Source: Methanobrevibacter millerae (GTDB taxonomy: Archaea > Methanobacteriota > Methanobacteria > Methanobacteriales > Methanobacteriaceae). Taken from it: DNA of 64,000 nucleotides. Both the position numbers and the translations under genes were made by a program. The notes beneath the pieces are model-generated. The model made no database searches, was not told where the DNA came from, and saw nothing but the letters and a program-made list of their open reading frames with translations. Positions 1-64,000 of this stretch are shown here, in pieces (positions within the stretch are counted from its first letter, which is position 1; each line of letters begins with the position of its first letter). The DNA is taken from NCBI RefSeq assembly GCF_900103415.1, contig NZ_FMXB01000005.1, positions 85,319-149,318 of the forward strand, written 5' to 3'.

Positions 1-748
1 TGCAAACTATGACATTGAAAGGGCTGAACACGGCATCATTTACCTCGATGAAATAGACAAGATTTCCAAGAAGGACGAAAACTTATCCATTACAAGAGAT
101 GTTTCCGGCGAAGGCGTTCAGCAGGCACTTCTAAAAATCATTGAAGGTACTATTGCCAGCGTACCTCCTCAAGGCGGACGAAAACATCCTACACAGGATA
201 TGCTAATCATTGACACAAGCAATATCCTTTTCATATGTGGCGGAGCATTCGACGGGCTTGACCATGTTGTAGAAAGCCGTATCGGAAAAAAATCCATAGG
301 ATTCAATGCCGACATTCAGGACAAGTCCGGAATAGTCAATTCTGAAATGCTCAAGGAGATTCAGCCTCAGGATCTTGTCAAGTTCGGACTCATCCCTGAA
401 CTGGTGGGCCGTGTTCCTGTTGTAGTAACCCTTAATCCGCTTGATGAGGATGCCCTCGTAAGCATTCTTACAGAACCTAAATCAGCTATCGTGAAGCAGT
501 ATAAGGAGCTATTTGCATATGATGGCGTTGAACTTGAGTTTGAAGAGGATGCCCTCAGAGAAATCGCCAGGGAAGCCATGGACAGGGATACCGGCGCCAG
601 AGGACTTAGAGCCATTCTTGAAAATATAATGGTTGACATCATGTTCGAGATTCCATCCGACAACAGCATCACCAAGGTCATCATAACAAAGGAAACTGTA
701 ACGGAAGGGACAAATCCCGAGATATTACATGAATACTGCGCAATATGA
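1..748 (+). CDS. clpX: ATP-dependent Clp protease ATP-binding subunit ClpX, C-terminal part
   Basis: The frame is open from base 2, so the N-terminus lies outside the window; about 249 residues are visible. ClpX is a hexameric AAA+ unfoldase that feeds substrates to ClpP. Seen here are the Walker B stretch [11 protein letters not shown], the ClpX signature [20 protein letters not shown], the pore-loop region RKHPTQ, the arginine-finger region [16 protein letters not shown] and the sensor-2 motif [10 protein letters not shown]. The zinc-binding domain would lie upstream and cannot be checked. ClpX is a bacterial protein that is absent from most archaea, so its presence beside methanogen genes suggests lateral acquisition (inference). 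The stop codon overlaps the ATG of a 24-codon reading frame by ATGA. A clpP partner may lie outside the window. Identity is very secure. Confidence 0.95.
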
Positions 749-819
749 AATATATGCTTGCAGATTGTTTTGAAGTTGCAAAACATCTTTTAAAGGATGA
801 ATATGTGTTTAAAAAATAA
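745..819 (+). pseudogene. 24-codon reading frame overlapping the clpX stop
   Basis: This short frame starts at an ATG that overlaps the clpX TGA (ATGA) and ends at TAA. The ATGA coupling suggests that it was once a translationally coupled gene now cut short. The peptide is not recognised. It may equally be chance. Confidence 0.2.
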
Positions 820-999
820 TGTGGGCGATGCATTCGTTTACATTATTTAGCCACATTTCAGTTATAATTCATTGGTCATTAACGGAGCATATCTGCGAGT
901 TTAAGACTATTTTTTTGGGAATATGTTGTGCCTGAGTTCTAAAGATTCCTAATTTCTGAATCTTTTTCAAATAGATATTTTAACAGCATAATCTTTTCA

Positions 1000-1638
1000 T
1001 CATTTCTCTTGATTCAAATTTTTAGAATTTAAATAATCCTGAAATAAAATTTTAAAAAATGAAAGAACATCTTCATTAGATCCGAAGTACTCAAGCTTCC
1101 TCTCACATTCAGATAATAAATCTTCATTATCATCTACAGAAATCATATGGGAAATTCCTCCCTGTAAAAAAATACCTGCGAATTCACCCCAAGAACTAAA
1201 CCCCAAGGCCATTAACAAATTAGGATAACGATTGAATAATTCCTCTTCTATTCTCCATGACGGTGAATATGGTGTTGAATAACCGATAATGATTTTTGTC
1301 TTATTCAGCTTGATAACATCTTCAATCTCTTTGTTTGGAAAGTCATTGCTAGTAAAAAAGTGTGAGTTCCATTTACTTCCCCAATATGTCGACCTCCAGC
1401 CATACCAGTCATACCATTCTTTTCCTTCAATAACCCTACCAGTTACCCATTCCTTTTTTTTATTCCTGTTAAACTTATCAGGACACTCCTCTTCACACTC
1501 GGGTTCGGGAAATACTGTGTTGAAATCAAAATGTAAATTTTGAGTTCCTCTATGCCAAACAATATGATTTTTACAAAATTCATAGATATCTTCAGTTTTT
1601 CCTTTAATGATAAGTGCATTTCTTACCCAATTCGGCAT
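1000..1638 (-). CDS. Api92/DUF1281-like protein of phage or plasmid type
   Basis: About 212 residues when started at the ATG giving MPNWVRN, which is how proteins of this family usually begin (MPNWxxN); the SD-like GGGTGATGATT sits just upstream. The frame could be extended four codons to 1650. The conserved family features seen are an N-terminal ferredoxin-like segment, the Trp-rich core YDWYGWRSTYWGSKW and a C-terminal acidic/aromatic part. Such proteins are common on phages and mobile elements; their biochemical role is unknown. It stands alone, antisense to its neighbours, and downstream of the candidate RNA at 1711-1872. Cytoplasmic, with no signal peptide. The family call comes from memory of the motif and is fairly secure. 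Confidence 0.7.
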   Translation of the reverse strand: MPNWVRNALIIKGKTEDIYEFCKNHIVWHRGTQNLHFDFNTVFPEPECEEECPDKFNRNKKKEWVTGRVIEGKEWYDWYGWRSTYWGSKWNSHFFTSNDFPNKEIEDVIKLNKTKIIIGYSTPYSPSWRIEEELFNRYPNLLMALGFSSWGEFAGIFLQGGISHMISVDDNEDLLSECERKLEYFGSNEDVLSFFKILFQDYLNSKNLNQEK

Positions 1639-1710
1639 TATAATCATCACCCATAATCTTAATCAATATATATTATATTTAAGCATGTTAATATATGGCA
1701 TTCTTTAAAA

Positions 1711-1872
1711 GCAATAGAATAGCTACATCCCTAGCCACTGCCAGAAAGCCTTTTGGCTACCACCACGCATAGAAGCAATATGCCATCCCGCCTGAGCTCT
1801 CAAAAGGCCAAGCAATTTCGAGATTGTTTCAGCTACCCTGCTTAAATAGCTTTCACCATAACCATAATTCCT
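1711..1872 (-). ncRNA. candidate structured non-coding RNA, GC-rich
   Basis: This stretch is clearly richer in G+C than the flanking DNA, has no open reading frame of note, and contains complementary segments on the minus strand. An 8-bp stem GCCTTTTG/CAAAAGGC encloses about 50 nt that include GAGCTC and GGCATA...TATGC pairings, and CAATCTCGAAATTG forms a smaller hairpin. A TATA box (TTTATATATG on the minus strand, 1894-1903) lies about 25 nt upstream of the proposed 5' end and carries the AAAG-N6 element found at other promoters here. It does not resemble tRNA, SRP RNA or RNase P RNA in any way I can recognise. Function unknown. Confidence 0.5.
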
Positions 1873-1895
1873 TATGTATTATTTTAAAAAGAACA

Positions 1896-1923
1896 TATAT
1901 AAATCATACAAATGATTTGCTTT
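1896..1923 (-). promoter_or_regulatory. TATA promoter with palindromic upstream element
   Basis: Read on the minus strand, AAAG-N6-ATTT-N6-TTTATATA matches the window-wide element (here CTTT is ATTT). It is placed to drive the GC-rich candidate RNA about 25 nt downstream. Confidence 0.6.
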
Positions 1924-1970
1924 ACATCACTTAATAATGAATATGAAGAGAAAATACAACAGTGATTGAA

Positions 1971-2624
1971 ATGAAATTTGAAAAGGGATTGAGGTTTAAG
2001 GTATTGCTGTTGAAAAGATACGGGATAAATCCGAAAAGATATCTGGAAAACAGGAAAATAAGAAAATATTGGCTAAGCGAGGATGACATTGACAAGGTTC
2101 TTGAATTTGCATCAAAAAGAAATCATGACAAGGACCGATTCTATTATATCTACTGGATGAAAGCAGAACAGTTATACGGACTTGAAAAATACAGTGAAGC
2201 TGCAGACTATTATCTGACTGCAATCGACAATGTAATTTCAAGTTCCTATAAGAAAAACAGATCAAAATTTAAATCAAAACATTATGATTTATTTTTAAAC
2301 AATTACAAAAGAGCAATTCAATCCCTTGCCAAATCCGATAGATTTAAAGAGCTTGACTATTACAAAGAATTGAACATCTATTCAGATACAGGCAAACCCA
2401 GAGGCAATGAAGAAAAAGGGGACTGCTTCCTAAAGCATGGCCAGAATGATTTGGCCTACAAATATTACGAAAAGGCATACTCAGAAAACGATTCAATAGT
2501 CATTACAAGGCAATATGACTACGATCCATATGTAAACGGATACCTGGAGGACAGATATAAAGAAGAATTGGAAAAAAAGAATGAGGATTTAAGAAGGATT
2601 AATGGAAAAATCAATTCTTTATAG
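1971..2624 (+). CDS. TPR-like alpha-helical protein
   Basis: A 217-residue protein if started at the ATG at 1971, three codons inside the longest frame that opens at a GTG at 1962; the SD-like AGTGAT lies close upstream. It is predicted soluble and helical. Pairs resembling TPR helices are visible around residues 60-85 (YYIYWMKAEQLYGLEKYSEAADYY) and 145-170 (GDCFLKHGQNDLAYKYYEKAY). TPR solenoids bind partner proteins. The basic N-terminus (KFEKGLRFKVLLLKRYG) has no membrane segment. The gene converges on, and overlaps by 6 bases, the minus-strand HEAT gene that ends at 2619. No specific role can be assigned. Confidence 0.65.
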   Translation: MKFEKGLRFKVLLLKRYGINPKRYLENRKIRKYWLSEDDIDKVLEFASKRNHDKDRFYYIYWMKAEQLYGLEKYSEAADYYLTAIDNVISSSYKKNRSKFKSKHYDLFLNNYKRAIQSLAKSDRFKELDYYKELNIYSDTGKPRGNEEKGDCFLKHGQNDLAYKYYEKAYSENDSIVITRQYDYDPYVNGYLEDRYKEELEKKNEDLRRINGKINSL

Positions 2625-2963
2625 ATTATCCATTTTCCTTCTTGCAACTCGGGATACGATTCCCCTGTCGCTTCGTGAAATTTCATCCAAAACGGGTCTG
2701 CTTTTAATTCTTTCAACAGCCCAAAGGGCAACATCCTCGCTTGAATCATTCAAAGCAACTTTTTTCAGCAGTTCCTCATCATCCAGCTTCATCACATAGG
2801 CCTTTCTGACCCTTTCGTCAGTATTCTTAAGTTCACTGCCAAAAACATTTATCAGTTTTTCCTTAAGGAAACTTAAAAATGCCAATAAAAGCACTACACC
2901 AATAATAAACAGAAATGAACATGTTATAAACCAGCATATCGATACGAACAAATCACCAATCAC
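2619..2963 (-). CDS. membrane-anchored short HEAT-repeat protein
   Basis: 114 residues. A strongly hydrophobic N-terminal helix (about residues 4-32) is followed by a helical part with two HEAT/LRV-like units (RVRKAYVMKLDDEELLKKVA and a second unit to the C-terminus). The repeat sequence (VRKAxVxxLDDExLLxxxAxxD) is the same as in the upstream neighbour that ends at 2968, only 4 bp away, so the two form an operon and the small protein may hold a solenoid partner at the membrane (inference). The start at 2963 is the only reasonable ATG. Confidence 0.7.
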   Translation of the reverse strand: MIGDLFVSICWFITCSFLFIIGVVLLLAFLSFLKEKLINVFGSELKNTDERVRKAYVMKLDDEELLKKVALNDSSEDVALWAVERIKSRPVLDEISRSDRGIVSRVARRKMDNL

Positions 2964-2967
2964 ATCA

Positions 2968-3936
2968 TCACCCCAGAAGCTTTTTCAATCTCACTTTCGC
3001 AGATTCGCGTACAAACCTGTTTTCATCACTTTCAATCACGTCAAGAACAAATGCCTTGTCTTCAATATGCCTTATGGCATTTACCCGAATCCATGAATGA
3101 AGGTCGGTTTTTGCGATTTCCTTTAATCTTGACTCGTCATCAATGTATTTTACTGCCTCATTTCTCACATACCATACATTATCCGTCTTTGCAACATCAT
3201 AGATTACATTCTGATGGATATTGACATTGCCAACGGCAGCCAGCCTTACATTCCAGTTCCCATGACTTCTGGCATAGCCTTCCAATGTATCCATGTCTTT
3301 TAGATTAGGATTTCTGATGGCTTCCTTTAAAACTTCCTTATAAGTTTCATTTTCAATGATGTCAATCAAAACTTCCTCTTTTTGAATTCCCTTTACTGCC
3401 TGCTGGCGAACACGGTAATCCTCATCATTGCGCGCAATTTCTGCCAGGACATTTTCATCCACAATTTTTAAGACTGCAATTTCGCGGGATTTCCAGGTTA
3501 GCGAATATCTTGCAATTTCAATCAGCCTTTTCTCATCGAAAATCCTTTCGACATCAGCGGCCGTTAAAATTAGACTGGGATTAATCCTTTTAATCTTGTT
3601 CCAGGCCAGCTTCCTTACTGCATGATTCGAATCATGCCTTGCAATGTAGACCAGAAGCTTTTCGTCATCAATCTTGTTCAAAGCCGCTTTTCTAACAGCA
3701 GGTGTGGGATCCTTAAGGACTATTCTTTCCAAAGCCCTTTGACTGTTGATTCCATTAACTGCGGCTTTCCTCACATATCCGCTGACATCGCTTTCGGCAA
3801 TTTCAATCAGGGCGTTTTCATCATCGATGCGCCTTACTGCAGCGCGCCTCACATATTTGTCTTCATCGTTAAGGGCAATGCATGCAAGTTCCTCCTGATT
3901 AGTTAATTTTCTTACTGCTTTAACATCAACATCCAA
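2968..3936 (-). CDS. HEAT/LRV-like alpha-solenoid protein
   Basis: 322 residues made almost wholly of units of about 23 residues with the pattern LxxIAxxDxxxxVRxxAVxxIxDE (for example YVRKAAVNGINSQRALERIV, AVRKAALNKIDDEKLLVYIA). Such solenoids are protein-binding scaffolds. No signal peptide or catalytic motif. The start is supported by a GGAGGGG Shine-Dalgarno site just upstream (3942-3949), and a TATA-like TTTTTATAAAA lies around 3975. It is first in a two-gene operon with the membrane HEAT protein. The same repeat family recurs at 43656, 37738 and 58966, implying local expansion by duplication. Confidence 0.75.
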   Translation of the reverse strand: MDVDVKAVRKLTNQEELACIALNDEDKYVRRAAVRRIDDENALIEIAESDVSGYVRKAAVNGINSQRALERIVLKDPTPAVRKAALNKIDDEKLLVYIARHDSNHAVRKLAWNKIKRINPSLILTAADVERIFDEKRLIEIARYSLTWKSREIAVLKIVDENVLAEIARNDEDYRVRQQAVKGIQKEEVLIDIIENETYKEVLKEAIRNPNLKDMDTLEGYARSHGNWNVRLAAVGNVNIHQNVIYDVAKTDNVWYVRNEAVKYIDDESRLKEIAKTDLHSWIRVNAIRHIEDKAFVLDVIESDENRFVRESAKVRLKKLLG

Positions 3937-4072
3937 ATTGACCCCTCCTTAATCTCTCTACAAATGAATTTTTATAAAAATAAGTATTTAAGTAAACTAA
4001 AGGAATTCATTTAAAGAAAAGAAGTTTTACAGAATGAAATAAATAACCCGTTCATCCTAGAATTTGAGCATC

Positions 4073-4195
4073 ATGATGCCCTTTAAAAATATTATGCAAC
4101 TTAATTCAGGAAAAGAGAACAAAGAACATATTATAGATTTCTGTAAAAGGATATCAACTACACATCAATTAAAGCTTGATGTGACAATTACTTGA
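4073..4195 (+). other. 40-codon reading frame, possible gene remnant
   Basis: A small open frame in the 310-bp gap between the HEAT operon and the tRNA array. It has no clear ribosome-binding site and no recognised motif. It may be a fragment of a gene once inserted next to the tRNA genes. Nothing else is seen in 3960-4247. Confidence 0.15.
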
Positions 4196-4247
4196 TTCCC
4201 AAATCAAAATTAGTTTTGGCTGACACCCATTTAATAGCTGTTTTAAA

Positions 4248-4317
4248 AGGCAGCATCCAGAATCTAACTGAACCTGCATGGTTTAAGCCATGTGCCTCAC
4301 CATAGGGCCATACCACC
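4248..4317 (-). tRNA. tRNA-like gene with a six-base anticodon loop (degenerate, Leu-UAA-like?)
   Basis: Folds as acceptor GGTGGTA/TGCTGCC, D-stem GCC/GGC, anticodon stem CATGG/CCATG with a loop of only six bases (CTTAAA), and T-stem TTCAG/CTGGA with loop TTAGATT, which lacks the invariant C56. If C and T are positions 32 and 33, the anticodon would read TAA, but there is no long variable arm as expected for Leu. Most likely a decayed or repurposed tRNA. Confidence 0.45.
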
Positions 4318-4321
4318 AAAA

Positions 4322-4394
4322 CGGTCCAACCGGGAATCGAACCCGAATCGACAGGCTGACAACCTGCCATGTTAGCCATTAACACTATTGAACC
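4322..4394 (-). tRNA. tRNA-Asp(GTC)
   Basis: Acceptor GGTTCAA/TTGGACC with one G-T pair, anticodon loop TTGTCAG on stem GCAGG/CCTGT, T-arm with TTCGATT. Well-formed; CCA is not encoded. Confidence 0.85.
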
Positions 4395-4407
4395 AATATT
4401 ACTTAAA

Positions 4408-4480
4408 TAAGCCTGAGGGATTCGAACCCCTGACATCCACCTTGTAAGGGTGACACTCTGCCAAACTGAGTTACAGGCTT
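4408..4480 (-). tRNA. tRNA-Val(TAC)
   Basis: Acceptor AAGCCTG/CAGGCTT fully paired, anticodon stem TCACC/GGTGG with loop CTTACAA, T-loop TTCGAAT. Canonical. Confidence 0.85.
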
Positions 4481-4487
4481 ATATGAA

Positions 4488-4560
4488 TGCTACATCGGGG
4501 ATTTGAACCCCGCTTATCGGATCGAAAGTCCGACGTACTTGCCGAATATACTAATGTAGC
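4488..4560 (-). tRNA. tRNA-Glu(TTC)
   Basis: Acceptor GCTACAT/ATGTAGC, anticodon stem TCGGA/TCCGA with loop CTTTCGA, T-arm CGGGG/CCCCG. Canonical, discriminator A. Confidence 0.85.
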
Positions 4561-4615
4561 AATTAAATCACCATATCTTAACATGAATCCTCCCTTTAAC
4601 AACAATAGCATTAAA

Positions 4616-4690
4616 GTAGGCCAGGGGGATTCGAACCTCAATCTTCGGATAAACAGTCCGACATTCTACCTTATTAAACTTAGATTCCTA
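4616..4690 (-). tRNA. tRNA-Asn(GTT)-like, probably degenerate
   Basis: The anticodon arm is intact (TCGGA-CTGTTTA-TCCGA). The acceptor has three consecutive mismatches next to the body and the T-stem has two (TGAGG against CCCCC). A second, better Asn tRNA lies at 4860-4932. Likely a decaying copy. Confidence 0.5.
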
Positions 4691-4691
4691 A

Positions 4692-4764
4692 AGGGCATGG
4701 AGGGACTTGAACCCCCGACCTTCGGGTTAGAAGCCCGATGTTCTTCCAACTATACTACACACCC
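4692..4764 (-). tRNA. tRNA-Arg(TCT)
   Basis: Acceptor GGGTGTG/CATGCCC, anticodon stem TCGGG/CCCGA with loop CTTCTAA, T-loop TTCAAGT. Well-formed. Confidence 0.85.
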
Positions 4765-4768
4765 AAAG

Positions 4769-4843
4769 TAACGGGGGTTGGATTTGAACCAACGACCTCA
4801 AGGTCATGAGCCTTGCATACTTTCCAGACTATACCACCCCGTT
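4769..4843 (-). tRNA. CAT-anticodon tRNA (Met or Ile2)
   Basis: Acceptor AACGGGG/CCCCGTT, anticodon stem CAAGG/CCTTG with loop CTCATGA, T-arm GTTGG/CCAAC. Four CAT-type genes occur in this array; one may be the modified-C34 isoleucine tRNA. Confidence 0.8.
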
Positions 4844-4859
4844 ATTCAAATAATTATGA

Positions 4860-4932
4860 CGCTTGTGACAGGACTCGAACCTGCAGTATTTCGATTAACA
4901 GCAGAACGCATTACCTGCTATGCTACACAAGC
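4860..4932 (-). tRNA. tRNA-Asn(GTT)
   Basis: Acceptor GCTTGTG/CACAAGC, anticodon loop CTGTTAA on a stem with one T-C mismatch, T-arm GCAGG/CCTGT. Probably functional. Confidence 0.75.
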
Positions 4933-4940
4933 ATTTTAAA

Positions 4941-5013
4941 TAGTCCTACCCGGATTCGAACCAAGAACACGGGGTCCAAAGCCCCACATGATTGCAAATT
5001 TCACCATAGGACT
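4941..5013 (-). tRNA. tRNA-Gln(TTG)
   Basis: Acceptor AGTCCTA/TAGGACT, anticodon stem TGGGG/CCCCG with loop CTTTGGA, T-loop TTCGAAT. Canonical. Confidence 0.85.
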
Positions 5014-5041
5014 AAAGATATTGAATTTTACAGTTTTGAAA

Positions 5042-5112
5042 CGGTATGGCCGGGAATTGAACCCGAATCGAAGGGGTGACAACCCAACATACTGCCACTA
5101 TACTACCATACC
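5042..5112 (-). tRNA. tRNA-Asp(GTC), second copy, weak anticodon stem
   Basis: Acceptor GGTATGG/CCATACC is perfect, but the anticodon stem pairs only three of five bases around loop TTGTCAC. At 71 nt it is shorter than its neighbours. Possibly impaired. Confidence 0.65.
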
Positions 5113-5116
5113 AAAA

Positions 5117-5190
5117 ATGGAACTACCGGGACTCGAACCCGGGTCGACGGATCGAAAGTCCATCAGGATTGCCACTACCCTATAGCTCCA
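5117..5190 (-). tRNA. tRNA-Glu(TTC), second copy
   Basis: Acceptor TGGAGCT/AGTTCCA, anticodon stem ATGGA/TCCGT with loop CTTTCGA, T-arm CCGGG/CCCGG. The body differs from the Glu copy at 4488-4560, so it is not a recent duplicate. Confidence 0.75.
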
Positions 5191-5213
5191 TGAAATGTTA
5201 AAAACATTTTGAA

Positions 5214-5286
5214 TCGGGAATATGGAACTCGAACCCATGACAAGCCAGTCTACAGCCGACCGCAATAGCCGCTATGCCACTTCCCG
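5214..5286 (-). tRNA. tRNA-Tyr(GTA)
   Basis: Acceptor CGGGAAG/ATTCCCG with the last pair mismatched, anticodon stem GTCGG/CTGGC with loop CTGTAGA, T-loop TTCGAGT. Confidence 0.75.
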
Positions 5287-5305
5287 AAATAATTTTATTG
5301 TAAAA

Positions 5306-5379
5306 TGGGCCATACCGGATTTGAACCGGCGACAAGGTGCTCTTCAGGCACCCGCTCTACCTGACTAAGCCAATGACCC
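5306..5379 (-). tRNA. tRNA-Phe(GAA)
   Basis: Acceptor GGGTCAT/ATGGCCC, anticodon stem GGTGC/GCACC with loop CTGAAGA, T-arm GCCGG/CCGGT. Canonical. Confidence 0.85.
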
Positions 5380-5586
5380 AAAAATTATTCAATATATTAA
5401 AAATACGCTTGAGTAATATAATTTAAGCTATTCAAAACATATTTATGGTAATTATCCTTTGCAATCACCATAAATGTAAAAAAAAGAGATAGATGATCTT
5501 TATTTACAAGAACGGTGATTTTAACAATCCTGCTCTTCATTAAACCTATACATATTTATCATCAATTATTATTTTATTTTGAATTA

Positions 5587-5614
5587 TATATAAATGACGT
5601 AAAGCATTCACTTT
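5587..5614 (-). promoter_or_regulatory. TATA promoter with palindromic upstream element (tRNA cluster)
   Basis: Minus strand AAAG-TGAATG-CTTT-ACGTCA-TTTATATA. It lies in the 400-bp gap 5380-5779, which otherwise shows nothing coding, and faces the tRNA cluster at 4248-5379. Confidence 0.6.
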
Positions 5615-5690
5615 ACATTAACTTCAGCCAAACGAACAATAGACATTTGGCCAACCATACATAATCTAATTAAATATCTGTTCAAATGAA

Positions 5691-5718
5691 TATATAACTC
5701 ACATAAAGCTTTTACTTT
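5691..5718 (-). promoter_or_regulatory. second TATA promoter with palindromic element (tRNA cluster)
   Basis: Minus strand AAAG-TAAAAG-CTTT-ATGTGA-GTTATATA, same geometry as the copy at 5587, about 100 bp upstream of it. Confidence 0.6.
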
Positions 5719-5779
5719 ACATTAACAATATCCTTTTTACAGATTCATCAGATTACATGGAAGTCATCGATGTGACTAA

Positions 5780-5844
5780 TGAAATGTAGAGGAATCGAAC
5801 CTCAGACTCTCGCTATGAGCGTGTTTCCAAAACACCACCATTTC
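5780..5844 (-). tRNA. shortened tRNA-like gene with CAT
   Basis: Only about 64 nt plus discriminator. Acceptor GAAATGG/ACATTTC (one mismatch), a compact D-arm GTG...CAC, and T-arm GAGG-TTCGATT-CCTC are recognisable. The anticodon region is reduced, with CTCATAG on poorly paired flanks. Either a truncated pseudo-tRNA or a minimal non-canonical one. Confidence 0.45.
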
Positions 5845-5864
5845 AAATAATGATTACTTACCTT

Positions 5865-5900
5865 TGGTCTAATTGGCTGTATGCAAAACCAATTAGACCA
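5865..5900. repeat. perfect 12-bp inverted repeat within the tRNA array
   Basis: TGGTCTAATTGG and CCAATTAGACCA flank a 12-base loop. It lies between two degenerate tRNA-like genes and resembles two facing tRNA D-arm or half-tRNA pieces. It could be a processing signal, a terminator without a T-run, or a recombination scar. Confidence 0.6.
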
Positions 5901-5925
5901 CACAAACTACTGAAAGTTACATTAA

Positions 5926-5995
5926 TGGAGCCATCATGACTGAAGTCAATGCCCCCTGTGCTAGAGAGGCCATCATTAAGCCAAATTACAGCTCC
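5926..5995 (-). tRNA. degenerate tRNA-like gene, apparent anticodon AGC (Ala-like)
   Basis: Acceptor GGAGCTG/TGGCTCC pairs with two wobbles. The anticodon stem CCTCT/AGGGG carries loop CTAGCAC, giving AGC, an A34 anticodon that archaea do not normally use. The T-arm lacks the TTCRA motif and instead forms TGACT-TC-AGTCA. Likely a pseudo-tRNA. Confidence 0.4.
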
Positions 5996-5999
5996 TTAA

Positions 6000-6072
6000 A
6001 GCTTTAACTGGGACTTGAACCCAGATGACTACCTTCGCAGAGTAGCATGTTATCCAATTACACCATTAAAGC
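6000..6072 (-). tRNA. tRNA-Arg(GCG)
   Basis: Acceptor GCTTTAA/TTAAAGC, anticodon stem CTACT/GGTAG with loop CTGCGAA, T-arm CTGGG/CCCAG. Well-formed. Confidence 0.8.
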
Positions 6073-6080
6073 TTATTGAA

Positions 6081-6153
6081 TGGATCTGATGGGACTTGAA
6101 CCCACGACCACTGGGATATGAGCCCAGCCCTCTACCAACTGAGATACAGATCC
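6081..6153 (-). tRNA. tRNA-Met(CAT)
   Basis: Acceptor GGATCTG/CAGATCC, classic D-arm TCTCAGTTGGTAGAG, anticodon stem CTGGG/CCCAG with loop CTCATAT, T-loop TTCAAGT. The best-formed CAT gene in the array. Confidence 0.85.
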
Positions 6154-6169
6154 ATCGCATAACAATTCA

Positions 6170-6240
6170 ACGACCTAGTGGGATTCGAACCCACATCATT
6201 TGCTTAGAAGGCAAACATTCTTCCATTAAATTATAGATTC
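6170..6240 (-). tRNA. tRNA-Arg(TCT), second copy, acceptor end eroded
   Basis: Anticodon stem TTTGC/GCAAA with loop CTTCTAA and T-arm GTGGG/CCCAC are intact. The first two acceptor pairs do not form (GA against CG). Confidence 0.65.
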
Positions 6241-6268
6241 AAATTGAGTTTAATTAACCATAAGATAA

Positions 6269-6342
6269 AGGGCATAAGGGGATTTGAACCCCTGATTTCC
6301 GGCTTACAAGGCCAGCGCATTAACCTGCTATGCTACATGCCC
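6269..6342 (-). tRNA. tRNA-Thr(TGT)
   Basis: Acceptor GGGCATG/TATGCCC, anticodon stem CTGGC/GCCGG with loop CTTGTAA, T-arm AGGGG/CCCCT. Canonical. Confidence 0.85.
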
Positions 6343-6344
6343 AA

Positions 6345-6419
6345 TAACGGGAATCGGATTTGAACCGATGATTACGAGGTTATGAGCCTCGCGTGTTTTC
6401 CAGACTACACCATCCCGTT
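6345..6419 (-). tRNA. CAT-anticodon tRNA (Met or Ile2), second of this type
   Basis: Acceptor AACGGGA/TCCCGTT, anticodon stem GCGAGG/CCTCG with loop CTCATAA. Closely similar to the gene at 4769-4843, so a duplication pair. Confidence 0.8.
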
Positions 6420-6480
6420 GAAAGAGAAATAACGAAAACGTTATTGTTAATTAAATATATTAAACCTAAATCCATTACTC

Positions 6481-6517
6481 CCGAAGCAGCGATGTTAACC
6501 ATTAACACCACATCCTC
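6481..6517 (-). pseudogene. 5' half of a tRNA-Gly-like gene
   Basis: The minus strand reads GTGGTGTTAATGGTTAACAT followed by CGCTGCTTC, the D-arm and anticodon-stem start typical of Gly tRNA. It then diverges; no T-arm follows. A truncated tRNA. Confidence 0.5.
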
Positions 6518-6595
6518 AAGATATTAATATTAAAAGCTGTAAAAAATCCATAATGCTAAGGAAATGAAAAAAAGAAATTGGTTTTTGATTAATGT

Positions 6596-6706
6596 TCAAT
6601 CAATAAGCCCAAAGTTGGACTTATACCAATACCTAATGCATTCCCATACAGACATATCCTGTCTACATCCAGTAAATCTTGTACAACTTGGGCATTCATA
6701 ATTCAT
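6596..6706 (-). CDS. 36-residue Cys-rich microprotein, putative zinc binding
   Basis: A short frame starting at ATG (6706) after TTTGATGATTATT, a spacing resembling other starts here. The peptide begins MNYECPSCTRFTGC and contains a fourth Cys later in WECIRYWY, so four cysteines in a C-x2-C-x5-C-x8-C pattern could bind one metal. It lies between the tRNA array and a duplicated promoter that faces it, so it would be transcribed ahead of the tRNA genes. No homologue is recognised. The GACCT/AGGTC hairpin near 6760 may belong to its 5' leader. Confidence 0.4.
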   Translation of the reverse strand: MNYECPSCTRFTGCRQDMSVWECIRYWYKSNFGLID

Positions 6707-6798
6707 AATAATCATCAAATTTAACTCATAATTAGATTTCATCTTTGGCAAGGCTACCTCGACCTCCACAGGTCATGGCAGTTGAATGGAAATCTAGA

Positions 6799-6924
6799 TA
6801 ATAATCTATTCCAAATCATATATAAATCACATAAAGCCATTGCTTTATCTAATGATTCCCTTTTGAAACCTATATAATAATCTATTCCAAATCATATATA
6901 AATCACATAAAGCCTTCGCTTTAT
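6799..6924 (-). promoter_or_regulatory. tandemly duplicated palindromic TATA promoter
   Basis: A unit of about 48 bp occurs twice with a period of 76 bp. Each copy holds the element AAAG-N6-CTTT-ATGTGA-TTTATATA on the minus strand (6819-6846 and 6895-6922). The two copies differ mainly in the N6 spacer (CAATGG and CGAAGG). They face the microprotein and the tRNA genes at 6419 and below. Confidence 0.65.
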
Positions 6925-6958
6925 ACTAAAAAAAGAAAATAGTTAAAGAATTAAATCT

Positions 6959-9900
6959 TTAACTTCTTATGGTTATTTTATTTGAAATAGCTGCGCCGTT
7001 TTCATACATTGACGTGATGATGTATTCGCCGGGCATTAAGTTAATGTTTAAGCGAGCAATACCATTTTCATCAGTCGGCTTATCATAGAAAACCCCGTTA
7101 ATGTTAAATGTAATCTCCTGATTAGCATGAGGATTTCCTTGACCATCAAGCAATGTTGCCTCAAACTTGCTTCCATCCTTATATCTCATTGAAAGGTTTT
7201 CAGCTTTTAAAATAGGCAATACTTTAACGGTATTTGACATCATCAAACCATTATACTCAATAGTTGCAATGTAAGTGCCCGGATTCAAGTTAATGTTCAT
7301 GTTGACATAACCTGATGCATTGGTAGTTCTGGTATAGAATACACCATTGATATTTATTTTGGCGCTTACACCCGCACCAACAGGATTGCCCTGACTGTCA
7401 AGTAGCCTGAAAGTAAACTGGGATGCATTCTTATAGTATTTTGTCAAATCATGATTTTCTACTATTGAAGACAGTACAGTAATGACATTTGTATACTGTT
7501 CGGTGGAGTTTGGATTTGTAGCTGTAATAATATAAGTTCCAGGGTTTAAATTAATGTTCATTTTTGCAACACCCTGATCATTGGTAGTTCTGGTGTAGAA
7601 AACTCCATTAATATTGAATTCAACGTCAGTGTTCTTCAATAAGATGCCTTTTGTATCAACAAAGGTAGCATAGTACTGAGTATCATTTCTGTAAATCTTA
7701 GTCACATTTTTTCCTGAAATAGTGGATTTGACAGTAATTGTTGAGTTAACCTTAATGCCTTCAAATTCACTGGTTACATTATAAACACCGCTGTTTAAGC
7801 CAATGGCCATTGACGCCTGACCCTTGCTGTCAGTGGTTCTATTGTAATTAACTCCATTAAGTGTAATGGTTACATTTTTGCCTGATACAGGATTGTTATC
7901 CCCGTCTTTAACAGTTACAACAAATTTTTCAGGACCTTTATAATACTTGGTTAAATCCGGAGCAGAAACATCATATTTTTTCTCAATATTAAACCAAATA
8001 GTATTGGAAGTGGAATTTATATGATTGAGGTCTCCATTATAAACTGCGGTTACAGTATAGTTACCAGCATCCAAATCAGTTAAAATCCAAATAACCTCAT
8101 GACCACACACTTCAGACTTTAACTCCTCACCATTAACATTGAATACAAGTTGACCGCCGGCAGAGGATGGAGTAACATTAGCAATCAAAGCAACACTATT
8201 ATTAGCAAATTTTTCAAAAGACAAATCGGTTTTGGTAGCTACTTTATTAATAGTGATTTTTGAAGTTGCATAATTGTAATCATCAGTTATATTAACTGGA
8301 TAAACGCCCACATCAAAATCTGCTTTAAGATAAGCTTTTCCATTACCATCAGTTGCTTTATTATAAGTTTGATTATTGGTCATAATTTTAATCAAAAAAT
8401 ATGGGATAGTATTATTATTAAGATCATATACTGTAACTGTGAATTCTTCAGAACCATTATAATCTTTAATTAATTCCGGAGCGTCAAATCTAACATACTC
8501 ATATGCATTTACATAAAAAGTATTTGAATAAACATCCTCAACCCATTTTCCGTCTTCATAATATCCATAATCATATTGTACTACAATCATGTGATTTCCT
8601 TTTGATAAACCGGGAATAGTCTTTACTAATTTGCCGCTGTCAATGCTATAAAATTCAGAATCTTTGCCATCGACAGAAATACTTACAAAACTGAAATCGC
8701 GAGGCGGTGCAGTCACAGTCATGTTAAAATCATATCCTACAGGCACTTCTTCTGGAACGTCAACTTCCACATTTTCACTGTTTTCAATGATATTCAATTC
8801 CTGAATTGAATAGTATTTGCCTGATCCCAGGGTGTCATATTCCAGATAAAATTTGTTCAATCCTAAAGTGTCGCTTGATATGGTTACTGATGAAAGACCC
8901 TTGTTAATCACGTTGGAGGCAATGAGGTCTCCCTTAACATCGCCAGCATAATCATAAACGTCAAATTTTCCGCCATTAACCCATTCATGAGTTATCATGG
9001 AAATCGTGAATTTCTCGCCAAGGCTCGCATAATAGGGAATTGTGACGCCGGGAGTAACGATAATGGTTCCATTGGCAGTTAACGTACCGAAATCATCCCC
9101 TTCATAAATGGCCGTGACTAGTGTTTCGCCAAGATACTGGACGTACCAAGCATAAATCATATGTTCGGCATAGCCATCGGAATAAGGAACATCAAATACA
9201 TGATTATTATACTTTATAGTCAGGTTGCCTGTTGCTTCTCGAGGCAAATAGATATAAGCAGTATTGTCTGCCCTCAAATATTGAACGTCAAAATAAAAAC
9301 TCATTTCAAGCTTAGGTTCTGAAGGTTTAGGTCCGATTACTTGAACTATTTCATCCCTTAAAGTTTCAGTAGCTGAACTGTCCGTGAATGTGATTTTAAT
9401 GTCATAAGTACCGTAATCATCCAAAATATCGCTAGGCGCAAGATATCTGGATTTGTTGCTGCAATCAGGTATTTCATCAAAAGCCCCGTCAGTCACGTTG
9501 AAATAGGTCTTGCGAGTACCGTTTACAAAAATCTCCAAGGTTCCGGTGCGGTTATGGTTTGAATCTATAATAATGAAGCTAGGATAATCGAAATAATCCT
9601 CATCATCACAAGAATAAGGATTCACAATGTAAAAATCAAAATCATCCTTTTCCTTTAAAGTCACCTGATTGTCAATCAAGGTATTTCCATCGAATTTAAC
9701 TTTAATATTGTAGTTTCCAGTGTCTAGGGACAAGTTAGCGGGATAAATATATTCGAAAGTCTTATTGTATTTGCCGCCCATTCCATCATCTTCAATTGAA
9801 AAATAGCCGTTTGTAAGTGGAACGTTTAACTTTTCATTGTCATCGACCAGAAAACTGAAAGTTCCATTTTTTTGAGAATATGATGAAATGTAGATTACAT

Positions 9901-10126
9901 CCCTTGAATTCCAATCCTTTTTATCCCAAGTATAATCTTCCTGAACAGTTATATAAAAATCGTCGTCATAATACTGGCCACCCAATTCATCAGATACATC
10001 TGCAGGTGAAATGTCACTTTCCAAGACATTATCTTCCGGTACAATATCATCTGATGCGCTTACTGCAGTAAGCATTAATATAGCCAGTACAAAAATACTT
10101 GCCAATAAATATTTATTTAATTTCAA
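6959..10126 (-). CDS. secreted adhesin-like protein with C-terminal Ig-like repeats
   Basis: 1055 residues with a Sec-type signal peptide (about 1-24, KLNKYLLASIFVLAILMLTA then VSA/S). The middle is made of beta-rich Ig-like modules, and the last 340 residues are at least four repeats of about 80 residues with the core INGVFYTRTTNxxGxxxMNINLNPGTYI, as in adhesin-like proteins of Methanobrevibacter. Such proteins are displayed on, or released from, the pseudomurein wall and mediate contact with host or partner cells. No C-terminal membrane anchor or wall-binding domain is seen, so the attachment is unclear. The start codon is TTG at 10126, after GAGGTTGAT. It is transcribed alone. Confidence 0.85.
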   Translation of the reverse strand: MKLNKYLLASIFVLAILMLTAVSASDDIVPEDNVLESDISPADVSDELGGQYYDDDFYITVQEDYTWDKKDWNSRDVIYISSYSQKNGTFSFLVDDNEKLNVPLTNGYFSIEDDGMGGKYNKTFEYIYPANLSLDTGNYNIKVKFDGNTLIDNQVTLKEKDDFDFYIVNPYSCDDEDYFDYPSFIIIDSNHNRTGTLEIFVNGTRKTYFNVTDGAFDEIPDCSNKSRYLAPSDILDDYGTYDIKITFTDSSATETLRDEIVQVIGPKPSEPKLEMSFYFDVQYLRADNTAYIYLPREATGNLTIKYNNHVFDVPYSDGYAEHMIYAWYVQYLGETLVTAIYEGDDFGTLTANGTIIVTPGVTIPYYASLGEKFTISMITHEWVNGGKFDVYDYAGDVKGDLIASNVINKGLSSVTISSDTLGLNKFYLEYDTLGSGKYYSIQELNIIENSENVEVDVPEEVPVGYDFNMTVTAPPRDFSFVSISVDGKDSEFYSIDSGKLVKTIPGLSKGNHMIVVQYDYGYYEDGKWVEDVYSNTFYVNAYEYVRFDAPELIKDYNGSEEFTVTVYDLNNNTIPYFLIKIMTNNQTYNKATDGNGKAYLKADFDVGVYPVNITDDYNYATSKITINKVATKTDLSFEKFANNSVALIANVTPSSAGGQLVFNVNGEELKSEVCGHEVIWILTDLDAGNYTVTAVYNGDLNHINSTSNTIWFNIEKKYDVSAPDLTKYYKGPEKFVVTVKDGDNNPVSGKNVTITLNGVNYNRTTDSKGQASMAIGLNSGVYNVTSEFEGIKVNSTITVKSTISGKNVTKIYRNDTQYYATFVDTKGILLKNTDVEFNINGVFYTRTTNDQGVAKMNINLNPGTYIITATNPNSTEQYTNVITVLSSIVENHDLTKYYKNASQFTFRLLDSQGNPVGAGVSAKININGVFYTRTTNASGYVNMNINLNPGTYIATIEYNGLMMSNTVKVLPILKAENLSMRYKDGSKFEATLLDGQGNPHANQEITFNINGVFYDKPTDENGIARLNINLMPGEYIITSMYENGAAISNKITIRS

Positions 10127-10239
10127 AATATCAACCTCAAATAATATTTATAATAATACTTTTGTTCAAGCCTATAAATAAATTAACTAAAGTAATCACT
10201 TTATACAACTTAAATAATAAACAAATTAAAGAAAATAAT

Positions 10240-10569
10240 ATGAATGACGATGACATATTAATATATCCTGGAATATTAATTGGAATATGGGTTTTCAACT
10301 TATTTAAAAGCATAATCATACAAATTATCACCGGCGCGCCCAATAATGAATTTTTTTGCCCGGAATTTATAATTGCAATAATCATAACCCAATTTTTTAT
10401 AGTTGGATCAACTAGCGATGATAAATTCGGTACATATTTGAAATACAGTTTTGTGAACATAATTCTTACATCAATTGCATGGGGTTTTGGTACTGCATCC
10501 GGAGGAAGATCTTTATTCGGACATCCAAGCCATATGCTAATTAAAATATTATTGGGCTTTATTTGCTGA
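10240..10569 (+). CDS. small integral membrane protein
   Basis: 109 residues when started at ATG 10240 (MNDDDILIYPG); longer upstream starts run through AT-rich promoter DNA and are less likely. Three hydrophobic segments are visible (about 8-28, 40-58 and 72-88), with a Gly/Ser-rich stretch TASGGRSLFGHPSH before the last helix. No family is recognised. It lies divergently from the adhesin gene, with a 110-bp shared control region. Confidence 0.5.
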   Translation: MNDDDILIYPGILIGIWVFNLFKSIIIQIITGAPNNEFFCPEFIIAIIITQFFIVGSTSDDKFGTYLKYSFVNIILTSIAWGFGTASGGRSLFGHPSHMLIKILLGFIC

Positions 10570-10626
10570 AAAAAAGTAAATTATATGCAAAGTATTTGAA
10601 CTTTGCATTTTTTTAATCAAATTGAA

Positions 10627-11529
10627 TTATTTCATTTTTACATTAGCGGCATCTTCTTTATTTAACTTACAATTCGTAGCGGTACCGCCGTACATGGCAT
10701 TACCATCACCACTTGCTGTGCAGCCTGAAAAACTGCAGCCTTCTGCTGTACCTTCACAAATAGCTCCACCATTACCGTTTTTGGCAGCAGAGTTTTCAAA
10801 ATTGCAATTGAATGCAGAACCGTTATACATGGATCCTCCTTCAGTTGAATAGCAATTTGTGAAGTCGCATCCTACTGCTTTTGTTTCAAATACTGCGCCA
10901 CCGCGCCAGTATGAGTAGCAGTCTATGAATTTACAGTTTGTAGCTTCATGATATGAAATGGCACCGCCACAGCTTAATGAGAAGCAATTTTTAAAGGTAC
11001 AGTTTGTTGCAGAACCATCGAAAATAGCACCGCCATGATAATTTGCACTGCAGCCTTCAAATGTACATCCTACAGCATTACCATCTAAAGCACCGCCAAA
11101 TTCATCGGAATAACAATCCTTGAAATTACAGTTTACGGCAGAATTGCTTTTTTCATCACCCAACACTACTGCACCACCGGCTTTGCTGGAGTTACCATTT
11201 ACAAAATTGATATTTTCAAAAGTAACATTTTGAGTACCGTTTGCATTGAATATCCTTCCAGCATTTTTAGCATCGATAGTGACGGTTTTACCTTTATCCG
11301 CTTTAATAACAAGGTTTTTTCCAGTGATATTTATTCCATTTACATCATAATTATCAGTATTTACATAATCTTTATCCAAGACAATTACTCCTGTTTTATT
11401 GTCACCAGACACTTTAGAAGCCAAATCCTTAAAAGTACCTGAACCTGAATCGGCAAAAACAACACACGTAGTTATTAAAAATAATGCTACGAACAAAGAT
11501 ACTATTAACATCTTCTTTTTATCAAACAT
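10627..11529 (-). CDS. secreted Cys-rich right-handed beta-helix protein
   Basis: 300 residues. A signal peptide (1-26, ending VVFA/DSG) precedes the beta-helix entry motif (IDAKNAGRIFNANGTQNVTF) and about nine coils with the pattern CxFxxCxSxxxGGAIxxGxAxxC. Nearly every coil has two Cys at fixed positions, so stacked disulfides or a Cys ladder would rigidify the helix outside the cell. An SD site GGAGGATT (11530-11540) sets the start. It follows the 4-TM protein at 11542 by 12 bp and is likely cotranscribed. No anchoring domain is seen. Related, leaderless beta-helix proteins elsewhere in the window lack the Cys pattern. Confidence 0.85.
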   Translation of the reverse strand: MFDKKKMLIVSLFVALFLITTCVVFADSGSGTFKDLASKVSGDNKTGVIVLDKDYVNTDNYDVNGINITGKNLVIKADKGKTVTIDAKNAGRIFNANGTQNVTFENINFVNGNSSKAGGAVVLGDEKSNSAVNCNFKDCYSDEFGGALDGNAVGCTFEGCSANYHGGAIFDGSATNCTFKNCFSLSCGGAISYHEATNCKFIDCYSYWRGGAVFETKAVGCDFTNCYSTEGGSMYNGSAFNCNFENSAAKNGNGGAICEGTAEGCSFSGCTASGDGNAMYGGTATNCKLNKEDAANVKMK

Positions 11530-11541
11530 ACATAATCCTCC

Positions 11542-11961
11542 TTAATATGTCTCACCTGTTGTAGGTATAAAGAATAAAATTCCAAATAAAATATTGATTA
11601 TTGCATAGGCCAAAACTATTCCATAACCTGTAGCACATGCAGAAATTTCGCTTGTAGTTGGAAGAGAACTAAAATAACCGTTTACATATAAATTTGTAGC
11701 AACATCATAAGGATTTAAAACTCCATTAATTGATGTATATATTACAAAAATAGCGAAAATTACTAAAACAGCACCTATTATCCTATTATTTTGTAAGGTA
11801 TCATTAGGAATAATTAAAAATATTGCAAAAATCGCAAATGGAATAATTAAATAAAATTCAATATACGATGGTGTCAAAAAGAATACCAAAATACATAAAA
11901 TTATTGAAATTATACCGACAATTGTTTTCATCTTACTTGAAACAAAACTTAAATTTACCAT
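11542..11961 (-). CDS. four-helix membrane protein of unknown function
   Basis: 139 residues with four predicted membrane segments (about 11-30, 33-50, 61-80 and 107-133). The loop between helices 3 and 4 contains NPYDVATNLYVNGYFSSLPT and probably faces outward. No motif is recognised. It is upstream of and close to the secreted beta-helix gene, so it could assist that protein's export or anchoring (inference from position only). Confidence 0.6.
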   Translation of the reverse strand: MVNLSFVSSKMKTIVGIISIILCILVFFLTPSYIEFYLIIPFAIFAIFLIIPNDTLQNNRIIGAVLVIFAIFVIYTSINGVLNPYDVATNLYVNGYFSSLPTTSEISACATGYGIVLAYAIINILFGILFFIPTTGETY

Positions 11962-12212
11962 ATTTACACCACATGATTATTTTTTCATTATTTGTTTACT
12001 GAAACTTATTGTTTGCAAAACAAAAAAATATAAAAAAGGAAAAAATACTCATAAAATAAAATTTCTCTTTAAAAACATATAAAATTTTCTAAATTAAAGT
12101 TAATTGATAAAACCAGTAATTTTTTATCATATTATTTTAAGATAAACCAAAAAAAGAACAGTTTATTGATAATATAAATAGAAAATAATGAAATTTTTTA
12201 AAATTAAATTAT

Positions 12213-13217
12213 TTATGTTCCAACATATCTGCTAAAATCGTTTTTATATCTGCAAATATAATCATTTTCAGGCATTTCATATTTAAAAATTGATTGTAAA
12301 TTAAGTAATGTTAATTTAAGACCATATTTCAACTCAGTTTTTTCAAGATAAATTGGAATAAGAGGAATATCTTCATGAATAGCTAAAAAAATCTCATCAC
12401 GCACATTTTTTGATTCAACAGAATTAGGAGTCAGGAAAACAATGAATAATGAAGAATCCTCTAATGCCGTTTCAACTACTTCTTGCCATCCCTCACCAGA
12501 ACGAATTCCATCATCATACCAAATTTTAAATCCATCTTCATGAAAACGTTTTAATTCAGCAAAAACTTCTTTTGCATCAACATGAGCATAACTTGCAAAA
12601 ATATAACGCTCCGATCCAGAATATGCATCAAAAGGACGGTCAATCATGTGGATAGGATAATCTGTACCCATTCCTTCAGTGCCAAAAACATCAACAGTAA
12701 TTTTAGGTTTGGAAATGAAATTAATTTTTCCACCACTAATAAAAGGTTCTAATGTTTCCAATTGATTTTCACATATTTTAATAGAACCATTATTTAAAAT
12801 AGAATACTTAGAATTATTATTTTGAGAGAAACTGCAATTTATAATTTTTAATTCGGAATTATTAACTATATCATTACCATCATTTTTAGCCACATTATTT
12901 ATAAATTGACAATTATTTAATTCTAACTGACCATTATTTCGAATAACCCCTCCATAACCCTTACCATCTGCAAAAAGTCCTGTTGGAGCTTTACCATTTT
13001 TAAAAATAAAATTTTTTAAAACTACATTTTTTCCAGTAACATTAAAAATACGGTTTTTTCCATTAGCATCAATAGTATGGCCATTACCATCAATGGTCAA
13101 ATTATTATTCCTAATATCAATACTCCTATTTAAACTTATATCATAATTTAAAGAAACATAACCTTCCTTTTGAAAAATTAATGCTCTAAGATGATTATGA
13201 TCTCTTACATCCTCCAT
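12213..13217 (-). CDS. beta-helix protein fused to a C-terminal TIR domain
   Basis: 334 residues, no signal peptide. Residues 1-190 are a parallel beta-helix with the family entry motif (LTIDGNGHTIDANGKNRIF, then VVLKNFIFKNG) and shortened coils. Residues about 203-334 are a TIR domain: strand A RYIFASYAHVD, strand B with FKIWYDDGIRSGEGW, strand C SLFIVFLTPNSVESKNVRDEI and strand D DIPLIPIYLEK. The Glu in RDEI (about residue 274) occupies the place of the catalytic Glu of NAD-cleaving TIR domains. TIR enzymes in prokaryotes usually act as abortive-infection effectors or signal producers; here the beta-helix would be the sensor or oligomerisation part (inference). Transcribed alone, with a weak SD. 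Domain assignments are secure; the activity is predicted. Confidence 0.85.
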   Translation of the reverse strand: MEDVRDHNHLRALIFQKEGYVSLNYDISLNRSIDIRNNNLTIDGNGHTIDANGKNRIFNVTGKNVVLKNFIFKNGKAPTGLFADGKGYGGVIRNNGQLELNNCQFINNVAKNDGNDIVNNSELKIINCSFSQNNNSKYSILNNGSIKICENQLETLEPFISGGKINFISKPKITVDVFGTEGMGTDYPIHMIDRPFDAYSGSERYIFASYAHVDAKEVFAELKRFHEDGFKIWYDDGIRSGEGWQEVVETALEDSSLFIVFLTPNSVESKNVRDEIFLAIHEDIPLIPIYLEKTELKYGLKLTLLNLQSIFKYEMPENDYICRYKNDFSRYVGT

Positions 13218-13494
13218 GATACATACCCAATAATCTTAATTAAATAAAAACCTTTATGTATAATTTTTAATTATTTGATATAAATAATTTTAGTATGAAA
13301 ATTATTTTTTATGAACCCTACTAAATCAATATATTAAAATTTAACTTTGAAAAAATGATTCAAGATATTTAATTTTGATTTAAGTGCAATAATCTTTATT
13401 TTTATTTCATCCCAAATAATCATCATATTAACACTACAAAAAGAATATATTTTAAAAAAATAATCAAAATTTAGCAATAAAAAAATAGAGGGTT

Positions 13495-14229
13495 TTATCC
13501 CCCTGAAATTGGAGGCATATGAATGTAATAATAAATACTAGTCTTATTATTATGCATATAAAAAGAAACCGTACTATTGCCACCAATTATTTCTGAAAAG
13601 TCGTGACCTGTAGAATTGTCTGAAACTTCCTCAGTGAAAGACAATATGCCATCTTTATATGATGCATTTTTTAAACTTATAGGAAGATTATGGCCTTCAC
13701 TTTTGCCGGATTTCGGGTTCGTGGCAGCAAAAGAAAATTCCAGATTCCGTGTTGACCAATTATTTTTCTTATTAAATGAGTCATCTAATATACTGCTTAA
13801 ATTACCGGTCAACTCATCTTCAACGGGTGTGCCCATTATAGACTTTGAATTATTTCTCAACTCTACCAAAGTAGCATTTTTCAAATCAATATTTAATTTA
13901 ACTTGAATCTTGCATGTGGAGGGCTTTGTATTTGTTGAACCAACAGCAACATTTGCCTTATCTACACCATACTCGGATAAGTCAATGGTATCCACATAAA
14001 TTTCTGGGTGAAAGTTTTTTTCAAGAGGAGTAGACTCAAGCAATATCACGCTAGCATTTTCATATGAAGCATTTATTCCAAATTTCGCACTATCAAATTC
14101 ATCCTGAATACTTATTTCTTTTTCTTCAGCAGGTGACAAAAAATCAAACCATCCAGCATTTACGGTACTGATGAATAAGAAACCTACCATTAAAAGAGTT
14201 AAAATAATTAAAATTTTTTTGTATTTCAT
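13495..14229 (-). CDS. secreted protein of unknown function
   Basis: 244 residues with a clear signal peptide (KYKKILIILTLLMVGFLFIS, then TVNA/GWF). The mature part is mixed alpha/beta with several possible N-glycosylation sites (NAS, NNS, NLS, NST) and no Cys besides one. There is no anchor. The SD site GGGAGA precedes ATG 14229. No family recognised; likely a cell-surface or released protein typical of this lineage. The 277 bp between it and the TIR gene show no gene. Confidence 0.6.
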   Translation of the reverse strand: MKYKKILIILTLLMVGFLFISTVNAGWFDFLSPAEEKEISIQDEFDSAKFGINASYENASVILLESTPLEKNFHPEIYVDTIDLSEYGVDKANVAVGSTNTKPSTCKIQVKLNIDLKNATLVELRNNSKSIMGTPVEDELTGNLSSILDDSFNKKNNWSTRNLEFSFAATNPKSGKSEGHNLPISLKNASYKDGILSFTEEVSDNSTGHDFSEIIGGNSTVSFYMHNNKTSIYYYIHMPPISGG

Positions 14230-14439
14230 ATTATGTCTCCCAAATAGTTTCCAAATATTAACGTAATAACTACATAGCTATCCTTATCAATTAATGAAAA
14301 ATTTCTATTTAAATATAAATCTTTCTTTCAGAGTTTATAAATTATTATCATATAATGTTATGTTTTAAGATGTTTGTCAATAAATCCTTAATTTAATCAT
14401 TTTACTTATTTTTCTATCTGGCTATTAAATTAAAATCGC

Positions 14440-14817
14440 CCTGACAGTTTCATCAGATTTATTATTTGAAAATTCACAGCTTTTCAATTCAAGAGGAATT
14501 TAGCATTGCATATATTGCTCCACCACCAATATCTTCACTATCCAATTTGTCTTTGAGATATAATCCATTTTTAAAGTGCAATTTTTAATTATAACATCAG
14601 TTGATGAAATTAAAAATATACTGGATATATCATTGGCATCTATTGAGTGATGACCGCCATCGATAACCCGATTATCAAGATCAATTTCAATTCCATCCGA
14701 AAATGATTTTTCTCTGAGTTATCCATTGAAATATCACAATCTAAGTTAATATTCCTTGGAACCTGAATGAATTAAATCATCCAAATACTTAAATTCGCAA
14801 ATTTTATTCTGAGACAT
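14440..14817 (-). pseudogene. beta-helix gene remnant (N-terminal part)
   Basis: From an ATG at 14817 the minus strand encodes a typical family N-terminus (FKYLDDLIHSGSK), followed by stops and frame changes. Pieces of the entry motif (GIEIDLDN, IDGG, SIDAND) and of later coils (GGGAIYAM, the reverse of tgctccaccacc) can still be read in different frames. It is closest to the 1145-residue protein at 45738. Not expressed as an intact protein. Confidence 0.7.
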
Positions 14818-14867
14818 GATAATCACTTTTTGAGTTATAAAGATTTCCAATTATCAAATTGAAGATA

Positions 14868-15010
14868 TAGTCATTGCTTTAAACTGCATTCATTTGTCAT
14901 CTCATTATCACAGCCATCACCGAAAAACGATTTGTTAACCTTTAAATGACAGTCTTTTCCATTTATAATTGATTTTAGAGATCCATGATTGTCAAAATCA
15001 ATTTATTATT
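14868..15010 (-). pseudogene. unidentified coding fragment
   Basis: About 45 codons are open on the minus strand, with protein-like content (INGKDCHLKVNKSFFGDG) but no start or known family. It belongs to the decayed stretch 14230-16303. Confidence 0.25.
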
Positions 15011-15019
15011 ATTTACATA

Positions 15020-15780
15020 CCGATTTTAATATTTTTATCCTCTAAATTTGCATATATTGATTTTATTTCTTTTGTTTTAAAACCGTGTTCAACAAGAGTA
15101 ACTTTTTGTAAGTGCATAATTTTTTGAGTATAAAATTTAGGTAAGTATTTGTTTTCACTATGATTGGATATTAAAATTATCATTTATTCTTAAGTGTGTT
15201 TTGAGTATTTCAAAAGAAAATATTCAATTCCAGTAATATGGTTAAATGAAATAATACTTAATATAATGTTTTTGTAAAAATTTTTTTCAATGGGGATTCG
15301 TAGCTCAGTATTGTGGCATTCGAATCTTTTTAAGATTATAAAATACGTGCTATGAACTAAAATTATATATGTTTGTCTAAAAATATTATATTGTGAGAGC
15401 TAAAAGTACTAAATATTTTGTATAGTATACGGGCAAAATAAATTTTACTGCTTTAAAACGTTTTATTTTATTTTTAAACTCCCTATTTTTAGTTTTAAAA
15501 ACTTTTAGGAATTATTATTAATTTTAAACCTTTTAAATGTTTGGAAAATTTCTAAAATATTAAAACTAAATTAAAATTTTTTCTCCTATGTCAATTAATA
15601 TGTTATTATTTACCTGCAGTTTTCCTTGATATTTTTATACTCTAAATTAGTGTATGTTGATCTTATTTCTTTTGTTCTTAAATTGTAATTCAATAATAAC
15701 TTTTAGGTAACTATGTTTTACTAATTTCATTGTTTTGAATATTTCGATTGAAAACATTCAATTCAATCTGAAATCAGAGA
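15020..15780. repeat. diverged direct duplication in non-coding DNA
   Basis: Segments around 15030-15215 and 15626-15765 share TTTTTATnCTCTAAATT, TGATnTTATTTCTTTTGTT and TTTTGAnTATTTC...AAAnATTCAATTC in the same order and spacing. The left copy is followed by the 170-bp repeat and the right one by a winged-helix fragment. This is an old duplication whose original content is unclear. Confidence 0.5.
15267..15436. repeat. 170-bp dispersed direct repeat, copy 1
   Basis: Begins TGTTTTTGTAAAAATTTTTT, contains CAATGGGGATTCGTAGCTCA and ends TATAGTATACGGGCAA. Copy 2 lies exactly 4002 bp downstream (19269-19438) without insertions or deletions, the two differing at scattered bases. It has no terminal inverted repeats and no reading frame. 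It may be a miniature mobile element or a recombination-derived sequence. Confidence 0.7.
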
Positions 15781-15931
15781 AATAATGTATGTAGATTTCA
15801 GTATAGTTTCGAGAGCATTAATTGATTTGAAAGACAAAGATATTGTTGTATGTGAAAATCCTAAAGATAGAATTGGAAAGCTACATAAACTAACTGATCT
15901 TGGTTTACAGATTTACAATGAATTAAACTAG
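15750..15931 (+). pseudogene. winged-helix transcription regulator, C-terminal fragment
   Basis: About 60 codons are open to a TAG at 15931; the only ATG is internal at 15785. The reading SIVSRALIDLKDKDIVVCEN, then LHKLTDLGLQIYNEL, is the recognition helix, wing and last helix of MarR/ArsR-type regulators. The N-terminal half is missing, so the gene is broken. Confidence 0.6.
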
Positions 15932-16303
15932 GAGTAAAACTTTTTTTCAATTATCTAATGCTAACGCTTAATTTCAACCTTGTTATTAAATGTAAATAAT
16001 GAGACAATAACCTGATAATAAAAATTAAGTTTTATAGTTAGTATTATCTGCAGAATACTTGATGTTAAATCAATAGATAGTTTTTTTCTTTTCATTTACT
16101 TTGATGGCTAACATTAACGGTCGCCGTTTTGGATTTAGATTTGATTTTTAAACTGCAATTATATGTAAGGGTTTCGCAAAGTAAGTTTTGAATAGTTGAT
16201 GGCGGATGTAATGTGGAATGTTTGTAAAATAATCTCTTTATACATAACGTTAATAAATATTTAATTATATACCTATTATTAATAATTGTAATGGTGTGAT
16301 TAA

Positions 16304-18589
16304 ATGGGTTTCTTGGATAGAGTTAAAGGATTCAAATCAAGTAAAAACTTTCAATATCTCGACAATTTAATCAATAGGGGAGTTAAAGAGATTGTGCTTG
16401 ACTCAGATATCATATTGGGACATAATGAAAGAAAAAAATTTGGACAAGGAATCAAATTAGATGTAGATAATCTCATTATTGATGGAAATGGCCATACAAT
16501 AAATGCTAAAGGTAAGACACGGATATTTTACTGTATGGGTAAAAATATTACTATTAAAAATATTATATTAAAAAATGGATATGCAAAAGAGTGTGGTGGA
16601 GCAATATATAATAATGGTGAGTTGCACATTATTGAATCTAGAATCCAAAATAATACAGTAAAAGATAAAGGGGGAGCTATATACAATAATGAGAATAGTG
16701 AGTTGAGTATCATCAAATCCATACTACAAAATAACACTGCAAAACGTTTAGGAATTATGGACCCTAGTACAGGTGGAGCAATATACAATCATATAGGTAA
16801 GTTGAATATATCTGAATCTACACTATGTGATAATATAGCAATAAATAATGGTGGAGCAATATACAATCATGGTTATTTGACTATCTCTAAATCCACTCTA
16901 ATAAGAAATGTTGCGAAAAAGTTTAGAGGAGGTGCAATATTCAATCTTAATAGTGTTTCAAGTATTACAGAATCTATATTTCAGGAAAATTCAACAAAAA
17001 AGGGTGGAGCAATATATAATGCATCTAGTATATTGGACATCACTAAATCTACATTAACAGATAACACAGCAAAAAAGGGTGGAGCTATATTAAATTATCT
17101 TGGTAAAATAAAAATTACTGAAACTACCATAACAGATAACACAGCAAAAGATGGTTCTGGTATATTACATTGTGAAGGTGATTTAAAGATTTTTAGTTGT
17201 GAATTTATAAATAATAAATCTCAAGACTATAATATTATTTTAAATAAAGGTGCTTTACAGATTCATAATACTACTTTTAGAGATAATCAATCAAAATATA
17301 TTGTATTGAATGATGATGGATCTAATTTAGGTATTTTCAATGGAGAATTTAAAGAAAATAATATAGAAGAATCCGTAATAAGTAATTGTGGAAAATTCTG
17401 CAGTATTGAAAAAACAATATTTCAAAATAATATTTCAAATAATGCTGTGAATATAATAAATGAAAGCGAATTAACTCTAACAGATCCTAAAATAAAGGAT
17501 GAAGGAAAAACAATAATAAATCGAAATTATGTACTTATAAAACAATCATCTCCAAATCTTGAAAGTCAAATTTATGGGGGAACTGTTAAATATATTGATC
17601 AATTATATGAAGAGAATAACTTTGATTTTAGTTATTTAGATAAAAAAATTCATGAAAATAATTCTAAAGATATAATTCTAGATCATGACATAACCTTTCG
17701 AGATTACGAAAGAGATTACTATGAAGGAGGGATAGAACTAGATATAGACAACTTAACTATAGATGGAAATGGGAAAACTATAGATGGGGCAGACAAAACA
17801 CGAATGTTTATCATAACTGGAAAAAACATCACTCTTAAAAATATAATCTTTAAAAATGGACACTCACACAAAAACTATGATAATTTATTAAATAATAATG
17901 GGGGAGCTATAAAAATTAACCACAATATTAACTTAACAATAGAAAATTGTAAATTCGAAAATAATATATCAGAAGATGGTGGTGGAGCTATACATAATAA
18001 TAATGGTGAACTGAACATAAAAGAATCCACATTAACAGATAACATAGCAAATGATGGTAGTGGTGGAGCTATACATAATAATAATGGTGAACTGAACATA
18101 AAAGAATCCACATTAATAAATAACACAGCAATACGAGGTAGTGGTGGAGCTATACATAATAATAATGGTGAACTGAACATAAAAGAATCCACATTAATAA
18201 ATAATATTGTAAAAGGCCAATCACTTTCAAAAGTTGGTGGGGGAGCAATATCTAGTTATGGAGGCATATTAACCATCACTGGATCCCTACTAAAAAATAA
18301 CATGGCGAGAGGTTCAATGGCTGGTTGTGGTGGGGCAATATACAATATAAGTTGTAAATTGGAGATTAATAAATCTAAGTTACAATATAACACCGCAGAA
18401 GGTTCAGGATTGGTCTCTGAGGGTGGTGGAGCCATATACAATTGTGGTGAACTGAACATTAAAGAATCCATATTAACAGATAACACCGCTAAAGATAGTA
18501 GTGGGGGAGCCATATACAATGATGATGAAAAATTATTCATTATTGAAAGTTCTAAATTAGAAAATAATAAACCAAACGATGTAAACTGA
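16304..18589 (+). CDS. leaderless double beta-helix repeat protein
   Basis: 761 residues without a signal peptide (MGFLDRVKGFKSSKNFQYLD), so cytoplasmic. Two lobes each begin with the family entry module: residues about 20-95 (IVLDSDIILG, LIIDGNGHTINAKGKTRIF, NITIKNIILKNG) and about 440-525 (YEGGIELDIDNLTIDGNGKT, MFIITGKNITLKNIIF). Between and after are many coils of 24-27 residues with the pattern GGAIYNxGELxIxESTLxxNTA. Three coils at 17981-18223 are near-identical at DNA level (81-bp units). The start at 16304 follows GGTGTGAT. It is paralogous to the protein at 23343 and lies between two decayed regions. Likely a binding scaffold; ligand unknown. Confidence 0.85.
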   Translation: MGFLDRVKGFKSSKNFQYLDNLINRGVKEIVLDSDIILGHNERKKFGQGIKLDVDNLIIDGNGHTINAKGKTRIFYCMGKNITIKNIILKNGYAKECGGAIYNNGELHIIESRIQNNTVKDKGGAIYNNENSELSIIKSILQNNTAKRLGIMDPSTGGAIYNHIGKLNISESTLCDNIAINNGGAIYNHGYLTISKSTLIRNVAKKFRGGAIFNLNSVSSITESIFQENSTKKGGAIYNASSILDITKSTLTDNTAKKGGAILNYLGKIKITETTITDNTAKDGSGILHCEGDLKIFSCEFINNKSQDYNIILNKGALQIHNTTFRDNQSKYIVLNDDGSNLGIFNGEFKENNIEESVISNCGKFCSIEKTIFQNNISNNAVNIINESELTLTDPKIKDEGKTIINRNYVLIKQSSPNLESQIYGGTVKYIDQLYEENNFDFSYLDKKIHENNSKDIILDHDITFRDYERDYYEGGIELDIDNLTIDGNGKTIDGADKTRMFIITGKNITLKNIIFKNGHSHKNYDNLLNNNGGAIKINHNINLTIENCKFENNISEDGGGAIHNNNGELNIKESTLTDNIANDGSGGAIHNNNGELNIKESTLINNTAIRGSGGAIHNNNGELNIKESTLINNIVKGQSLSKVGGGAISSYGGILTITGSLLKNNMARGSMAGCGGAIYNISCKLEINKSKLQYNTAEGSGLVSEGGGAIYNCGELNIKESILTDNTAKDSSGGAIYNDDEKLFIIESSKLENNKPNDVN
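17981..18223 (+). repeat. three tandem 81-bp coding repeats
   Basis: Units starting at 17981, 18062 and 18143 are nearly identical (GGTGGAGCTATACATAATAA, then AATGGTGAACTGAACATAAA). Each encodes one 27-residue beta-helix coil. The high DNA identity shows recent unit duplication. Confidence 0.85.
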
Positions 18590-18684
18590 GTATTAATTTA
18601 TAAATAATTAAATTAGTTAACATGAATATTTTTCGGATAGTGAGTTTTTAATACCTGACTTCTAGTTAATGTTAATTAGTTAAT

Positions 18685-18898
18685 TATGGAAAATCACTTG
18701 CTATTTCATGATACTTATCGTTGACAATAACAACAAAGTCTCTTATCTCACCAGTGACTTCTAATGCGTCAATGCCGACTTTTTTGTGATAACCTATAGT
18801 GTTAATGTCTTCAGGTTCATCGGTTTCTATTATATACTGTACCATTCCATTATCTTTATTGGTTTATCCTTTGGAAATTTTTTTAATTCTTCAATCAT
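18685..18898 (-). pseudogene. small frameshifted gene remnant
   Basis: From ATG 18898 it reads MIEELKKFPKDKPIKIMEWY, then runs into a stop. A second frame continues with DALEVTGEIRDFVVIVND to a stop at 18685. One frameshift near 18840 separates them. The N-terminus resembles small phage or plasmid proteins that begin ELIEELKKFP. Not functional as it stands. Confidence 0.45.
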
Positions 18899-18910
18899 TC
18901 ATCGCAATTC

Positions 18911-19268
18911 ATTTGATTGCCTAACTTGAGTAAAAATCTGTGAATATCCAGCTTGGATCGTATGCTATGAGGTAACTATTATCGCACCAGATAGATTTAA
19001 CATTACCGTCACTGGTATCTGCTATTGCAGCTGGATCTCTGTTAATCCAATTTCCTAAAGTATGTTTCTTATGCTTTAACCTTAATCTGATATGGCCAGT
19101 ACTTCTTACACAACATTTAACATGGAAAAAACTGCTTATCATAGTCTAATGATTTTGCTATACAGTAATGGGCCTGTCCCCAGCCCACACAGTTGGGAGC
19201 TTTGTCTTTACTTGAGTCATTGATGGTTTGATTATCTGTTTTCTGTGAATTGAAGTATTTGCTATATA
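18911..19268 (-). pseudogene. transglutaminase-like domain fragment of an adhesin-like gene
   Basis: Two frames together give the Cys-His-Asp protease-like triad region of transglutaminase domains: APNCVGWGQAHYC, then CCVRSTGHIRLRLK, NRDPAAIAD and LIAYDPSWIF. A frameshift lies near 19130. This domain is common at the C-terminus of secreted Methanobrevibacter proteins acting on the cell wall. Its coding sequence stops exactly where repeat copy 2 begins (19269). Confidence 0.6.
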
Positions 19269-19438
19269 TGTTTTTGTAAAAATTTTTTTCAATGGGGATT
19301 CGTAGCTCAGTATTGAGATATTTGAATTTTCTTAAGATTATAAAATATGTGCTATGAACTAAAATTATATATGATTGTGTAAAAATATTATATGGTGAGA
19401 GTTAAAAGTAATAAATATTTTGTATAGTATACGGGCAA
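19269..19438. repeat. 170-bp dispersed direct repeat, copy 2
   Basis: Colinear with 15267-19269's partner at 15267-15436, offset 4002 bp. On one side it abuts a transglutaminase fragment and on the other a beta-helix fragment, so it sits exactly at a junction of two broken genes, as an inserted or recombining element would. Confidence 0.7.
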
Positions 19439-19439
19439 T

Positions 19440-19620
19440 ACTGCAAGCATCAATTGTATGGCCATTGCCCATTATTTAATATTATCCCTGTCAATTTTTA
19501 TGCCATGATGATAATCGGGGATTTCATCCTTATCCAAAACAATATCTGAATTCAGATAAATCCTTCTTGACCGACGATGGATTAAATCATCCAAAAATTT
19601 AAAATTAGCTGTAGATAAAA
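19440..19620 (-). pseudogene. beta-helix gene N-terminal fragment
   Basis: The minus strand reads FKFLDDLIHRRSRRIYLNSD, then VLDKDE, GIKIDRDNI, a stop, and in another frame GNGHTIDAC up to the repeat edge at 19438. The rest of the gene is absent. The following 19621-20035 contains only a short unidentified frame (around 19690-19870, with IIYRIFDEMGVDSVNSLFRS). Confidence 0.6.
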
Positions 19621-20035
19621 TAGCACACTATGTGTTTTTTAAAAGATTTTGATGCAAATGCAATACACATAATCTATCCAAGCAAGCTTTTTTAACAATT
19701 TTATCAGATAAAAACATCAGGAATAAACTCTTTCCAAGATATTCCTCTTATTTTAGGCCAGTACAATAGAATTCTATTATCCGAATCCTTTGTGATTATT
19801 CATTGACCTGAACAAAGAGTTTACCGAATCAACACCCATTTCATCAAAAATCCTGTATATGATTAATTCTCTTTTGATAAAAAAAATTTTAAAATAACCT
19901 CATTAAAAAACATGTTATATGCTTACATTGTATCAAAAATACTTACCGTATAAATGTAAAACCCTTCACTAACGGTATTTTTTAAAAATATTGATCGCCA
20001 AAGTCAAATGATGCATTATGGGCTAATGCGATGAT

Positions 20036-20575
20036 TCATTTAAATTCTATTGAATTATCATCAAATATACAATTATTAAATTTCAAATGGCCAACAAAAT
20101 CCGATAATACTGCACCGGTATGATTTGATTTGTTCTGTTTGAAAATACAGTTTGTAAAGTCAATATCACCAGCGTGATTGAATATTACTCCTCCGGAACC
20201 GTGTGCAAAATTCTTTTCAAATACGCAGTCCGTAAAAGTTAAAAAGCCACAGATATTATCGATTGCGCCTCCAAAATGTGAAGCTTCATTATTTATGAAA
20301 CTGCAATTTTCAAACATGCAAATGGATTTGTTATAGATGACCCCACCGCCATCGTTTAAAGCATCAGGATGATCCTAACCTGGGAAATAAGTGTTATTAA
20401 AAGTTAAATTCTTAAATGTGTATGATGAATCTTCATTTAATAAGTTTGAAATGCGGGCTTTATTTCGGGCATCTATTGTATGTCCGCACCCGTCAATTGT
20501 TAATCCGTCCGAATCAATTTCAATTCCATCTTTATAAATTAACTCTTCATCATCTTGTAAAATAACATTTTATCT
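20036..20575 (-). pseudogene. beta-helix gene with one in-frame stop
   Basis: The frame is open over about 175 codons except for a TAG at 20375-20377. It carries the entry motif (GIEIDSDGLTIDGCGHTIDA, then ARISNLL) and six coils ending in FNNCIFDDNSIEFK. The family N-terminus is lost through a frameshift near 20565. The downstream part could be translated from the internal ATG at 20317 (93 codons), but no SD supports this. Confidence 0.65.
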
Positions 20576-20650
20576 CTTTGTTTAAAATTCAATTTAATGC
20601 ACCAAAAAAAAATAAAAATAAGACAATCTATCGCATGATAGATTATCTAA

Positions 20651-21034
20651 CTATTCTAAATTGGAATAGATTTCTTTAAGTTCTTCAATAGATTTTTCAG
20701 ACAATTCCTGATTTTCCTTATCTTCGATGATAGCTAAAATCTTATCTTTTTGAGCTTTATTAGCGAAAGCTTTCTCAGTGTTTTTAATATCTGTTTGTTT
20801 AATATCAAAAACTGCTTTAACCACATCAATTTTAACTTGAATTTCACCGATTTTAGGATTTTTTGCAGTGTCAAGTAAGGAATCTCCCTGAAGATCCTTT
20901 TCCTCATTTTTTAGATTTCTATAGATTGAATCCAAATCCTCCAATTTTAAATCGAAAAGATCTTCGACACTAATCAAGCCTTTAAATTCAAATCTATATT
21001 TGTTTTTTAAACATTCAACCCAAACATTTGCCAT
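20651..21034 (-). CDS. small helical protein, phage-protein-like, of unknown function
   Basis: 127 residues when started at ATG 21034 (MANVWVECLKNKYRF), which has a strong SD (GGAGGTATTCT); the frame extends eight codons further without support. After a short beta-rich start comes FKGLISVEDLFDLKLEDLDS and a charged, coiled-coil-like helical region. The C-terminal helix pair (KDKILAIIEDKENQELSEKS) recalls small structural or scaffold proteins of bacteriophages. It follows the 678-residue protein by 34 bp and is probably cotranscribed. Confidence 0.65.
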   Translation of the reverse strand: MANVWVECLKNKYRFEFKGLISVEDLFDLKLEDLDSIYRNLKNEEKDLQGDSLLDTAKNPKIGEIQVKIDVVKAVFDIKQTDIKNTEKAFANKAQKDKILAIIEDKENQELSEKSIEELKEIYSNLE

Positions 21035-21068
21035 AGAATACCTCCTAATTTCATTCATCGAATCACCT

Positions 21069-23105
21069 CTAAATTACAACATTAATGACTCTTTCGATGT
21101 TTTCGCTTTTTACTTTTAAAGTAACTTTATTTCTTTGAGTTAAGGAAAATCCAATACCACTTAACTGATTTGGAGAGTTCTCAACTTTTGCAATGGAACC
21201 AAGAGCTTCCATTACTCTTTTGTGGTCCATCAATTCTTCCACCAGGAATTCATTGAACCATGGATTTACCCTATCTTCATTAACACAGTCCTTTAACATG
21301 AAAAAGACATGTTTGTTTCCAATTGCATTATCGCCCCAGTAGTTTGGGCTGTAACAGATTAGGGAAACCGGAACAAAGGTATTGTAACTTAATCCCCATT
21401 CTTTAATGTTGGAAGCCTGATTGTCTAAATAGCTTTTTAAGGTAAAGTTACCGTTTTCGTCTAAAGTTACCGTTGCGACATCAATGTATTCGTCCTGTCT
21501 TACTTGGAAAGGATATGCGAAGTTGTAGATTCTTCCATCAAATTCAATCTCGGCTTTAAATCCTCTATCACCGCCACGGTAAGTGTATTGATGTACACGG
21601 AATTTGTAATCACCGGGAATCATGCGGCTTTTATCTTTATATCTGATGTTTTCAACAGATGTTTCGCCTTCTACCGGATGGATAATATCTACATCCAGCC
21701 ATCCGTCAGTTTTTTTACTTCTCATTTGAGAATAATAAATTTCAAAGCCTGTAGGTTCCGTACAGTGTGCATCCAAATCGTTTTTATCCCATTCCTGATC
21801 GTTCCACTGAATGGAGAATCTCAAGTCAACGTCAACGTCTCCGCCCATTGCTTTAACTCTCTGTTTCATTAAACTGTCAGCAATGTTGTTTTTATATGCC
21901 CAGCTGAATAAGTTATCCCATTTAAACATGCTTGGAGCATCCTTATTGATTGGAGCGATTAAAGATACGAAGTTATTTCCTAAATCATAATTCAAGTATA
22001 ATTCCACTTCCTGAGCACTAGGCAGAATATTTTCAATGAAATCATTGATTGGAATGTCCTGAACCTTATCGAAGTTTCTAGCTCTGCTTGTTGTTAATCC
22101 TCTTAATTTATCGAAGAAACTTTCACTTTCCTGAAGTTGAGGAGTGACATCCCTGTTTGCAAATAAAACATCCCTAACACTTAAATCTCCCATTACTGCA
22201 AATCTGCGCGGGATAGAATCTTTAAAACCTAATTCATCGATTTTTTCTTCTGCTCTTTTAAGCATGGATTTTGTGAAAATTGCCTTAGGCCTTTTATAGT
22301 TAGTTGGAGCAACGATTCTTTCATAATTGGAAACCGCTTCATCCAACGGTACGCCGAAACTGATTTCCACTAAAAGTGTACCGATACTCTTATTTTTTAA
22401 TCTAGAAATTAATTGACCAAGTTCAATACTTTTAATCCAGTAAAACTTATCTAAATTATCTTCATCAACACTTTCAACTTCAACCAGGTGATCTCTGAAT
22501 TTTTCAAGAACATCTTTCCATTCGTTACCTCTATATAAGCTGTTAGTGGAGATAAGTTCTAAGGCAGTGTCAACAGAATCAAGAGAAATTTCCTCAGTTG
22601 AAGCTTGCAACACTTCCCTAGTAGTTCTAGCTTCAGCAACATCGCTTCTATATCCGACATGATTTCTTGGAAGCTCAAGGTAAAAGTGATTGTGTCTAAC
22701 TACACTGCCGTCTTCCAATTGCTCACGATCATATTTATGACCTAATTTTTTTGTATCATGCTTAAACACATCTGTAATTTTACAGCTTTTAATATATTCA
22801 TCCAACTCTTTAAAGACACCTTCATAATCCTTGTGAGGCTCACATCCGAACAATGTGATTAACTCATATGTGTCTTCATCAATTGCTACCATATTGGCAG
22901 CATGTCTGAAAAAACTACGGCAGCTACTGCAATCATGAACCCTGTTTTCACGATAAATAGGGTTGATTTGATTTGGAAGCTTATCCAGGAAAAATTGCCA
23001 CAGCTCATCTGTGTCGCAATCCACTCTAAATAACTTTCTGGATACCATATTTTTTTCAAAATGGTCATATAAACTATCTCTTGTATATTCAAAGTTCTTA
23101 TTGAT
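21069..23105 (-). CDS. large cytoplasmic protein of unknown function with a C-terminal beta-sandwich domain
   Basis: 659 residues from ATG 23048. The frame stays open and protein-like upstream (NFEYTRDSLYDHFEKNM), and a near-perfect SD, AGGTGGTGAT, is followed three bases later by ATC at 23105, where ATG would be expected, so I extend the gene to 678 residues. The N-terminal third contains HDCSSCRSFFRHAAN, a paired-Cys motif, and KYDREQLEDGSVVRHNHFYL. A helical middle is followed (about 425-560) by a beta-rich module, LRFSIQWNDQEWDKNDLDAH, then DVDIIHPV and GDYKFRVHQYTYRGGDRGF, resembling the DUF2135/carbohydrate-binding-like sandwiches seen beside vWA proteins. I recall similar bacterial proteins but no named family. 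A palindromic TATA promoter lies at 23165-23192. Confidence 0.65.
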   Translation of the reverse strand: MNKNFEYTRDSLYDHFEKNMVSRKLFRVDCDTDELWQFFLDKLPNQINPIYRENRVHDCSSCRSFFRHAANMVAIDEDTYELITLFGCEPHKDYEGVFKELDEYIKSCKITDVFKHDTKKLGHKYDREQLEDGSVVRHNHFYLELPRNHVGYRSDVAEARTTREVLQASTEEISLDSVDTALELISTNSLYRGNEWKDVLEKFRDHLVEVESVDEDNLDKFYWIKSIELGQLISRLKNKSIGTLLVEISFGVPLDEAVSNYERIVAPTNYKRPKAIFTKSMLKRAEEKIDELGFKDSIPRRFAVMGDLSVRDVLFANRDVTPQLQESESFFDKLRGLTTSRARNFDKVQDIPINDFIENILPSAQEVELYLNYDLGNNFVSLIAPINKDAPSMFKWDNLFSWAYKNNIADSLMKQRVKAMGGDVDVDLRFSIQWNDQEWDKNDLDAHCTEPTGFEIYYSQMRSKKTDGWLDVDIIHPVEGETSVENIRYKDKSRMIPGDYKFRVHQYTYRGGDRGFKAEIEFDGRIYNFAYPFQVRQDEYIDVATVTLDENGNFTLKSYLDNQASNIKEWGLSYNTFVPVSLICYSPNYWGDNAIGNKHVFFMLKDCVNEDRVNPWFNEFLVEELMDHKRVMEALGSIAKVENSPNQLSGIGFSLTQRNKVTLKVKSENIERVINVVI

Positions 23106-23164
23106 TTTATCACCACCTTTATTTTTTAGTAAATAGTTTACAATTAAATGTATAAATTAAAAAG

Positions 23165-23192
23165 AATATAAGTGAAATAAAGCTTTTGCTTT
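23165..23192 (-). promoter_or_regulatory. TATA promoter with palindromic upstream element
   Basis: Minus strand AAAG-CAAAAG-CTTT-ATTTCA-CTTATATT, about 60 bp ahead of the start of the 678-residue protein. The divergent beta-helix gene at 23343 lies on the other side without a clear copy of its own. Confidence 0.6.
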
Positions 23193-23342
23193 CATTAAGA
23201 CATAGCTATTGAATTATTTAAATAATTTTTTGAATCAAATTCATTTTTTCATTTTTCTAAGCAATAATATCATTAAATAAAGAAATTTTAAAAGTAAATT
23301 TAATTAATAGTATTTCTAAAGTTAATATTAACTGGTGATAGT

Positions 23343-25526
23343 ATGGGTTTTGGAGACAGGTTAAAAAAAGCGTTCGGTTCTAATGAAAATAAAAATGGTA
23401 GTTCCAGCCGCAATTTCAAATATCTGGACAAACAGATTCATGGAAATGCATCTGAAATCTTTCTGGATTCGGATATAGTATTAGGAAAATCTGAAGAGAG
23501 GAAATATTCAACAGGCATTGAACTGGATGTTGACAATATAGTCATAAACGGCAACGGCCACACGATGGATGGAAGGCAAAAGGCACGGATGTTCAAATGC
23601 AAGGCCAAAAATGTCACAATCAAAAACATGGTTTTCAAAAACGGATTCAGTGATATCTTTGGATCCGCATTGCTCAACACAGGCGAGCTTAGAATTGAAG
23701 ATTCAACTTTCGTGGACAATAAAGTCAGCCAGGACATGAACCATCCCGGCGGAGGGGCTGTAATGAGTCAAGGCAAACTTATCATCGTCAACTGCAAATT
23801 CCTAAACAACTCATCTAACAAACGTGGAGGGGCAATACACAACATGGGTGAATTAACTATATCCGACTCAGTATTTAAGAATAATACTGCAGAAATCGGA
23901 GCTGCAATACGTAATGAAGGCGAAATGACAATGTCAAATTCAAGAATCTGTGAAAATGTATCCCCAAACAACATCATCCACAATTCCCAGTTTGTCGAAA
24001 TCAAAAACTCCGAATTTTCAAAAAATACCGGCAGAATCATCCACAGCGAACATGACTTTTCCCACTTGAGGGTTTATGACACTGTTTTTTCAAACAACAA
24101 ATCGGAATTCATCATTACCAACTTTGGAAATGCCTCTCTCTTCAATGGCCAAATCACAGAAAACACAATTGATGATATGATTATTTCAAATTTAAAAACG
24201 TTCACGATTGAAAATACACTTTTTGATGCAAATACATTCAACAATAATCCTAAAAATATTGAAAACTATGGTGATTTGACACTGATTGCCCCTAAAATTA
24301 CAGATGAAGGCAAAACAATCATCAATAGTGAAAACATATTCATCCGGAAACTTTCAGACAATCTGTTGGATAAGATTCAGGGCACTGGCATTGTCGACAC
24401 CCCAGAAGAATTGATTCCCAAAGAGGAAAAGCATGATTTCGGATATCTCGACAGGATTATCCACCATAACAACTCCAAGGAAATAGTTTTAATGGAAGAT
24501 GTGGTATTTGAAAAGTATGAAAGGGATTTCTATGAAGGCGGAATCGAATTGGACATCGATGGGCTGGTCATCGACGGGAACGGCAAAACGATTGACGGTG
24601 CCGGCGAATCCCGCATATTCTGTGTGACAGGAAAAAACATTCTGCTTAAAAATATTGTCTTTAAAAACGGATTTCAGGAAATCGATTACAGAAATCAAAT
24701 CAACAATGCAGGAGGATGCTTGAGAGTCAACTATGACTCCAGTCTGACTATCGAGAATTGCCAGTTTTTAGGCAACACTTCCAATAAAGACGGAGGAGCA
24801 ATATCCAATAAGGGATGGCTGACCGTCAAGGATTCATTTTTGTCAAAAAATATGGCGGAAAAAAAGCACAGCAGCGAAGGTGGAGCCATACATAACTGTG
24901 GAGAGCTATCCATCATCAACTGCAAGTTCACCTACAATGATTCAAAATATTTCGGAGGAGCAATTTTCTCAAACGGCTCATTGTCGATTAAAAATTCTGA
25001 ATTTGCTGGAAACACTTCCTCTAATGATGGAGGGGTAATATACTCTAACGGAAATATGGAGATTGAAAAAACAGAATTCAAAAATAATTCCGCAGAGAGT
25101 GGAGGAGCTATTTATTGCAATTCAGGTGATTTAAAAATTATCCTGTCTGAATTTAACGGAAATAAAGTAAAATCTTCTGGGGGAGCATTATGCATTATCA
25201 ATAGGGATGAAATCGCCAATTTAAAGATTGATGCTTGTGAATTCTTCACTAACTCTGCGGGTGGCGGTGGTGCAATATACAATTTCAGCCAACTCAACAT
25301 TAACGACTCTACATTCAAGTTTAATCGTGCAAAACGTGATGGAGGGGCAATCAAAAGTTCTAGCATGATATTGACATTATCTGATTCCACATTCATATTT
25401 AACGAAGCACCGAATGGTGGAGCAATTTATTGCCAGCATAGAAAATATCTGGATGTGGAAAACTGCGAATTTGAAGATAATAGGAATAAGGACATCCACT
25501 ATTTCAGTAAGATTATTGACATTTAA
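23343..25526 (+). CDS. leaderless double beta-helix repeat protein
   Basis: 727 residues, paralogue of the protein at 16304 with the same two-lobed plan and a very similar start (MGFGDRLKKAFGSNENKNGS). Entry modules lie at about 22-105 (IELDVDNIVINGNGHTMDGR) and about 365-450 (FYEGGIELDIDGLVIDGNGK). Coils have the pattern GGAIxNxGELxIxxSxFxxNTA. No signal peptide, Cys ladder or catalytic motif. SD GGTGAT just ahead of ATG. Unlike 16304, its codon use and G+C are closer to housekeeping genes, suggesting longer residence. Divergent from the 678-residue protein. Confidence 0.85.
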   Translation: MGFGDRLKKAFGSNENKNGSSSRNFKYLDKQIHGNASEIFLDSDIVLGKSEERKYSTGIELDVDNIVINGNGHTMDGRQKARMFKCKAKNVTIKNMVFKNGFSDIFGSALLNTGELRIEDSTFVDNKVSQDMNHPGGGAVMSQGKLIIVNCKFLNNSSNKRGGAIHNMGELTISDSVFKNNTAEIGAAIRNEGEMTMSNSRICENVSPNNIIHNSQFVEIKNSEFSKNTGRIIHSEHDFSHLRVYDTVFSNNKSEFIITNFGNASLFNGQITENTIDDMIISNLKTFTIENTLFDANTFNNNPKNIENYGDLTLIAPKITDEGKTIINSENIFIRKLSDNLLDKIQGTGIVDTPEELIPKEEKHDFGYLDRIIHHNNSKEIVLMEDVVFEKYERDFYEGGIELDIDGLVIDGNGKTIDGAGESRIFCVTGKNILLKNIVFKNGFQEIDYRNQINNAGGCLRVNYDSSLTIENCQFLGNTSNKDGGAISNKGWLTVKDSFLSKNMAEKKHSSEGGAIHNCGELSIINCKFTYNDSKYFGGAIFSNGSLSIKNSEFAGNTSSNDGGVIYSNGNMEIEKTEFKNNSAESGGAIYCNSGDLKIILSEFNGNKVKSSGGALCIINRDEIANLKIDACEFFTNSAGGGGAIYNFSQLNINDSTFKFNRAKRDGGAIKSSSMILTLSDSTFIFNEAPNGGAIYCQHRKYLDVENCEFEDNRNKDIHYFSKIIDI

Positions 25527-25634
25527 CAAAATAAGGATTGCATGACCATTGATTCGGATTGATTCAACAGGTATGCATATTAATTTAAAATATTTTACTA
25601 AAAAAAGGTTGTAGAATGAAAGTGACTAACACTT

Positions 25635-27824
25635 TCATCCTAAATAGTGTTCAGCACTGAAAGGCTCTGGAGAAATGCCTTTCCTTTGGCGGATTTGTTT
25701 TACAACATTGTCCTGCAAATTGCGAGGCAAGGTTTTAAATCCTTTAATTTCAGTTGAAAACAATCCTTTACCTCCAGTTGCAGATCTGATATCGGCTGCA
25801 AATCCAAACATTTCAGCGACCGGAACTTCAAATTCCATTTCACTGACATCATCAAAGATTTCCTGACCAATCATCATTCCACGCCTGTTTTGGACATTAT
25901 TGGCACAGGCACCAATATACTCAAGCGGAGCTGATATTAAAACTTTTTGAATAGGTTCTACCAAACATGGATTTGCAAGCATGATAGAACCTTTAATGGC
26001 ATTCTTAATCGCGGGAATGACTTGTGCCGGGCCTCTGTGAACTGCATCTTCGTGAAGTTTAGCATCGACTAATTTGAATTTCAGTCCGGTTACTTCTTCT
26101 GAAGCCAAAGGTCCTTCTTTAAGGGCTTCTTCAAAACCTTCAAGCAACAGTGTTTTTACTTCATCCAGGTATTGGATACCGCGAGTCATGTTTAAAAACA
26201 TGGACTTGTTGCATATGTCCCAGACACGTCTTGCCTCTTCCTTATCCATACCGAATTCAATGAATTTATTTGCCATTTCCTTGGATTTGACTTCTCCTTC
26301 TTTTAAGTCCTTTGCATTCAATGCTTTTAAGATACCTTCATCCAATGGCTCTACCTCAATGTAGAATCTGTTGTGTTTGTTTGGGGACTTGCCTTCAACA
26401 GGACCTGCATTACCTAAAACGCTTTCCCTGTAAACAACAATAGGTTCTGAGGTAATGACTTCTAATTTTTTATCGTTTTTTATCCTGTTAATTATTACAT
26501 CCAAGTGAAGTTCACCCATACCGGAAATTAATTGTTCGCCGGTTTTTTCATTAATATTGACCTTAATGGTTGGATCTACTTTTCCAACATTCCTTAAAAC
26601 ATCAATCAATTTAGGCAAATCCTTTATGTTTTTAGGTTCAATAGCTACTGTTACAACAGGTTCTGAAATATGGTCTATTGGCTCAAATTCATCTATTTTA
26701 TCACTGGCCAAACATAATGTTTCACCAGCAGTTGGATTTTTAATACCTGTAATAAATGCAATGTTTCCTGCCGGAACTTTTTCAGTATCAATGGTATTCG
26801 GACCGACAAAGACACCGACACGTTGAATACGGGATTTTGCTTTAGCTCCAACGAGATAAATTTCTCCACCTTTTTGCAATGTGCCTCCATAAACTCTGCA
26901 TGTTGAAACAAAACCCGCATGATCACTTTCAGCCACATTTGTAATCATTGCACCAAGAGGGCCTTTTGCAGAGGTATTGATTAATGCCTGACCTACAGGT
27001 GATTCGATATCTCCATTCCATATTTTTGGAACTCTGTATGCCTGTGCAACATCCGGAGAAGGAAGATGTTCAATTACCATATTAATCAAAACATCATATA
27101 AAGGCAAACGCTTAGCTAATTCATTGGATTTACCTTGGATACAATATTCAACAATATCGCTAAATTTAATGCCTGTTTCCTGCATTGTAGGAACATTGAT
27201 AGCCCAATTTTGATAAGCGGAACCGAATGCGACACTTCCGTCGTTTACATCCAGCTGCCAATCTTGATTATCCGGAGATAACTTTTTAATCAGGTTGTTG
27301 ACATCCATAAAGATTTTTAAAAATCTTTCCTTTAGCTCTTCATCACTGAACCTTAACTCATTGATTAGTCTATCGACTTTGTTAATGAAAAGTACAGGTT
27401 TTACATTTTCCTTTAAAGCCTGTCTAAGTACAGTTTCTGTCTGCGGTTTAATACCGTCTACAGCACATACAACAACGACTGCACCGTCAACAGCTCTCAT
27501 TGCACGGGTAACATCCCCGCCAAAGTCAACATGTCCTGGAGTATCAATTAAGTTAATTAAATAATCTTCACCATTGTACTTCTGAACCATAGAAGCATTT
27601 GCAGCATCAATAATAATTTCACGATCTTTTTCATCTGATTTACTGTCCATTATCCTTTGTTCGCCCGCCAGATCTTTTGAAATAAATCCTGCTGCCGCCA
27701 TTAAATTATCAGACAAAGTAGTTTTTCCATGATCAATATGGGCACAGATACAAATGTTTCTAATTTTTTTAGGTCCATACATCAATTCTTTTATTTTTGC
27801 AGTAATTTTTTCTTTTCTTGTCAT
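25635..27824 (-). CDS. fusA: translation elongation factor 2
   Basis: 729 residues, full length for archaeal EF-2, the GTPase that drives translocation on the ribosome. Seen are G1 [14 protein letters not shown], switch I/G2 around [13 protein letters not shown]3 [13 protein letters not shown]4 NKVDRL, and domain IV with [17 protein letters not shown], whose His is the diphthamide site. The C-terminus [13 protein letters not shown] is typical. It starts at ATG 27824 after GGGAG. It lies downstream of tuf but is separated from it by 286 bp with its own promoter (28039-28066) and a small leader frame (27902-27988). The usual neighbours rps12 and rps7 are not here. Confidence 0.98.
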
Positions 27825-27901
27825 GAAATAACTCCCTTTAATTAATTAACGTATGAAAGCCGAGAGTTAAAATAAAAAAATAATGCATTAATCTGGTTTA
27901 T

Positions 27902-27988
27902 CTAAAAAAAGCCTGCATCAATCACGAAGCTGAAGTTAGATTCGACTTTCATACAAATGAAATCTGATTCTAAATCTTCGAGCCCCAT
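27902..27988 (-). CDS. 28-residue leader frame upstream of fusA
   Basis: An ATG at 27988 follows a very strong SD (GGGGAGGTGTT) and opens a 28-codon frame (MGLEDLESDFICMKVESNFS, then FVIDAGFF). It ends in a run of T (GCAGGCTTTTTTTAG) 77 bp ahead of fusA. It could be a leader peptide coupled to an attenuator, or a free microprotein. The strong SD is the main evidence for translation. Confidence 0.5.
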   Translation of the reverse strand: MGLEDLESDFICMKVESNFSFVIDAGFF

Positions 27989-28038
27989 GATTAACACCTC
28001 CCCAATAATATTTCTAATTATCGTTATGTTTAAAATAG

Positions 28039-28066
28039 TATATAAATTTTATAAAGTTTTTACTTT
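28039..28066 (-). promoter_or_regulatory. fusA promoter with palindromic upstream element
   Basis: Minus strand AAAG-TAAAAA-CTTT-ATAAAA-TTTATATA. It is the only clear TATA box between tuf and fusA. Confidence 0.7.
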
Positions 28067-28110
28067 ACACTTAAAAAAAATAGAGAAAGTAATAAAAATT
28101 ACTTTCGAAT

Positions 28111-29352
28111 CTATTTTTTGTCTGTCACTTCAAGGCATAAACCTGCAGCAACAGTTTGTCCCATGTCACGAACAGCAAATCTGCCCATTTGTGGGATCTC
28201 AGTTGTATTTTCAATGCACATTGGTTTAGTAGGTTTAACTTTAACGATAGCTGCATCTCCAGTTTTTAAGAAGTCCGGATTTTCTTGTTCAACTTCTCCA
28301 GTGGATGGGTTTAACTTTTGAATTAATTCTACGAAAGTACATGCAACTTGAGAAGTGTGGCAGTGGAATACAGGAGTGTATCCTACAGTAATTACACCCG
28401 GGTGTTGTAAAACAACAATTTGTGCTTTGAATTCTTTTGCAACAGCAGGAGCATCGTTTACATGACCTGCAACATCTCCTCTCATGATATCGTTTTTACC
28501 TACGCCTCTTACGTTGAATCCGATGTTGTCACCAGGTTCAGCAGCTTCATATTGTTCGTGGTGCATTTCAATGGAAGTGACTTTACCGGAAACGCCGGCA
28601 GGTTCAAAGATAACGTCTTCATTGATCTTCATGACACCAGTTTCTACTCTTCCAACAGGCACTGTTCCCACTCCAGTAATGGAGTAAACATCTTGAATAG
28701 GAATTCTTAATGGTAAGTCAGTTGGTTTTTCAGGAGCAGATAAGCTATCAAATGCGTCAATTAATGTATTACCTTTGTACCATGGAGTGTTTTCAGAAAT
28801 CTCCTTGATGTTATCTCCTTCAAATGCAGATAATGGAATGAAATCAACATCATCAGGATTGAAACCTACGTTTTGAATTAATCTAGATACTTCATCTTTT
28901 ACTTCATCAAATTTTTCTTGAGAATAATCGACTAAATCAATTTTGTTGATAGCTACGATTAACTGGTTAATGCCTAAAGTTCTGGATAAGAATACGTGTT
29001 CTTTTGTTTGAGGCATTACCCCATCGTTAGCCGCAACAACTAACACAGCAGCGTCTGCTTGGGAAGCACCAGTGATCATGTTTTTAACAAAGTCTCTGTG
29101 TCCAGGACAGTCTACTACAGTGTAATCGTATTTTTTAGTGGAAAATTTTTGATGTGCTAAATCTATGGTAATTCCACCATCTTGTTCGGCTTTTAACGTA
29201 TCGAAAACTTTTCTGAATCTTTCTTCGCCGTTTCCGAATTTCTTTTCCGGAATTGCACCAGCTTTTAACAATACATGTCCAGCTAAAGTGGATTTTCCAT
29301 GGTCAACGTGTCCAACAAATGCTAAATTAATATGTTCTTTTTCTTTTACCAA
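28111..29352 (-). CDS. tuf: translation elongation factor 1-alpha
   Basis: 413 residues, the archaeal EF-1A/EF-Tu GTPase that carries aminoacyl-tRNA to the ribosome. Seen are G1 [16 protein letters not shown]2 in [14 protein letters not shown]3 [13 protein letters not shown]4 NKIDLVD and domain-II/III motifs [13 protein letters not shown] and [15 protein letters not shown]. The start is TTG at 29352, seven bases after a perfect GGAGGT. The upstream 340 bp contain two palindromic promoter copies. rps10, its usual downstream partner, is absent; fusA follows instead. Confidence 0.98.
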
Positions 29353-29535
29353 TGTAGTAACCTCCTTTTAATCAATTATAAATGCCATACTACCTGACAT
29401 TCAAAACAAAGTAAACAGTTATTTACTTTAAACAGAGTCTTTATATCTAATGAAAACATTAACAATATAAAACTCCTAAACAAAGATGATTCCTTTCAAG
29501 AAATAATCTTCAATTAATAAGTTTAATTTATAATA

Positions 29536-29563
29536 GATATAAATCAGATAAAGCAAAAGCTTT
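29536..29563 (-). promoter_or_regulatory. tuf promoter 1 with palindromic upstream element
   Basis: Minus strand AAAG-CTTTTG-CTTT-ATCTGA-TTTATATC, flanked by TTCCTTTCAAGAA-type repeats that recur at 29490 and 29577. Confidence 0.65.
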
Positions 29564-29619
29564 ATCCGGGAATTATTCCTTTCAAGAAAAAACCTTTAAT
29601 GATAATTTTACTTTGAGTT

Positions 29620-29647
29620 TATATAAATCAATGAAAGAAAAAGCTTT
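29620..29647 (-). promoter_or_regulatory. tuf promoter 2 with palindromic upstream element
   Basis: Minus strand AAAG-CTTTTT-CTTT-CATTGA-TTTATATA, 84 bp upstream of promoter 1; the two units are similar and arose by duplication. Confidence 0.65.
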
Positions 29648-29812
29648 ATCCAGAACAAATTCCCTTAAAAATTACTTCTTACAGCAATTACCAAAATGGA
29701 AAAAATAAGAAAATCTATATTCGAGTCAAGAGAAAGCATTAATATCTTAGTAAAAAGTATTCTCACATGTTTAGAAGCAATTACTTTTTTCATAAACATC
29801 ACCCGGTTTATT

Positions 29813-30146
29813 GTCTTTGAAGGTACAAATTTTGGATTCATATTTTTTGATTTTATATATATTGCTCCACATAGATTTGTGCTGTGTTGTTGTATAGTGT
29901 GGATTCAGTTATTGTCATCTCCCTTGACCCAGTGTTGTTTATTATCCCCCAGAACCTTCTTGTACGATTTTCCGGTTAATTTAAGCAGGATTTTTGGAGA
30001 ATACTCAAAAAAACAAGCACTAATCTAGTTTCATGGGATAAATTAAATGACGATATCAAAAGTGACAACAAACTCACTTTGAAAACCTTCAAGATATTTA
30101 AGGAATCACACATCCAGTTAAATATAGCTAAAAGCCTATATAGTTA
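29813..30146. pseudogene. gene fragments, including a beta-helix piece
   Basis: On the minus strand 29813-29871 encodes GGAIYI, then KSKNMNPKFVPSKT, nearly the same as the remnant at 53545. On the plus strand 30026-30146 encodes SWDKLNDDIKSDNKLTLKTF, then KIFKESHIQLNIAKSLYS, of unknown family. Neither has a start. The gap 29648-30291 holds no intact gene. Confidence 0.4.
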
Positions 30147-30291
30147 AGCCGTGCACAAAATGAATATTTATTGATACATCAATGATATTAAGATAGCTTA
30201 ATTTAAAATAATGTTTTTTATTACGAGCGTTAATATAATTAACCGTTGAATCGATTATTCACCCATTAATTTCCCTGTGAAAAACCAGATA

Positions 30292-31242
30292 TCATTCGAC
30301 GGCAAAATCCGGCTCGTTTTTCTTTTGATGTGAATACCAAACGGTGTTTTCAATCAGGCATTGCTTAGCCAGATAGATTATCTGCTCTTCGCGCTCCTCC
30401 CGGGTTTTTTTAATTTCGAATTCGATTTTCTGATAGAGCAGGTACATTCTCATATGCTCTTCAACCTTACTGGATAAGGACATTTTTCCATAGTAGTTTG
30501 AAAGAAATATTGTAATTGCCGTAGCGGTTCCCACACCGATTTTCAAGCCTGCACGAATCCAGTGAGGAGTTTCCAAATCAAAAGGAGCGTACATTATCAT
30601 AGTAATTTCAAAAACCAGCGCCATAACGTAAAAGGCAATTGTTGCAATCAGTGAAATTCTTTCATAAAACTTGTTTTTCTCTTCCTGCCTTAATGCCTTT
30701 TTGTGTGCTTCGGCATGATAGTTCATCTGATCTCTAATCCAGATGTCCAGAATAGGCTCTTTTTTACCTGTGTCTAGCGTGGGCAAATCAGACAGGACGT
30801 CCTTAATCAGAGGAATCCGTATTTCAGTAAACCACGGCAAAATATCAATTACCTGCTTTTTGATGCCTGCCTTTGAAATGAAATATTGAACTCGGAGCGA
30901 TTCGGCAAGCATTCGGTATTCCAGATATTTTTCATGAGTTTTCTCATCATCAGGATGACTATAAACATAATACAGCAATAAGACAAGTGCAGTAACCACA
31001 AAAATCAGCCAATGCTGCTCTGCAGCTTCATAAAGAAGAAAGAAAAATACTATTAAAGGTGCGATAATGGAAATGTTGCGAATTCTTTCATGATGAATTT
31101 CAGCGTATTTTATGCTTAAAACATCAGCGGCACCAAATAACTTATCAATTTCAATTAATGCGGGCTCGGCAATGTCCTCTTCAATATGGGTTAAACTTTC
31201 GCATTCTTTGCTTTCCTCATCAAAATCCTTTTTGAAAATCAT
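30292..31242 (-). CDS. SLATT-like membrane protein (putative pore-forming effector)
   Basis: 316 residues with two pairs of membrane helices (about 54-75/77-94 and 196-220/226-246), so two 2TM units. Between them is the segment KYLEYRMLAESLRVQYFISK, close to the R-x2-AE-x-LR motif of SLATT/DUF4231 proteins, whose 2TM units are predicted to form membrane pores in nucleotide-signalled and other conflict systems. The long cytoplasmic helices after each pair are charged. It is downstream of the DnaK/TPR operon and a small TM protein. The SD is weak. The membrane topology is clear; the SLATT call rests on motif similarity. Confidence 0.65.
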   Translation of the reverse strand: MIFKKDFDEESKECESLTHIEEDIAEPALIEIDKLFGAADVLSIKYAEIHHERIRNISIIAPLIVFFFLLYEAAEQHWLIFVVTALVLLLYYVYSHPDDEKTHEKYLEYRMLAESLRVQYFISKAGIKKQVIDILPWFTEIRIPLIKDVLSDLPTLDTGKKEPILDIWIRDQMNYHAEAHKKALRQEEKNKFYERISLIATIAFYVMALVFEITMIMYAPFDLETPHWIRAGLKIGVGTATAITIFLSNYYGKMSLSSKVEEHMRMYLLYQKIEFEIKKTREEREEQIIYLAKQCLIENTVWYSHQKKNEPDFAVE

Positions 31243-31499
31243 TGTCTCATTTTTACCAAATTAATATAAAAATCATCTGATTTTCTCACCAGATGAATCC
31301 CATGATTAATTTTTTGAGCTTTTGATTTATTATCTTTTGTGTTTCATCTGATTTTGAAAAATGAAAAGTAGGAAAAATTAAAAACACTAAAAAAATATTC
31401 AAAAAAGAAAAAAAGCCAATGAAATCTAAACGATTCCCTGTGAGTTCATAGTATCATCTCAAAAATCAGCCTAAAACAGATGCGAAATTCAACCAGGAT

Positions 31500-31679
31500 T
31501 TAGTTTCTCCAAATCAATATTTTATTTATGATATATATCGCCACGACTACAACAACAACTACCACTCCATAAAACAGAGCCTTATGCAGCAAATTATATT
31601 GAATTAAGCCGATTAAAAGGGCAAAAATAAAAGCAAAAATAAAAACTCCCATTATAAGAAATTCACCGAAATCAAATAT
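31500..31679 (-). CDS. small two-helix membrane protein, possible AUA start
   Basis: A frame of up to 59 residues with two strongly hydrophobic helices (EFLIMGVFIFAFIFALLIGL and YGVVVVVVVVAIYIINKILI). A perfect SD, GGAGGTG, lies five bases before an ATA at 31679, the place where ATG would be; the first ATG is nine codons further in (31652) and has no SD. It sits between dnaK and the SLATT-like gene in the same direction. It may be a small partner of the membrane protein. Confidence 0.5.
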   Translation of the reverse strand: MFDFGEFLIMGVFIFAFIFALLIGLIQYNLLHKALFYGVVVVVVVVAIYIINKILIWRN

Positions 31680-31711
31680 AGTAACACCTCCACAATAAGG
31701 AAATATTGAAG

Positions 31712-33472
31712 CTAGTAGAAACTAGCTCCAATTTCAGTGGTTGCATCATTTAACTCTTTTGTCTTGACAGTAATTTGAACAACGTCCTCATCACTGACAG
31801 CCTGTTTTAACTCAACAATCAGGTTTTCGATTCTGTCTATGTCAGATGGCGGAATCTGGTCCCTGAATTCGGGATCAAAAATGAATTTTTCAGCAGCGTA
31901 AATGGCTGAGTCCGCATCGTTTCTAAGCTGAGCTAGCCTGTATTTTTTCTCATCCTGTTCAGCATATTCATTTGCTTCTTTAATAGCCCTTTCGATTTCT
32001 GAATCGGACATTTTCATTGATGCATCAATGATGATAGATTGATTTACACCAGTTGAGAGTTCTTTTGCAGTTACGTTTAAGATACCATCAGCATCGATTT
32101 CATAGGTAATCTCAATTTGAGGCACTCCCCTTGGAGCTGGAGGAATTCCGTTTAGTAAAAATGAACCCAACTGTGAATTGTCATCAGCCATCTTACGTTC
32201 ACCCTGAACAACATTTACATTAACGCCCGTTTGATTGTCATGGACTGTTGAATAGATTTCACTTTTCTTAACTGGAATGGCAGTGTTTCTTGGAATGATA
32301 ACTGACGTGGACCCATCGGCCACTTCAGTACCTAAAGATAGAGGAGTTACATCAACAAGAATCAGATCTCCGATTACGCCGTCGATTACACCTGCCTGGA
32401 TTGCAGCGCCCTGCGCAACGCATTCCATAGGATCGATTCCCCTTTCAACTTTTTTAGCCAAGTATAATTCAACGTATTCCTGAACTATTGGCATTCTTGT
32501 AGGTCCTCCGACAAGGATTACTTTGTCAATGTCTTCTGAAGTCATTACAGCGTCATCCAATGCTCTTTGAATTGTTTCACCACCCCTTTTTACAATTTCC
32601 TCAACGAGAGTTTCCAATTTGGAACGGTTGATTGTAGTAATGAGGTTCAATGCCTGACCGTCGCTGTCCATTGCAATGAACGGCAGATTGATTTCCGTTT
32701 CAACAGTATTGGATAATTCGATTTTAGCTCTTTCCGCTGCTTCTTCCAGTCTCATATCGGCTTGCGGATCATCCAATAAGTTAACTCCATGTTCCTGCTC
32801 AAACTCGTCGGCCAAGTATTTTTTTAAGGCGAAATCCATGTCCTTTCCACCGAGCTGGGTGTTTCCGCTGGTTGCGCGAACTTCGAAAATCTCATCTCCA
32901 AATTCCATAATCGTTACATCCAATGTTCCTCCACCCATATCAAATACCAGAATGTTGATGTGTTCATCTGAATTCTTATTTAAGCCGTAAGCAAGGCTTG
33001 CCGCTGTCGGTTCGTTCAAAAGTCTTAATACGTCAAGACCTGCAATTTTTCCAGCGTCCTTTGTTGCTGTTCTTTGATTGTCGTCAAAGTATGCTGGTAC
33101 GGTAATTACCGCTTTTGAAATTTCTTCACCAAGAAACGCTTCCGTGTCCCTTTTGATTTTCTGCAAGATAAATGCTGAGATTTGCTGTGGAGTATATTCC
33201 TTTCCCTGAATTTCAACAGTATAATCTGATCCCATTTTTCTTTTAATCGCTTTGATTGTATTTTCAGGATTTGTAATAGCCTGTTTTTTTGCAGGCTCTC
33301 CTACGAGCAAATCACCATCTTCAGTAAATGCAACATAACTTGGAAATGCCTTTCCATAAACTGTTGCCCCTTCTGCACTTGGAACGATAGTTGCTTTACC
33401 GTCAATGTATACGCAAGCTGCAGAGTTACTTGTTCCCAAATCGATTCCGATAATTCTTTCGTTTTCACTCAT
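31712..33472 (-). CDS. dnaK: DnaK/Hsp70 family chaperone, paralogue within a TPR operon
   Basis: 586 residues from ATG 33472 ([20 protein letters not shown]); a longer frame from a TTG at 33487 runs over the SD GGGAGTGGAT. The nucleotide-binding domain (1 to about 375) has [49 protein letters not shown] and [11 protein letters not shown]; the substrate-binding domain has [20 protein letters not shown]. The lid ends early ([10 protein letters not shown]), without the usual acidic EEVD-like or GG-rich tail. There is no grpE or dnaJ nearby. It lies 19 bp after a TPR gene. I infer a specialised Hsp70 serving this gene set, although it could be the cell's only DnaK. Confidence 0.9.
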
Positions 33473-33491
33473 TTTATCCACTCCCAAACTA

Positions 33492-34871
33492 TTATAATTT
33501 TCTCAAGTAAAGACTGTTTAACAGGTATTGTATATCTTCGTTGCCACCTTTCACTTCCAAATATTTATTAAAATAATAAATTGCTTCATCTATAAAGTTC
33601 AAATAATGAAAACTTAAATCATAAGCTATGCAAGCTTTGTTTAATAAGTATACCTCCTTATTTTTAAAATATCTGAATTTATCTTCAATGTTATTGCAAT
33701 ATTTAAATGCCAAAAGTTTATAATCCGGAGACTTGAATTTGGACAATAATGTCGCATAATAAAATTTAATGTTATATATGTTGTAATAATCCGCAGGACA
33801 ATTTTCTAAAGCAATATCCAGAAATACAAATGCATCAGAGTAATTTTTACCAACGATAGCTTTTTTAGCTTGGTTGAAATTATCATTGGCCACATTAATG
33901 CTGTTTGATACATTAATCTGAAATTGGGCATTGCCCTCCGCATAATTCAAATTTCTGCTGCACAATTTAGGCATGTTTTTTGCTTCCATCACATTAACGA
34001 AACGATTAAATCCGCTGATACCGCGAATCACACCATTATCTGCTTTGTGATCATCAATATATCTGAACAAACCGGTTTTTTCATACAAAGGAACATTAAT
34101 CTCATCATCCAAATCCACGAACGGATCATAGCCTAAAATTGAAATTACGCTTTGCTTGATTTTTTCCTCATCCTCCAGTTCAAACATCCTAATGATATCC
34201 TCATCATTCAATCCCAGGCTCTGTTTGATAATCTCTTTTGTAAGATAATCCTTATGCAAATCTTTCAAACAATACATATGGAATAATAATTCCTCATAGG
34301 GCATTGTGCGAAGCAATGTTTCGATTTTCTCATTATCCAGATCATATGAAGCCAATTCTTTTCTAAAGCCTTCGATATTTAAAGTCCTTTTACGTCTGAA
34401 CAGTTCATTTTCCCTCTGCTTAAAGATCAAGCCAAACTCGTAATTGCTGCGGACATTGGAAAAGTCCTCGTTATCCAGCTCATTAAAGTATTTGAAATAT
34501 TTTCTGGCACTTTCCTCTTCGCCATATTCCTTTAGAATAATTGCAAGATAATACCAGCAATTTGCATTATCATTATCAAGCTTGACTGCTTTTACAAGTG
34601 AATTGAATGCATCAACCCACTCATTAAGACCGATTAAAGAAATTGCACGGCCGAACAATGATTCAAAATGATTTTCATCCATCGTCAATACCAAATCAAA
34701 GCAGTCCAGCGCTTCCTGATAATTGCCCAGCTTGTTTAAAACCTGGCCTATATCCTTTCTGATATCAAACGGACATCCCTTTTCATCAATTGCCATTTCA
34801 TAATAATTCAGGGCATCCTCAAACCTGCCTTGCTGTTCCAGTTCCCTTGCATATTCGATTAATCTTGACAT
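33492..34871 (-). CDS. TPR protein in the DnaK operon
   Basis: 459 residues. N-terminal TPRs (about 1-125: [56 protein letters not shown]) are followed by a helical middle of unknown fold and further TPR-like units at the C-terminus ([20 protein letters not shown]). No signal peptide or catalytic motif. It starts 2 bp after the metallopeptidase-like gene and ends 19 bp before dnaK, so the three are surely cotranscribed. TPR proteins commonly recruit Hsp70, so it may be a co-chaperone or adaptor (inference). Confidence 0.75.
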
Positions 34872-34873
34872 AA

Positions 34874-36004
34874 TTAACTCCCAATATCTGCAAATATTTT
34901 TTTGAATTGATTTAATTCACCATAAGAGAAATTAATCTTAACATTAATAAGAGTCTCCTTTAAAATGGAATTAATCATATTAAACTTTTCCTCGTCACCT
35001 AATTTCACATCACTTTTAAATTCACAACCTTTTTTCATAAGTATAACGCGATCAGAGCAAAACTGCATTTTAATTTCTTTTGATACTTCATCTGTAAAAA
35101 ATCCGTCCAGGATATAAATGATATCGCCAGCCAGACCGTTGCCAAGTTCAACCGCTTCCTTTACCCTCTTCAAATCCAAATCTTTTTTAATTCTTAAAAT
35201 ATTATTAAATGATTCGTAATTGTTTAAATGCATATAATAACATTCGACCGTATGGGCGCAATATTCATTCATCAAAAGCCAATAAACGTTACTTGTAAGG
35301 CTATACCACCCAAAAGCTTCAATAGTATCAGTATTCTGGGACTCGTAAACGTACATTATAACATTTTTGAAAATTTCAAAGAGCAAATGATGAGCCAATT
35401 CATGAATCATGGATCCGATTTGGACCGTTTTGCATGAATTGGAATCTATGGCCGCTCTTTTGAATCCGTATGCACCGACAACCCTTCTTGGATTATTGCT
35501 TGAATTTGGAATGAAATCCAGGTCAATGAATCTTTCGGACAATCCTTTAACTTTCAGATAGATATCCTCATGTGAAGAGTCATTACTGCACACATCTTCT
35601 TTGATTGAATCCAAAATTCCGATATAAACCATTTTATTTGGTTTTCTATCGGACAATAAGCGGATATTTTTACTGCTTGTCAAAACAAGCATATTGTCAA
35701 TTTTATTTGGATAAGCGGCCAGTGCCAAATCACCATCCTGCAAATCAATGAAATTTTCAATATTTTCTTTTAACTTAATATATTCGCCTTTGCGATCTAT
35801 AGATATTGCATTTCTGCAAGCCTCCAATGCATTTTGATAATCCAAAAGACCAATGGATACCTTGGCCTTCAAATACCATGCATATGGAGAGTCTCGGTTA
35901 ATATGAATAGCATTTGAAATTGATTCATCAGCCTTTTTAAAGGATTTTTCAGCGAGGAATTCCTCGCATCTTTTAATTTCTGTTGAAAAATTTCCGCTAT
36001 TCAT
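34874..36004 (-). CDS. TPR protein with a gluzincin-type HELAHH metallopeptidase motif
   Basis: 376 residues. Two TPRs (about 5-75, with SISNAIHINRDSPYAWYLKA) lead into a domain with MIHELAHHLLFEIF at about 200-213, an HExxH zinc site, and MNEYCAHTVE some 45 residues later, whose Glu may be the third ligand. These are features of zinc metallopeptidases. Cytoplasmic. The ATG at 36004 is about 25 bp from a TATA-like box (36028-36055), so the mRNA is probably leaderless. It is the first gene of the operon peptidase - TPR - DnaK. Substrate unknown; proteolysis is predicted from the motif only. Confidence 0.75.
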   Translation of the reverse strand: MNSGNFSTEIKRCEEFLAEKSFKKADESISNAIHINRDSPYAWYLKAKVSIGLLDYQNALEACRNAISIDRKGEYIKLKENIENFIDLQDGDLALAAYPNKIDNMLVLTSSKNIRLLSDRKPNKMVYIGILDSIKEDVCSNDSSHEDIYLKVKGLSERFIDLDFIPNSSNNPRRVVGAYGFKRAAIDSNSCKTVQIGSMIHELAHHLLFEIFKNVIMYVYESQNTDTIEAFGWYSLTSNVYWLLMNEYCAHTVECYYMHLNNYESFNNILRIKKDLDLKRVKEAVELGNGLAGDIIYILDGFFTDEVSKEIKMQFCSDRVILMKKGCEFKSDVKLGDEEKFNMINSILKETLINVKINFSYGELNQFKKIFADIGS

Positions 36005-36027
36005 AATGATATTTAACTATTAAAAAG

Positions 36028-36055
36028 TACTTAAATCAGCTAAAGCTTTTACTTT
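36028..36055 (-). promoter_or_regulatory. promoter of the peptidase-TPR-DnaK operon
   Basis: Minus strand AAAG-TAAAAG-CTTT-AGCTGA-TTTAAGTA; it lies between the stop of the upstream TPR gene and the ATG at 36004, close enough for a leaderless transcript. Confidence 0.6.
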
Positions 36056-36057
36056 CA

Positions 36058-36819
36058 TTAACTTTTAACGGAATTAACCTTATCATTTACATCATTGTAG
36101 AAACCATCATCAACTGAATCAGGATCAAGCTTTAATGCCTCATCACATTTTTTTAAGGCAAGCACATAATATCCCAGATAATAAAGACAATATGCGCTAC
36201 CCACAATTGGAGTAGCATCTTTTGAATCAATTTTTGAAGCCTTATTGAAGCAAATCTTAGCCTCTTTAATTTTATAATCCTTAATGAGCCTAAAACCTTC
36301 ATCGCACAACCTGACAACTTCAGGAATACTTTCATGAGATTTTAAGACTTCACCGCAATTGGCGCAAACTGCATCACACTCATCAACAAGCCTTCCGCAA
36401 TTTTCACATTTCTCATATAAATCATAATCCCTAAAGTCAAACTCGCAAAAAGGACAGATTACCATGAACGGATTAATTTCACGGCCGCAATAAGGACACA
36501 TCTTTGAATCGACATTATCTGAATGACTGAAGTGAGAGGCATTTCGGGAGTGATAATCGTTATTTGATTTGACGGCCAAAAGCAACCGGTTATAAAATTC
36601 ATCTGGAACGGCACCCAAATCAATTTCACGTGCCATATCACAGATTTCAAGAGCCTTTGAGTAATTGCACCTGTTAAAATAACATTTTGCCTTTCCAAAA
36701 AGCGCATCAACATTATTTTCGTCTCTGGCCAGAATATCATCATAGACCTTTTCACCGGAAATGAAATCTCCATTACTTAAAAAATCGTTGGCCTTATTTA
36801 ACTGCTCTTGAACACCCAT
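36058..36819 (-). CDS. TPR protein with a central double zinc ribbon
   Basis: 253 residues. TPRs at about 1-85 (LFGKAKCYFNRCNYSKALEI) and 165-250 (AYCLYYLGYYVLALKKCDEA) flank two zinc ribbons at about 108-160: MCPYCGREINPFMVICPFC and CENCGRLVDECDAVCANCG. Such ribbons mediate protein or nucleic-acid contacts. Its ATG overlaps the stop of the upstream TPR gene (TAATG), so the two are translationally coupled. The C-terminal TPR is nearly the same as in that neighbour, pointing to tandem duplication. Confidence 0.8.
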   Translation of the reverse strand: MGVQEQLNKANDFLSNGDFISGEKVYDDILARDENNVDALFGKAKCYFNRCNYSKALEICDMAREIDLGAVPDEFYNRLLLAVKSNNDYHSRNASHFSHSDNVDSKMCPYCGREINPFMVICPFCEFDFRDYDLYEKCENCGRLVDECDAVCANCGEVLKSHESIPEVVRLCDEGFRLIKDYKIKEAKICFNKASKIDSKDATPIVGSAYCLYYLGYYVLALKKCDEALKLDPDSVDDGFYNDVNDKVNSVKS

Positions 36820-37670
36820 TATTTCACCTCACGAGCCTTTGCCTTCACCTTTCTATAAAAACTGCGGTCAATGGATTCAATGTCCATATTAATGGCTTTT
36901 TTACACTCTTTAAATGCTAAAACATAATATCCCAAATGATACAAACAGTATGCATTGCCAACAACGGGATTTACATCCTTTGAATCAATCTTTAAAGCCT
37001 TATTGAAGCATACCTTTGCATCCTTGATTTTATAGTCATCGATGTAGCTGAAGCCTTCATCACATAAATCCGTGACTTCCCTTAAAGATTCATGATCATA
37101 ATATGCATCATCCACATCAATGCCCATCAGTTCATCAAAATACTTTAAAAAATCTGGAGCTATTTCGAACCTGTCAATATCATATACCAATTGATGAGCG
37201 TGAGTTTTTTTACCTAAACTGTAAAAACAATAAGCTTGGCAAACCAAAGCTTCAATATTATCGCTTTGAATTGATAACGCCCTATCAAAAAATAATTTGG
37301 CCTTGTTAAACTCTTTTTTATTAATCAGGTTAGTGCCTGATTTTAAGATAGAAGGAATTTTGCTTTCTTCAGATGCTTTAGTTGGAGTCTTTTTAACTGT
37401 ATTCTTTGCCCTGAAAGAGACTGCATTGTAAAATTCATCAGGAACTACATCACTGTCAATGCTTCTGGCTTTTTCAGCCATTTCCAAAGCGGCTTTGAAG
37501 TCACCCATAGCATCCAAACATAATGCTTTTGCAAAAATGACATTTGCAGAATCGGGATTTTGTTCAAGCAACTCGTCAATAAGTTCCATCGCTCCTTTAA
37601 AATCCCTTTTTTCAATAAGATTATTCACTTGAAACAGTAAAAGCAATTCACCCAAATCCATTACATTCAC
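36819..37670 (-). CDS. TPR protein
   Basis: 283 residues of TPR solenoid, with units around 15-80 (IEKRDFKGAMELIDELLEQN), 115-165 (LINKKEFNKAKLFFDRALSI) and 200-275 (AYCLYHLGYYVLAFKECKKA). No zinc ribbon, unlike its coupled downstream paralogue. SD GGGAGGTGAATGTA precedes ATG 37670, and a palindromic promoter lies at 37700-37727. Likely a protein-binding adaptor acting with the DnaK operon just downstream. Confidence 0.75.
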   Translation of the reverse strand: MNVMDLGELLLLFQVNNLIEKRDFKGAMELIDELLEQNPDSANVIFAKALCLDAMGDFKAALEMAEKARSIDSDVVPDEFYNAVSFRAKNTVKKTPTKASEESKIPSILKSGTNLINKKEFNKAKLFFDRALSIQSDNIEALVCQAYCFYSLGKKTHAHQLVYDIDRFEIAPDFLKYFDELMGIDVDDAYYDHESLREVTDLCDEGFSYIDDYKIKDAKVCFNKALKIDSKDVNPVVGNAYCLYHLGYYVLAFKECKKAINMDIESIDRSFYRKVKAKAREVK

Positions 37671-37699
37671 CTCCCTATATAAAAATATTTTTAGGATAT

Positions 37700-37727
37700 T
37701 ATATAAGTCAATGAAAGCAATTTATTT
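37700..37727 (-). promoter_or_regulatory. promoter of the two-gene TPR operon
   Basis: Minus strand AAAT-AAATTG-CTTT-CATTGA-CTTATATA, 30 bp ahead of ATG 37670; one base off the AAAG half-site. Confidence 0.6.
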
Positions 37728-37737
37728 CGTTTCCAAC

Positions 37738-39363
37738 TTAAAGATTTTCCAAACGCTTTAAGGCGAAATTGCAAACGCTCATATTATCATCATCTCTAGA
37801 AATATCTTCCAAAACGGATTTATCAGATATCATATTAATCGCCTGCATTCTAAAGCATAATGCATAATCGTTTTGAGCAATCCTGGCCAGATAAGATTCA
37901 TCGGAAATGCCCTCGATTAAAAAATATTTGTAAGCTTCACTTAAATCATCCCTATTGAACTGCTCAAATAGGAATTCATCATCATTTAAGCTTTTATTTT
38001 TAACTGCAGCTTCAAGAACACCCATGCCACTTCCTTTTTGAATAAGATCCTTTAAAACATCTTCATCGCTGATGTAATAGGCTGCGAACTTACGGGCAAT
38101 ATAATCGGAATCGTTATATGCAATATCGATTAATTTCTCTTCGTCATCAATTCCTTTAATATATTCTTCAACTTTGCTTGTTGAATCAAAATACCATTCA
38201 GGCTTTTGCACATTTTCACAGTATTTGAACATGTCAATCATGTTAACATTACTTTTAATATTCCAACCATTTAGAGCTTCACAGTCTCTTAATGAATAAC
38301 AGTCCCTGAACATTTCATACAGATTTTCAACATTATCCGGCTTCCAGTTAGCTAATTGCGAAATGTCAGCTAGAGATCTGCATTCATGAAACATGGATTC
38401 CATTTTTTTCACATTGCTAACGTCCCACGATTCCAAACCGTTTAGCCCGGCCAGATTAGAGCAGATGCAAAATATTGCATGCATATTTTCCACATTACTG
38501 ACATTCCATGACTTTAAAGGAGATAAATCTGTTAAAGAAATACAATTTTGAAATACAGCCATCATATCTGTCACATTTGACACGTCAAAAGACTTGAGAA
38601 AGGAAATGTCAGACAGCAGTGAACAGTTCATGAACATGCAATCCATCTTTTTGATATTGGAAAAATTCCATGAGTCAAATCCAAAAACGTATTCCAGGGA
38701 ATGACAATCACAAAACATGCTGGATACATCTTTAACTTCATGGGTTATTCCCTTAACGATAGCTGACTTGAGAGATTCAAGATTGGCATATTCATGAGCA
38801 ACATGCATGCGATCAGACAAGTCTTCGCTGACATATAAAACATCCTTTTTATCTTCAATATCACTCCATCTGGTCAGATTGGTTCCGTCTTTCAGGATAA
38901 TGAGGACACTTAAATCCCCCAAATCATAAATGCTTGAAGTTGTGGTATTCAGCTCTTCAAATTCCTTAAAATATTTATCCCGTATATCATCATCGATGTC
39001 GGGATTGATGATTTGTTCAAATTTGGATTCCAAAAAGCCTATAAAAGGATTTTCCTGCCTTCGAATATGTATTTTAATGTTATTAATTAGTTTAACCAGT
39101 TCATTATAATCTTCATTATCCGTTAGGGATGAATAAATGGGATTTGAGTTAAAACTTTCCTCAAGCTGAGCGATAAACTCTTTTGCATAATCTATCGTAC
39201 TTTCATATAGAACATTTCCTCCGGCGGAGATATCAGAAGAAAATTTAACCGTAGTCTCCTTTCCTTCAAGGTCAATAGTTACATATTGGCTTTCACCGCT
39301 TTCAAAATACTTGAGTAAAGCTTCCAGTAAATTAAATGGTAAAAAATCCGGTTCCGAAAACAT
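37738..39363 (-). CDS. DUF285 (BspA-type) repeat protein with C-terminal HEAT repeats
   Basis: 541 residues, leaderless. N-terminal 120 residues are unique. Then comes a module shared with two other proteins here (FEELNTTTSSIYDLGDLSVL, IILKDGTNLTRWSDI, DVLYVSEDLS), about eight DUF285 units of 24 residues (SWDVSNVKKMESMFHECRSL and variants, about 200-380) and a HEAT tail (EKLIDIAYNDSDYIARKFAA). DUF285 repeats are best known from bacterial surface proteins, but this one has no export signal. SD GGAGGATTAAA overlaps the stop of the upstream beta-helix gene. It is the last gene of an operon DUF285 - beta-helix - DUF285/HEAT. Confidence 0.8.
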   Translation of the reverse strand: MFSEPDFLPFNLLEALLKYFESGESQYVTIDLEGKETTVKFSSDISAGGNVLYESTIDYAKEFIAQLEESFNSNPIYSSLTDNEDYNELVKLINNIKIHIRRQENPFIGFLESKFEQIINPDIDDDIRDKYFKEFEELNTTTSSIYDLGDLSVLIILKDGTNLTRWSDIEDKKDVLYVSEDLSDRMHVAHEYANLESLKSAIVKGITHEVKDVSSMFCDCHSLEYVFGFDSWNFSNIKKMDCMFMNCSLLSDISFLKSFDVSNVTDMMAVFQNCISLTDLSPLKSWNVSNVENMHAIFCICSNLAGLNGLESWDVSNVKKMESMFHECRSLADISQLANWKPDNVENLYEMFRDCYSLRDCEALNGWNIKSNVNMIDMFKYCENVQKPEWYFDSTSKVEEYIKGIDDEEKLIDIAYNDSDYIARKFAAYYISDEDVLKDLIQKGSGMGVLEAAVKNKSLNDDEFLFEQFNRDDLSEAYKYFLIEGISDESYLARIAQNDYALCFRMQAINMISDKSVLEDISRDDDNMSVCNFALKRLENL

Positions 39364-39365
39364 TT

Positions 39366-42200
39366 TTAATCCTCCAAATAATCATCCAAATTTATGTTTC
39401 TAAGGCTCAATACGCATTTACAATCAGCATATAATTTTTCATAGCTATCATCATCACCGGGAGATTGCTCTTTCAGGCCTTCCAAAAGCTCAATGATTTT
39501 TTCTTCTGAAAGATGTGGGAAATTTACGGTGATATACGCCAGGGACATGTTTAAATCGCCAGGAAAATTTTGCCTCCATTCATTTACCAAATCCTTGATT
39601 GAATCGTATACGTCATCTTTTTCTTCATCCGCATTTGCGAAATTATTTGTAAAGTCGATGTAATGCTGGGCATATTCATCTGAAGTCAATTTTTCTTCGT
39701 CTTCATCATCCTTGGAATTTGCGAAAATCATGCCGACCAATGCGACCGCCATGAACCATGAGGACAATTCCTCGTCAATCGGATCGTATTGCGTAAGTCT
39801 CCTTCTGTATTCCTCCTGCGTGAAATCCTCCAGAATCACTCTTACAAGTTCATCACCATATATGCTCCCCATCAACAATGCCGCACCAACCAAATTGGCA
39901 TCTTCAGGGAATTTGTCAGCCCATAAAGCAAACAGCAATGACATCATTAGGCGATTGCCCTTGGTATCCTCTTCTTCCAGCATTTCTTCAAAGTAATCCT
40001 TGAACTTTCTTGCAAAATCATCATATCCTTCCGGAAACTTACTTTCAGAGGATTCCTCATTTGATTCTATTACAAACATCTCGGTTTCACCCTCAAGGAC
40101 ATTGCCATCATCATTAACTGATGGTGATTCATCAACAATATCTCCCTCATCGAGTGGAGAGTCGATTAAATCCAATTTTCCCTTATTGACAATGATTTTT
40201 CCATCGCTGGCACTGTTGTCTTCAAATTTGGAGTTTGAAATCATTAGTTTTGAGGATTCTGTTGCATCAAATACTCCTGCAGTGTTATCTGCATGGTTAG
40301 TGATAAATTCCGAATTATCTATATCAATTTCACCCATCGTATGAACCACACCGCCATCGCGTTTAGCGTGATTGTCCTTAAACAGTACCGCATCCATTTT
40401 AACTTTGGAGTCCGGCAGGATAATCATTGCCCCGCCACTTACATCACAGCTGTTTTCAACGAATTGAACGTTATTAATATCCAATTTTCCATTGTTGTAG
40501 ATTGCTCCTCCAAATCCCTGAGCTTGCTCGGGCAGGAGCTCGCCCGGACAATCGACATCCGAACTGACAGTATTTCTGGTGAATTTAGTCTCTTCAATCA
40601 GCAGTTCAGATACATAAGTTGCAGCTATTGCGCCGCCGACACCACCTGAAGAATTGTTTGTAAATTCACAACCTTTAATAGTCATTTTTTCATCATTGGC
40701 AATTGCTCCTCCCAATTCAGAGGCAATATTATCCATAAATTTGCAATTTTCGAATGTTACCTCCCCGATGTTTGATACTGCACCGCCCATGTTTGAAAAT
40801 GCATTTTTAAATACCACATTTTTAATTAAAACATTTTTCCCGTCGATTTTGAATATTGAAGCTTTATTATCGGCATCAATGTAATGATTATTTCCATCTA
40901 AAACCAGATCATCAACATCTATTTTAATTCCATCGGCATAATCGCCTGCCTCGTCATCATCAAGACGAACATTTGAATTTAAGACAATATTCTTCTCCGA
41001 GTGGATTAAATCATCCAGATATTTGAAATTTTTACCTAAATCCACATGCATTTCAATAACGGATTCAAAAATGCCATGCAGTTCATCAAATGAGCCTTTA
41101 TCTACCGCACTTTCCTTATCTATGCGGTCAAACTCGATGTCATCAGCATCCAAATCCAAAACGTTTACAATAACATCAGCCATAAGGAAATTTGCATCAT
41201 ATGAACAGATTTTTCTCCAAATATCTACAAATTCAATCATTTCGTTATGCAATCTGTCCTGCTCGCTGAATTCAGCCCCATTGAATTTAGGGAAGTATTT
41301 AAGAAATTCCCTTGCCAATTCATGTTCCGTCAGCTCGAGCACCCAACCCATATCACTTGTCAGGTAGCGGATCTTATCGCTTTCAACATTGAAATCATAG
41401 CTTTCGCCTTCGGGGATGTATATTTCTGAAAAGCGTCCACTAATCTGTGAATTCTTAAAATCACAGCTTTTGATTACGGACAAACAGTTTAAAACGACAT
41501 CAGCATTATTGAAAGTTGAATCCTTTAAAACTGCATTTCCACTTGTTCCTGCCTCAATTGAAGCGTTTGCAGCTGCATTTAAAAAGTTACAGTCATTTAC
41601 AATCAATGAGCTTTCAATTGCCCTGATGTCATCGGCTTCCTTGCCTGCAAGATTGGAATTGAAAGTGGAATTGCTTACTGTCAGGGAACTGTCATCGTCA
41701 TCAAATACTGCTCCGGCCCATTCCTTTGCGATGTTTTTTGTAAAATGACAATCATCAATGCTTGCTTCACAATAGCTGAGGGAAACGGCCCCTCCGCGAT
41801 GCGCCAGACAATTATTGAATGAACAGTTTTCAAACCTTAAATTTGAATCGAATGCATAAACTGCTCCGCCGCCTGCCAAAAGCTCAATAAAAGCCATTCC
41901 ATCACCACCAACAGACCTGAATGATCCGTTTTTAAAATTAATGTTTTTAAATGTGACCCTTTTATTTTCGATTTTGAAAATGCGTGACTTTTCATTGGCA
42001 TCAATCATATGGCCGCATCCGTCAATGATTACATCATTTTTGATTTCAATACCTTCAACGTAAAGTGATTCTTCCGCATTGGACAGACAAATGTCGGAAG
42101 TTAATTTTACCTCGTCTTTACCTGAATTAACCAAATCATCCAGATATTTGAAATCTTTTTTTCCATTAAACAAATTAGATATTCTGTTTTGAAAATCCAT
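39366..42200 (-). CDS. leaderless double beta-helix protein with acidic helical insert and tail
   Basis: 944 residues. Lobe 1 (about 1-280) begins with FKYLDDLVNSGKDEVKLTSD and VIIDGCGHMIDANEKSRIF. A helical insert (about 285-385, HELAREFLKYFPKFNGAEFS) precedes lobe 2 (from about 390, FKYLDDLIHSEKNIVLNSNV). The last 230 residues are acidic and helical and repeat the insert's theme (DFARKFKDYFEEMLEEEDTK; AQHYIDFTNNFANADEEKDD). The two helical parts may be docking or regulatory domains. SD GGTGAT ahead of ATG 42200. It is 2 bp and 4 bp from DUF285 genes on either side, so the three proteins are probably made in fixed ratio. Confidence 0.8.
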   Translation of the reverse strand: MDFQNRISNLFNGKKDFKYLDDLVNSGKDEVKLTSDICLSNAEESLYVEGIEIKNDVIIDGCGHMIDANEKSRIFKIENKRVTFKNINFKNGSFRSVGGDGMAFIELLAGGGAVYAFDSNLRFENCSFNNCLAHRGGAVSLSYCEASIDDCHFTKNIAKEWAGAVFDDDDSSLTVSNSTFNSNLAGKEADDIRAIESSLIVNDCNFLNAAANASIEAGTSGNAVLKDSTFNNADVVLNCLSVIKSCDFKNSQISGRFSEIYIPEGESYDFNVESDKIRYLTSDMGWVLELTEHELAREFLKYFPKFNGAEFSEQDRLHNEMIEFVDIWRKICSYDANFLMADVIVNVLDLDADDIEFDRIDKESAVDKGSFDELHGIFESVIEMHVDLGKNFKYLDDLIHSEKNIVLNSNVRLDDDEAGDYADGIKIDVDDLVLDGNNHYIDADNKASIFKIDGKNVLIKNVVFKNAFSNMGGAVSNIGEVTFENCKFMDNIASELGGAIANDEKMTIKGCEFTNNSSGGVGGAIAATYVSELLIEETKFTRNTVSSDVDCPGELLPEQAQGFGGAIYNNGKLDINNVQFVENSCDVSGGAMIILPDSKVKMDAVLFKDNHAKRDGGVVHTMGEIDIDNSEFITNHADNTAGVFDATESSKLMISNSKFEDNSASDGKIIVNKGKLDLIDSPLDEGDIVDESPSVNDDGNVLEGETEMFVIESNEESSESKFPEGYDDFARKFKDYFEEMLEEEDTKGNRLMMSLLFALWADKFPEDANLVGAALLMGSIYGDELVRVILEDFTQEEYRRRLTQYDPIDEELSSWFMAVALVGMIFANSKDDEDEEKLTSDEYAQHYIDFTNNFANADEEKDDVYDSIKDLVNEWRQNFPGDLNMSLAYITVNFPHLSEEKIIELLEGLKEQSPGDDDSYEKLYADCKCVLSLRNINLDDYLED

Positions 42201-42204
42201 ATTA

Positions 42205-43071
42205 TCACCTACTAAACCATTTGGGGACTTTCTTTAGATTAGGACAATCATCAAAGAAATTCCGTCTTGATAAATAACCAACATTCCAGTCATCTATAGC
42301 AGAAGCGTCTTTTAAAGACCTGCAACCTACAAACATTCCATAATCATTATTGCTAGTGGCAAAAGTCCATTTTTCCAGTCCGTTTAAATCAACCAAGCTT
42401 CTGCAGCCGCAAAACATCCACCTGCTGCTTTTAACACCTGAAACATTCCAACCTTTCAAAGCGGACAAGTCCCTTAAGCTCCAGCAGGCAAAAAACATGT
42501 GATTCATATCAGATACATTGGAAACATCCCAGTTTCTTAAAAAAGATATGTCAGACAGGCTTCTGCAGCTATTAAACATTATTTCCATGTTATTAACGCA
42601 AGCAACAACCCAATTCATAAGGCCTGAGAAATCCTCCAGACTTTTGCAGCCTAAAAACATGGCACGCATAGATTTTACTCCGGAAACATCCCATTTATCC
42701 AGGCCATGAATTGCCTTTAGGGATTCGCATGAATGAAACATCGCTTCCATATCAGTTACTTTGGATGTGACATCAGCCGTTACAATCGCCTTAAGGGATT
42801 TAAAAGATGAATATTTTCTGGACAAATCACTATATGAAGACAGATTCTCGCTTACATAGATTACATCATCCTTATTTTTGACATCGTACCAGTGAGTCAA
42901 ATTCCTTCCATCCTTTAGGATAATCAATACGTCCAAATCACCCAGATCGTAAATGCTGTCTGTGGTTGTGTTTAATTTTTCGAATTCCTTTAAATATTTA
43001 TTTGAATCTCCAGTGCTGTATTTATTTTTTAAATATTCAACATAAACCTTAGAATGTGTTTTTGCAGACAT
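42205..43071 (-). CDS. DUF285 repeat protein
   Basis: 288 residues from ATG 43071 (MSAKTHSKVYVEYLKNKYST), which has a perfect SD GGAGGTAAT; the frame opens seven codons earlier. After the shared N-terminal module (FEKLNTTTDSIYDLGDLDVL, RNLTHWYDV, DVIYVSENLS) come seven DUF285 units (GWNVSGVKSSRWMFCGCRSL and variants) to the end. Many units carry Cys near the turn. No signal peptide. First gene of the operon with the 944-residue beta-helix protein; promoter at 43119-43146. Confidence 0.8.
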   Translation of the reverse strand: MSAKTHSKVYVEYLKNKYSTGDSNKYLKEFEKLNTTTDSIYDLGDLDVLIILKDGRNLTHWYDVKNKDDVIYVSENLSSYSDLSRKYSSFKSLKAIVTADVTSKVTDMEAMFHSCESLKAIHGLDKWDVSGVKSMRAMFLGCKSLEDFSGLMNWVVACVNNMEIMFNSCRSLSDISFLRNWDVSNVSDMNHMFFACWSLRDLSALKGWNVSGVKSSRWMFCGCRSLVDLNGLEKWTFATSNNDYGMFVGCRSLKDASAIDDWNVGYLSRRNFFDDCPNLKKVPKWFSR

Positions 43072-43118
43072 TATTACCTCCAACATTATCATTTTAATAG
43101 AAAGTTTAACTATAATGC

Positions 43119-43146
43119 TATATAACTAATAGAAAGCATTCACTTT
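43119..43146 (-). promoter_or_regulatory. promoter of the DUF285 - beta-helix - DUF285 operon
   Basis: Minus strand AAAG-TGAATG-CTTT-CTATTA-GTTATATA, about 50 bp ahead of the SD at 43080. Confidence 0.6.
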
Positions 43147-43185
43147 AGGTTACTTTTGATTATGGCGAATTATACAAAACTTCAC

Positions 43186-43644
43186 TTATATGGCATGGCT
43201 ACCCCATTCGCATACATTATAGCCGTCACCGTCAATGGCCACATAATAGAGCTTGTCAAATCCTTCATCATAGCTTGGAAACTCCAGTTTTGCATAAGTT
43301 GCCCTGACACCAACATCGGGGATTCTGGCCTTGCCTTCACGTTTGGAATTTCTTGAAAGGCATTCTCCAATTGAGGATTTGAAATAATAACCGTGAATTT
43401 CGTAATCCTCATCCTTTAGAATGTCAAAGTATCTCTGCCTGTCGGCTATTGTGGGATTTGTATTGTCAACGACAAAGGAATCTCCGTTTTCAATGCATTT
43501 ATCCAATAGCGTTTTTTCCCTGCTTCTCCTCTTTAACGTGTCCAGGTTAACATGGACATAATCGGAGAAATATCTGCGGTAAAAAGTTGATTTTCCGCTT
43601 GCCTGAATCCCTATAAATATCACAGCTATTTTTCGCTCGCCGAT
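43186..43644 (-). CDS. P-loop kinase of the polynucleotide-kinase/AAA_33 type
   Basis: A GTG at 43623 gives 145 residues, but an SD (GGAGTGAT) stands four bases before an in-frame ATC at 43644 that would give the natural N-terminus GERKIAVIFIGIQASGKST. Walker A is GIQASGKSTFYRRYF. Also seen are the DT..R region (VNLDTLKRRSREKTLLDKCI), FVVDNTNPTIADRQRYF (the substrate/Walker-B-like NTNP motif of T4 polynucleotide kinase relatives) and a lid with RNSKREGKARIPD. Such enzymes phosphorylate nucleic-acid ends, nucleosides or small metabolites; the substrate is unknown. It follows the HEAT gene by 12 to 33 bp and is likely cotranscribed. Confidence 0.8.
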   Translation of the reverse strand: MGERKIAVIFIGIQASGKSTFYRRYFSDYVHVNLDTLKRRSREKTLLDKCIENGDSFVVDNTNPTIADRQRYFDILKDEDYEIHGYYFKSSIGECLSRNSKREGKARIPDVGVRATYAKLEFPSYDEGFDKLYYVAIDGDGYNVCEWGSHAI

Positions 43645-43655
43645 TCAAATCACTC

Positions 43656-44507
43656 CTATCTTTTAATATGTTCCAATCTCTTGCTCGCCAGATCACGAAT
43701 TTTTGGACTTTTATGATGTCCCCTTATATACTCCAAATATGATTCATGCTGTATAATGTTTAATGCCTGAATGACTATTTCTTCATTTGGATATGAAAAG
43801 ACAATTGAGGTGTAAATGCTGTCTCCCGGAGAAATATTGCCCACTACCCAAACGCCGCAGATACCATCATCACCAAGATCACCATCATTTGGAACATATT
43901 TTCTTGTAGGGCCTATCGGCACTTCCAGAAGCTCCATTAATCGTTCATCGTCTTCAATCTCGGCTGCAATCACCAGTTTCTTTTTCATACCCAATTTTTC
44001 ACCGTACAATAACTCGGCCAACGACTCCCTGTCGGCTTTGTGTATTGCAGCGGAATAAACATGTTCGGATTCTGACTCCTTTATTATTCTCAATAGCTTT
44101 GAATTGTCATTGATTCTATCGCAAGCAGATTTGGCCGTCCAATCTGTTTTTGTATATGGAGATACATTATATGCAGGATTTTCAAGGGCAAATTCAAGCA
44201 AAACATCTTCATATTTCGCAGCATCGCAGTTGTCTACAAAATTATTGCCCGCCAAATGCCTCACCCAGTCATCGCTATCATTTAAAATCAAATCAAGCAA
44301 TATCTCATCATCATCAATGTGCTCGGCAACATATAATCTTAAAAATTTATCTTCATCATATGCCAAATCTTTGAAAATTCCCTTATCTTCAATGTTTTCC
44401 AGTGCTTGATTTCTGATTTTAGTATTCAAATCCTGATTTTTTGCTATTTCAATCAATCTATCCGGATTCTTAATTTTTTTAACATCTTCAACAGTCAAAT
44501 TATTCAT
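43656..44507 (-). CDS. HEAT/LRV-like repeat protein
   Basis: 283 residues with the repeat VRKxA-x-IxDExLLxxIA-xD seen in the other solenoid proteins here (RLIEIAKNQDLNTKIRNQAL, RLYVAEHIDDDEILLDLI). Between repeats near residue 215 is a less repetitive stretch (DDGICGVWVVGNISPGDSIY). No SD; the ATG lies about 26 bp from TTTATATAAG (44530-44537), so the transcript is probably leaderless. Upstream partner of the P-loop kinase. Confidence 0.7.
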   Translation of the reverse strand: MNNLTVEDVKKIKNPDRLIEIAKNQDLNTKIRNQALENIEDKGIFKDLAYDEDKFLRLYVAEHIDDDEILLDLILNDSDDWVRHLAGNNFVDNCDAAKYEDVLLEFALENPAYNVSPYTKTDWTAKSACDRINDNSKLLRIIKESESEHVYSAAIHKADRESLAELLYGEKLGMKKKLVIAAEIEDDERLMELLEVPIGPTRKYVPNDGDLGDDGICGVWVVGNISPGDSIYTSIVFSYPNEEIVIQALNIIQHESYLEYIRGHHKSPKIRDLASKRLEHIKR

Positions 44508-44529
44508 GTGATAAGTTTAATTTTAATCT

Positions 44530-44557
44530 TATATAAATTAATGAAATGCATTGATTT
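44530..44557 (-). promoter_or_regulatory. promoter of the HEAT/kinase operon
   Basis: Minus strand AAAT-CAATGC-ATTT-CATTAA-TTTATATA; degenerate half-sites but the same spacing. Back to back with the plus-strand copy at 44577-44604. Confidence 0.5.
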
Positions 44558-44576
44558 ATAAAAAATCGCCAAGGTT

Positions 44577-44604
44577 AAAGAAAAAACTTTATATTATTTA
44601 TAAG
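44577..44604 (+). promoter_or_regulatory. plus-strand promoter with palindromic element
   Basis: AAAG-AAAAAA-CTTT-ATATTA-TTTATAAG on the plus strand, 50 bp ahead of the zinc-ribbon gene. It shows that the element follows gene direction. Confidence 0.6.
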
Positions 44605-44654
44605 CCATTCAAGATAGAGTAAAATAATAATTAATTATTAAAGAGGAGTTAAAG

Positions 44655-45535
44655 ATGTCATGCCATGAATATTATACCTGTAAAAACTGCGGCTTTAGCT
44701 ATATGGATGTGAACTATTATTTCTGCTTAAGGATGATACAGGCGTTATAGAAAAGTATGAAAGTCTATTTTCAACTATGAACTATTCGCTTGGATCCATT
44801 TTACGAGGCATTGTCATCCAGCATTACTGTAAAAACTGCGATAAGACAGTTTCTGTTTATCGGACAGGACCCAGCGCAAGCATTTTTTCAAAAGAAGGAT
44901 GCATTGATTTTTTAAAGGATTACCTTCCAAAAAAACAGGAAAAAATGCTTAAAACATCAGTCATATTTTACAATCTTGTTGAATTGGTTGAATCCTATGC
45001 AAGCCTAAAGGTGTTGAATAACTATCTGGAGAATCATGACGAGGATATCTATTATAAAATAGACTTTAACGATTATTTAAGTGAAAAGTCCTTTGAATCA
45101 ATGGATTTTAATATTAACGATTACGTTAAAGAGAAAAGCAGTGAAACTTTCAGAAGCGAAGATTATAATCCATATGATTTATTTAATGGGGACTTAAATA
45201 ACCTTGATTCAGATAATCTGGATTTAAAATCGCTTCAAAATGACCTGTCCAATCATTTGAATGAACTTTCTGCCAACAATTTGAACCGGGACAAATTCTA
45301 TTTCGACATTTCCCAAAGGTTCCGTAATTTGAGTGAAGAGATAATGAAATTCGAAAAGGAAATCCTCTGCATCAATTATCAAGGCGATGATTTTAACATT
45401 ACTTTAGATGGAGAAAAAATTGATGAAGGAGTCTGTCCGCAATGCGGTGAAGAGTTTTATGTCATAAGTCCGGATAACCCCTGCCCCCAATGCGGAAAAA
45501 ATGAAATAGAGTTTAATAGAGTATTTTTTGATTAA
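44655..45535 (+). pseudogene. zinc-ribbon protein interrupted by a one-base frameshift
   Basis: An ATG at 44655 after AAGAGGAG reads MSCHEYYTCKNCGFSYMDVN, then stops at a TAG at 44748-44750. From about 44729 the +1-shifted frame reads LKDDTGVIEKYESLFSTMNY and continues to 45535. Adding one A in TTAAGG (44728-44732) restores a protein of about 293 residues with zinc ribbons at both ends (YTCKNCG, HYCKNCDK; GVCPQCGEEFYVISPDNPCPQCGKNE) and an acidic helical middle. The downstream frame alone has 252 residues from ATG 44777 but lacks the first ribbon. This is either a recent mutation, a sequencing error or recoding. Function unknown. Confidence 0.7.
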
Positions 45536-45737
45536 ATCGATGAAAATCATAAATCAATTCCAAATTTAATCATTTTTTCCTTTAATTCATTATAAACTGC
45601 ATTTCTTTGCTTTATTTTCATAGGATATTCTCTTTCAAATATTTTCTGCAATAATCAATGCCCTTATCAGAGTAATTTATGTATAATTTTATAAAATTAT
45701 ATTTCGAATTTTAATTATAAAACCTTGAGTTAAAAAA

Positions 45738-48700
45738 TTAATAATATATTAACTCTCCACCATCATTTATTATTTTATTCTTAAATTCATTTTTTTCTGA
45801 TGAAATCTTTAATATTGCCTTATTAATTATATATTGAAGTTCATGCAAATTAGATTTTTTAACAGCCATAATGGCATCTTTTCCATCATTAATTAATGCA
45901 CCACCATTAACTGATTGATTATCTTTAATATCCGCCATAAATAAATTTAAATTTCCTTTATTGTAAATAGCTGCTCCTTCATTAGAGCCATTATTTAAGA
46001 AGTCACATTTTATTAAAGATAAGGACACATTTGCATCCCCATCATATAAAGAATTGGAATAAATTGCACCGCCATGACCTTTATTTCCAAAAGCACTATT
46101 TGATTTGAATTGGGTATTTACAATAATCGCAGAACTACTTTTAGTCATATAAATTGCTCCACCTTTGAAAAGAGCATTATTATTTGTGAAAATACAATTT
46201 TTCATTGATTTCAACATTCCTCCATTAAATATGGCGCCGCCATCTCTTTTAACTTCATTTTCCTGGAAGGTGGAATCCTCAAGATTTAATAATCCCAAAT
46301 AATTATCAATAGCTCCACCAATATTTCCAGCATTATTATTTTTAAAAGTGGAAGAATAAACATTGACAAAGCCATACCAATTATAAATAGCCCCAGCATC
46401 TTCTAAAGCAGAATTATTTTCAAAATCACAATTATTAAGATTTAAATTACATCTTTTCATGTTTGAAACTGATCCACCATAATTAGCAATATTTTTAAAA
46501 AATGAGCAGTTATTTAAGTATGTTTTTGAATATGGATTATTACCAATTGCTCCACCGATATTTTCAGCCTCATTATTTTTAAAAGCACATTTTACTACAC
46601 ATATACATCCCTTTACATTAAATATGGCTCCACCATCCTGTTTAGCAGAGTTTTTTGAAAAATCACAATTATCCAAATTGATATTACCCAAATTGTTAAA
46701 AATAGCTCCTCCTTGCTTAACAGAACTATTGTTCAAAAATTCACAATCTGATAACTTACAACAGCTACCGCAATTTAATATTGCGCCGGCATTATCATTA
46801 GAAGAATTATTTTTGAACTTGCAATCAGTTAACTGAATTATTGAATCTGTACATATCGCACCACATTTTTCCGCATTATTTTTGTTAAAAACAGCATTAT
46901 ATATAGTTAAAGAAGAATTTTTATTGTAAATTCCGGCAGAATCATGTGATGAGTTTTCAATGAAATCACAATCATTAATTTTGATTAAAGAGTTTTCATT
47001 AAATATTACGCCACCGTAATTTTTAGCATGATTATCTTTAAATATACTGCATGTAATCTTTAATAATTCAGATTTATTTAAAATTACACCCGCAGATACT
47101 CTTGATTTATTTTTTAAAAATTTACATCTTTTTAATTCTATAGAAGAATTTGGCATGGCATATATCGCTCCTCCACCAATATTATTATCATCAAATTTAC
47201 CTTTAAAATATTTACCATTTTTTAACTGCAGGTTTTTAATTACAATACCCTTTGATGAGATTAAAAAAATTCTAGATAAGTTTTTAGCATCTATTGTATG
47301 ATAATTCCCATCAATGACAAGATTATCAATATCAATATCAATCCCGCCTTCATAAAAATCCTGTTCCGAACCATGTATTAAAATGTCGCAATCCAAATTT
47401 ATGACACTTGAACCCGAATGGATTAATTTATCCAAATAATCAAATCCATACCAATCTCTAGGAAGTTTTTCACCAATATAATTTAATGTTTGGCAGTTAT
47501 CACCAAATTCAATTTGATTTTCAAGATTTTCATCCTTATAAATCCACAATATATTATCATTAAAAATTATTTTTTGATTATAATCAACAAACTTAGATTT
47601 CTCAACCCTTAAACTGGCATTATGATTATAAATTATATAATCATTATATACATCAAAATTAGATGATTTTACTAAGCAAAAACCTTCTTTAAGATATAAT
47701 AAATTATTCCCAAAAAGATTTTGTGAAAATATACAATTTTCAATATCGAATTTACTATCCTCATTCCCATTATGATAAATAAAATGAGATTGTTTGTATG
47801 AAATATTATTTTTAAAATTGCAATCAATTAAATTAACATGATTATTATTAAAAATGATGCTTCCTTGAACAAATGCACCATTATTCTTAAAATCACATTT
47901 GAAAGCTTTAACAGAACCTAAATCACAATTATTTATAGCTCCCCCAAATTCCGCAATGTTTGACTTAAAGCAACATCCCTCCAAATCCAAATAATGAAAA
48001 TTGTTTATTGCACCACCACGACGATGAGAAATATTGCCTTCAAAAACAGAATTGATTAATGTTAATTCACCATAATTATTAACTGCACCACCCAAATCAT
48101 TTTTTGAGACATTGTTTTCAAAGGAACAATTGATTAACTTTATTTTCCCATTATTGTTAATAGCTCCCGCATTTTCTGAAATGTTATTCTCAAAAGAACA
48201 ATTTATAATATTTAAGGATTGAGCATAATTATTTATTGCGCCACCTTCTTTAGAATTAGCATTTTTGAAAATAATATTTTTAAATGTTACATTATTAGAT
48301 TTGACTTCAAATATACTATTTTTACCCATTGCATCAATTACATTCCCATTCCCATCAATAACTAAATCATCAACATCTATTATAATTGTTGAATTATTCT
48401 CTTCAAATTCCATATTAGAATCTAAAAAAATCTCTTTTTTTCCACTATGAACAAGATAATCAAGATATTTAAAAGAATTCACATTATCTGAAATAATATG
48501 TAAAAAACCACATTTAATATATTTCTTAAATGAATTTGCTTGAAAATTTTCAACATTAATCATGCCTTTATTAAAAATTTCATTATTTAAATCCGTATCT
48601 TTTAAAGTTAACTTTTCATCACGAATAAAATCTATGTTTTTTAATGTAATAATGGAATTTGAATTATTAAAAATAGATAATCCCCATTCTTTTGATGAAT

Positions 48701-49175
48701 TATTAGTAAAATTCGAATCCGAAATTTTCACCGAATTTCCATTAAATACCGCACCGCCATTGCCTTTTGAACAATTATCAATGAACTCACAGTTTTTAAT
48801 ATTCAAAAATCCTTTCCAATTACAAATAGCACCGCCATCCCCACCAAAAGAAATATTATTAATAAATTTACAGTTAATTATAGTTAGTTCTTTTTTATAA
48901 TTAGATATAGCCGCTCCACTCTCTTTTGAGTAAGCGTTTTTAAAGGTCATATTCTTTAATACAATATTATTTCCAGTAATATAAAAAATCCGTGTTTTAC
49001 CATTAGCATCAATAGCATAACCATTACCATCAATAACTAAATCATCAACATCTATTTTTATTACACTATCATCTAAAAAAATATCAGATTCTAATTTAAT
49101 TTCTTTAGAACCTGAATGAATTAAATCATTGAAATATTTAAATCCGTAAATAATATTTTGAGAACTTTCACCCAT
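45738..49175 (-). CDS. leaderless giant beta-helix protein in an operon with the STAND ATPase
   Basis: 1145 residues with three entry modules: about 12-75 (FKYFNDLIHSGSKEIKLESD), 235-300 (FKYLDYLVHSGKKEIFLDSN) and 550-625 (FDYLDKLIHSGSSVINLDCD, YEGGIDIDIDNLVIDGNYHT). Each is followed by coils of about 24 residues (GGAIFNxxGxxxxxxCxFKNNxA). No signal peptide; Cys occur but not as a fixed ladder. The gene is very AT-rich compared with the ATPase gene ahead of it, so the two may have different histories. It starts 21 bp after the STAND stop with an SD GGAGAGGT. I infer that it works with the ATPase, for instance as a sensor or a platform. Confidence 0.85.
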   Translation of the reverse strand: MGESSQNIIYGFKYFNDLIHSGSKEIKLESDIFLDDSVIKIDVDDLVIDGNGYAIDANGKTRIFYITGNNIVLKNMTFKNAYSKESGAAISNYKKELTIINCKFINNISFGGDGGAICNWKGFLNIKNCEFIDNCSKGNGGAVFNGNSVKISDSNFTNNSSKEWGLSIFNNSNSIITLKNIDFIRDEKLTLKDTDLNNEIFNKGMINVENFQANSFKKYIKCGFLHIISDNVNSFKYLDYLVHSGKKEIFLDSNMEFEENNSTIIIDVDDLVIDGNGNVIDAMGKNSIFEVKSNNVTFKNIIFKNANSKEGGAINNYAQSLNIINCSFENNISENAGAINNNGKIKLINCSFENNVSKNDLGGAVNNYGELTLINSVFEGNISHRRGGAINNFHYLDLEGCCFKSNIAEFGGAINNCDLGSVKAFKCDFKNNGAFVQGSIIFNNNHVNLIDCNFKNNISYKQSHFIYHNGNEDSKFDIENCIFSQNLFGNNLLYLKEGFCLVKSSNFDVYNDYIIYNHNASLRVEKSKFVDYNQKIIFNDNILWIYKDENLENQIEFGDNCQTLNYIGEKLPRDWYGFDYLDKLIHSGSSVINLDCDILIHGSEQDFYEGGIDIDIDNLVIDGNYHTIDAKNLSRIFLISSKGIVIKNLQLKNGKYFKGKFDDNNIGGGAIYAMPNSSIELKRCKFLKNKSRVSAGVILNKSELLKITCSIFKDNHAKNYGGVIFNENSLIKINDCDFIENSSHDSAGIYNKNSSLTIYNAVFNKNNAEKCGAICTDSIIQLTDCKFKNNSSNDNAGAILNCGSCCKLSDCEFLNNSSVKQGGAIFNNLGNINLDNCDFSKNSAKQDGGAIFNVKGCICVVKCAFKNNEAENIGGAIGNNPYSKTYLNNCSFFKNIANYGGSVSNMKRCNLNLNNCDFENNSALEDAGAIYNWYGFVNVYSSTFKNNNAGNIGGAIDNYLGLLNLEDSTFQENEVKRDGGAIFNGGMLKSMKNCIFTNNNALFKGGAIYMTKSSSAIIVNTQFKSNSAFGNKGHGGAIYSNSLYDGDANVSLSLIKCDFLNNGSNEGAAIYNKGNLNLFMADIKDNQSVNGGALINDGKDAIMAVKKSNLHELQYIINKAILKISSEKNEFKNKIINDGGELIYY

Positions 49176-49196
49176 GTAAAGAAATACCTCTCCAAT

Positions 49197-52100
49197 TTAA
49201 TAATTTTCAAAGTTAAAGAACCTTACATTACCTAAAGTATCTCCGACAACCAGTTTGCCATCCTTAAGGCTAATTGAAGTGGCGAAAATATCCAGATAAT
49301 AAGTATATTTGCATTCTTTACTGCCAATATCCCAGAATTTTATAGTATTGTCTTTACCTAAACTGATTAATTGAGTATCATCAACATAAAAGTTGGTTAC
49401 AGCCTTATCATGAGCATCTAGATGTTCATGACTGCCCAAATCCAAATCCAGAATTTCAATGGATCCGTTTTCATAACCTGCAATTACCTTACCCTCTGAG
49501 ACTTTAATCTTGGTAACCTGAGAGGAAATTTCACTGAAAGTTTCACCGCTCGGATATCTTACAATGCTTCCATCCTCAAATCCAACATATGCATCATCGG
49601 AATCAAATTTGGTGGCCAATGTTGTTGCAGTCTTATCAAATTTGGTTTCGCTGCCTCCCAGAGATAACTTATCTTCTTCGATGAATACAATTCCTGAATT
49701 ATTTTGTGCAATGTCAATGATTTCTTTGGAATTGGTGGTTTCTTCACTCTCCAATTCGATAGACTCCGCATCATTAGCCCCCCACATGCCATCACTGACA
49801 GTGCAGGTGGCTATCTTATAAGTTTTTCTGCCGTCTTTTTCGGCCTTAACACCAGCCAAGACCAATTTGGAATCTTCACGATTAAATGAAATTGAATTGC
49901 ATCTGAAATCGTTTGTATACTTGTTTTTAAATTCTTCATTATCGAAATCCCATGTGAAGATTTCACCGTTATCTGATGCGGTAATCATACGGTTGTCATC
50001 GATTTTGACAGACAATACGGATTCACTGTGTTTAGTTTCCTCATTTGCCTCTACTTTTTTATTTAAATCTATAACGTTAATGTCATTGTTTTCATTTCCA
50101 ACAATAACCCACCTGTCGGTTCCATCAGTGTAATAATCAATGGCTGTAGGTGATTTAATACCTGTTTGAATATCGATTAACCTATCAAATGTAGGGCTTC
50201 TTGGCTGTGGAATGTCCCACACCCTCATTACGCCCATATCTGAGATGGTTATAATTTCATTTTCATCTTCCAATGTAATTGCCTGAGTGAATTTATCGTT
50301 CGGGCTACAAACATGCTCTTCAGCAATACTTTCTCCACCGCCTGAGTTTTTAAGAGTGTTCCAGAATTTCATTTGTCCGTTTTCTGAAATCAAGGTTAAA
50401 AATCTCTTGTTCAGTCCCATGAATCTTATTTCTTCTGATGAATCCAATTTTGTACCTGACTCTTCCTCCTCATTTTGCTGATGCTGTTTGTTATATGCCT
50501 TTCTCATTTCATATACGTCCCATCCATCAACTTCCCTTTCATCACATACAAGAATGGCTTCGTTTCTTCTTGGAACCAGAATTTGATTGTAGTTTTTAGC
50601 TTCAATATCTTCCTTTTTCAGCTCGTTAGTATCCAAATCAATTGAAAATACCCCATTGTGTGAAGATGCATAAATCTTGTTGTAGGTCTTTGACAGGTAG
50701 ATGTCAGTGATTTCCGCATCGATTTTAGGATATTCCTTAGTAATGATCTTATTGTTATAATCCAATTCCTTAATTTCACCGTTTGAATAGGCCACAAGCA
50801 TTGTGTATCCGTCATCATTCAAGATGATTTTAATGATTCTCGGATCATCTTCCCTGAAGGTATCCAAATCATTTAGATTTACATCAAAAATGTTCAATAC
50901 TCCATCTTCATTGGCCAACATAAGCTTTTTATCTTCGGAAATTGAAATGAAACTAGAAGATTCCTTACCTTCAGGTTTAATTCTTTTAATGATTGAACTT
51001 TTAGGAGAATATAATGCAGCATTATTGGATTTAAGCCAATCATCATCTGTTTTTGAGTCCAATTCAGCTAGCAAACCTTTGATGATATCATCATCAATAT
51101 CGCACATTCTACCCCATAATTGGGCAGATAGCTGGTCCTTGTTGTTATCCAAAACCGGAGCGGACAATTCAAGCGCCCTTCCAATCAATACTATCGGATG
51201 GTCTTCCTGAGAGGTAATGAATTTATGTTCATCATCAAACTGATAATCTGAGATTAAATTATATACATCAGATAAATTCATTTTATTTTTTATAAATGCA
51301 AATGAACTTAAAACCTTAGATAACTCATCAGTATTTTTAGATTCATCTAAATGATATGGAAGTTCATTCAAAGGCCTTAATTTTTCATTTTCATTTTCAC
51401 CTTCAACATCGAATGAATAATCCTCACCAGGATCTGCCTTGGCCATAAAGTAACTTGCCAATGATGCATTTCTGTCAATTTTCTTATCAGCATATCTTTC
51501 CTGAGCTGCCAATTTGAAACTTTCGTAGAAAAAGTCGTGACGACCTTCTTTTCTTGCCATGAACGGGCGTACCTGCCTTAGATTTAATCTTACCACATCT
51601 TGAATCTCTTTTTTACCAATATCAGTTTGAGTTTCAATGATGGATACTATTTCGTCTTCAGACAAACCTACACGTGCATTTGCCAAAAGTGAAAATATTA
51701 ACGGGACAATATTCTCTCCTTTTTGTTCGTCTTCTTCCAATCTTTCCAGAACGTGGTCGAATGCGGATTTCGGTGAGTCACCAAACATTGTGATTTTATC
51801 CTTCAATTGGTCGAATGAACCAAATACCCTTAGTTCCGCAAGCAGAATCTTTAAAAACAGAGGGTTTTTGGATGCAGGAAAATCACATATTGTATCGATT
51901 TCAGCATCATCCAATGCTTTCAAGTAGTTTTTAAGATATTCCTTAATCAAATCACGTTTTCCATCATCATCCAATTCCTTTATCTCGAAATGGCAAATGT
52001 TATTTCTTGCTTTAATTTTGTCTAAATTATCATTATATTTTTCATCATTTTTATCTTCCTTAATGGAAATGATGATTTTTAAATTTTCCGGAAGGTGACC

Positions 52101-53381
52101 TAACCATTTGAGCATGTCCATTCCATTCGGCATCTGATTTACAGCATCAATTATGATTAGGGATTTGCCTTTGCTTGCTATTGTATTTAAAATCTCAGGA
52201 ATTTTTCTTTTCAATTCATCAAGATTGTTTGGATAAAATTCTTCATCTTCACTAATTCCTGCTTCATCGATTATTGATTTCCAAAGTGAATATGTTTGTG
52301 AACTTAAATCGGAAGCTCCACAAAATCTTTTATACAGTTTTATGCCATTGTCCTTTTCTTCAAAGTCCGTTGCGAATTTTGCAAGAAGCATTGTCTTACC
52401 GTAACCAGCCTCGGCACTTACAAGACATATTTTATTTTCATGCGAATTTTCAACATAATCCTCCAGGTAGCCGGTGTAATTGGGACGTGGGATAAATCCT
52501 TCACTGTTCAAGTAACAAAATATTTCCTGTTGATCTAAATCCTTTTGAAGTGGAGTCTGATCTTCAACAGGCATATTTTCTGGAAACTCAGCTTCCAACT
52601 GTTTTTTTAGCTGTTCCAGCAAGACTTCCTTAAGTGATTTGTCACCGCATTTGAAATCAGTCAATCTGCCTCTGCCCTCATTATTTTCATAGTGGGATAA
52701 TTCAGGAAGCTCCAAATCACTATCCCAAGTACCTTCATAGTCGGTTACATCAACATAAATTTTTTCTTCATCGTTACGACTTTCATTTTCTTTAGATTCA
52801 TTGGATTGCTTATCACGAATTCTTTGTTTGATTTCAGCTAATTTTTCATCTGCATGTTCAATATTCTTTTCATTGTCATTGGTATAAATCAATCTTTGAG
52901 CAGGAGAGAGATTATCCACATAACTTGGATTTCTAAAGAAGAACAATGAATGTCTGGTTGGAGGACAAAGCTTATCCTCTTCATTCAGTACTCTATAAAG
53001 TGGAGAAAGCAATGAATGTTCAATTTCCATTTCCGTTACTGACCTGTCCGGATCAAGCTCTTTTATTGTTGGATATTGGTCTTTAGTTTCTTTATTAATA
53101 TCCTTTTCAAAATCAGGAACCCAACCTCTACGCTGACCTAAAAAACATAAAAAGAATGGGCGGCTCTTATCGATGTGACGAAGACAGGTACCTACAGTTG
53201 CGTTGTTCTCAGAATCCTCTTCTTTTACACCCCATCTTAAATCGACGTCAGATAAACGTATTTTACGCTCTTCACACCATTCAGTCAATTCAGGAAATAC
53301 CTCTTTAATGAGATAATCCCTTTCGGCATGCATATCATTAAATGTACTGCTTATGAATATTGTTGCTTTTTTCCATTCCAT
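49197..53381 (-). CDS. DUF4062 - STAND NTPase - WD40 protein (NPHP3/TEP1-like architecture)
   Basis: 1394 residues from ATG 53381 (MEWKKATIFISSTFNDMHAE); a TTG five codons earlier is less likely. Residues 5-130 are DUF4062 (IFISSTFNDMHAERDYLIKE, DVDLRWGV, CLRHIDKSRPFFLCFLGQR). A NACHT/STAND NTPase follows: Walker A SAEAGYGKTMLLAKF near 320 and Walker B SLIIIDAVNQM near 410, with winged-helix and helical parts to about 700. From about 830 to the end are WD40-like blades (SVLSVKIDDNRMITASDNGE, GKDNTIKFWDIGSK). This order is seen in animal NPHP3, NWD1 and TEP1 and in bacterial STAND proteins. STAND NTPases act as switches that oligomerise on sensing a signal; many prokaryotic ones are antiviral. 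No separate effector domain is seen. First gene of an operon with the 1145-residue beta-helix protein. Confidence 0.9.
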   Translation of the reverse strand: MEWKKATIFISSTFNDMHAERDYLIKEVFPELTEWCEERKIRLSDVDLRWGVKEEDSENNATVGTCLRHIDKSRPFFLCFLGQRRGWVPDFEKDINKETKDQYPTIKELDPDRSVTEMEIEHSLLSPLYRVLNEEDKLCPPTRHSLFFFRNPSYVDNLSPAQRLIYTNDNEKNIEHADEKLAEIKQRIRDKQSNESKENESRNDEEKIYVDVTDYEGTWDSDLELPELSHYENNEGRGRLTDFKCGDKSLKEVLLEQLKKQLEAEFPENMPVEDQTPLQKDLDQQEIFCYLNSEGFIPRPNYTGYLEDYVENSHENKICLVSAEAGYGKTMLLAKFATDFEEKDNGIKLYKRFCGASDLSSQTYSLWKSIIDEAGISEDEEFYPNNLDELKRKIPEILNTIASKGKSLIIIDAVNQMPNGMDMLKWLGHLPENLKIIISIKEDKNDEKYNDNLDKIKARNNICHFEIKELDDDGKRDLIKEYLKNYLKALDDAEIDTICDFPASKNPLFLKILLAELRVFGSFDQLKDKITMFGDSPKSAFDHVLERLEEDEQKGENIVPLIFSLLANARVGLSEDEIVSIIETQTDIGKKEIQDVVRLNLRQVRPFMARKEGRHDFFYESFKLAAQERYADKKIDRNASLASYFMAKADPGEDYSFDVEGENENEKLRPLNELPYHLDESKNTDELSKVLSSFAFIKNKMNLSDVYNLISDYQFDDEHKFITSQEDHPIVLIGRALELSAPVLDNNKDQLSAQLWGRMCDIDDDIIKGLLAELDSKTDDDWLKSNNAALYSPKSSIIKRIKPEGKESSSFISISEDKKLMLANEDGVLNIFDVNLNDLDTFREDDPRIIKIILNDDGYTMLVAYSNGEIKELDYNNKIITKEYPKIDAEITDIYLSKTYNKIYASSHNGVFSIDLDTNELKKEDIEAKNYNQILVPRRNEAILVCDEREVDGWDVYEMRKAYNKQHQQNEEEESGTKLDSSEEIRFMGLNKRFLTLISENGQMKFWNTLKNSGGGESIAEEHVCSPNDKFTQAITLEDENEIITISDMGVMRVWDIPQPRSPTFDRLIDIQTGIKSPTAIDYYTDGTDRWVIVGNENNDINVIDLNKKVEANEETKHSESVLSVKIDDNRMITASDNGEIFTWDFDNEEFKNKYTNDFRCNSISFNREDSKLVLAGVKAEKDGRKTYKIATCTVSDGMWGANDAESIELESEETTNSKEIIDIAQNNSGIVFIEEDKLSLGGSETKFDKTATTLATKFDSDDAYVGFEDGSIVRYPSGETFSEISSQVTKIKVSEGKVIAGYENGSIEILDLDLGSHEHLDAHDKAVTNFYVDDTQLISLGKDNTIKFWDIGSKECKYTYYLDIFATSISLKDGKLVVGDTLGNVRFFNFENY

Positions 53382-53544
53382 ACATATCCCACTCAAATTA
53401 ATGAATAATATTTATATGTAATATATCTATTGAAAACATTATTAATAAAATTTATTTAAATTACTAAACAAAATATCCTATAAGTGATAACATGCCATCA
53501 AGGTGAAAAACTACATTGAAAATTAAAGAAAAAAGCGAAGACAC

Positions 53545-53916
53545 CTAAATTTCTGCAAAGAATACATTGTCGACGATAGATTTGATTTCAATACTATGAT
53601 TCCCTAACTGAAAATGAAGAAGAATCGTCTTTGAAAATACAATTTTTGGATTCATATTTTTTGATTTGATTAAGCATATTGCTCCACCACCATATTTCTC
53701 TCGTCCAGCAAAATATATCGTGCTTTTGCCCGAGCAGTTAGTGTGTCCATTCCCGCCAATAACCAACTCGTTAACATTGTGTTTAATTCCTTCCGGATAT
53801 TGTGATTCCTCATCAGAATCTAAAACAATGGCTGAGCATAGAACAACATTGGTTATTTCGTTGCCGATTAACTCATCAATATATCAGAAGTTTCTAGATT
53901 CACCTAATTTAGCCAT
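53545..53916 (-). pseudogene. beta-helix gene remnant with one early stop
   Basis: From ATG 53916 the frame reads MAKLGESRNF, a TGA at 53884-53886, then YIDELIGNEITNVVLCSAIV, NELVIGGNGHTNCSGKSTIY and KYGGGAICLIKSKNMNPKIV to a stop at 53545. Only the entry module and part of a coil remain, and the 3' part is missing. Its start overlaps the end of the DUF285 gene by 13 bases. A near-identical short piece lies at 29813. Confidence 0.6.
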
Positions 53917-55553
53917 TCATCAATTAACTGTTCCAACTCCTTAAGCGATGGCTCCAAATCCTCATTAGACCAGCTCTGCCAGGATGATAAATCATCAATA
54001 ATATTCCTATAGATTACAATTGCAAGATCATACTTGTTCATCGTGTCAAAAGAGTGTTTTTCTCCACCATAAAAATTAAAATAGCACTGCTCATTATCTG
54101 CACGCACTTCAAATTCCCATCCTTCACCATTAAAGTCAACATGGAAGTCTTCATCGTTTTTTATTGCATTAATGATTGATGTCAGACAGTCATAGGGAAC
54201 ATCAGTAATGTATGATGCCCTGCTGTAAATATCTCCCAGTTTAACCAGACACCATCCCGCACCATAGATATCCAGAAACTTGAATTTCAAATCAATATAA
54301 TTTAATGGCTTGTTTTTATCTTTTATTTCCTTTTTAAGAGGATTTTCCTTGACATCGGGACAGTCATTAAAAATGCCTCCGGAGGTTATGCTGTTTGGAA
54401 TGTTCCATGATTTTAAAGCAGATACGTCCCTTAATGAAGTGCATCCATCGAACATGCGCTCTACTGTGGTGATGCTTTCCAAATTCCAGTTTTCCAATCC
54501 GTCAAGAGTTTCCAAAGCAGAACAGTCCTCAAACATGCTTCTCATTATTTTGACTTTTGAAACATTCCAATTACTTAATGCATTTAAATCTTTTATTGAC
54601 TTACAATTTACGAACATGTAAACCATGTCTTCAACATTTGAGACATTCCAACCCTCCAATGGAGAAATATCCTCCAGATTCTCACATTTCCAAAACATTC
54701 TGCCAAATCCTGAAGCACCGGAAGTATCCCAATTTCTCAAAGCCGAAACATCACCTAATGAAGGACATCCCCAAAATAGACTACCAAAGTCGCCTACATT
54801 AGAAACATCCCATGATTCTAGGCCAGTTAAATCTTTAAGTGCTCTACATCCCGTAAACATGCTGCACATATTGGTAACTTTCGAAACATCCCAATCCTTC
54901 AAAGCGGAAATATCCCTTAAAGATTTACAGTCTGCAAACATGCTCCACATGTTGGTAACATTCGATACATCCCAATCCTTTAATGCATCCACATTTGAAA
55001 GGGAATCACACTCATTAAACAATCCTGTCATGTCCCTGACATTGGAGACGTCTAGATTTTTTAAACCCTCACAGGCAACTAATGCTGAGCACTCACCGAA
55101 CATGTTCTCCAAACTATTTAAATTAGAAGTGTCCCATGTTTCGCATCCGATTACATCAACCAATCTCTTACATCCCAAAAACATCGAATAAGTGGATTTT
55201 ATCTTATTAGATACATTTTGTGCTATAATTAAACGTAAACTACCCAAATCCTTATATTTCTCATATAATGAGGTTTCTTTGGATAAATCTTCACTTACAT
55301 AAACAATTTTTCCCTTATTTTTTACATCATCCCAGCTGGTCAGGTTTGTTCCATCTTCAAGGATAATCAATACATCATAGGAACCTAAATCAAAAATGCT
55401 TTTTGTAGTTTTATTTAATTTTTCAAATTCTTCCAAATGTTTTTTAGTGTTTGGAAAATACTCCCTTTCAAAATCGGAATTTTGTGTTTTTCGCAATTTG
55501 TTATTTTCTTTGTTTTGTGCTTTTTTATTTTTTAAAAAATCCAAAAAAGTCAT
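53904..55553 (-). CDS. DUF285 repeat protein with an immunity-protein-like C-terminal domain
   Basis: 549 residues from ATG 55553 (MTFLDFLKNKKAQNKENNKL), preceded by GGAGGAACATA. After a basic start comes the module shared with 37738 and 42205 (FEKLNKTTKSIFDLGSYDVL, IILEDGTNLTSWDDV, IVYVSEDLS), then about ten DUF285 units (DWDVSNVTNMWSMFADCKSL and variants, about 120-395). The last 120 residues form a different domain (GAGWCLVKLGDIYSRASYIT, FNGEGWEFEVRADNEQCYFN) that reminds me of immunity or SUKH-type proteins. No export signal. Transcribed alone; a terminator-like hairpin lies just upstream. Confidence 0.75.
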   Translation of the reverse strand: MTFLDFLKNKKAQNKENNKLRKTQNSDFEREYFPNTKKHLEEFEKLNKTTKSIFDLGSYDVLIILEDGTNLTSWDDVKNKGKIVYVSEDLSKETSLYEKYKDLGSLRLIIAQNVSNKIKSTYSMFLGCKRLVDVIGCETWDTSNLNSLENMFGECSALVACEGLKNLDVSNVRDMTGLFNECDSLSNVDALKDWDVSNVTNMWSMFADCKSLRDISALKDWDVSKVTNMCSMFTGCRALKDLTGLESWDVSNVGDFGSLFWGCPSLGDVSALRNWDTSGASGFGRMFWKCENLEDISPLEGWNVSNVEDMVYMFVNCKSIKDLNALSNWNVSKVKIMRSMFEDCSALETLDGLENWNLESITTVERMFDGCTSLRDVSALKSWNIPNSITSGGIFNDCPDVKENPLKKEIKDKNKPLNYIDLKFKFLDIYGAGWCLVKLGDIYSRASYITDVPYDCLTSIINAIKNDEDFHVDFNGEGWEFEVRADNEQCYFNFYGGEKHSFDTMNKYDLAIVIYRNIIDDLSSWQSWSNEDLEPSLKELEQLIDEWLN

Positions 55554-55648
55554 TATGTTCCTCCAAATCATTAAATCTATCGGAAGTTCATCTTGTTTAA
55601 TCTTTTATAAATAATAGTATTTGATGTTTTATAAAAAAAAGTTTTTAA

Positions 55649-55676
55649 AGAGGATAATAGTTATCCTCTTTTTTCT
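55649..55676. terminator. bidirectional hairpin terminator
   Basis: AAAGAGGATAA/TTATCCTCTTT hairpin bordered by T-runs on both strands, between the L40e gene and the DUF285 gene. It would stop transcription of the L40e unit. Confidence 0.6.
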
Positions 55677-55699
55677 TTAGTTTTGAATTTTAAATCTTC

Positions 55700-55730
55700 G
55701 CAACCCGGTTTTTTAGTATCAACGGGTTGC
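55700..55730. terminator. GC-rich hairpin downstream of the L40e gene
   Basis: GCAACCCG and CGGGTTGC pair around a 15-base AT-rich loop, unusual in this AT-rich DNA. It follows the L40e stop by 30 bp and may protect the 3' end or assist termination. Confidence 0.5.
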
Positions 55731-55759
55731 GGGCATTTTATTTCAAACAGATTTTAATA

Positions 55760-55948
55760 TTATCCTTTCTGTTTAACATCCAGTTTGTTGCTTTTTAATC
55801 TTAAACGTTTGTAACCGCATTTTCTGCATTTAGTAGCGCCAATGGAGTTATGAGCTTTACATCTCAAACAGATTTTAATATTGATGTTTCTGTTTGCTGC
55901 TATTCTTTTATTTTCAGGAGTTAAATTTCCTTTAATCATATCCTTCAT
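55760..55948 (-). CDS. rpl40e: ribosomal protein L40e
   Basis: 62 residues from ATG 55948 ([20 protein letters not shown]), preceded by GGGAGGAAT; a TTG two codons earlier is less likely. The core [20 protein letters not shown], then [12 protein letters not shown], is the L40e zinc finger with C-x2-C and C-x2-C pairs, a component of the large ribosomal subunit. It has a somewhat longer N-terminus and a C-terminal extension ([10 protein letters not shown]) compared with the compact archaeal form I know. A palindromic promoter at 56032-56059 drives it. Confidence 0.9.
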
Positions 55949-56031
55949 AAGCAATTCCTCCCTTATATGATTTTGATTAATTCTTCACCGAATATCAGAT
56001 TTAGACACAAATACTAATCTATTGAAGAGGA

Positions 56032-56059
56032 TATATAAGTCACTTAAAGGATTAGCTTT
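56032..56059 (-). promoter_or_regulatory. rpl40e promoter with palindromic upstream element
   Basis: Minus strand AAAG-CTAATC-CTTT-AAGTGA-CTTATATA, about 85 bp ahead of the L40e start. Confidence 0.65.
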
Positions 56060-56143
56060 AGGCTGGCATTAAAAACAGATAATATCAATCCAAGTTTCGA
56101 ATTTCATAAATCGATTCAAAAAAAGTTAAGAAAAAAGTAAAAA

Positions 56144-57031
56144 TCAATCACCATTTAAAATGGAGATTATCTTATCATGAAGTATTCTATTGCTTGATGC
56201 AACAACAATCGTTTTTTCATGAATGCCCAAACTAGTATGTATTGCTTCACCGTCTTTATCTGTAATTATTGCACCTGCCTCTTCAATAATCAGTTTTGAT
56301 GCAGCAATATCGATTATTCTGCTCCCTCTCAAATCAAGGAACGAATCGTATTTTCCGCTAGCAACATATGAAAGTTCAAGTACAACAGAGCCCAATACTC
56401 TCATTCTTCGAGCCGTATCGACCAACTTTGAAGCTGATGATGTATTGGTCTTTATGAATCCGCCAAGAGTCATTTCATCCATATTAACAATACTGCTTGG
56501 CTGAACTTCCTTGTTTCGAAGCAGACATCCCTTTCCCTTTTCAGCTTCAAAAAAACTGCCATCAGCCAAGTTGGATATGAAAGCCAGTTCAACATCATCC
56601 AATGTTGACATCCTACCATATGAAACGTCAGCAACGGCAATTGATATCGCATAAGCCGGAATTTCCCTAATAGCATTGGTGGTGCCGTCAACAGGATCAA
56701 TTAGAAAAATGAAACTGGCCTTTTCATCATCACTTAAATCTTCTCGCTGAAGCTCTTCGGACAGGACAATGCCGTTTACTGTTCCCTTTCCAATTTTGAT
56801 TTCACCGATTTCTTCGCTTATAACATAAGAATAAATCGGCACCTTTTTCAAAATGTTGATTATGGTGTCCTCGGCAATGACATCAATGAGCGACGTTGGT
56901 GTTCCATCCGCCCCGATTTTTACTGTAACGCCAGATTCCTCTTTTCCGACATATGGCCGGATTGTCCTGCTGACTTCCTTTATGATTCTGTATGCCAAAT
57001 CAGTTGCAATTCTTTTGTCACGGTCTTTCAT
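56144..57031 (-). CDS. bifunctional fructose-1,6-bisphosphatase / inositol monophosphatase
   Basis: 295 residues from ATG 57031 (MKDRDKRIATDLAYRIIKEV). The longer frame to 57088 would overlap the vWA gene and is rejected. The enzyme removes phosphate from inositol-1-phosphate (inositol for archaeal lipids) and fructose-1,6-bisphosphate (gluconeogenesis). Metal-binding motifs of the IMPase superfamily are present: SEEIGE (site 1), DPVDGTTNA (site 2) and GSRIIDIAASKLIIEEAGA (site 3). The MTH/MJ archaeal type has this length. It follows the vWA gene by 35 bp and is probably cotranscribed, an odd pairing that may be accidental. Confidence 0.9.
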   Translation of the reverse strand: MKDRDKRIATDLAYRIIKEVSRTIRPYVGKEESGVTVKIGADGTPTSLIDVIAEDTIINILKKVPIYSYVISEEIGEIKIGKGTVNGIVLSEELQREDLSDDEKASFIFLIDPVDGTTNAIREIPAYAISIAVADVSYGRMSTLDDVELAFISNLADGSFFEAEKGKGCLLRNKEVQPSSIVNMDEMTLGGFIKTNTSSASKLVDTARRMRVLGSVVLELSYVASGKYDSFLDLRGSRIIDIAASKLIIEEAGAIITDKDGEAIHTSLGIHEKTIVVASSNRILHDKIISILNGD

Positions 57032-57066
57032 TATAATCATCAAATAAAAAAAATAAGGTTTGGAAC

Positions 57067-57738
57067 CTAATCCAAACCTTCTTTCCACTCTGCATCCTCA
57101 TGCTCATCCCTTGAGTAGGCATCCCTATAGTTTTCCACTGAATCGAACAATGCACTTACTCCACGGGCACAAGCCTCATAATTGGCCGCATGGTCATCAT
57201 CGATTCCGAGAGTAAAAGCTTCTCCATATGAATCAATGTTCGCTCCAATAAATAAAAATTCCCAATCACGGCTTTCAATAAGGTCCTTAACCTGATCCTT
57301 TGAAAATTCTTTGGAAGCATTCTCCAATCCGTCAGTTGTGATTACGCACAATACCTTACCTTTAAGCTCCTTGTCAAAGGAAACGATTGTTCTTCCAACA
57401 GCATCCAATAATGCAGTGCATCCGTCTGCAAAGTATTCTTTGCTGGTAAGCTTTTCCACTTCTTCAATCGGCTTTCTTGAGTATAGCATCTTATACTCGG
57501 TATCGAAAAGAACCAATGTCACAAGGATGTTTTCGCCCTTTGCCCTTTCCCTTTCGATATATGAATTGTATCCTCCAATCGTATCTTCCACCAAGTCATA
57601 CATGGATCCGCTTTTGTCCAAGATAAAAATCAAATCCATTACATCTTCTTTTGATTCTTCTTTAATGTTGTTGTTTTCATCAAAACAACTGAATGAATCA
57701 ACATTAGTTACATTCTTTCCATCATTAAAAAGATTCAT
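57067..57738 (-). CDS. vWA domain protein (TerY-like), copy 2
   Basis: 223 residues. The vWA fold spans about 30-210 with a complete MIDAS: DKSGSM (DxSxS), the Thr in CTALLDAVGRT and the Asp in ITTDGLENAS. The short N-terminal tail (MNLFNDGKNVTNVDSFSCFD) is shared with the adjacent copy. vWA proteins bind partner proteins through a metal ion; TerY-type ones occur in chemical-stress and conflict gene sets. SD GGAGGGAAA. It is clearly a tandem duplicate of the gene ending at 57797 (58 bp away). Confidence 0.85.
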   Translation of the reverse strand: MNLFNDGKNVTNVDSFSCFDENNNIKEESKEDVMDLIFILDKSGSMYDLVEDTIGGYNSYIERERAKGENILVTLVLFDTEYKMLYSRKPIEEVEKLTSKEYFADGCTALLDAVGRTIVSFDKELKGKVLCVITTDGLENASKEFSKDQVKDLIESRDWEFLFIGANIDSYGEAFTLGIDDDHAANYEACARGVSALFDSVENYRDAYSRDEHEDAEWKEGLD

Positions 57739-57796
57739 TAATTTCCCTCCTAATTATTTGATTAATTGAAAAATTCATTTTAAAAAGGTTTGAAAC

Positions 57797-58468
57797 CTAA
57801 TCCAAACCATCCTCTTTCCAGTCAACATTTCTATGTTCATTCCTTGAATATGCACACCTGAATCTGCGTACTGAACCGAAGAGTCCGCTTACACCGCGAG
57901 AACTCTTTTCATAGTTGGCTGTATGGTCTCCATCGATTCCAAGAGTATACGCCTCATAATATGAATCGATATCAGCTCCAATGAAGAGAAATTCCCAGCC
58001 ATGGCTTTCAATGAGTTTTTTGACCTTGTCTTTTGTGAAGTGTCTGGAAGAGTTTTCCAATCCGTCGGTTGTGATTACAAAAAGCACCTTGCCGCTGACC
58101 TCATTGTCAAGAGAGGTAATTGTTCTTCCAATAGCATCCAAAAGTGCAGTGCATCCGCCAGCATGATACTGCTCACGGGTAAGCCTTCCCACTTCTTCAA
58201 TCGGTTTTCTTGTATAGAGCATCCTGTATTCCGTATCAAAAAGAACCAATGTCACAAGGATGTTTTCGCCTTTTTCCTTTTCTTTTTCGATATAGGAATT
58301 AAATCCTCCAATCGTATCTTCCACCAAGTCATGCATGGATCCGCTTTTGTCCAAAATGAAGACAAGATCCATTACGTTTTCATCCTCTTTTTTTGGATTG
58401 TTGTTTTCATCCAAGCATTCGAAAGAATCAATATTGGTTACGTTATCGTATTCTTTGAAAAGTCCCAT
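57797..58468 (-). CDS. vWA domain protein (TerY-like), copy 1
   Basis: 223 residues, roughly three quarters identical to the next gene. It has the MIDAS motif DKSGSM, CTALLDAIGRT and TTDGLENSS, and the region FLFIGADIDSYYEAYTLGID. Cytoplasmic. SD GGAGGTAAAG sets the start at 58468. A palindromic promoter at 58534-58561 drives the pair. No MoxR ATPase or other usual vWA partner is adjacent, so its binding partner may be one of the repeat proteins nearby (inference). Confidence 0.85.
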   Translation of the reverse strand: MGLFKEYDNVTNIDSFECLDENNNPKKEDENVMDLVFILDKSGSMHDLVEDTIGGFNSYIEKEKEKGENILVTLVLFDTEYRMLYTRKPIEEVGRLTREQYHAGGCTALLDAIGRTITSLDNEVSGKVLFVITTDGLENSSRHFTKDKVKKLIESHGWEFLFIGADIDSYYEAYTLGIDGDHTANYEKSSRGVSGLFGSVRRFRCAYSRNEHRNVDWKEDGLD

Positions 58469-58533
58469 TCTTTACCTCCTCATCAATTAATGTTGAAGAA
58501 CTTAATCTTCAATTAATAATTTAATTCAATGCT

Positions 58534-58561
58534 TATTTAAATCACTGAAAGTGAAAGCTTT
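58534..58561 (-). promoter_or_regulatory. promoter of the vWA gene pair
   Basis: Minus strand AAAG-CTTTCA-CTTT-CAGTGA-TTTAAATA, about 65 bp ahead of ATG 58468. Confidence 0.6.
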
Positions 58562-58589
58562 AATCAATAATTGAATCCTAATCCTGCAT

Positions 58590-58617
58590 AAAGAAAATGC
58601 TTTATGTGACTTATAAG
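58590..58617 (+). promoter_or_regulatory. divergent plus-strand promoter with palindromic element
   Basis: Plus strand AAAG-AAAATG-CTTT-ATGTGA-CTTATAAG. It would start a transcript near 58640, 325 bp before the HEAT/phosphatase-like gene. Confidence 0.6.
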
Positions 58618-58639
58618 CAATTTGAAACAATCCTTAAAT

Positions 58640-58800
58640 ATAAATGGCAGGAAAATATGTATAAATTCGAATGATGATGCCCTTATACTTATAATATTTG
58701 ACTGCATATGCTGCCGAAGCGATGAGAAAAAAATTTTGATTGATGGCATCATAAGCTCTGCATGGGATATTTCTTTGCGATATTTCTAATATTTTGTCTT
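58640..58800 (+). ncRNA. possible structured leader or small RNA
   Basis: Downstream of the plus-strand promoter, ATGATGCC (about 58671) and GGCATCAT (about 58743) are complementary across 70 nt that contain TGCTGCCGAAGC. No reading frame with an SD occurs. It could be a long leader of the gene at 58966 or a separate RNA. The remaining 58800-58965 shows nothing. Confidence 0.3.
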
Positions 58801-58965
58801 ATCGTTTCAATAATCTCCCTTTTTGTGAGAATCCATCAAAAGATAATGCTTCTAATCCCCCAGCCATACTCAAGAATTGAAATAACCTCTAATGAAATAT
58901 TTTAATAAGATTAATACCAAAAAATTAATTAAAAAGCTAATTCCTAAAAAATTTGTGGAGATATC

Positions 58966-61251
58966 ATGTATTCACTTAAGGACAAACTTCAGGAAATCCA
59001 AGTTCTGGATGAAAATTTGGAAATTCATGTGAAACTTGCCATTATTTACCAGATTGAAAACCAGGATCTTCTAATTAATCTGGCATATGATGAAAGGACC
59101 CCGATTAAATCATTCGTCTTGATGAAGATTGAAGATGAGGAAATCCTCAAGGACATATATCTTAATGAAGAATCGGATTATGTAAAGCAGGCCGCATTAA
59201 CTAATATCCATGACAATGAATTTTTATATGAGCAGTTCAAGAATACGGATAATCATAAGGATAAAACCAGTCTGATTATGCAAATTGACGATGAGGATAT
59301 TCTAGTAGATACCGTATTAAACGATTGGACTGAAGGTTACAGGCATATTCAAATCAGAAGCAGGCCTGTTCGAAGATACCCCAACGCATATTTCATCAAA
59401 ATGAGTGCCATCAGAAATATCAAACTGGAATCAAGCTTCATCAAAATAGCTAAAGAGATTGATACAAAGCACCGTTTTGGATTGGATGGTGGAGATATTT
59501 CCGAAATATCTGCCTATGCAGTAAACCACATCGGAGATAATCAGGAAGTGCTGAAAGACATTGCACTTAATGCCAAATTTTACACATCAAGGCTGGAAGC
59601 CACAAAAAGAATAACTGATGAAAACGTGCTGTTTGACATTGCCATGAATGACATGTCTGTTTCGGTCACTCAAATGGCTATGCTCTGCATTGATGATGAA
59701 GAGCTGTTGCGCGAAACCATTTTCCAGTGTCCACATACTTCCCATGCCATTAAACGTATAGAAAATCAATCCATTCTGCTCGATATCATTAAAGGCGACT
59801 GCCCGGATTTCTATCGCAGTGATGCCTGTCGAAAGATATCAGACGAAAAAGATTTGAAGGACATCTTTTTAAATGATTCAAACATTGACGTTCGCCGCCA
59901 AGCAATCAGCAATTACCATTTAAGGGACAAAGCATTTCTGGCTGATGTAGCATTCAATGACCCCGACCCATATATCCAGCAAAGTGCCGTTTCAAACTAC
60001 AATCTCTCTGATGAAACAATCCTAAAGGAAATAGCTTTAAACGACAGTGAAGGCATTGTCTGCAGGGCTGCAGTGGAAAAAATTGAAAATATCAATATCC
60101 TGGAGGATATCATCTATAGAATTGATGATGCTTATGCATGTTGGAAAATTCTCGGCAAAGAGAATTTTACAAATCAAAGGATTTTAGAAGAATTTGGTTT
60201 ATCCAGTCAAGAAAAGGATGTTCGTGAGGTTTGTGCAAGAAAAATAACAAACAAGGAAATTCTGGAAGAAATAGCATTGAACGACGAATCTGAGTACGTT
60301 CGAAGCGAAGCTATCGAAAATCCCAATTTCACTGACCAGGATCTTTTGAAGAGTCTTGCATTGAATGATGAAAGTGAATCCGTAAGAAGGCAGTCCCTTA
60401 GAAAAATTACGGACAATGACTTTTTATGCGAAATTTTCTACAATGGCGATAAAAGCGTTAGAAGCAGTGCATGCAGAGGCATAATCGATGAGAATGTATT
60501 AAAGTATATTGTGGAAAATGAGCGCGACGAATATATACAGAGGATTGCCTGTTGGCGAATCGAAGACGTGGAATTTTTAAAGTGGGCTGTTGGATACTAT
60601 GGAGACTATTTGGCAATGGATATCTGTTCACGAATCGATGATGAAGAGTTTTTAGCCGAAACCCTAATGAAAAGCAATGACGGGAATCTGAGATATCGGG
60701 CATGCACAAACCCTAATCTCAACGATGAAAATGCCTTTTCATATGCTCTTCAAAATGATTCCAATGAAGCTATCAGAAAGATTTCATCAAGAAACTTAAA
60801 AAGACTTTCCGGAGTTAAACTGAAAATAATGTTTGTAGACAACACAAATATGCTTTTGAGTGCAATGGCTGAAGGAATATTTGAAAAAATGTGCGGAAAT
60901 GAAGCTAAAGTTTATTCCTCAGGAATAGTGGCTAAAAATGGAGACAAACCTTCGAAAGTGGCTGTTGATGTCTGCAAATCCCACAGCATCGACATTTCCA
61001 ATCATGAGGCAACCTATTTCAAGGACACAAACATTGAGGATATGGATTGCGTTTTTACATTTAATGAAACTCAAAGAGAAAAAATTCGGATTTACTATCC
61101 TGAATTAGAAATTCATAAAATATCCAACTTTTGCAGACATCCGAACATTAGCTGTCCTCAGGGAGACGATTTTAAAGCGTATGATGACTGTTTTGATGAG
61201 CTATGCAATATCCTAAAAAAGGCCATGGAGCCTTTGCGATTAGGGTCTTGA
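58966..61251 (+). CDS. HEAT-repeat protein with a C-terminal LMW-phosphatase-like domain lacking catalytic residues
   Basis: 761 residues. Residues 1 to about 615 are some twenty HEAT/LRV-like units (DEEILKDIYLNEESDYVKQA, DESESVRRQSLRKITDNDFL). From about 620 is a low-molecular-weight tyrosine phosphatase / ArsC fold: KIMFVDNTNMLLSAMAEGIF, AKVYSSGIVAKNGDKPSKVA, DMDCVFTFNETQREKI. Aligned to the P-loop consensus FVCTGNTCRSPMAE, the nucleophile Cys is Asp and the Arg is Leu, and the late DP acid is missing, so it should not be an active phosphatase. It may bind phosphotyrosine, arginine phosphate or a protein instead (inference). SD GGAGATATC. Cytoplasmic. Confidence 0.85.
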   Translation: MYSLKDKLQEIQVLDENLEIHVKLAIIYQIENQDLLINLAYDERTPIKSFVLMKIEDEEILKDIYLNEESDYVKQAALTNIHDNEFLYEQFKNTDNHKDKTSLIMQIDDEDILVDTVLNDWTEGYRHIQIRSRPVRRYPNAYFIKMSAIRNIKLESSFIKIAKEIDTKHRFGLDGGDISEISAYAVNHIGDNQEVLKDIALNAKFYTSRLEATKRITDENVLFDIAMNDMSVSVTQMAMLCIDDEELLRETIFQCPHTSHAIKRIENQSILLDIIKGDCPDFYRSDACRKISDEKDLKDIFLNDSNIDVRRQAISNYHLRDKAFLADVAFNDPDPYIQQSAVSNYNLSDETILKEIALNDSEGIVCRAAVEKIENINILEDIIYRIDDAYACWKILGKENFTNQRILEEFGLSSQEKDVREVCARKITNKEILEEIALNDESEYVRSEAIENPNFTDQDLLKSLALNDESESVRRQSLRKITDNDFLCEIFYNGDKSVRSSACRGIIDENVLKYIVENERDEYIQRIACWRIEDVEFLKWAVGYYGDYLAMDICSRIDDEEFLAETLMKSNDGNLRYRACTNPNLNDENAFSYALQNDSNEAIRKISSRNLKRLSGVKLKIMFVDNTNMLLSAMAEGIFEKMCGNEAKVYSSGIVAKNGDKPSKVAVDVCKSHSIDISNHEATYFKDTNIEDMDCVFTFNETQREKIRIYYPELEIHKISNFCRHPNISCPQGDDFKAYDDCFDELCNILKKAMEPLRLGS

Positions 61252-61524
61252 ATGTCATGATTAGATGTAAAATCAACAGATAAAATTACAGCATGAATAT
61301 ATGCTTAACCCATTTTAAAAGTAATATTGCTCTTATCATGTAAAAATAAGCTCATCGAGTAATATTCAAAAGGAGGTAATTTTTTCAATGTTAAAATGAC
61401 CCTTTTTGTACTAAAGATTTAAATTAAAAAACAATAATTTATAATGAATTATCACGATTTTTGACAAGCTTTATATAAAGTGATATATATAATTATTATA
61501 TGTTATAGATTTAAGGTGTTACAT

Positions 61525-62076
61525 ATGAATGAATATAACAAAGATATTGGAAATAGAATAAAAGAATTAAGAGAGCTTTCTGATATTTCAGTACAGGATA
61601 TAGCTGAAGAATTAAACGTAGATGTGGAAACATATAACAAATATGAAACCGGCGAAGTCGACATTCCAGCCAGTTTCATTTATGAACTCGCAAATAAATT
61701 CCAAGTAGATTTAAGTTTACTTTTAACTGGTGAAGAAAGTAGAATGAGCATTTTTGACATTACACGTGCAAACAAAGGTGTTTCAGTTGAAAGAAGAAAA
61801 GAATACAATCACGAAAACTTATGTGCTAAATTTATTCACAAAAAAGCAGAAACTTTCCTGGTAACGGTAGATCCAGAAAAAAATCCAATACCATCTTTGA
61901 ACTCACATCCTGGTCAGGAATTCAACTATGTTCTTGAAGGAACCCTTAAAATTTACATTCATAATAACGAAATTATCTTAAATGAAGGAGACTCAATATT
62001 TTTCGATTCAACTCATAGACACGCAATGGTAGCACTTAATGATAAACCAGCTAAATTCTTAGCAGTATTAATGTAG
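61525..62076 (+). CDS. XRE-family regulator with C-terminal cupin domain
   Basis: 183 residues from ATG 61525 ([20 protein letters not shown]) with GGTGTTAC upstream; the frame begins earlier but runs over the promoter. An XRE helix-turn-helix (about 8-62: [20 protein letters not shown]) is joined to a cupin (about 110-180: [37 protein letters not shown]). Such regulators sense a small ligand and control the adjacent operon. It is followed 11 bp later by the acyl-CoA synthetase and then the ferredoxin oxidoreductase genes, so it likely regulates branched-chain 2-oxoacid/acyl-CoA metabolism. A TATA-rich region lies at 61470-61500. Confidence 0.9.
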
Positions 62077-62087
62077 AGGGTAATTAT

Positions 62088-63755
62088 ATGACATCTGTAA
62101 TAGGAGATTTTGTTGAAAGAGTAGATTTCAACTCGTATGAAGACTTTTTTAAGAACTTCAAATTAAAGTATGATGAAGACTTTAACTTCGGATTTGACGT
62201 TGTTGACAAATACGCTGAAATCGATCCGGAAAAAATCGCTTTAATCTGGACAAATGACGATGATGAAAATCACACTTTCACATTCAAAGAAATGAAAGAA
62301 TATTCAAACAAAGCAGTCAATTTATTTAAAAGATTGGGCATCAAAAAAGGCGATAAGGTAATGCTGACATTGAAAAGCAGATACGAATGGTGGTTCTGCA
62401 TGGTTGCATTGCACAAGCTCGGAGCGATAGCCATTCCCGGAACACACATGCTGAAGCTTCACGATATCGATTTCAGATTAAAACAGGCTGAAGTAAAAGC
62501 AGTCATTACCGTTGAAGAGGACACCCTGCTTGAAGATTATGAAGTCGCCGAAAAGGAAATCGACTGGGACATTCAAAAGCTAGTAATTGAAACCGACAGG
62601 GACGGCTGGATTAACTTCAACAAGGCAATCGAAGAGGAAAGTCCGGTTTATGAAAGACCATCAAGTGAAGAAAACCCAATGGCTGAAGAAGTATTCCTGA
62701 TTTACTTTACTTCAGGTACAAGCGGCCTTCCGAAAATGGTTGCCCACAGGCACACTTATGCACTAGGACACATCCCAACTGCCAAATACTGGCAAAACGT
62801 CGTTGAAGACGGCGTTCACCACACGGCATCAGATACGGGATGGGGAAAAGCCGTATGGGGAAACATCTACGGCCAGTGGATTGCCGGAACAGCAATATTC
62901 ATTTACGATTACGTAAGGTTCAACGGAATAAAACTCCTTGAAAAAATCATTGAAAATAAGGTTGATACATTCTGTGCACCTCCAACGGTTTACAGATTCC
63001 TGATTAAGGAAAAAATCGAAGGATATGACTTTTCAAACTTAAAATATGTCGCAACTGCAGGCGAACCTCTTCCTCCTGAAGTATCCGAAAGATTCTATGA
63101 CATTTCAGGATTGAGAATCAAGGAAGGATTCGGACAGACTGAAACCACATTATCCATCGGAACCTTCATCTGGCTGGATGCCAAAATCGGTTCAATTGGA
63201 AAACCTTCCCCACTTTACAATTTAAAATTATTGGATGAAAATGACAATCCCGTGGAAATTGGTGAAGAGGGAGAACTTTGTTTTGATGTATCAGAAGGTG
63301 TTCCTCCAGGATTATTCAAAGAATACTTCAAAGATCCAGTTAAACAAGCACAACAGGTTCATGACGGATACTACCACTGCGGAGACACCGCATGGATGGA
63401 CGAGGACGGATACGTTCACTTTGTCGGAAGAAATGACGACATCATCAAATCCTCAGGTTACCGTATCGGACCTTACGAAGTGGAAAGCGCAGTGCTTTCA
63501 CACGATGCTGTTGCACACTGTGCGATTACAGCATTTCCAGATGAAGTCAGAGGTCAAATCGTAAAAGCCAGTATTGTTTTACAGCCTGACTACGAACCTT
63601 CAGATGAACTTACAAAAGACATTCAAGATCATGTTAAACGTGTTACAGCACCTTATAAATACCCTAGGAAGGTCGAATATGTTGACGAACTTCCAGAAAC
63701 TATCAGTGGTAAAATAAGAAGAGTGCAAATTAGAGAAAACGACAAAAATCAATAG
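62088..63755 (+). CDS. acyl-CoA synthetase (AMP-forming)
   Basis: 555 residues. It activates a short or medium-chain carboxylic acid to acyl-CoA through an acyl-adenylate. Motifs: A3 YFTSGTSGLPKMVAHRH, A5 EGFGQTETTLS, A8 YHCGDTAWMDEDGYVHFVGR, then DDIIKSSGYRIGPYEVE, and the A10 Lys in PETISGKIRRVQIRE. Length and sequence fit the medium-chain/acetyl-CoA-synthetase-like group found beside VOR genes in Methanobacteriales. Its likely role is to activate branched-chain acids for reductive carboxylation to 2-oxoacids (isoleucine, leucine, valine synthesis), inferred from the operon. SD GAGGGTAAT. Confidence 0.9.
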   Translation: MTSVIGDFVERVDFNSYEDFFKNFKLKYDEDFNFGFDVVDKYAEIDPEKIALIWTNDDDENHTFTFKEMKEYSNKAVNLFKRLGIKKGDKVMLTLKSRYEWWFCMVALHKLGAIAIPGTHMLKLHDIDFRLKQAEVKAVITVEEDTLLEDYEVAEKEIDWDIQKLVIETDRDGWINFNKAIEEESPVYERPSSEENPMAEEVFLIYFTSGTSGLPKMVAHRHTYALGHIPTAKYWQNVVEDGVHHTASDTGWGKAVWGNIYGQWIAGTAIFIYDYVRFNGIKLLEKIIENKVDTFCAPPTVYRFLIKEKIEGYDFSNLKYVATAGEPLPPEVSERFYDISGLRIKEGFGQTETTLSIGTFIWLDAKIGSIGKPSPLYNLKLLDENDNPVEIGEEGELCFDVSEGVPPGLFKEYFKDPVKQAQQVHDGYYHCGDTAWMDEDGYVHFVGRNDDIIKSSGYRIGPYEVESAVLSHDAVAHCAITAFPDEVRGQIVKASIVLQPDYEPSDELTKDIQDHVKRVTAPYKYPRKVEYVDELPETISGKIRRVQIRENDKNQ

Positions 63756-63764
63756 GAGATTATT

Positions 63765-64000
63765 ATGGTGGATGAAGAAATATCTTTTCCAGTTATCAAT
63801 TCTGAATTATGCAAAGGATGCAAAAGATGCATAACGGGATGCCCGCAGAATGCTATTTTGCTTTCAGATGACATGAATAACGCAGGATATCAATACGCTT
63901 ATTACAGCGGAAATGGCTGTACCGGATGCAAGGACTGTTACTTTACATGTCCGGAGCCATTGGCACTTGAAGTACATCAATACAAAAAGATAGTTGATGA
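63765..64000 (+). CDS. vorC: 2-oxoisovalerate-type ferredoxin oxidoreductase, ferredoxin subunit (partial)
   Basis: 78 residues are visible, cut by the window end. It begins MVDEEISFPVINSELCKGCK and carries two 4Fe-4S cluster motifs: CKGCKRCITGCPQNA (C-x2-C-x2-C-x3-CP) and CTGCKDCYFTCPEP. This is the small electron-transfer subunit of 2-oxoacid:ferredoxin oxidoreductases. Its position after the XRE-cupin and acyl-CoA synthetase genes matches the VOR operon arrangement of Methanothermobacter, so I favour VorC over the KorD subunit. SD TAGGAGAT. The large subunits should follow outside the window. Confidence 0.8.
   Translation, partial: MVDEEISFPVINSELCKGCKRCITGCPQNAILLSDDMNNAGYQYAYYSGNGCTGCKDCYFTCPEPLALEVHQYKKIVD

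Follow-up and report, generated by a model that had tools for sequence, protein, structure and literature searches.

Short leader ORFs before a second tRNA set in Methanobrevibacter millerae: a possible self-sensing tRNA emergency supply

The window, the 64,000-nt stretch of the Methanobrevibacter millerae genome analyzed here, holds a minus-strand array of tRNA genes. In this rumen-type methanogen the array forms a block of a full reserve set of archaeal-type tRNAs with a separate evolutionary history. Whereas tRNA clusters in Methanobrevibacter are known, the new observation is that long leaders holding a short ORF precede the arrays. The codons of these leaders often match the downstream tRNAs, which suggests a built-in sensor releasing spare tRNAs once the ordinary ones are exhausted. 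We put the probability at roughly 0.55 that the arrays are built in modules (promoter, leader, short leader ORF, T-run and tRNA genes) that place the reserve set under codon-sampling attenuation. The fuller proposal, a self-sensing emergency supply in which leader ORFs sampling the whole set control a complete second set by ribosome stalling, is more tentative and falls a little short of an even chance.

A covariance model (CM) built from array tRNAs recognized 16 sound and 4-5 degenerate tRNA genes at 4248-6517 (minus strand), in agreement with the first-pass annotation of the sequence, which had counted about twenty with several degenerate members. ARAGORN predicted 17 tRNA genes from 4248 to 6419, all on the minus strand, and the Rfam tRNA model placed 18 above threshold. 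With 17 genes in 2.2 kb, the array is a tRNA gene cluster as defined by at least 10 tRNA genes at no fewer than 2 per kb (PMC6333295). From the leader side, the sound genes, each found by ARAGORN and the CM, are an initiator-like tRNA-Met (CAT; 6345-6419, also found by Rfam, 86% identical to the RUG344 array Met), tRNA-Thr (TGT; 6269-6342), tRNA-Arg (TCT; 6170-6240), a tRNA with a CAT anticodon that may be Met or Ile2 (6080-6154), tRNA-Arg (GCG; 5999-6073, 88% to the RUG344 array), tRNA-Phe (GAA; 5305-5380), tRNA-Tyr (GTA; 5213-5287), tRNA-Glu (TTC; 5117-5190), tRNA-Asp (GTC; 5041-5113), tRNA-Gln (TTG; 4940-5014), tRNA-Asn (GTT; 4858-4933), a second initiator-like tRNA-Met (CAT; 4768-4843), tRNA-Arg (TCT; 4692-4764), tRNA-Glu (TTC; 4487-4561), tRNA-Val (TAC; 4406-4482) and tRNA-Asp (GTC; 4321-4395). 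The degenerate members, also on the minus strand, are a tRNA-Pro-like copy (6432-6517; 18.8 bits with the CM, resembling by eye the array tRNA-Pro of G039), a tRNA-like copy at 5779-5844 (36.1 bits), an Asn-like copy with GTTT in the loop (4615-4687; 39.9 bits, isotype by eye) and a copy probably derived from tRNA-Cys (4247-4317; 29.6 bits, resembling by eye the array tRNA-Cys of RUG344). The CM also gave a very weak tRNA trace at 5925-5995.

The genome as a whole yielded 79 tRNA matches, and 41 ARAGORN genes lie in four array blocks, the window array included, which together span 20 amino acids. Class II tRNAs are absent from the window block, as previously noted, and the Leu/Ser/Thr genes form a separate block on the opposite strand about 5.5 kb away, just beyond the window (contig C5:83013-84081). 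Every isotype of the window array also has a canonical gene elsewhere in the genome, so the window genes are not the only copies of essential isoacceptors. For Ala-TGC and Leu-CAA, carried by other array blocks, no canonical copy was found in the genome regions taken, possibly owing to a gap in the assembly or the search. The sequenced strain M. ruminantium M1 also carries the array and leader system.

The array tRNAs constitute a lineage of their own. They mostly show 75-92% identity to arrays of other species, and mostly 45-73% to host tRNAs for the same amino acid; the window tRNA-Tyr, for example, is 87% identical to the array Tyr of G022 and 49% to the host Tyr, and the tRNA-Asp at 4321-4395 is 92% identical to the array Asp of G060 and 63% to the host Asp. 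The broken stems mentioned in the first-pass annotation are not a property of the sound members, which average 0.5 non-standard pairs of 20 vs. 0.78 in the canonical single-copy set of the host. In the comparison of array tRNAs across species 97% of stem cells are paired, and 429 cells hold compensatory pairs, as against 21-60 in a control with slid partners. Selection thus acts on the structure of the array tRNAs and the set is not simply decaying: stem quality and covariation rule out decay of the sound members, and the earlier description of an acquired, decaying set applies to the 4-5 degenerate copies only. The same annotation had also suggested a store of tRNAs that resist tRNA-cleaving toxins. 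A store is consistent with a redundant, separately evolved and structurally maintained full set that co-occurs with RNA ligase and RlaP of the kind seen in RNA repair. Altered anticodon loops, the route to resistance modeled for phages in PMC10264068, do not apply generally: most array tRNAs have 7-base anticodon loops identical to those of the host (the exceptions are Asp, His, Arg-GCG, Gly-GCC and Pro), and protection from anticodon nucleases is therefore not evident.

Two promoter regions were found in the window by motif scan, all elements being on the minus strand. The distal promoter P1a has its TATA box (TTTATATA) at 6895-6902, behind an AAAGC..GCTTTA palindrome, and P1b has one at 6819-6826, 407 nt upstream of the first sound tRNA. 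Palindromes of the form AAAGY..RCTTT were considered as a private array operator, and this was rejected because they also precede ordinary protein genes; the palindrome at the array promoters is therefore a general promoter element. Leader ORF 1 (MNYECPSCTRFTGCRQDMSVWECIRYWYKSNFGLID; 6596-6706), of the class I type, has homologues in seven other leaders, with the frame kept. Its ends can pair in the consensus fold (GCCCAAGTTG with CAACTTTGGGC), and its own fold is little better than that of shuffles (z -1.2). It is followed by a T7 run at 6567-6573, a candidate termination site, and by a T6 run at 6541-6546, before the first tRNA, within a GAYTTTTTACA box that the leader alignment shows to be common to most class I leaders. 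Within the array, a TATA-like box (P2a, 5690-5697) and a TATA box (P2b, 5587-5594, 214 nt upstream of tRNA-Phe) mark an internal promoter region. The first ATG after P2b opens leader ORF 2 (MINMYRFNEEQDC; 5521-5562), in which 11 of 12 codons specify amino acids served by the downstream tRNAs (coverage 0.92 vs. 0.52 in shuffles, p 0.0015). A T8 run at 5478-5485, 35 nt past this ORF, is a second candidate termination site. Taking whichever ATG comes first behind the TATA box identifies the leader in 7 of 16 modules, including leader ORF 2 and the ORF of G022, and misses leader ORF 1.

Long leaders, each holding a short ORF with a conserved frame, also precede the arrays of other genomes. Between promoter and array tRNAs, the 18 homologous leaders, which fall into three groups, keep their frame: the only one that stays open is frame 0 of the sense strand, and every indel is a multiple of three. 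Class II and M. ruminantium-type leaders have a start context of the GTGATAAAATG type. The leader patterns matched 8 and 6 sites, solely before arrays; the search covered 67 genomes, and the rest of these had no site. Non-synonymous changes exceed synonymous ones in the leader ORFs, which suits a codon sampler and gives no support from protein conservation.

In order to compare codon content with gene content, we scored the leader ORF codons read by the leader's own downstream array against dinucleotide shuffles, the amino-acid sets of the arrays having been assigned with the leaders already in view. The match exceeds that of shuffles in four of the five lineages of leaders, that of M. ruminantium among them. 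The p values, which are not independent from genome to genome because leaders within one group are related, are 0.0005 each for M. ruminantium M1 and G094, 0.001 for the G022 leader ORF and from <0.0005 to 0.027 for class II leaders in five genomes. The class I leaders of Methanobrevibacter match weakly or not significantly, and coverage by the C8 leader is below expectation (0.29 vs. 0.38). The class II leader of M. millerae uses CTG, CTT, TTG, TTA and CTA, one exactly cognate codon for each of the five Leu anticodons (CAG, AAG, CAA, TAA and TAG) of the array behind it. In class II leaders a terminator-like hairpin (z -2.5 to -4.9) overlaps the stop codon of the ORF and is followed by a U-run in six of six genomes. 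Class I leaders have a long helix and later T-runs, and the fold of the window copy is not significant.

An Rnl5-like RNA ligase is found in 7 of 10 genomes with arrays vs. 3 of 76 others (P ~2e-6, ignoring phylogeny), the co-occurrence extending over two genera. Its best PDB match is Naegleria NgrRnl. In M. millerae the ligase gene shares a strand with the C8 array and starts 87 nt downstream of it, and RlaP adjoins a C5 array. The other genomes with arrays have ligase and RlaP as a pair distant from the arrays, and Thg1 lies near the arrays of G034 and G051. The Pfam-tested array neighbors (part of the ORFs) include no TROVE/Ro60 protein, a family reported for 20 of 29 archaeal tRNA clusters (PMC6333295), and PADLOC gave nothing firm near the window array.

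We infer the following course of events: translation, stalling, termination and readthrough, with tRNA damage as the natural trigger. The leader ORF would be translated and would sample the codons that the downstream tRNAs read. With charged tRNAs plentiful, the ribosome would complete the ORF and depart, an RNA hairpin located at the ORF or spanning it would form, and transcription would end within the leader. Upon depletion of tRNA, e.g. through cleavage by a tRNA-targeting toxin or defense nuclease, the ribosome may stall in the leader ORF and block the hairpin, and RNA polymerase would continue into the array and supply replacement tRNAs.

It is also conceivable, if rather unlikely, that the leader ORFs are real without being codon sensors, and serve to couple ribosome and polymerase along a long leader, or as an element for RNA processing or protein binding, the reserve tRNAs being constitutive or otherwise controlled. 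The class I leaders would suit such a role, their RNA structure being conserved (double changes in five pairs of the consensus fold) and their composition match weak, and the leader peptide sequence is not conserved. Against it stand the four lineages that match their own arrays beyond shuffles, among them M. ruminantium, whose array has tRNAs for all 17 amino acids specified by its leader. Thr and internal Met are missing from this leader, in keeping with its array. Class II leaders, moreover, consist of 39-56% Leu+Ser+Thr and stand ahead of Leu/Ser/Thr arrays. That the array is a constitutive supplement with no sensor, raising tRNA dose or adding isoacceptors, seems improbable. Translation efficiency has been proposed (PMC6333295), and the redundant isotypes agree with a supplement, as does the finding of Leu-CAA and Ala-TGC only in arrays among the genome regions taken. 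However, some 60 of the 67 species in the genus do without an array, and the array tRNAs form their own lineage. The TATA-like box of canonical tRNA genes, where one was found, is mostly 20-100 nt upstream, whereas the boxes of arrays are 214-650 nt away and an ORF intervenes.

We regard as very improbable, and disfavor, the version of the first-pass annotation, in which the set came from a virus or mobile element and is now in decay. The degenerate members would fit, as would array sites that differ between species and the virus-like contigs G045:C1 and G015:C97, which bear other tRNA arrays. Yet the stems equal canonical ones in quality, compensatory change is strong, and the arrays of related species have conserved chromosomal neighbors in common, the same Pyridox_ox_2 neighbor occurring in two genera. 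A resemblance to mobile elements and viruses is unsupported here, no integrase, capsid or viral hallmark being recognized among the tested neighbors. Viral origin was rejected, as no class I leader was found on a viral contig and the arrays of G045 and G015 are of another kind. The G014:C119 array, with CCA-like ends and 8% contamination, was set aside.

With codon-matching leaders, the role of large redundant tRNA arrays can be tested as a circuit that would take the loss of named tRNAs as its input and give replacement tRNAs as its output. If codon-sampling attenuation holds, leader-peptide control would extend to archaea and to tRNA genes, the regulated product of ribosome-mediated attenuation being the tRNA pool itself, and this would suggest that tRNA loss, perhaps via toxins or antiviral nucleases, is a regular threat to rumen methanogens. 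We found no literature report of ribosome-mediated attenuation in archaea, or of leaders before Methanobrevibacter tRNA arrays.

Archaeal tRNA gene clusters, including those of M. ruminantium M1 and RUG344, were described by Morgado and Vicente in 2019 (PMC6333295), who already noted redundant isotypes and pseudogenes, and methanogen clusters without evidence of mobile elements. Their clusters and the arrays treated here coincide: the published RUG344 clusters correspond to G034:C31 and C21, and the M1 cluster agrees in coordinates with L173. The leader ORF, the selection test, the RNA-ligase link, the separate tRNA lineage and the complete second set in one methanogen go beyond that work. Phage tRNA arrays proposed as anti-defense (PMC10264068, PMC11555353) and mycobacterial tRNA array units (PMC12803027) are likewise large redundant sets with a proposed role in replacing nuclease-cut tRNAs; in contrast to these, the present arrays are chromosomal, lie among conserved neighbors in a cellular genome, have mostly unchanged anticodon loops and are preceded by leader ORFs. 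In having an Rnl5-like ligase and RlaP next to arrays, M. millerae resembles RNA-repair systems. Such systems, with RNA ligase and RlaP, were reportedly described by Burroughs and Aravind in 2016; a tRNA array, unlike them, replaces and does not mend. Ribosome-mediated attenuators of bacteria include the trp, leu and his leader peptides. Like these, the array leaders place a short ORF behind the promoter; in four of the five lineages it is enriched in codons linked to the product, and a terminator-like hairpin with U-run is clear in class II. They differ in being archaeal, in having no demonstrated antiterminator, in sampling up to 17 amino acids in one ORF, and in that the regulated products are tRNAs rather than biosynthetic enzymes.

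The tRNA array of the window (minus strand) contains 17 genes at 4248-6419 according to ARAGORN, 18 according to Rfam, and 16 good plus 4-5 degenerate genes at 4247-6517 according to a covariance model built in this analysis, so that the first-pass annotation was correct in describing about twenty tRNAs, several of them degenerate. The host genome (G000, 2.72 Mb in 48 contigs; the window is C5:85319-149318), whose GTDB genus also includes several uncultured Methanobrevibacter genomes, has 79 tRNA matches; 38 tRNAs came from scattered regions (mean G+C 0.59), and 41 ARAGORN genes (mean G+C 0.52) are in four array blocks. These blocks are C5:74024-74441 (Met, Asn, Cys, Ile), C5:83013-84081 (Leu x5, Ser x2 and Thr x2, plus degenerate genes), the window array, also on C5, and C8:49568-50940 (Pro, Lys, Val, His, Gly, Trp, Ser, Ala). 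Combined, the four blocks serve 20 amino acids. The reported absence of class II tRNAs holds for the window array but not for the set, because the Leu and Ser genes at C5:83013-84081 form a separate block just beyond the window.

For the sound members, the proposal that the array is a decaying set is contradicted by stem pairing, with 0.5 non-standard pairs of 20 in the window array tRNAs vs. 0.78 in the canonical set, and by compensatory changes. An alignment covering 18 isotype groups and ten genomes has standard pairs in 2600 of its 2677 pair cells and compensatory double changes in 429, whereas sliding the partners by 1-3 columns gives 21-60; the alignment had been fitted to the model, which favours this outcome. 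Most array tRNAs are closer to the arrays of other species (~75-92% identity) than to the host tRNA for the same amino acid (mostly 45-73%; Gln 78%), apart from a few, e.g. window Arg-TCT at 4692, Asn at 4858 and Gln at 4940. Judged from sequence, the sound array tRNAs are neither decaying nor young. Their 7-base anticodon loops are mostly the same as the host's, and the spare tRNAs may therefore do no more than make up for molecules that are lost, or may be recognised differently through the tRNA body.

Homologous arrays occur in five genomes of the same genus (G022, RUG344, RUG10921, RUG13973 and G060) and in M. ruminantium M1 and three relatives (G088, G094, G097) of another, the majority of genomes in both genera having none. 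Flanking genes are common to the arrays of RUG344, RUG10921, RUG13973 and G060. At the M. ruminantium-type loci checked, the array lies between genes for a 449-aa adenylosuccinate lyase and a 156-aa Pyridox_ox_2 protein (FMN-binding split-barrel); the arrays of RUG344 and G060 also adjoin a Pyridox_ox_2 gene, 67-71% identical to that type (array-side copies in extracted regions: L075:6548-7018, L077:9716-10186, L173:9566-10036, L216:7041-7511). This gene is upstream of the array in one genus and downstream in the other. A bacterial-type ClpXP, in an archaeon, directly adjoins the class II tRNA array, with the gene for a ClpX-like ATPase coming after that for the ClpP protease (PF00574, 2e-84; L031:18378-18962 (+) and window 200-748 (+)). 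A possible defence gene about 6 kb from the window array, at 12213-13217 (-), encodes a protein carrying a TIR domain at its C-terminus (Pfam TIR_2, weak ThsB_TIR). Large adhesin-like proteins with Ig-like and Chlam_PMP repeats crowd the region (window 6959-10126 (-) and 16304-18589 (+), L031:295-3699 (-)), as is usual in rumen Methanobrevibacter. Two virus-like contigs, L171 (G045:C1:14000-33900) and L172 (G015:C97), carry 13-18 tRNA genes and encode homing endonucleases, a DUF2828 RNA-binding protein, a tape-measure-like protein and Thg1; the G015 contig also has an apparent tRNA-Pyl.

The distance from TATA box to first tRNA is 214-650 nt in array modules, compared to mostly 20-100 nt in canonical genes with a box found, and the interval holds a short ORF. 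These leader ORFs fall into five unrelated lineages: class I with 8 copies, class II present in 6 genomes, the M. ruminantium type present in 4, window ORF 2 (5521-5562 (-), before tRNA-Phe; MINMYRFNEEQDC) and the G022 ORF (MFSSMYWPCNQSSCHSCNE). In all three groups with homologues only sense-strand frame 0 is stop-free and all indels are multiples of three; on a star tree, the probability that neutral substitution leaves all members open is of the order of 1e-3 per group. The start context GTGAT-A(2-4)-ATG is conserved in class II and M. ruminantium-type ORFs. Two leader patterns, allowing ≤3 mismatches, matched 8 and 6 sites in 67 genomes, every one before an array. An extra 14-codon ORF (MTCGGRGSLAKDEI; window 6740-6780 (-)) lies between promoter P1b and class I window ORF 1 (6596-6706 (-)).

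Coverage, the fraction of ORF codons served by the tRNAs behind, was compared with dinucleotide shuffles without stops, the array amino-acid sets having been assigned after the leaders had been seen. It is 0.92 vs. 0.52 for window ORF 2 (p 0.0015) and 0.94 vs. 0.66 for the G022 ORF (p 0.001), both chosen independently of composition since each is the first ATG past its own TATA box. Values are 0.98 vs. 0.84 for M1 and 0.96 vs. 0.80 for G094 (both p 0.0005), with p ~0.05 for G088 and G097. Class II leaders reach 0.36-0.50 vs. 0.20-0.28 (p <0.0005 to 0.027; G022 Leu+Ser+Thr test, p 0.0115), and the Leu codons used in the G000 copy are exactly the five that match the five Leu anticodons in the array behind it. 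The signal is weak for class I window ORF 1 (0.69 vs. 0.54, p 0.04) and the class I C5a leader (0.39 vs. 0.26, p 0.02) and not significant for the remaining class I leaders, the C8 copy running opposite to expectation, below its shuffles.

At the end of the class II ORF, in 6/6 genomes, the stop codon lies within a hairpin of ~13 pairs that continues into a U-run (fold z -2.5 to -4.9). Class I leaders have a possible helix joining ORF start and end, in which both partners have changed at five pairs (z -1.2 for the window copy and -2.2 to -3.0 for the others), and T-runs further downstream. In both designs a ribosome inside the ORF would keep the RNA structure open, and stalling on any sampled codon would report a shortage of charged tRNA. 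Ribosomes stall under starvation as well as after tRNA cleavage; making tRNA relieves only the latter, and tRNA loss would thus be the likelier natural input. The RNA-repair genes near arrays may be read as supporting context for such a trigger. An Rnl5-like RNA ligase (PF09414 with a PHA02142 OB fold; PDB relative 5cot) is encoded on the strand of the C8 array, its gene beginning 87 nt downstream of that array; this ligase occurs in 5/6 array genomes vs. 3/61 others in this genus and in 2/4 vs. 0/15 in the M. ruminantium genus (P ~2e-6 for both genera, ignoring phylogeny). RlaP adjoins a C5 array, and Thg1 adjoins the RUG13973 array and lies ~5 kb from that of RUG344. In several array genomes, Csm6-type HEPN ribonuclease genes (L076:5721-7010, L079:11926-13200, L157:8065-9354) are close to arrays or to the ligase-RlaP pair.

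The tRNA clusters of M. ruminantium M1 and RUG344 have been published, with their pseudogenes and a suspected non-canonical role (PMC6333295). A literature search that covered few subscription papers found nothing of this kind on leader peptides with tRNA genes or on attenuation in archaea. The features that appear to be new are the leaders, the maintenance of a separate tRNA lineage and the link to the ligase.
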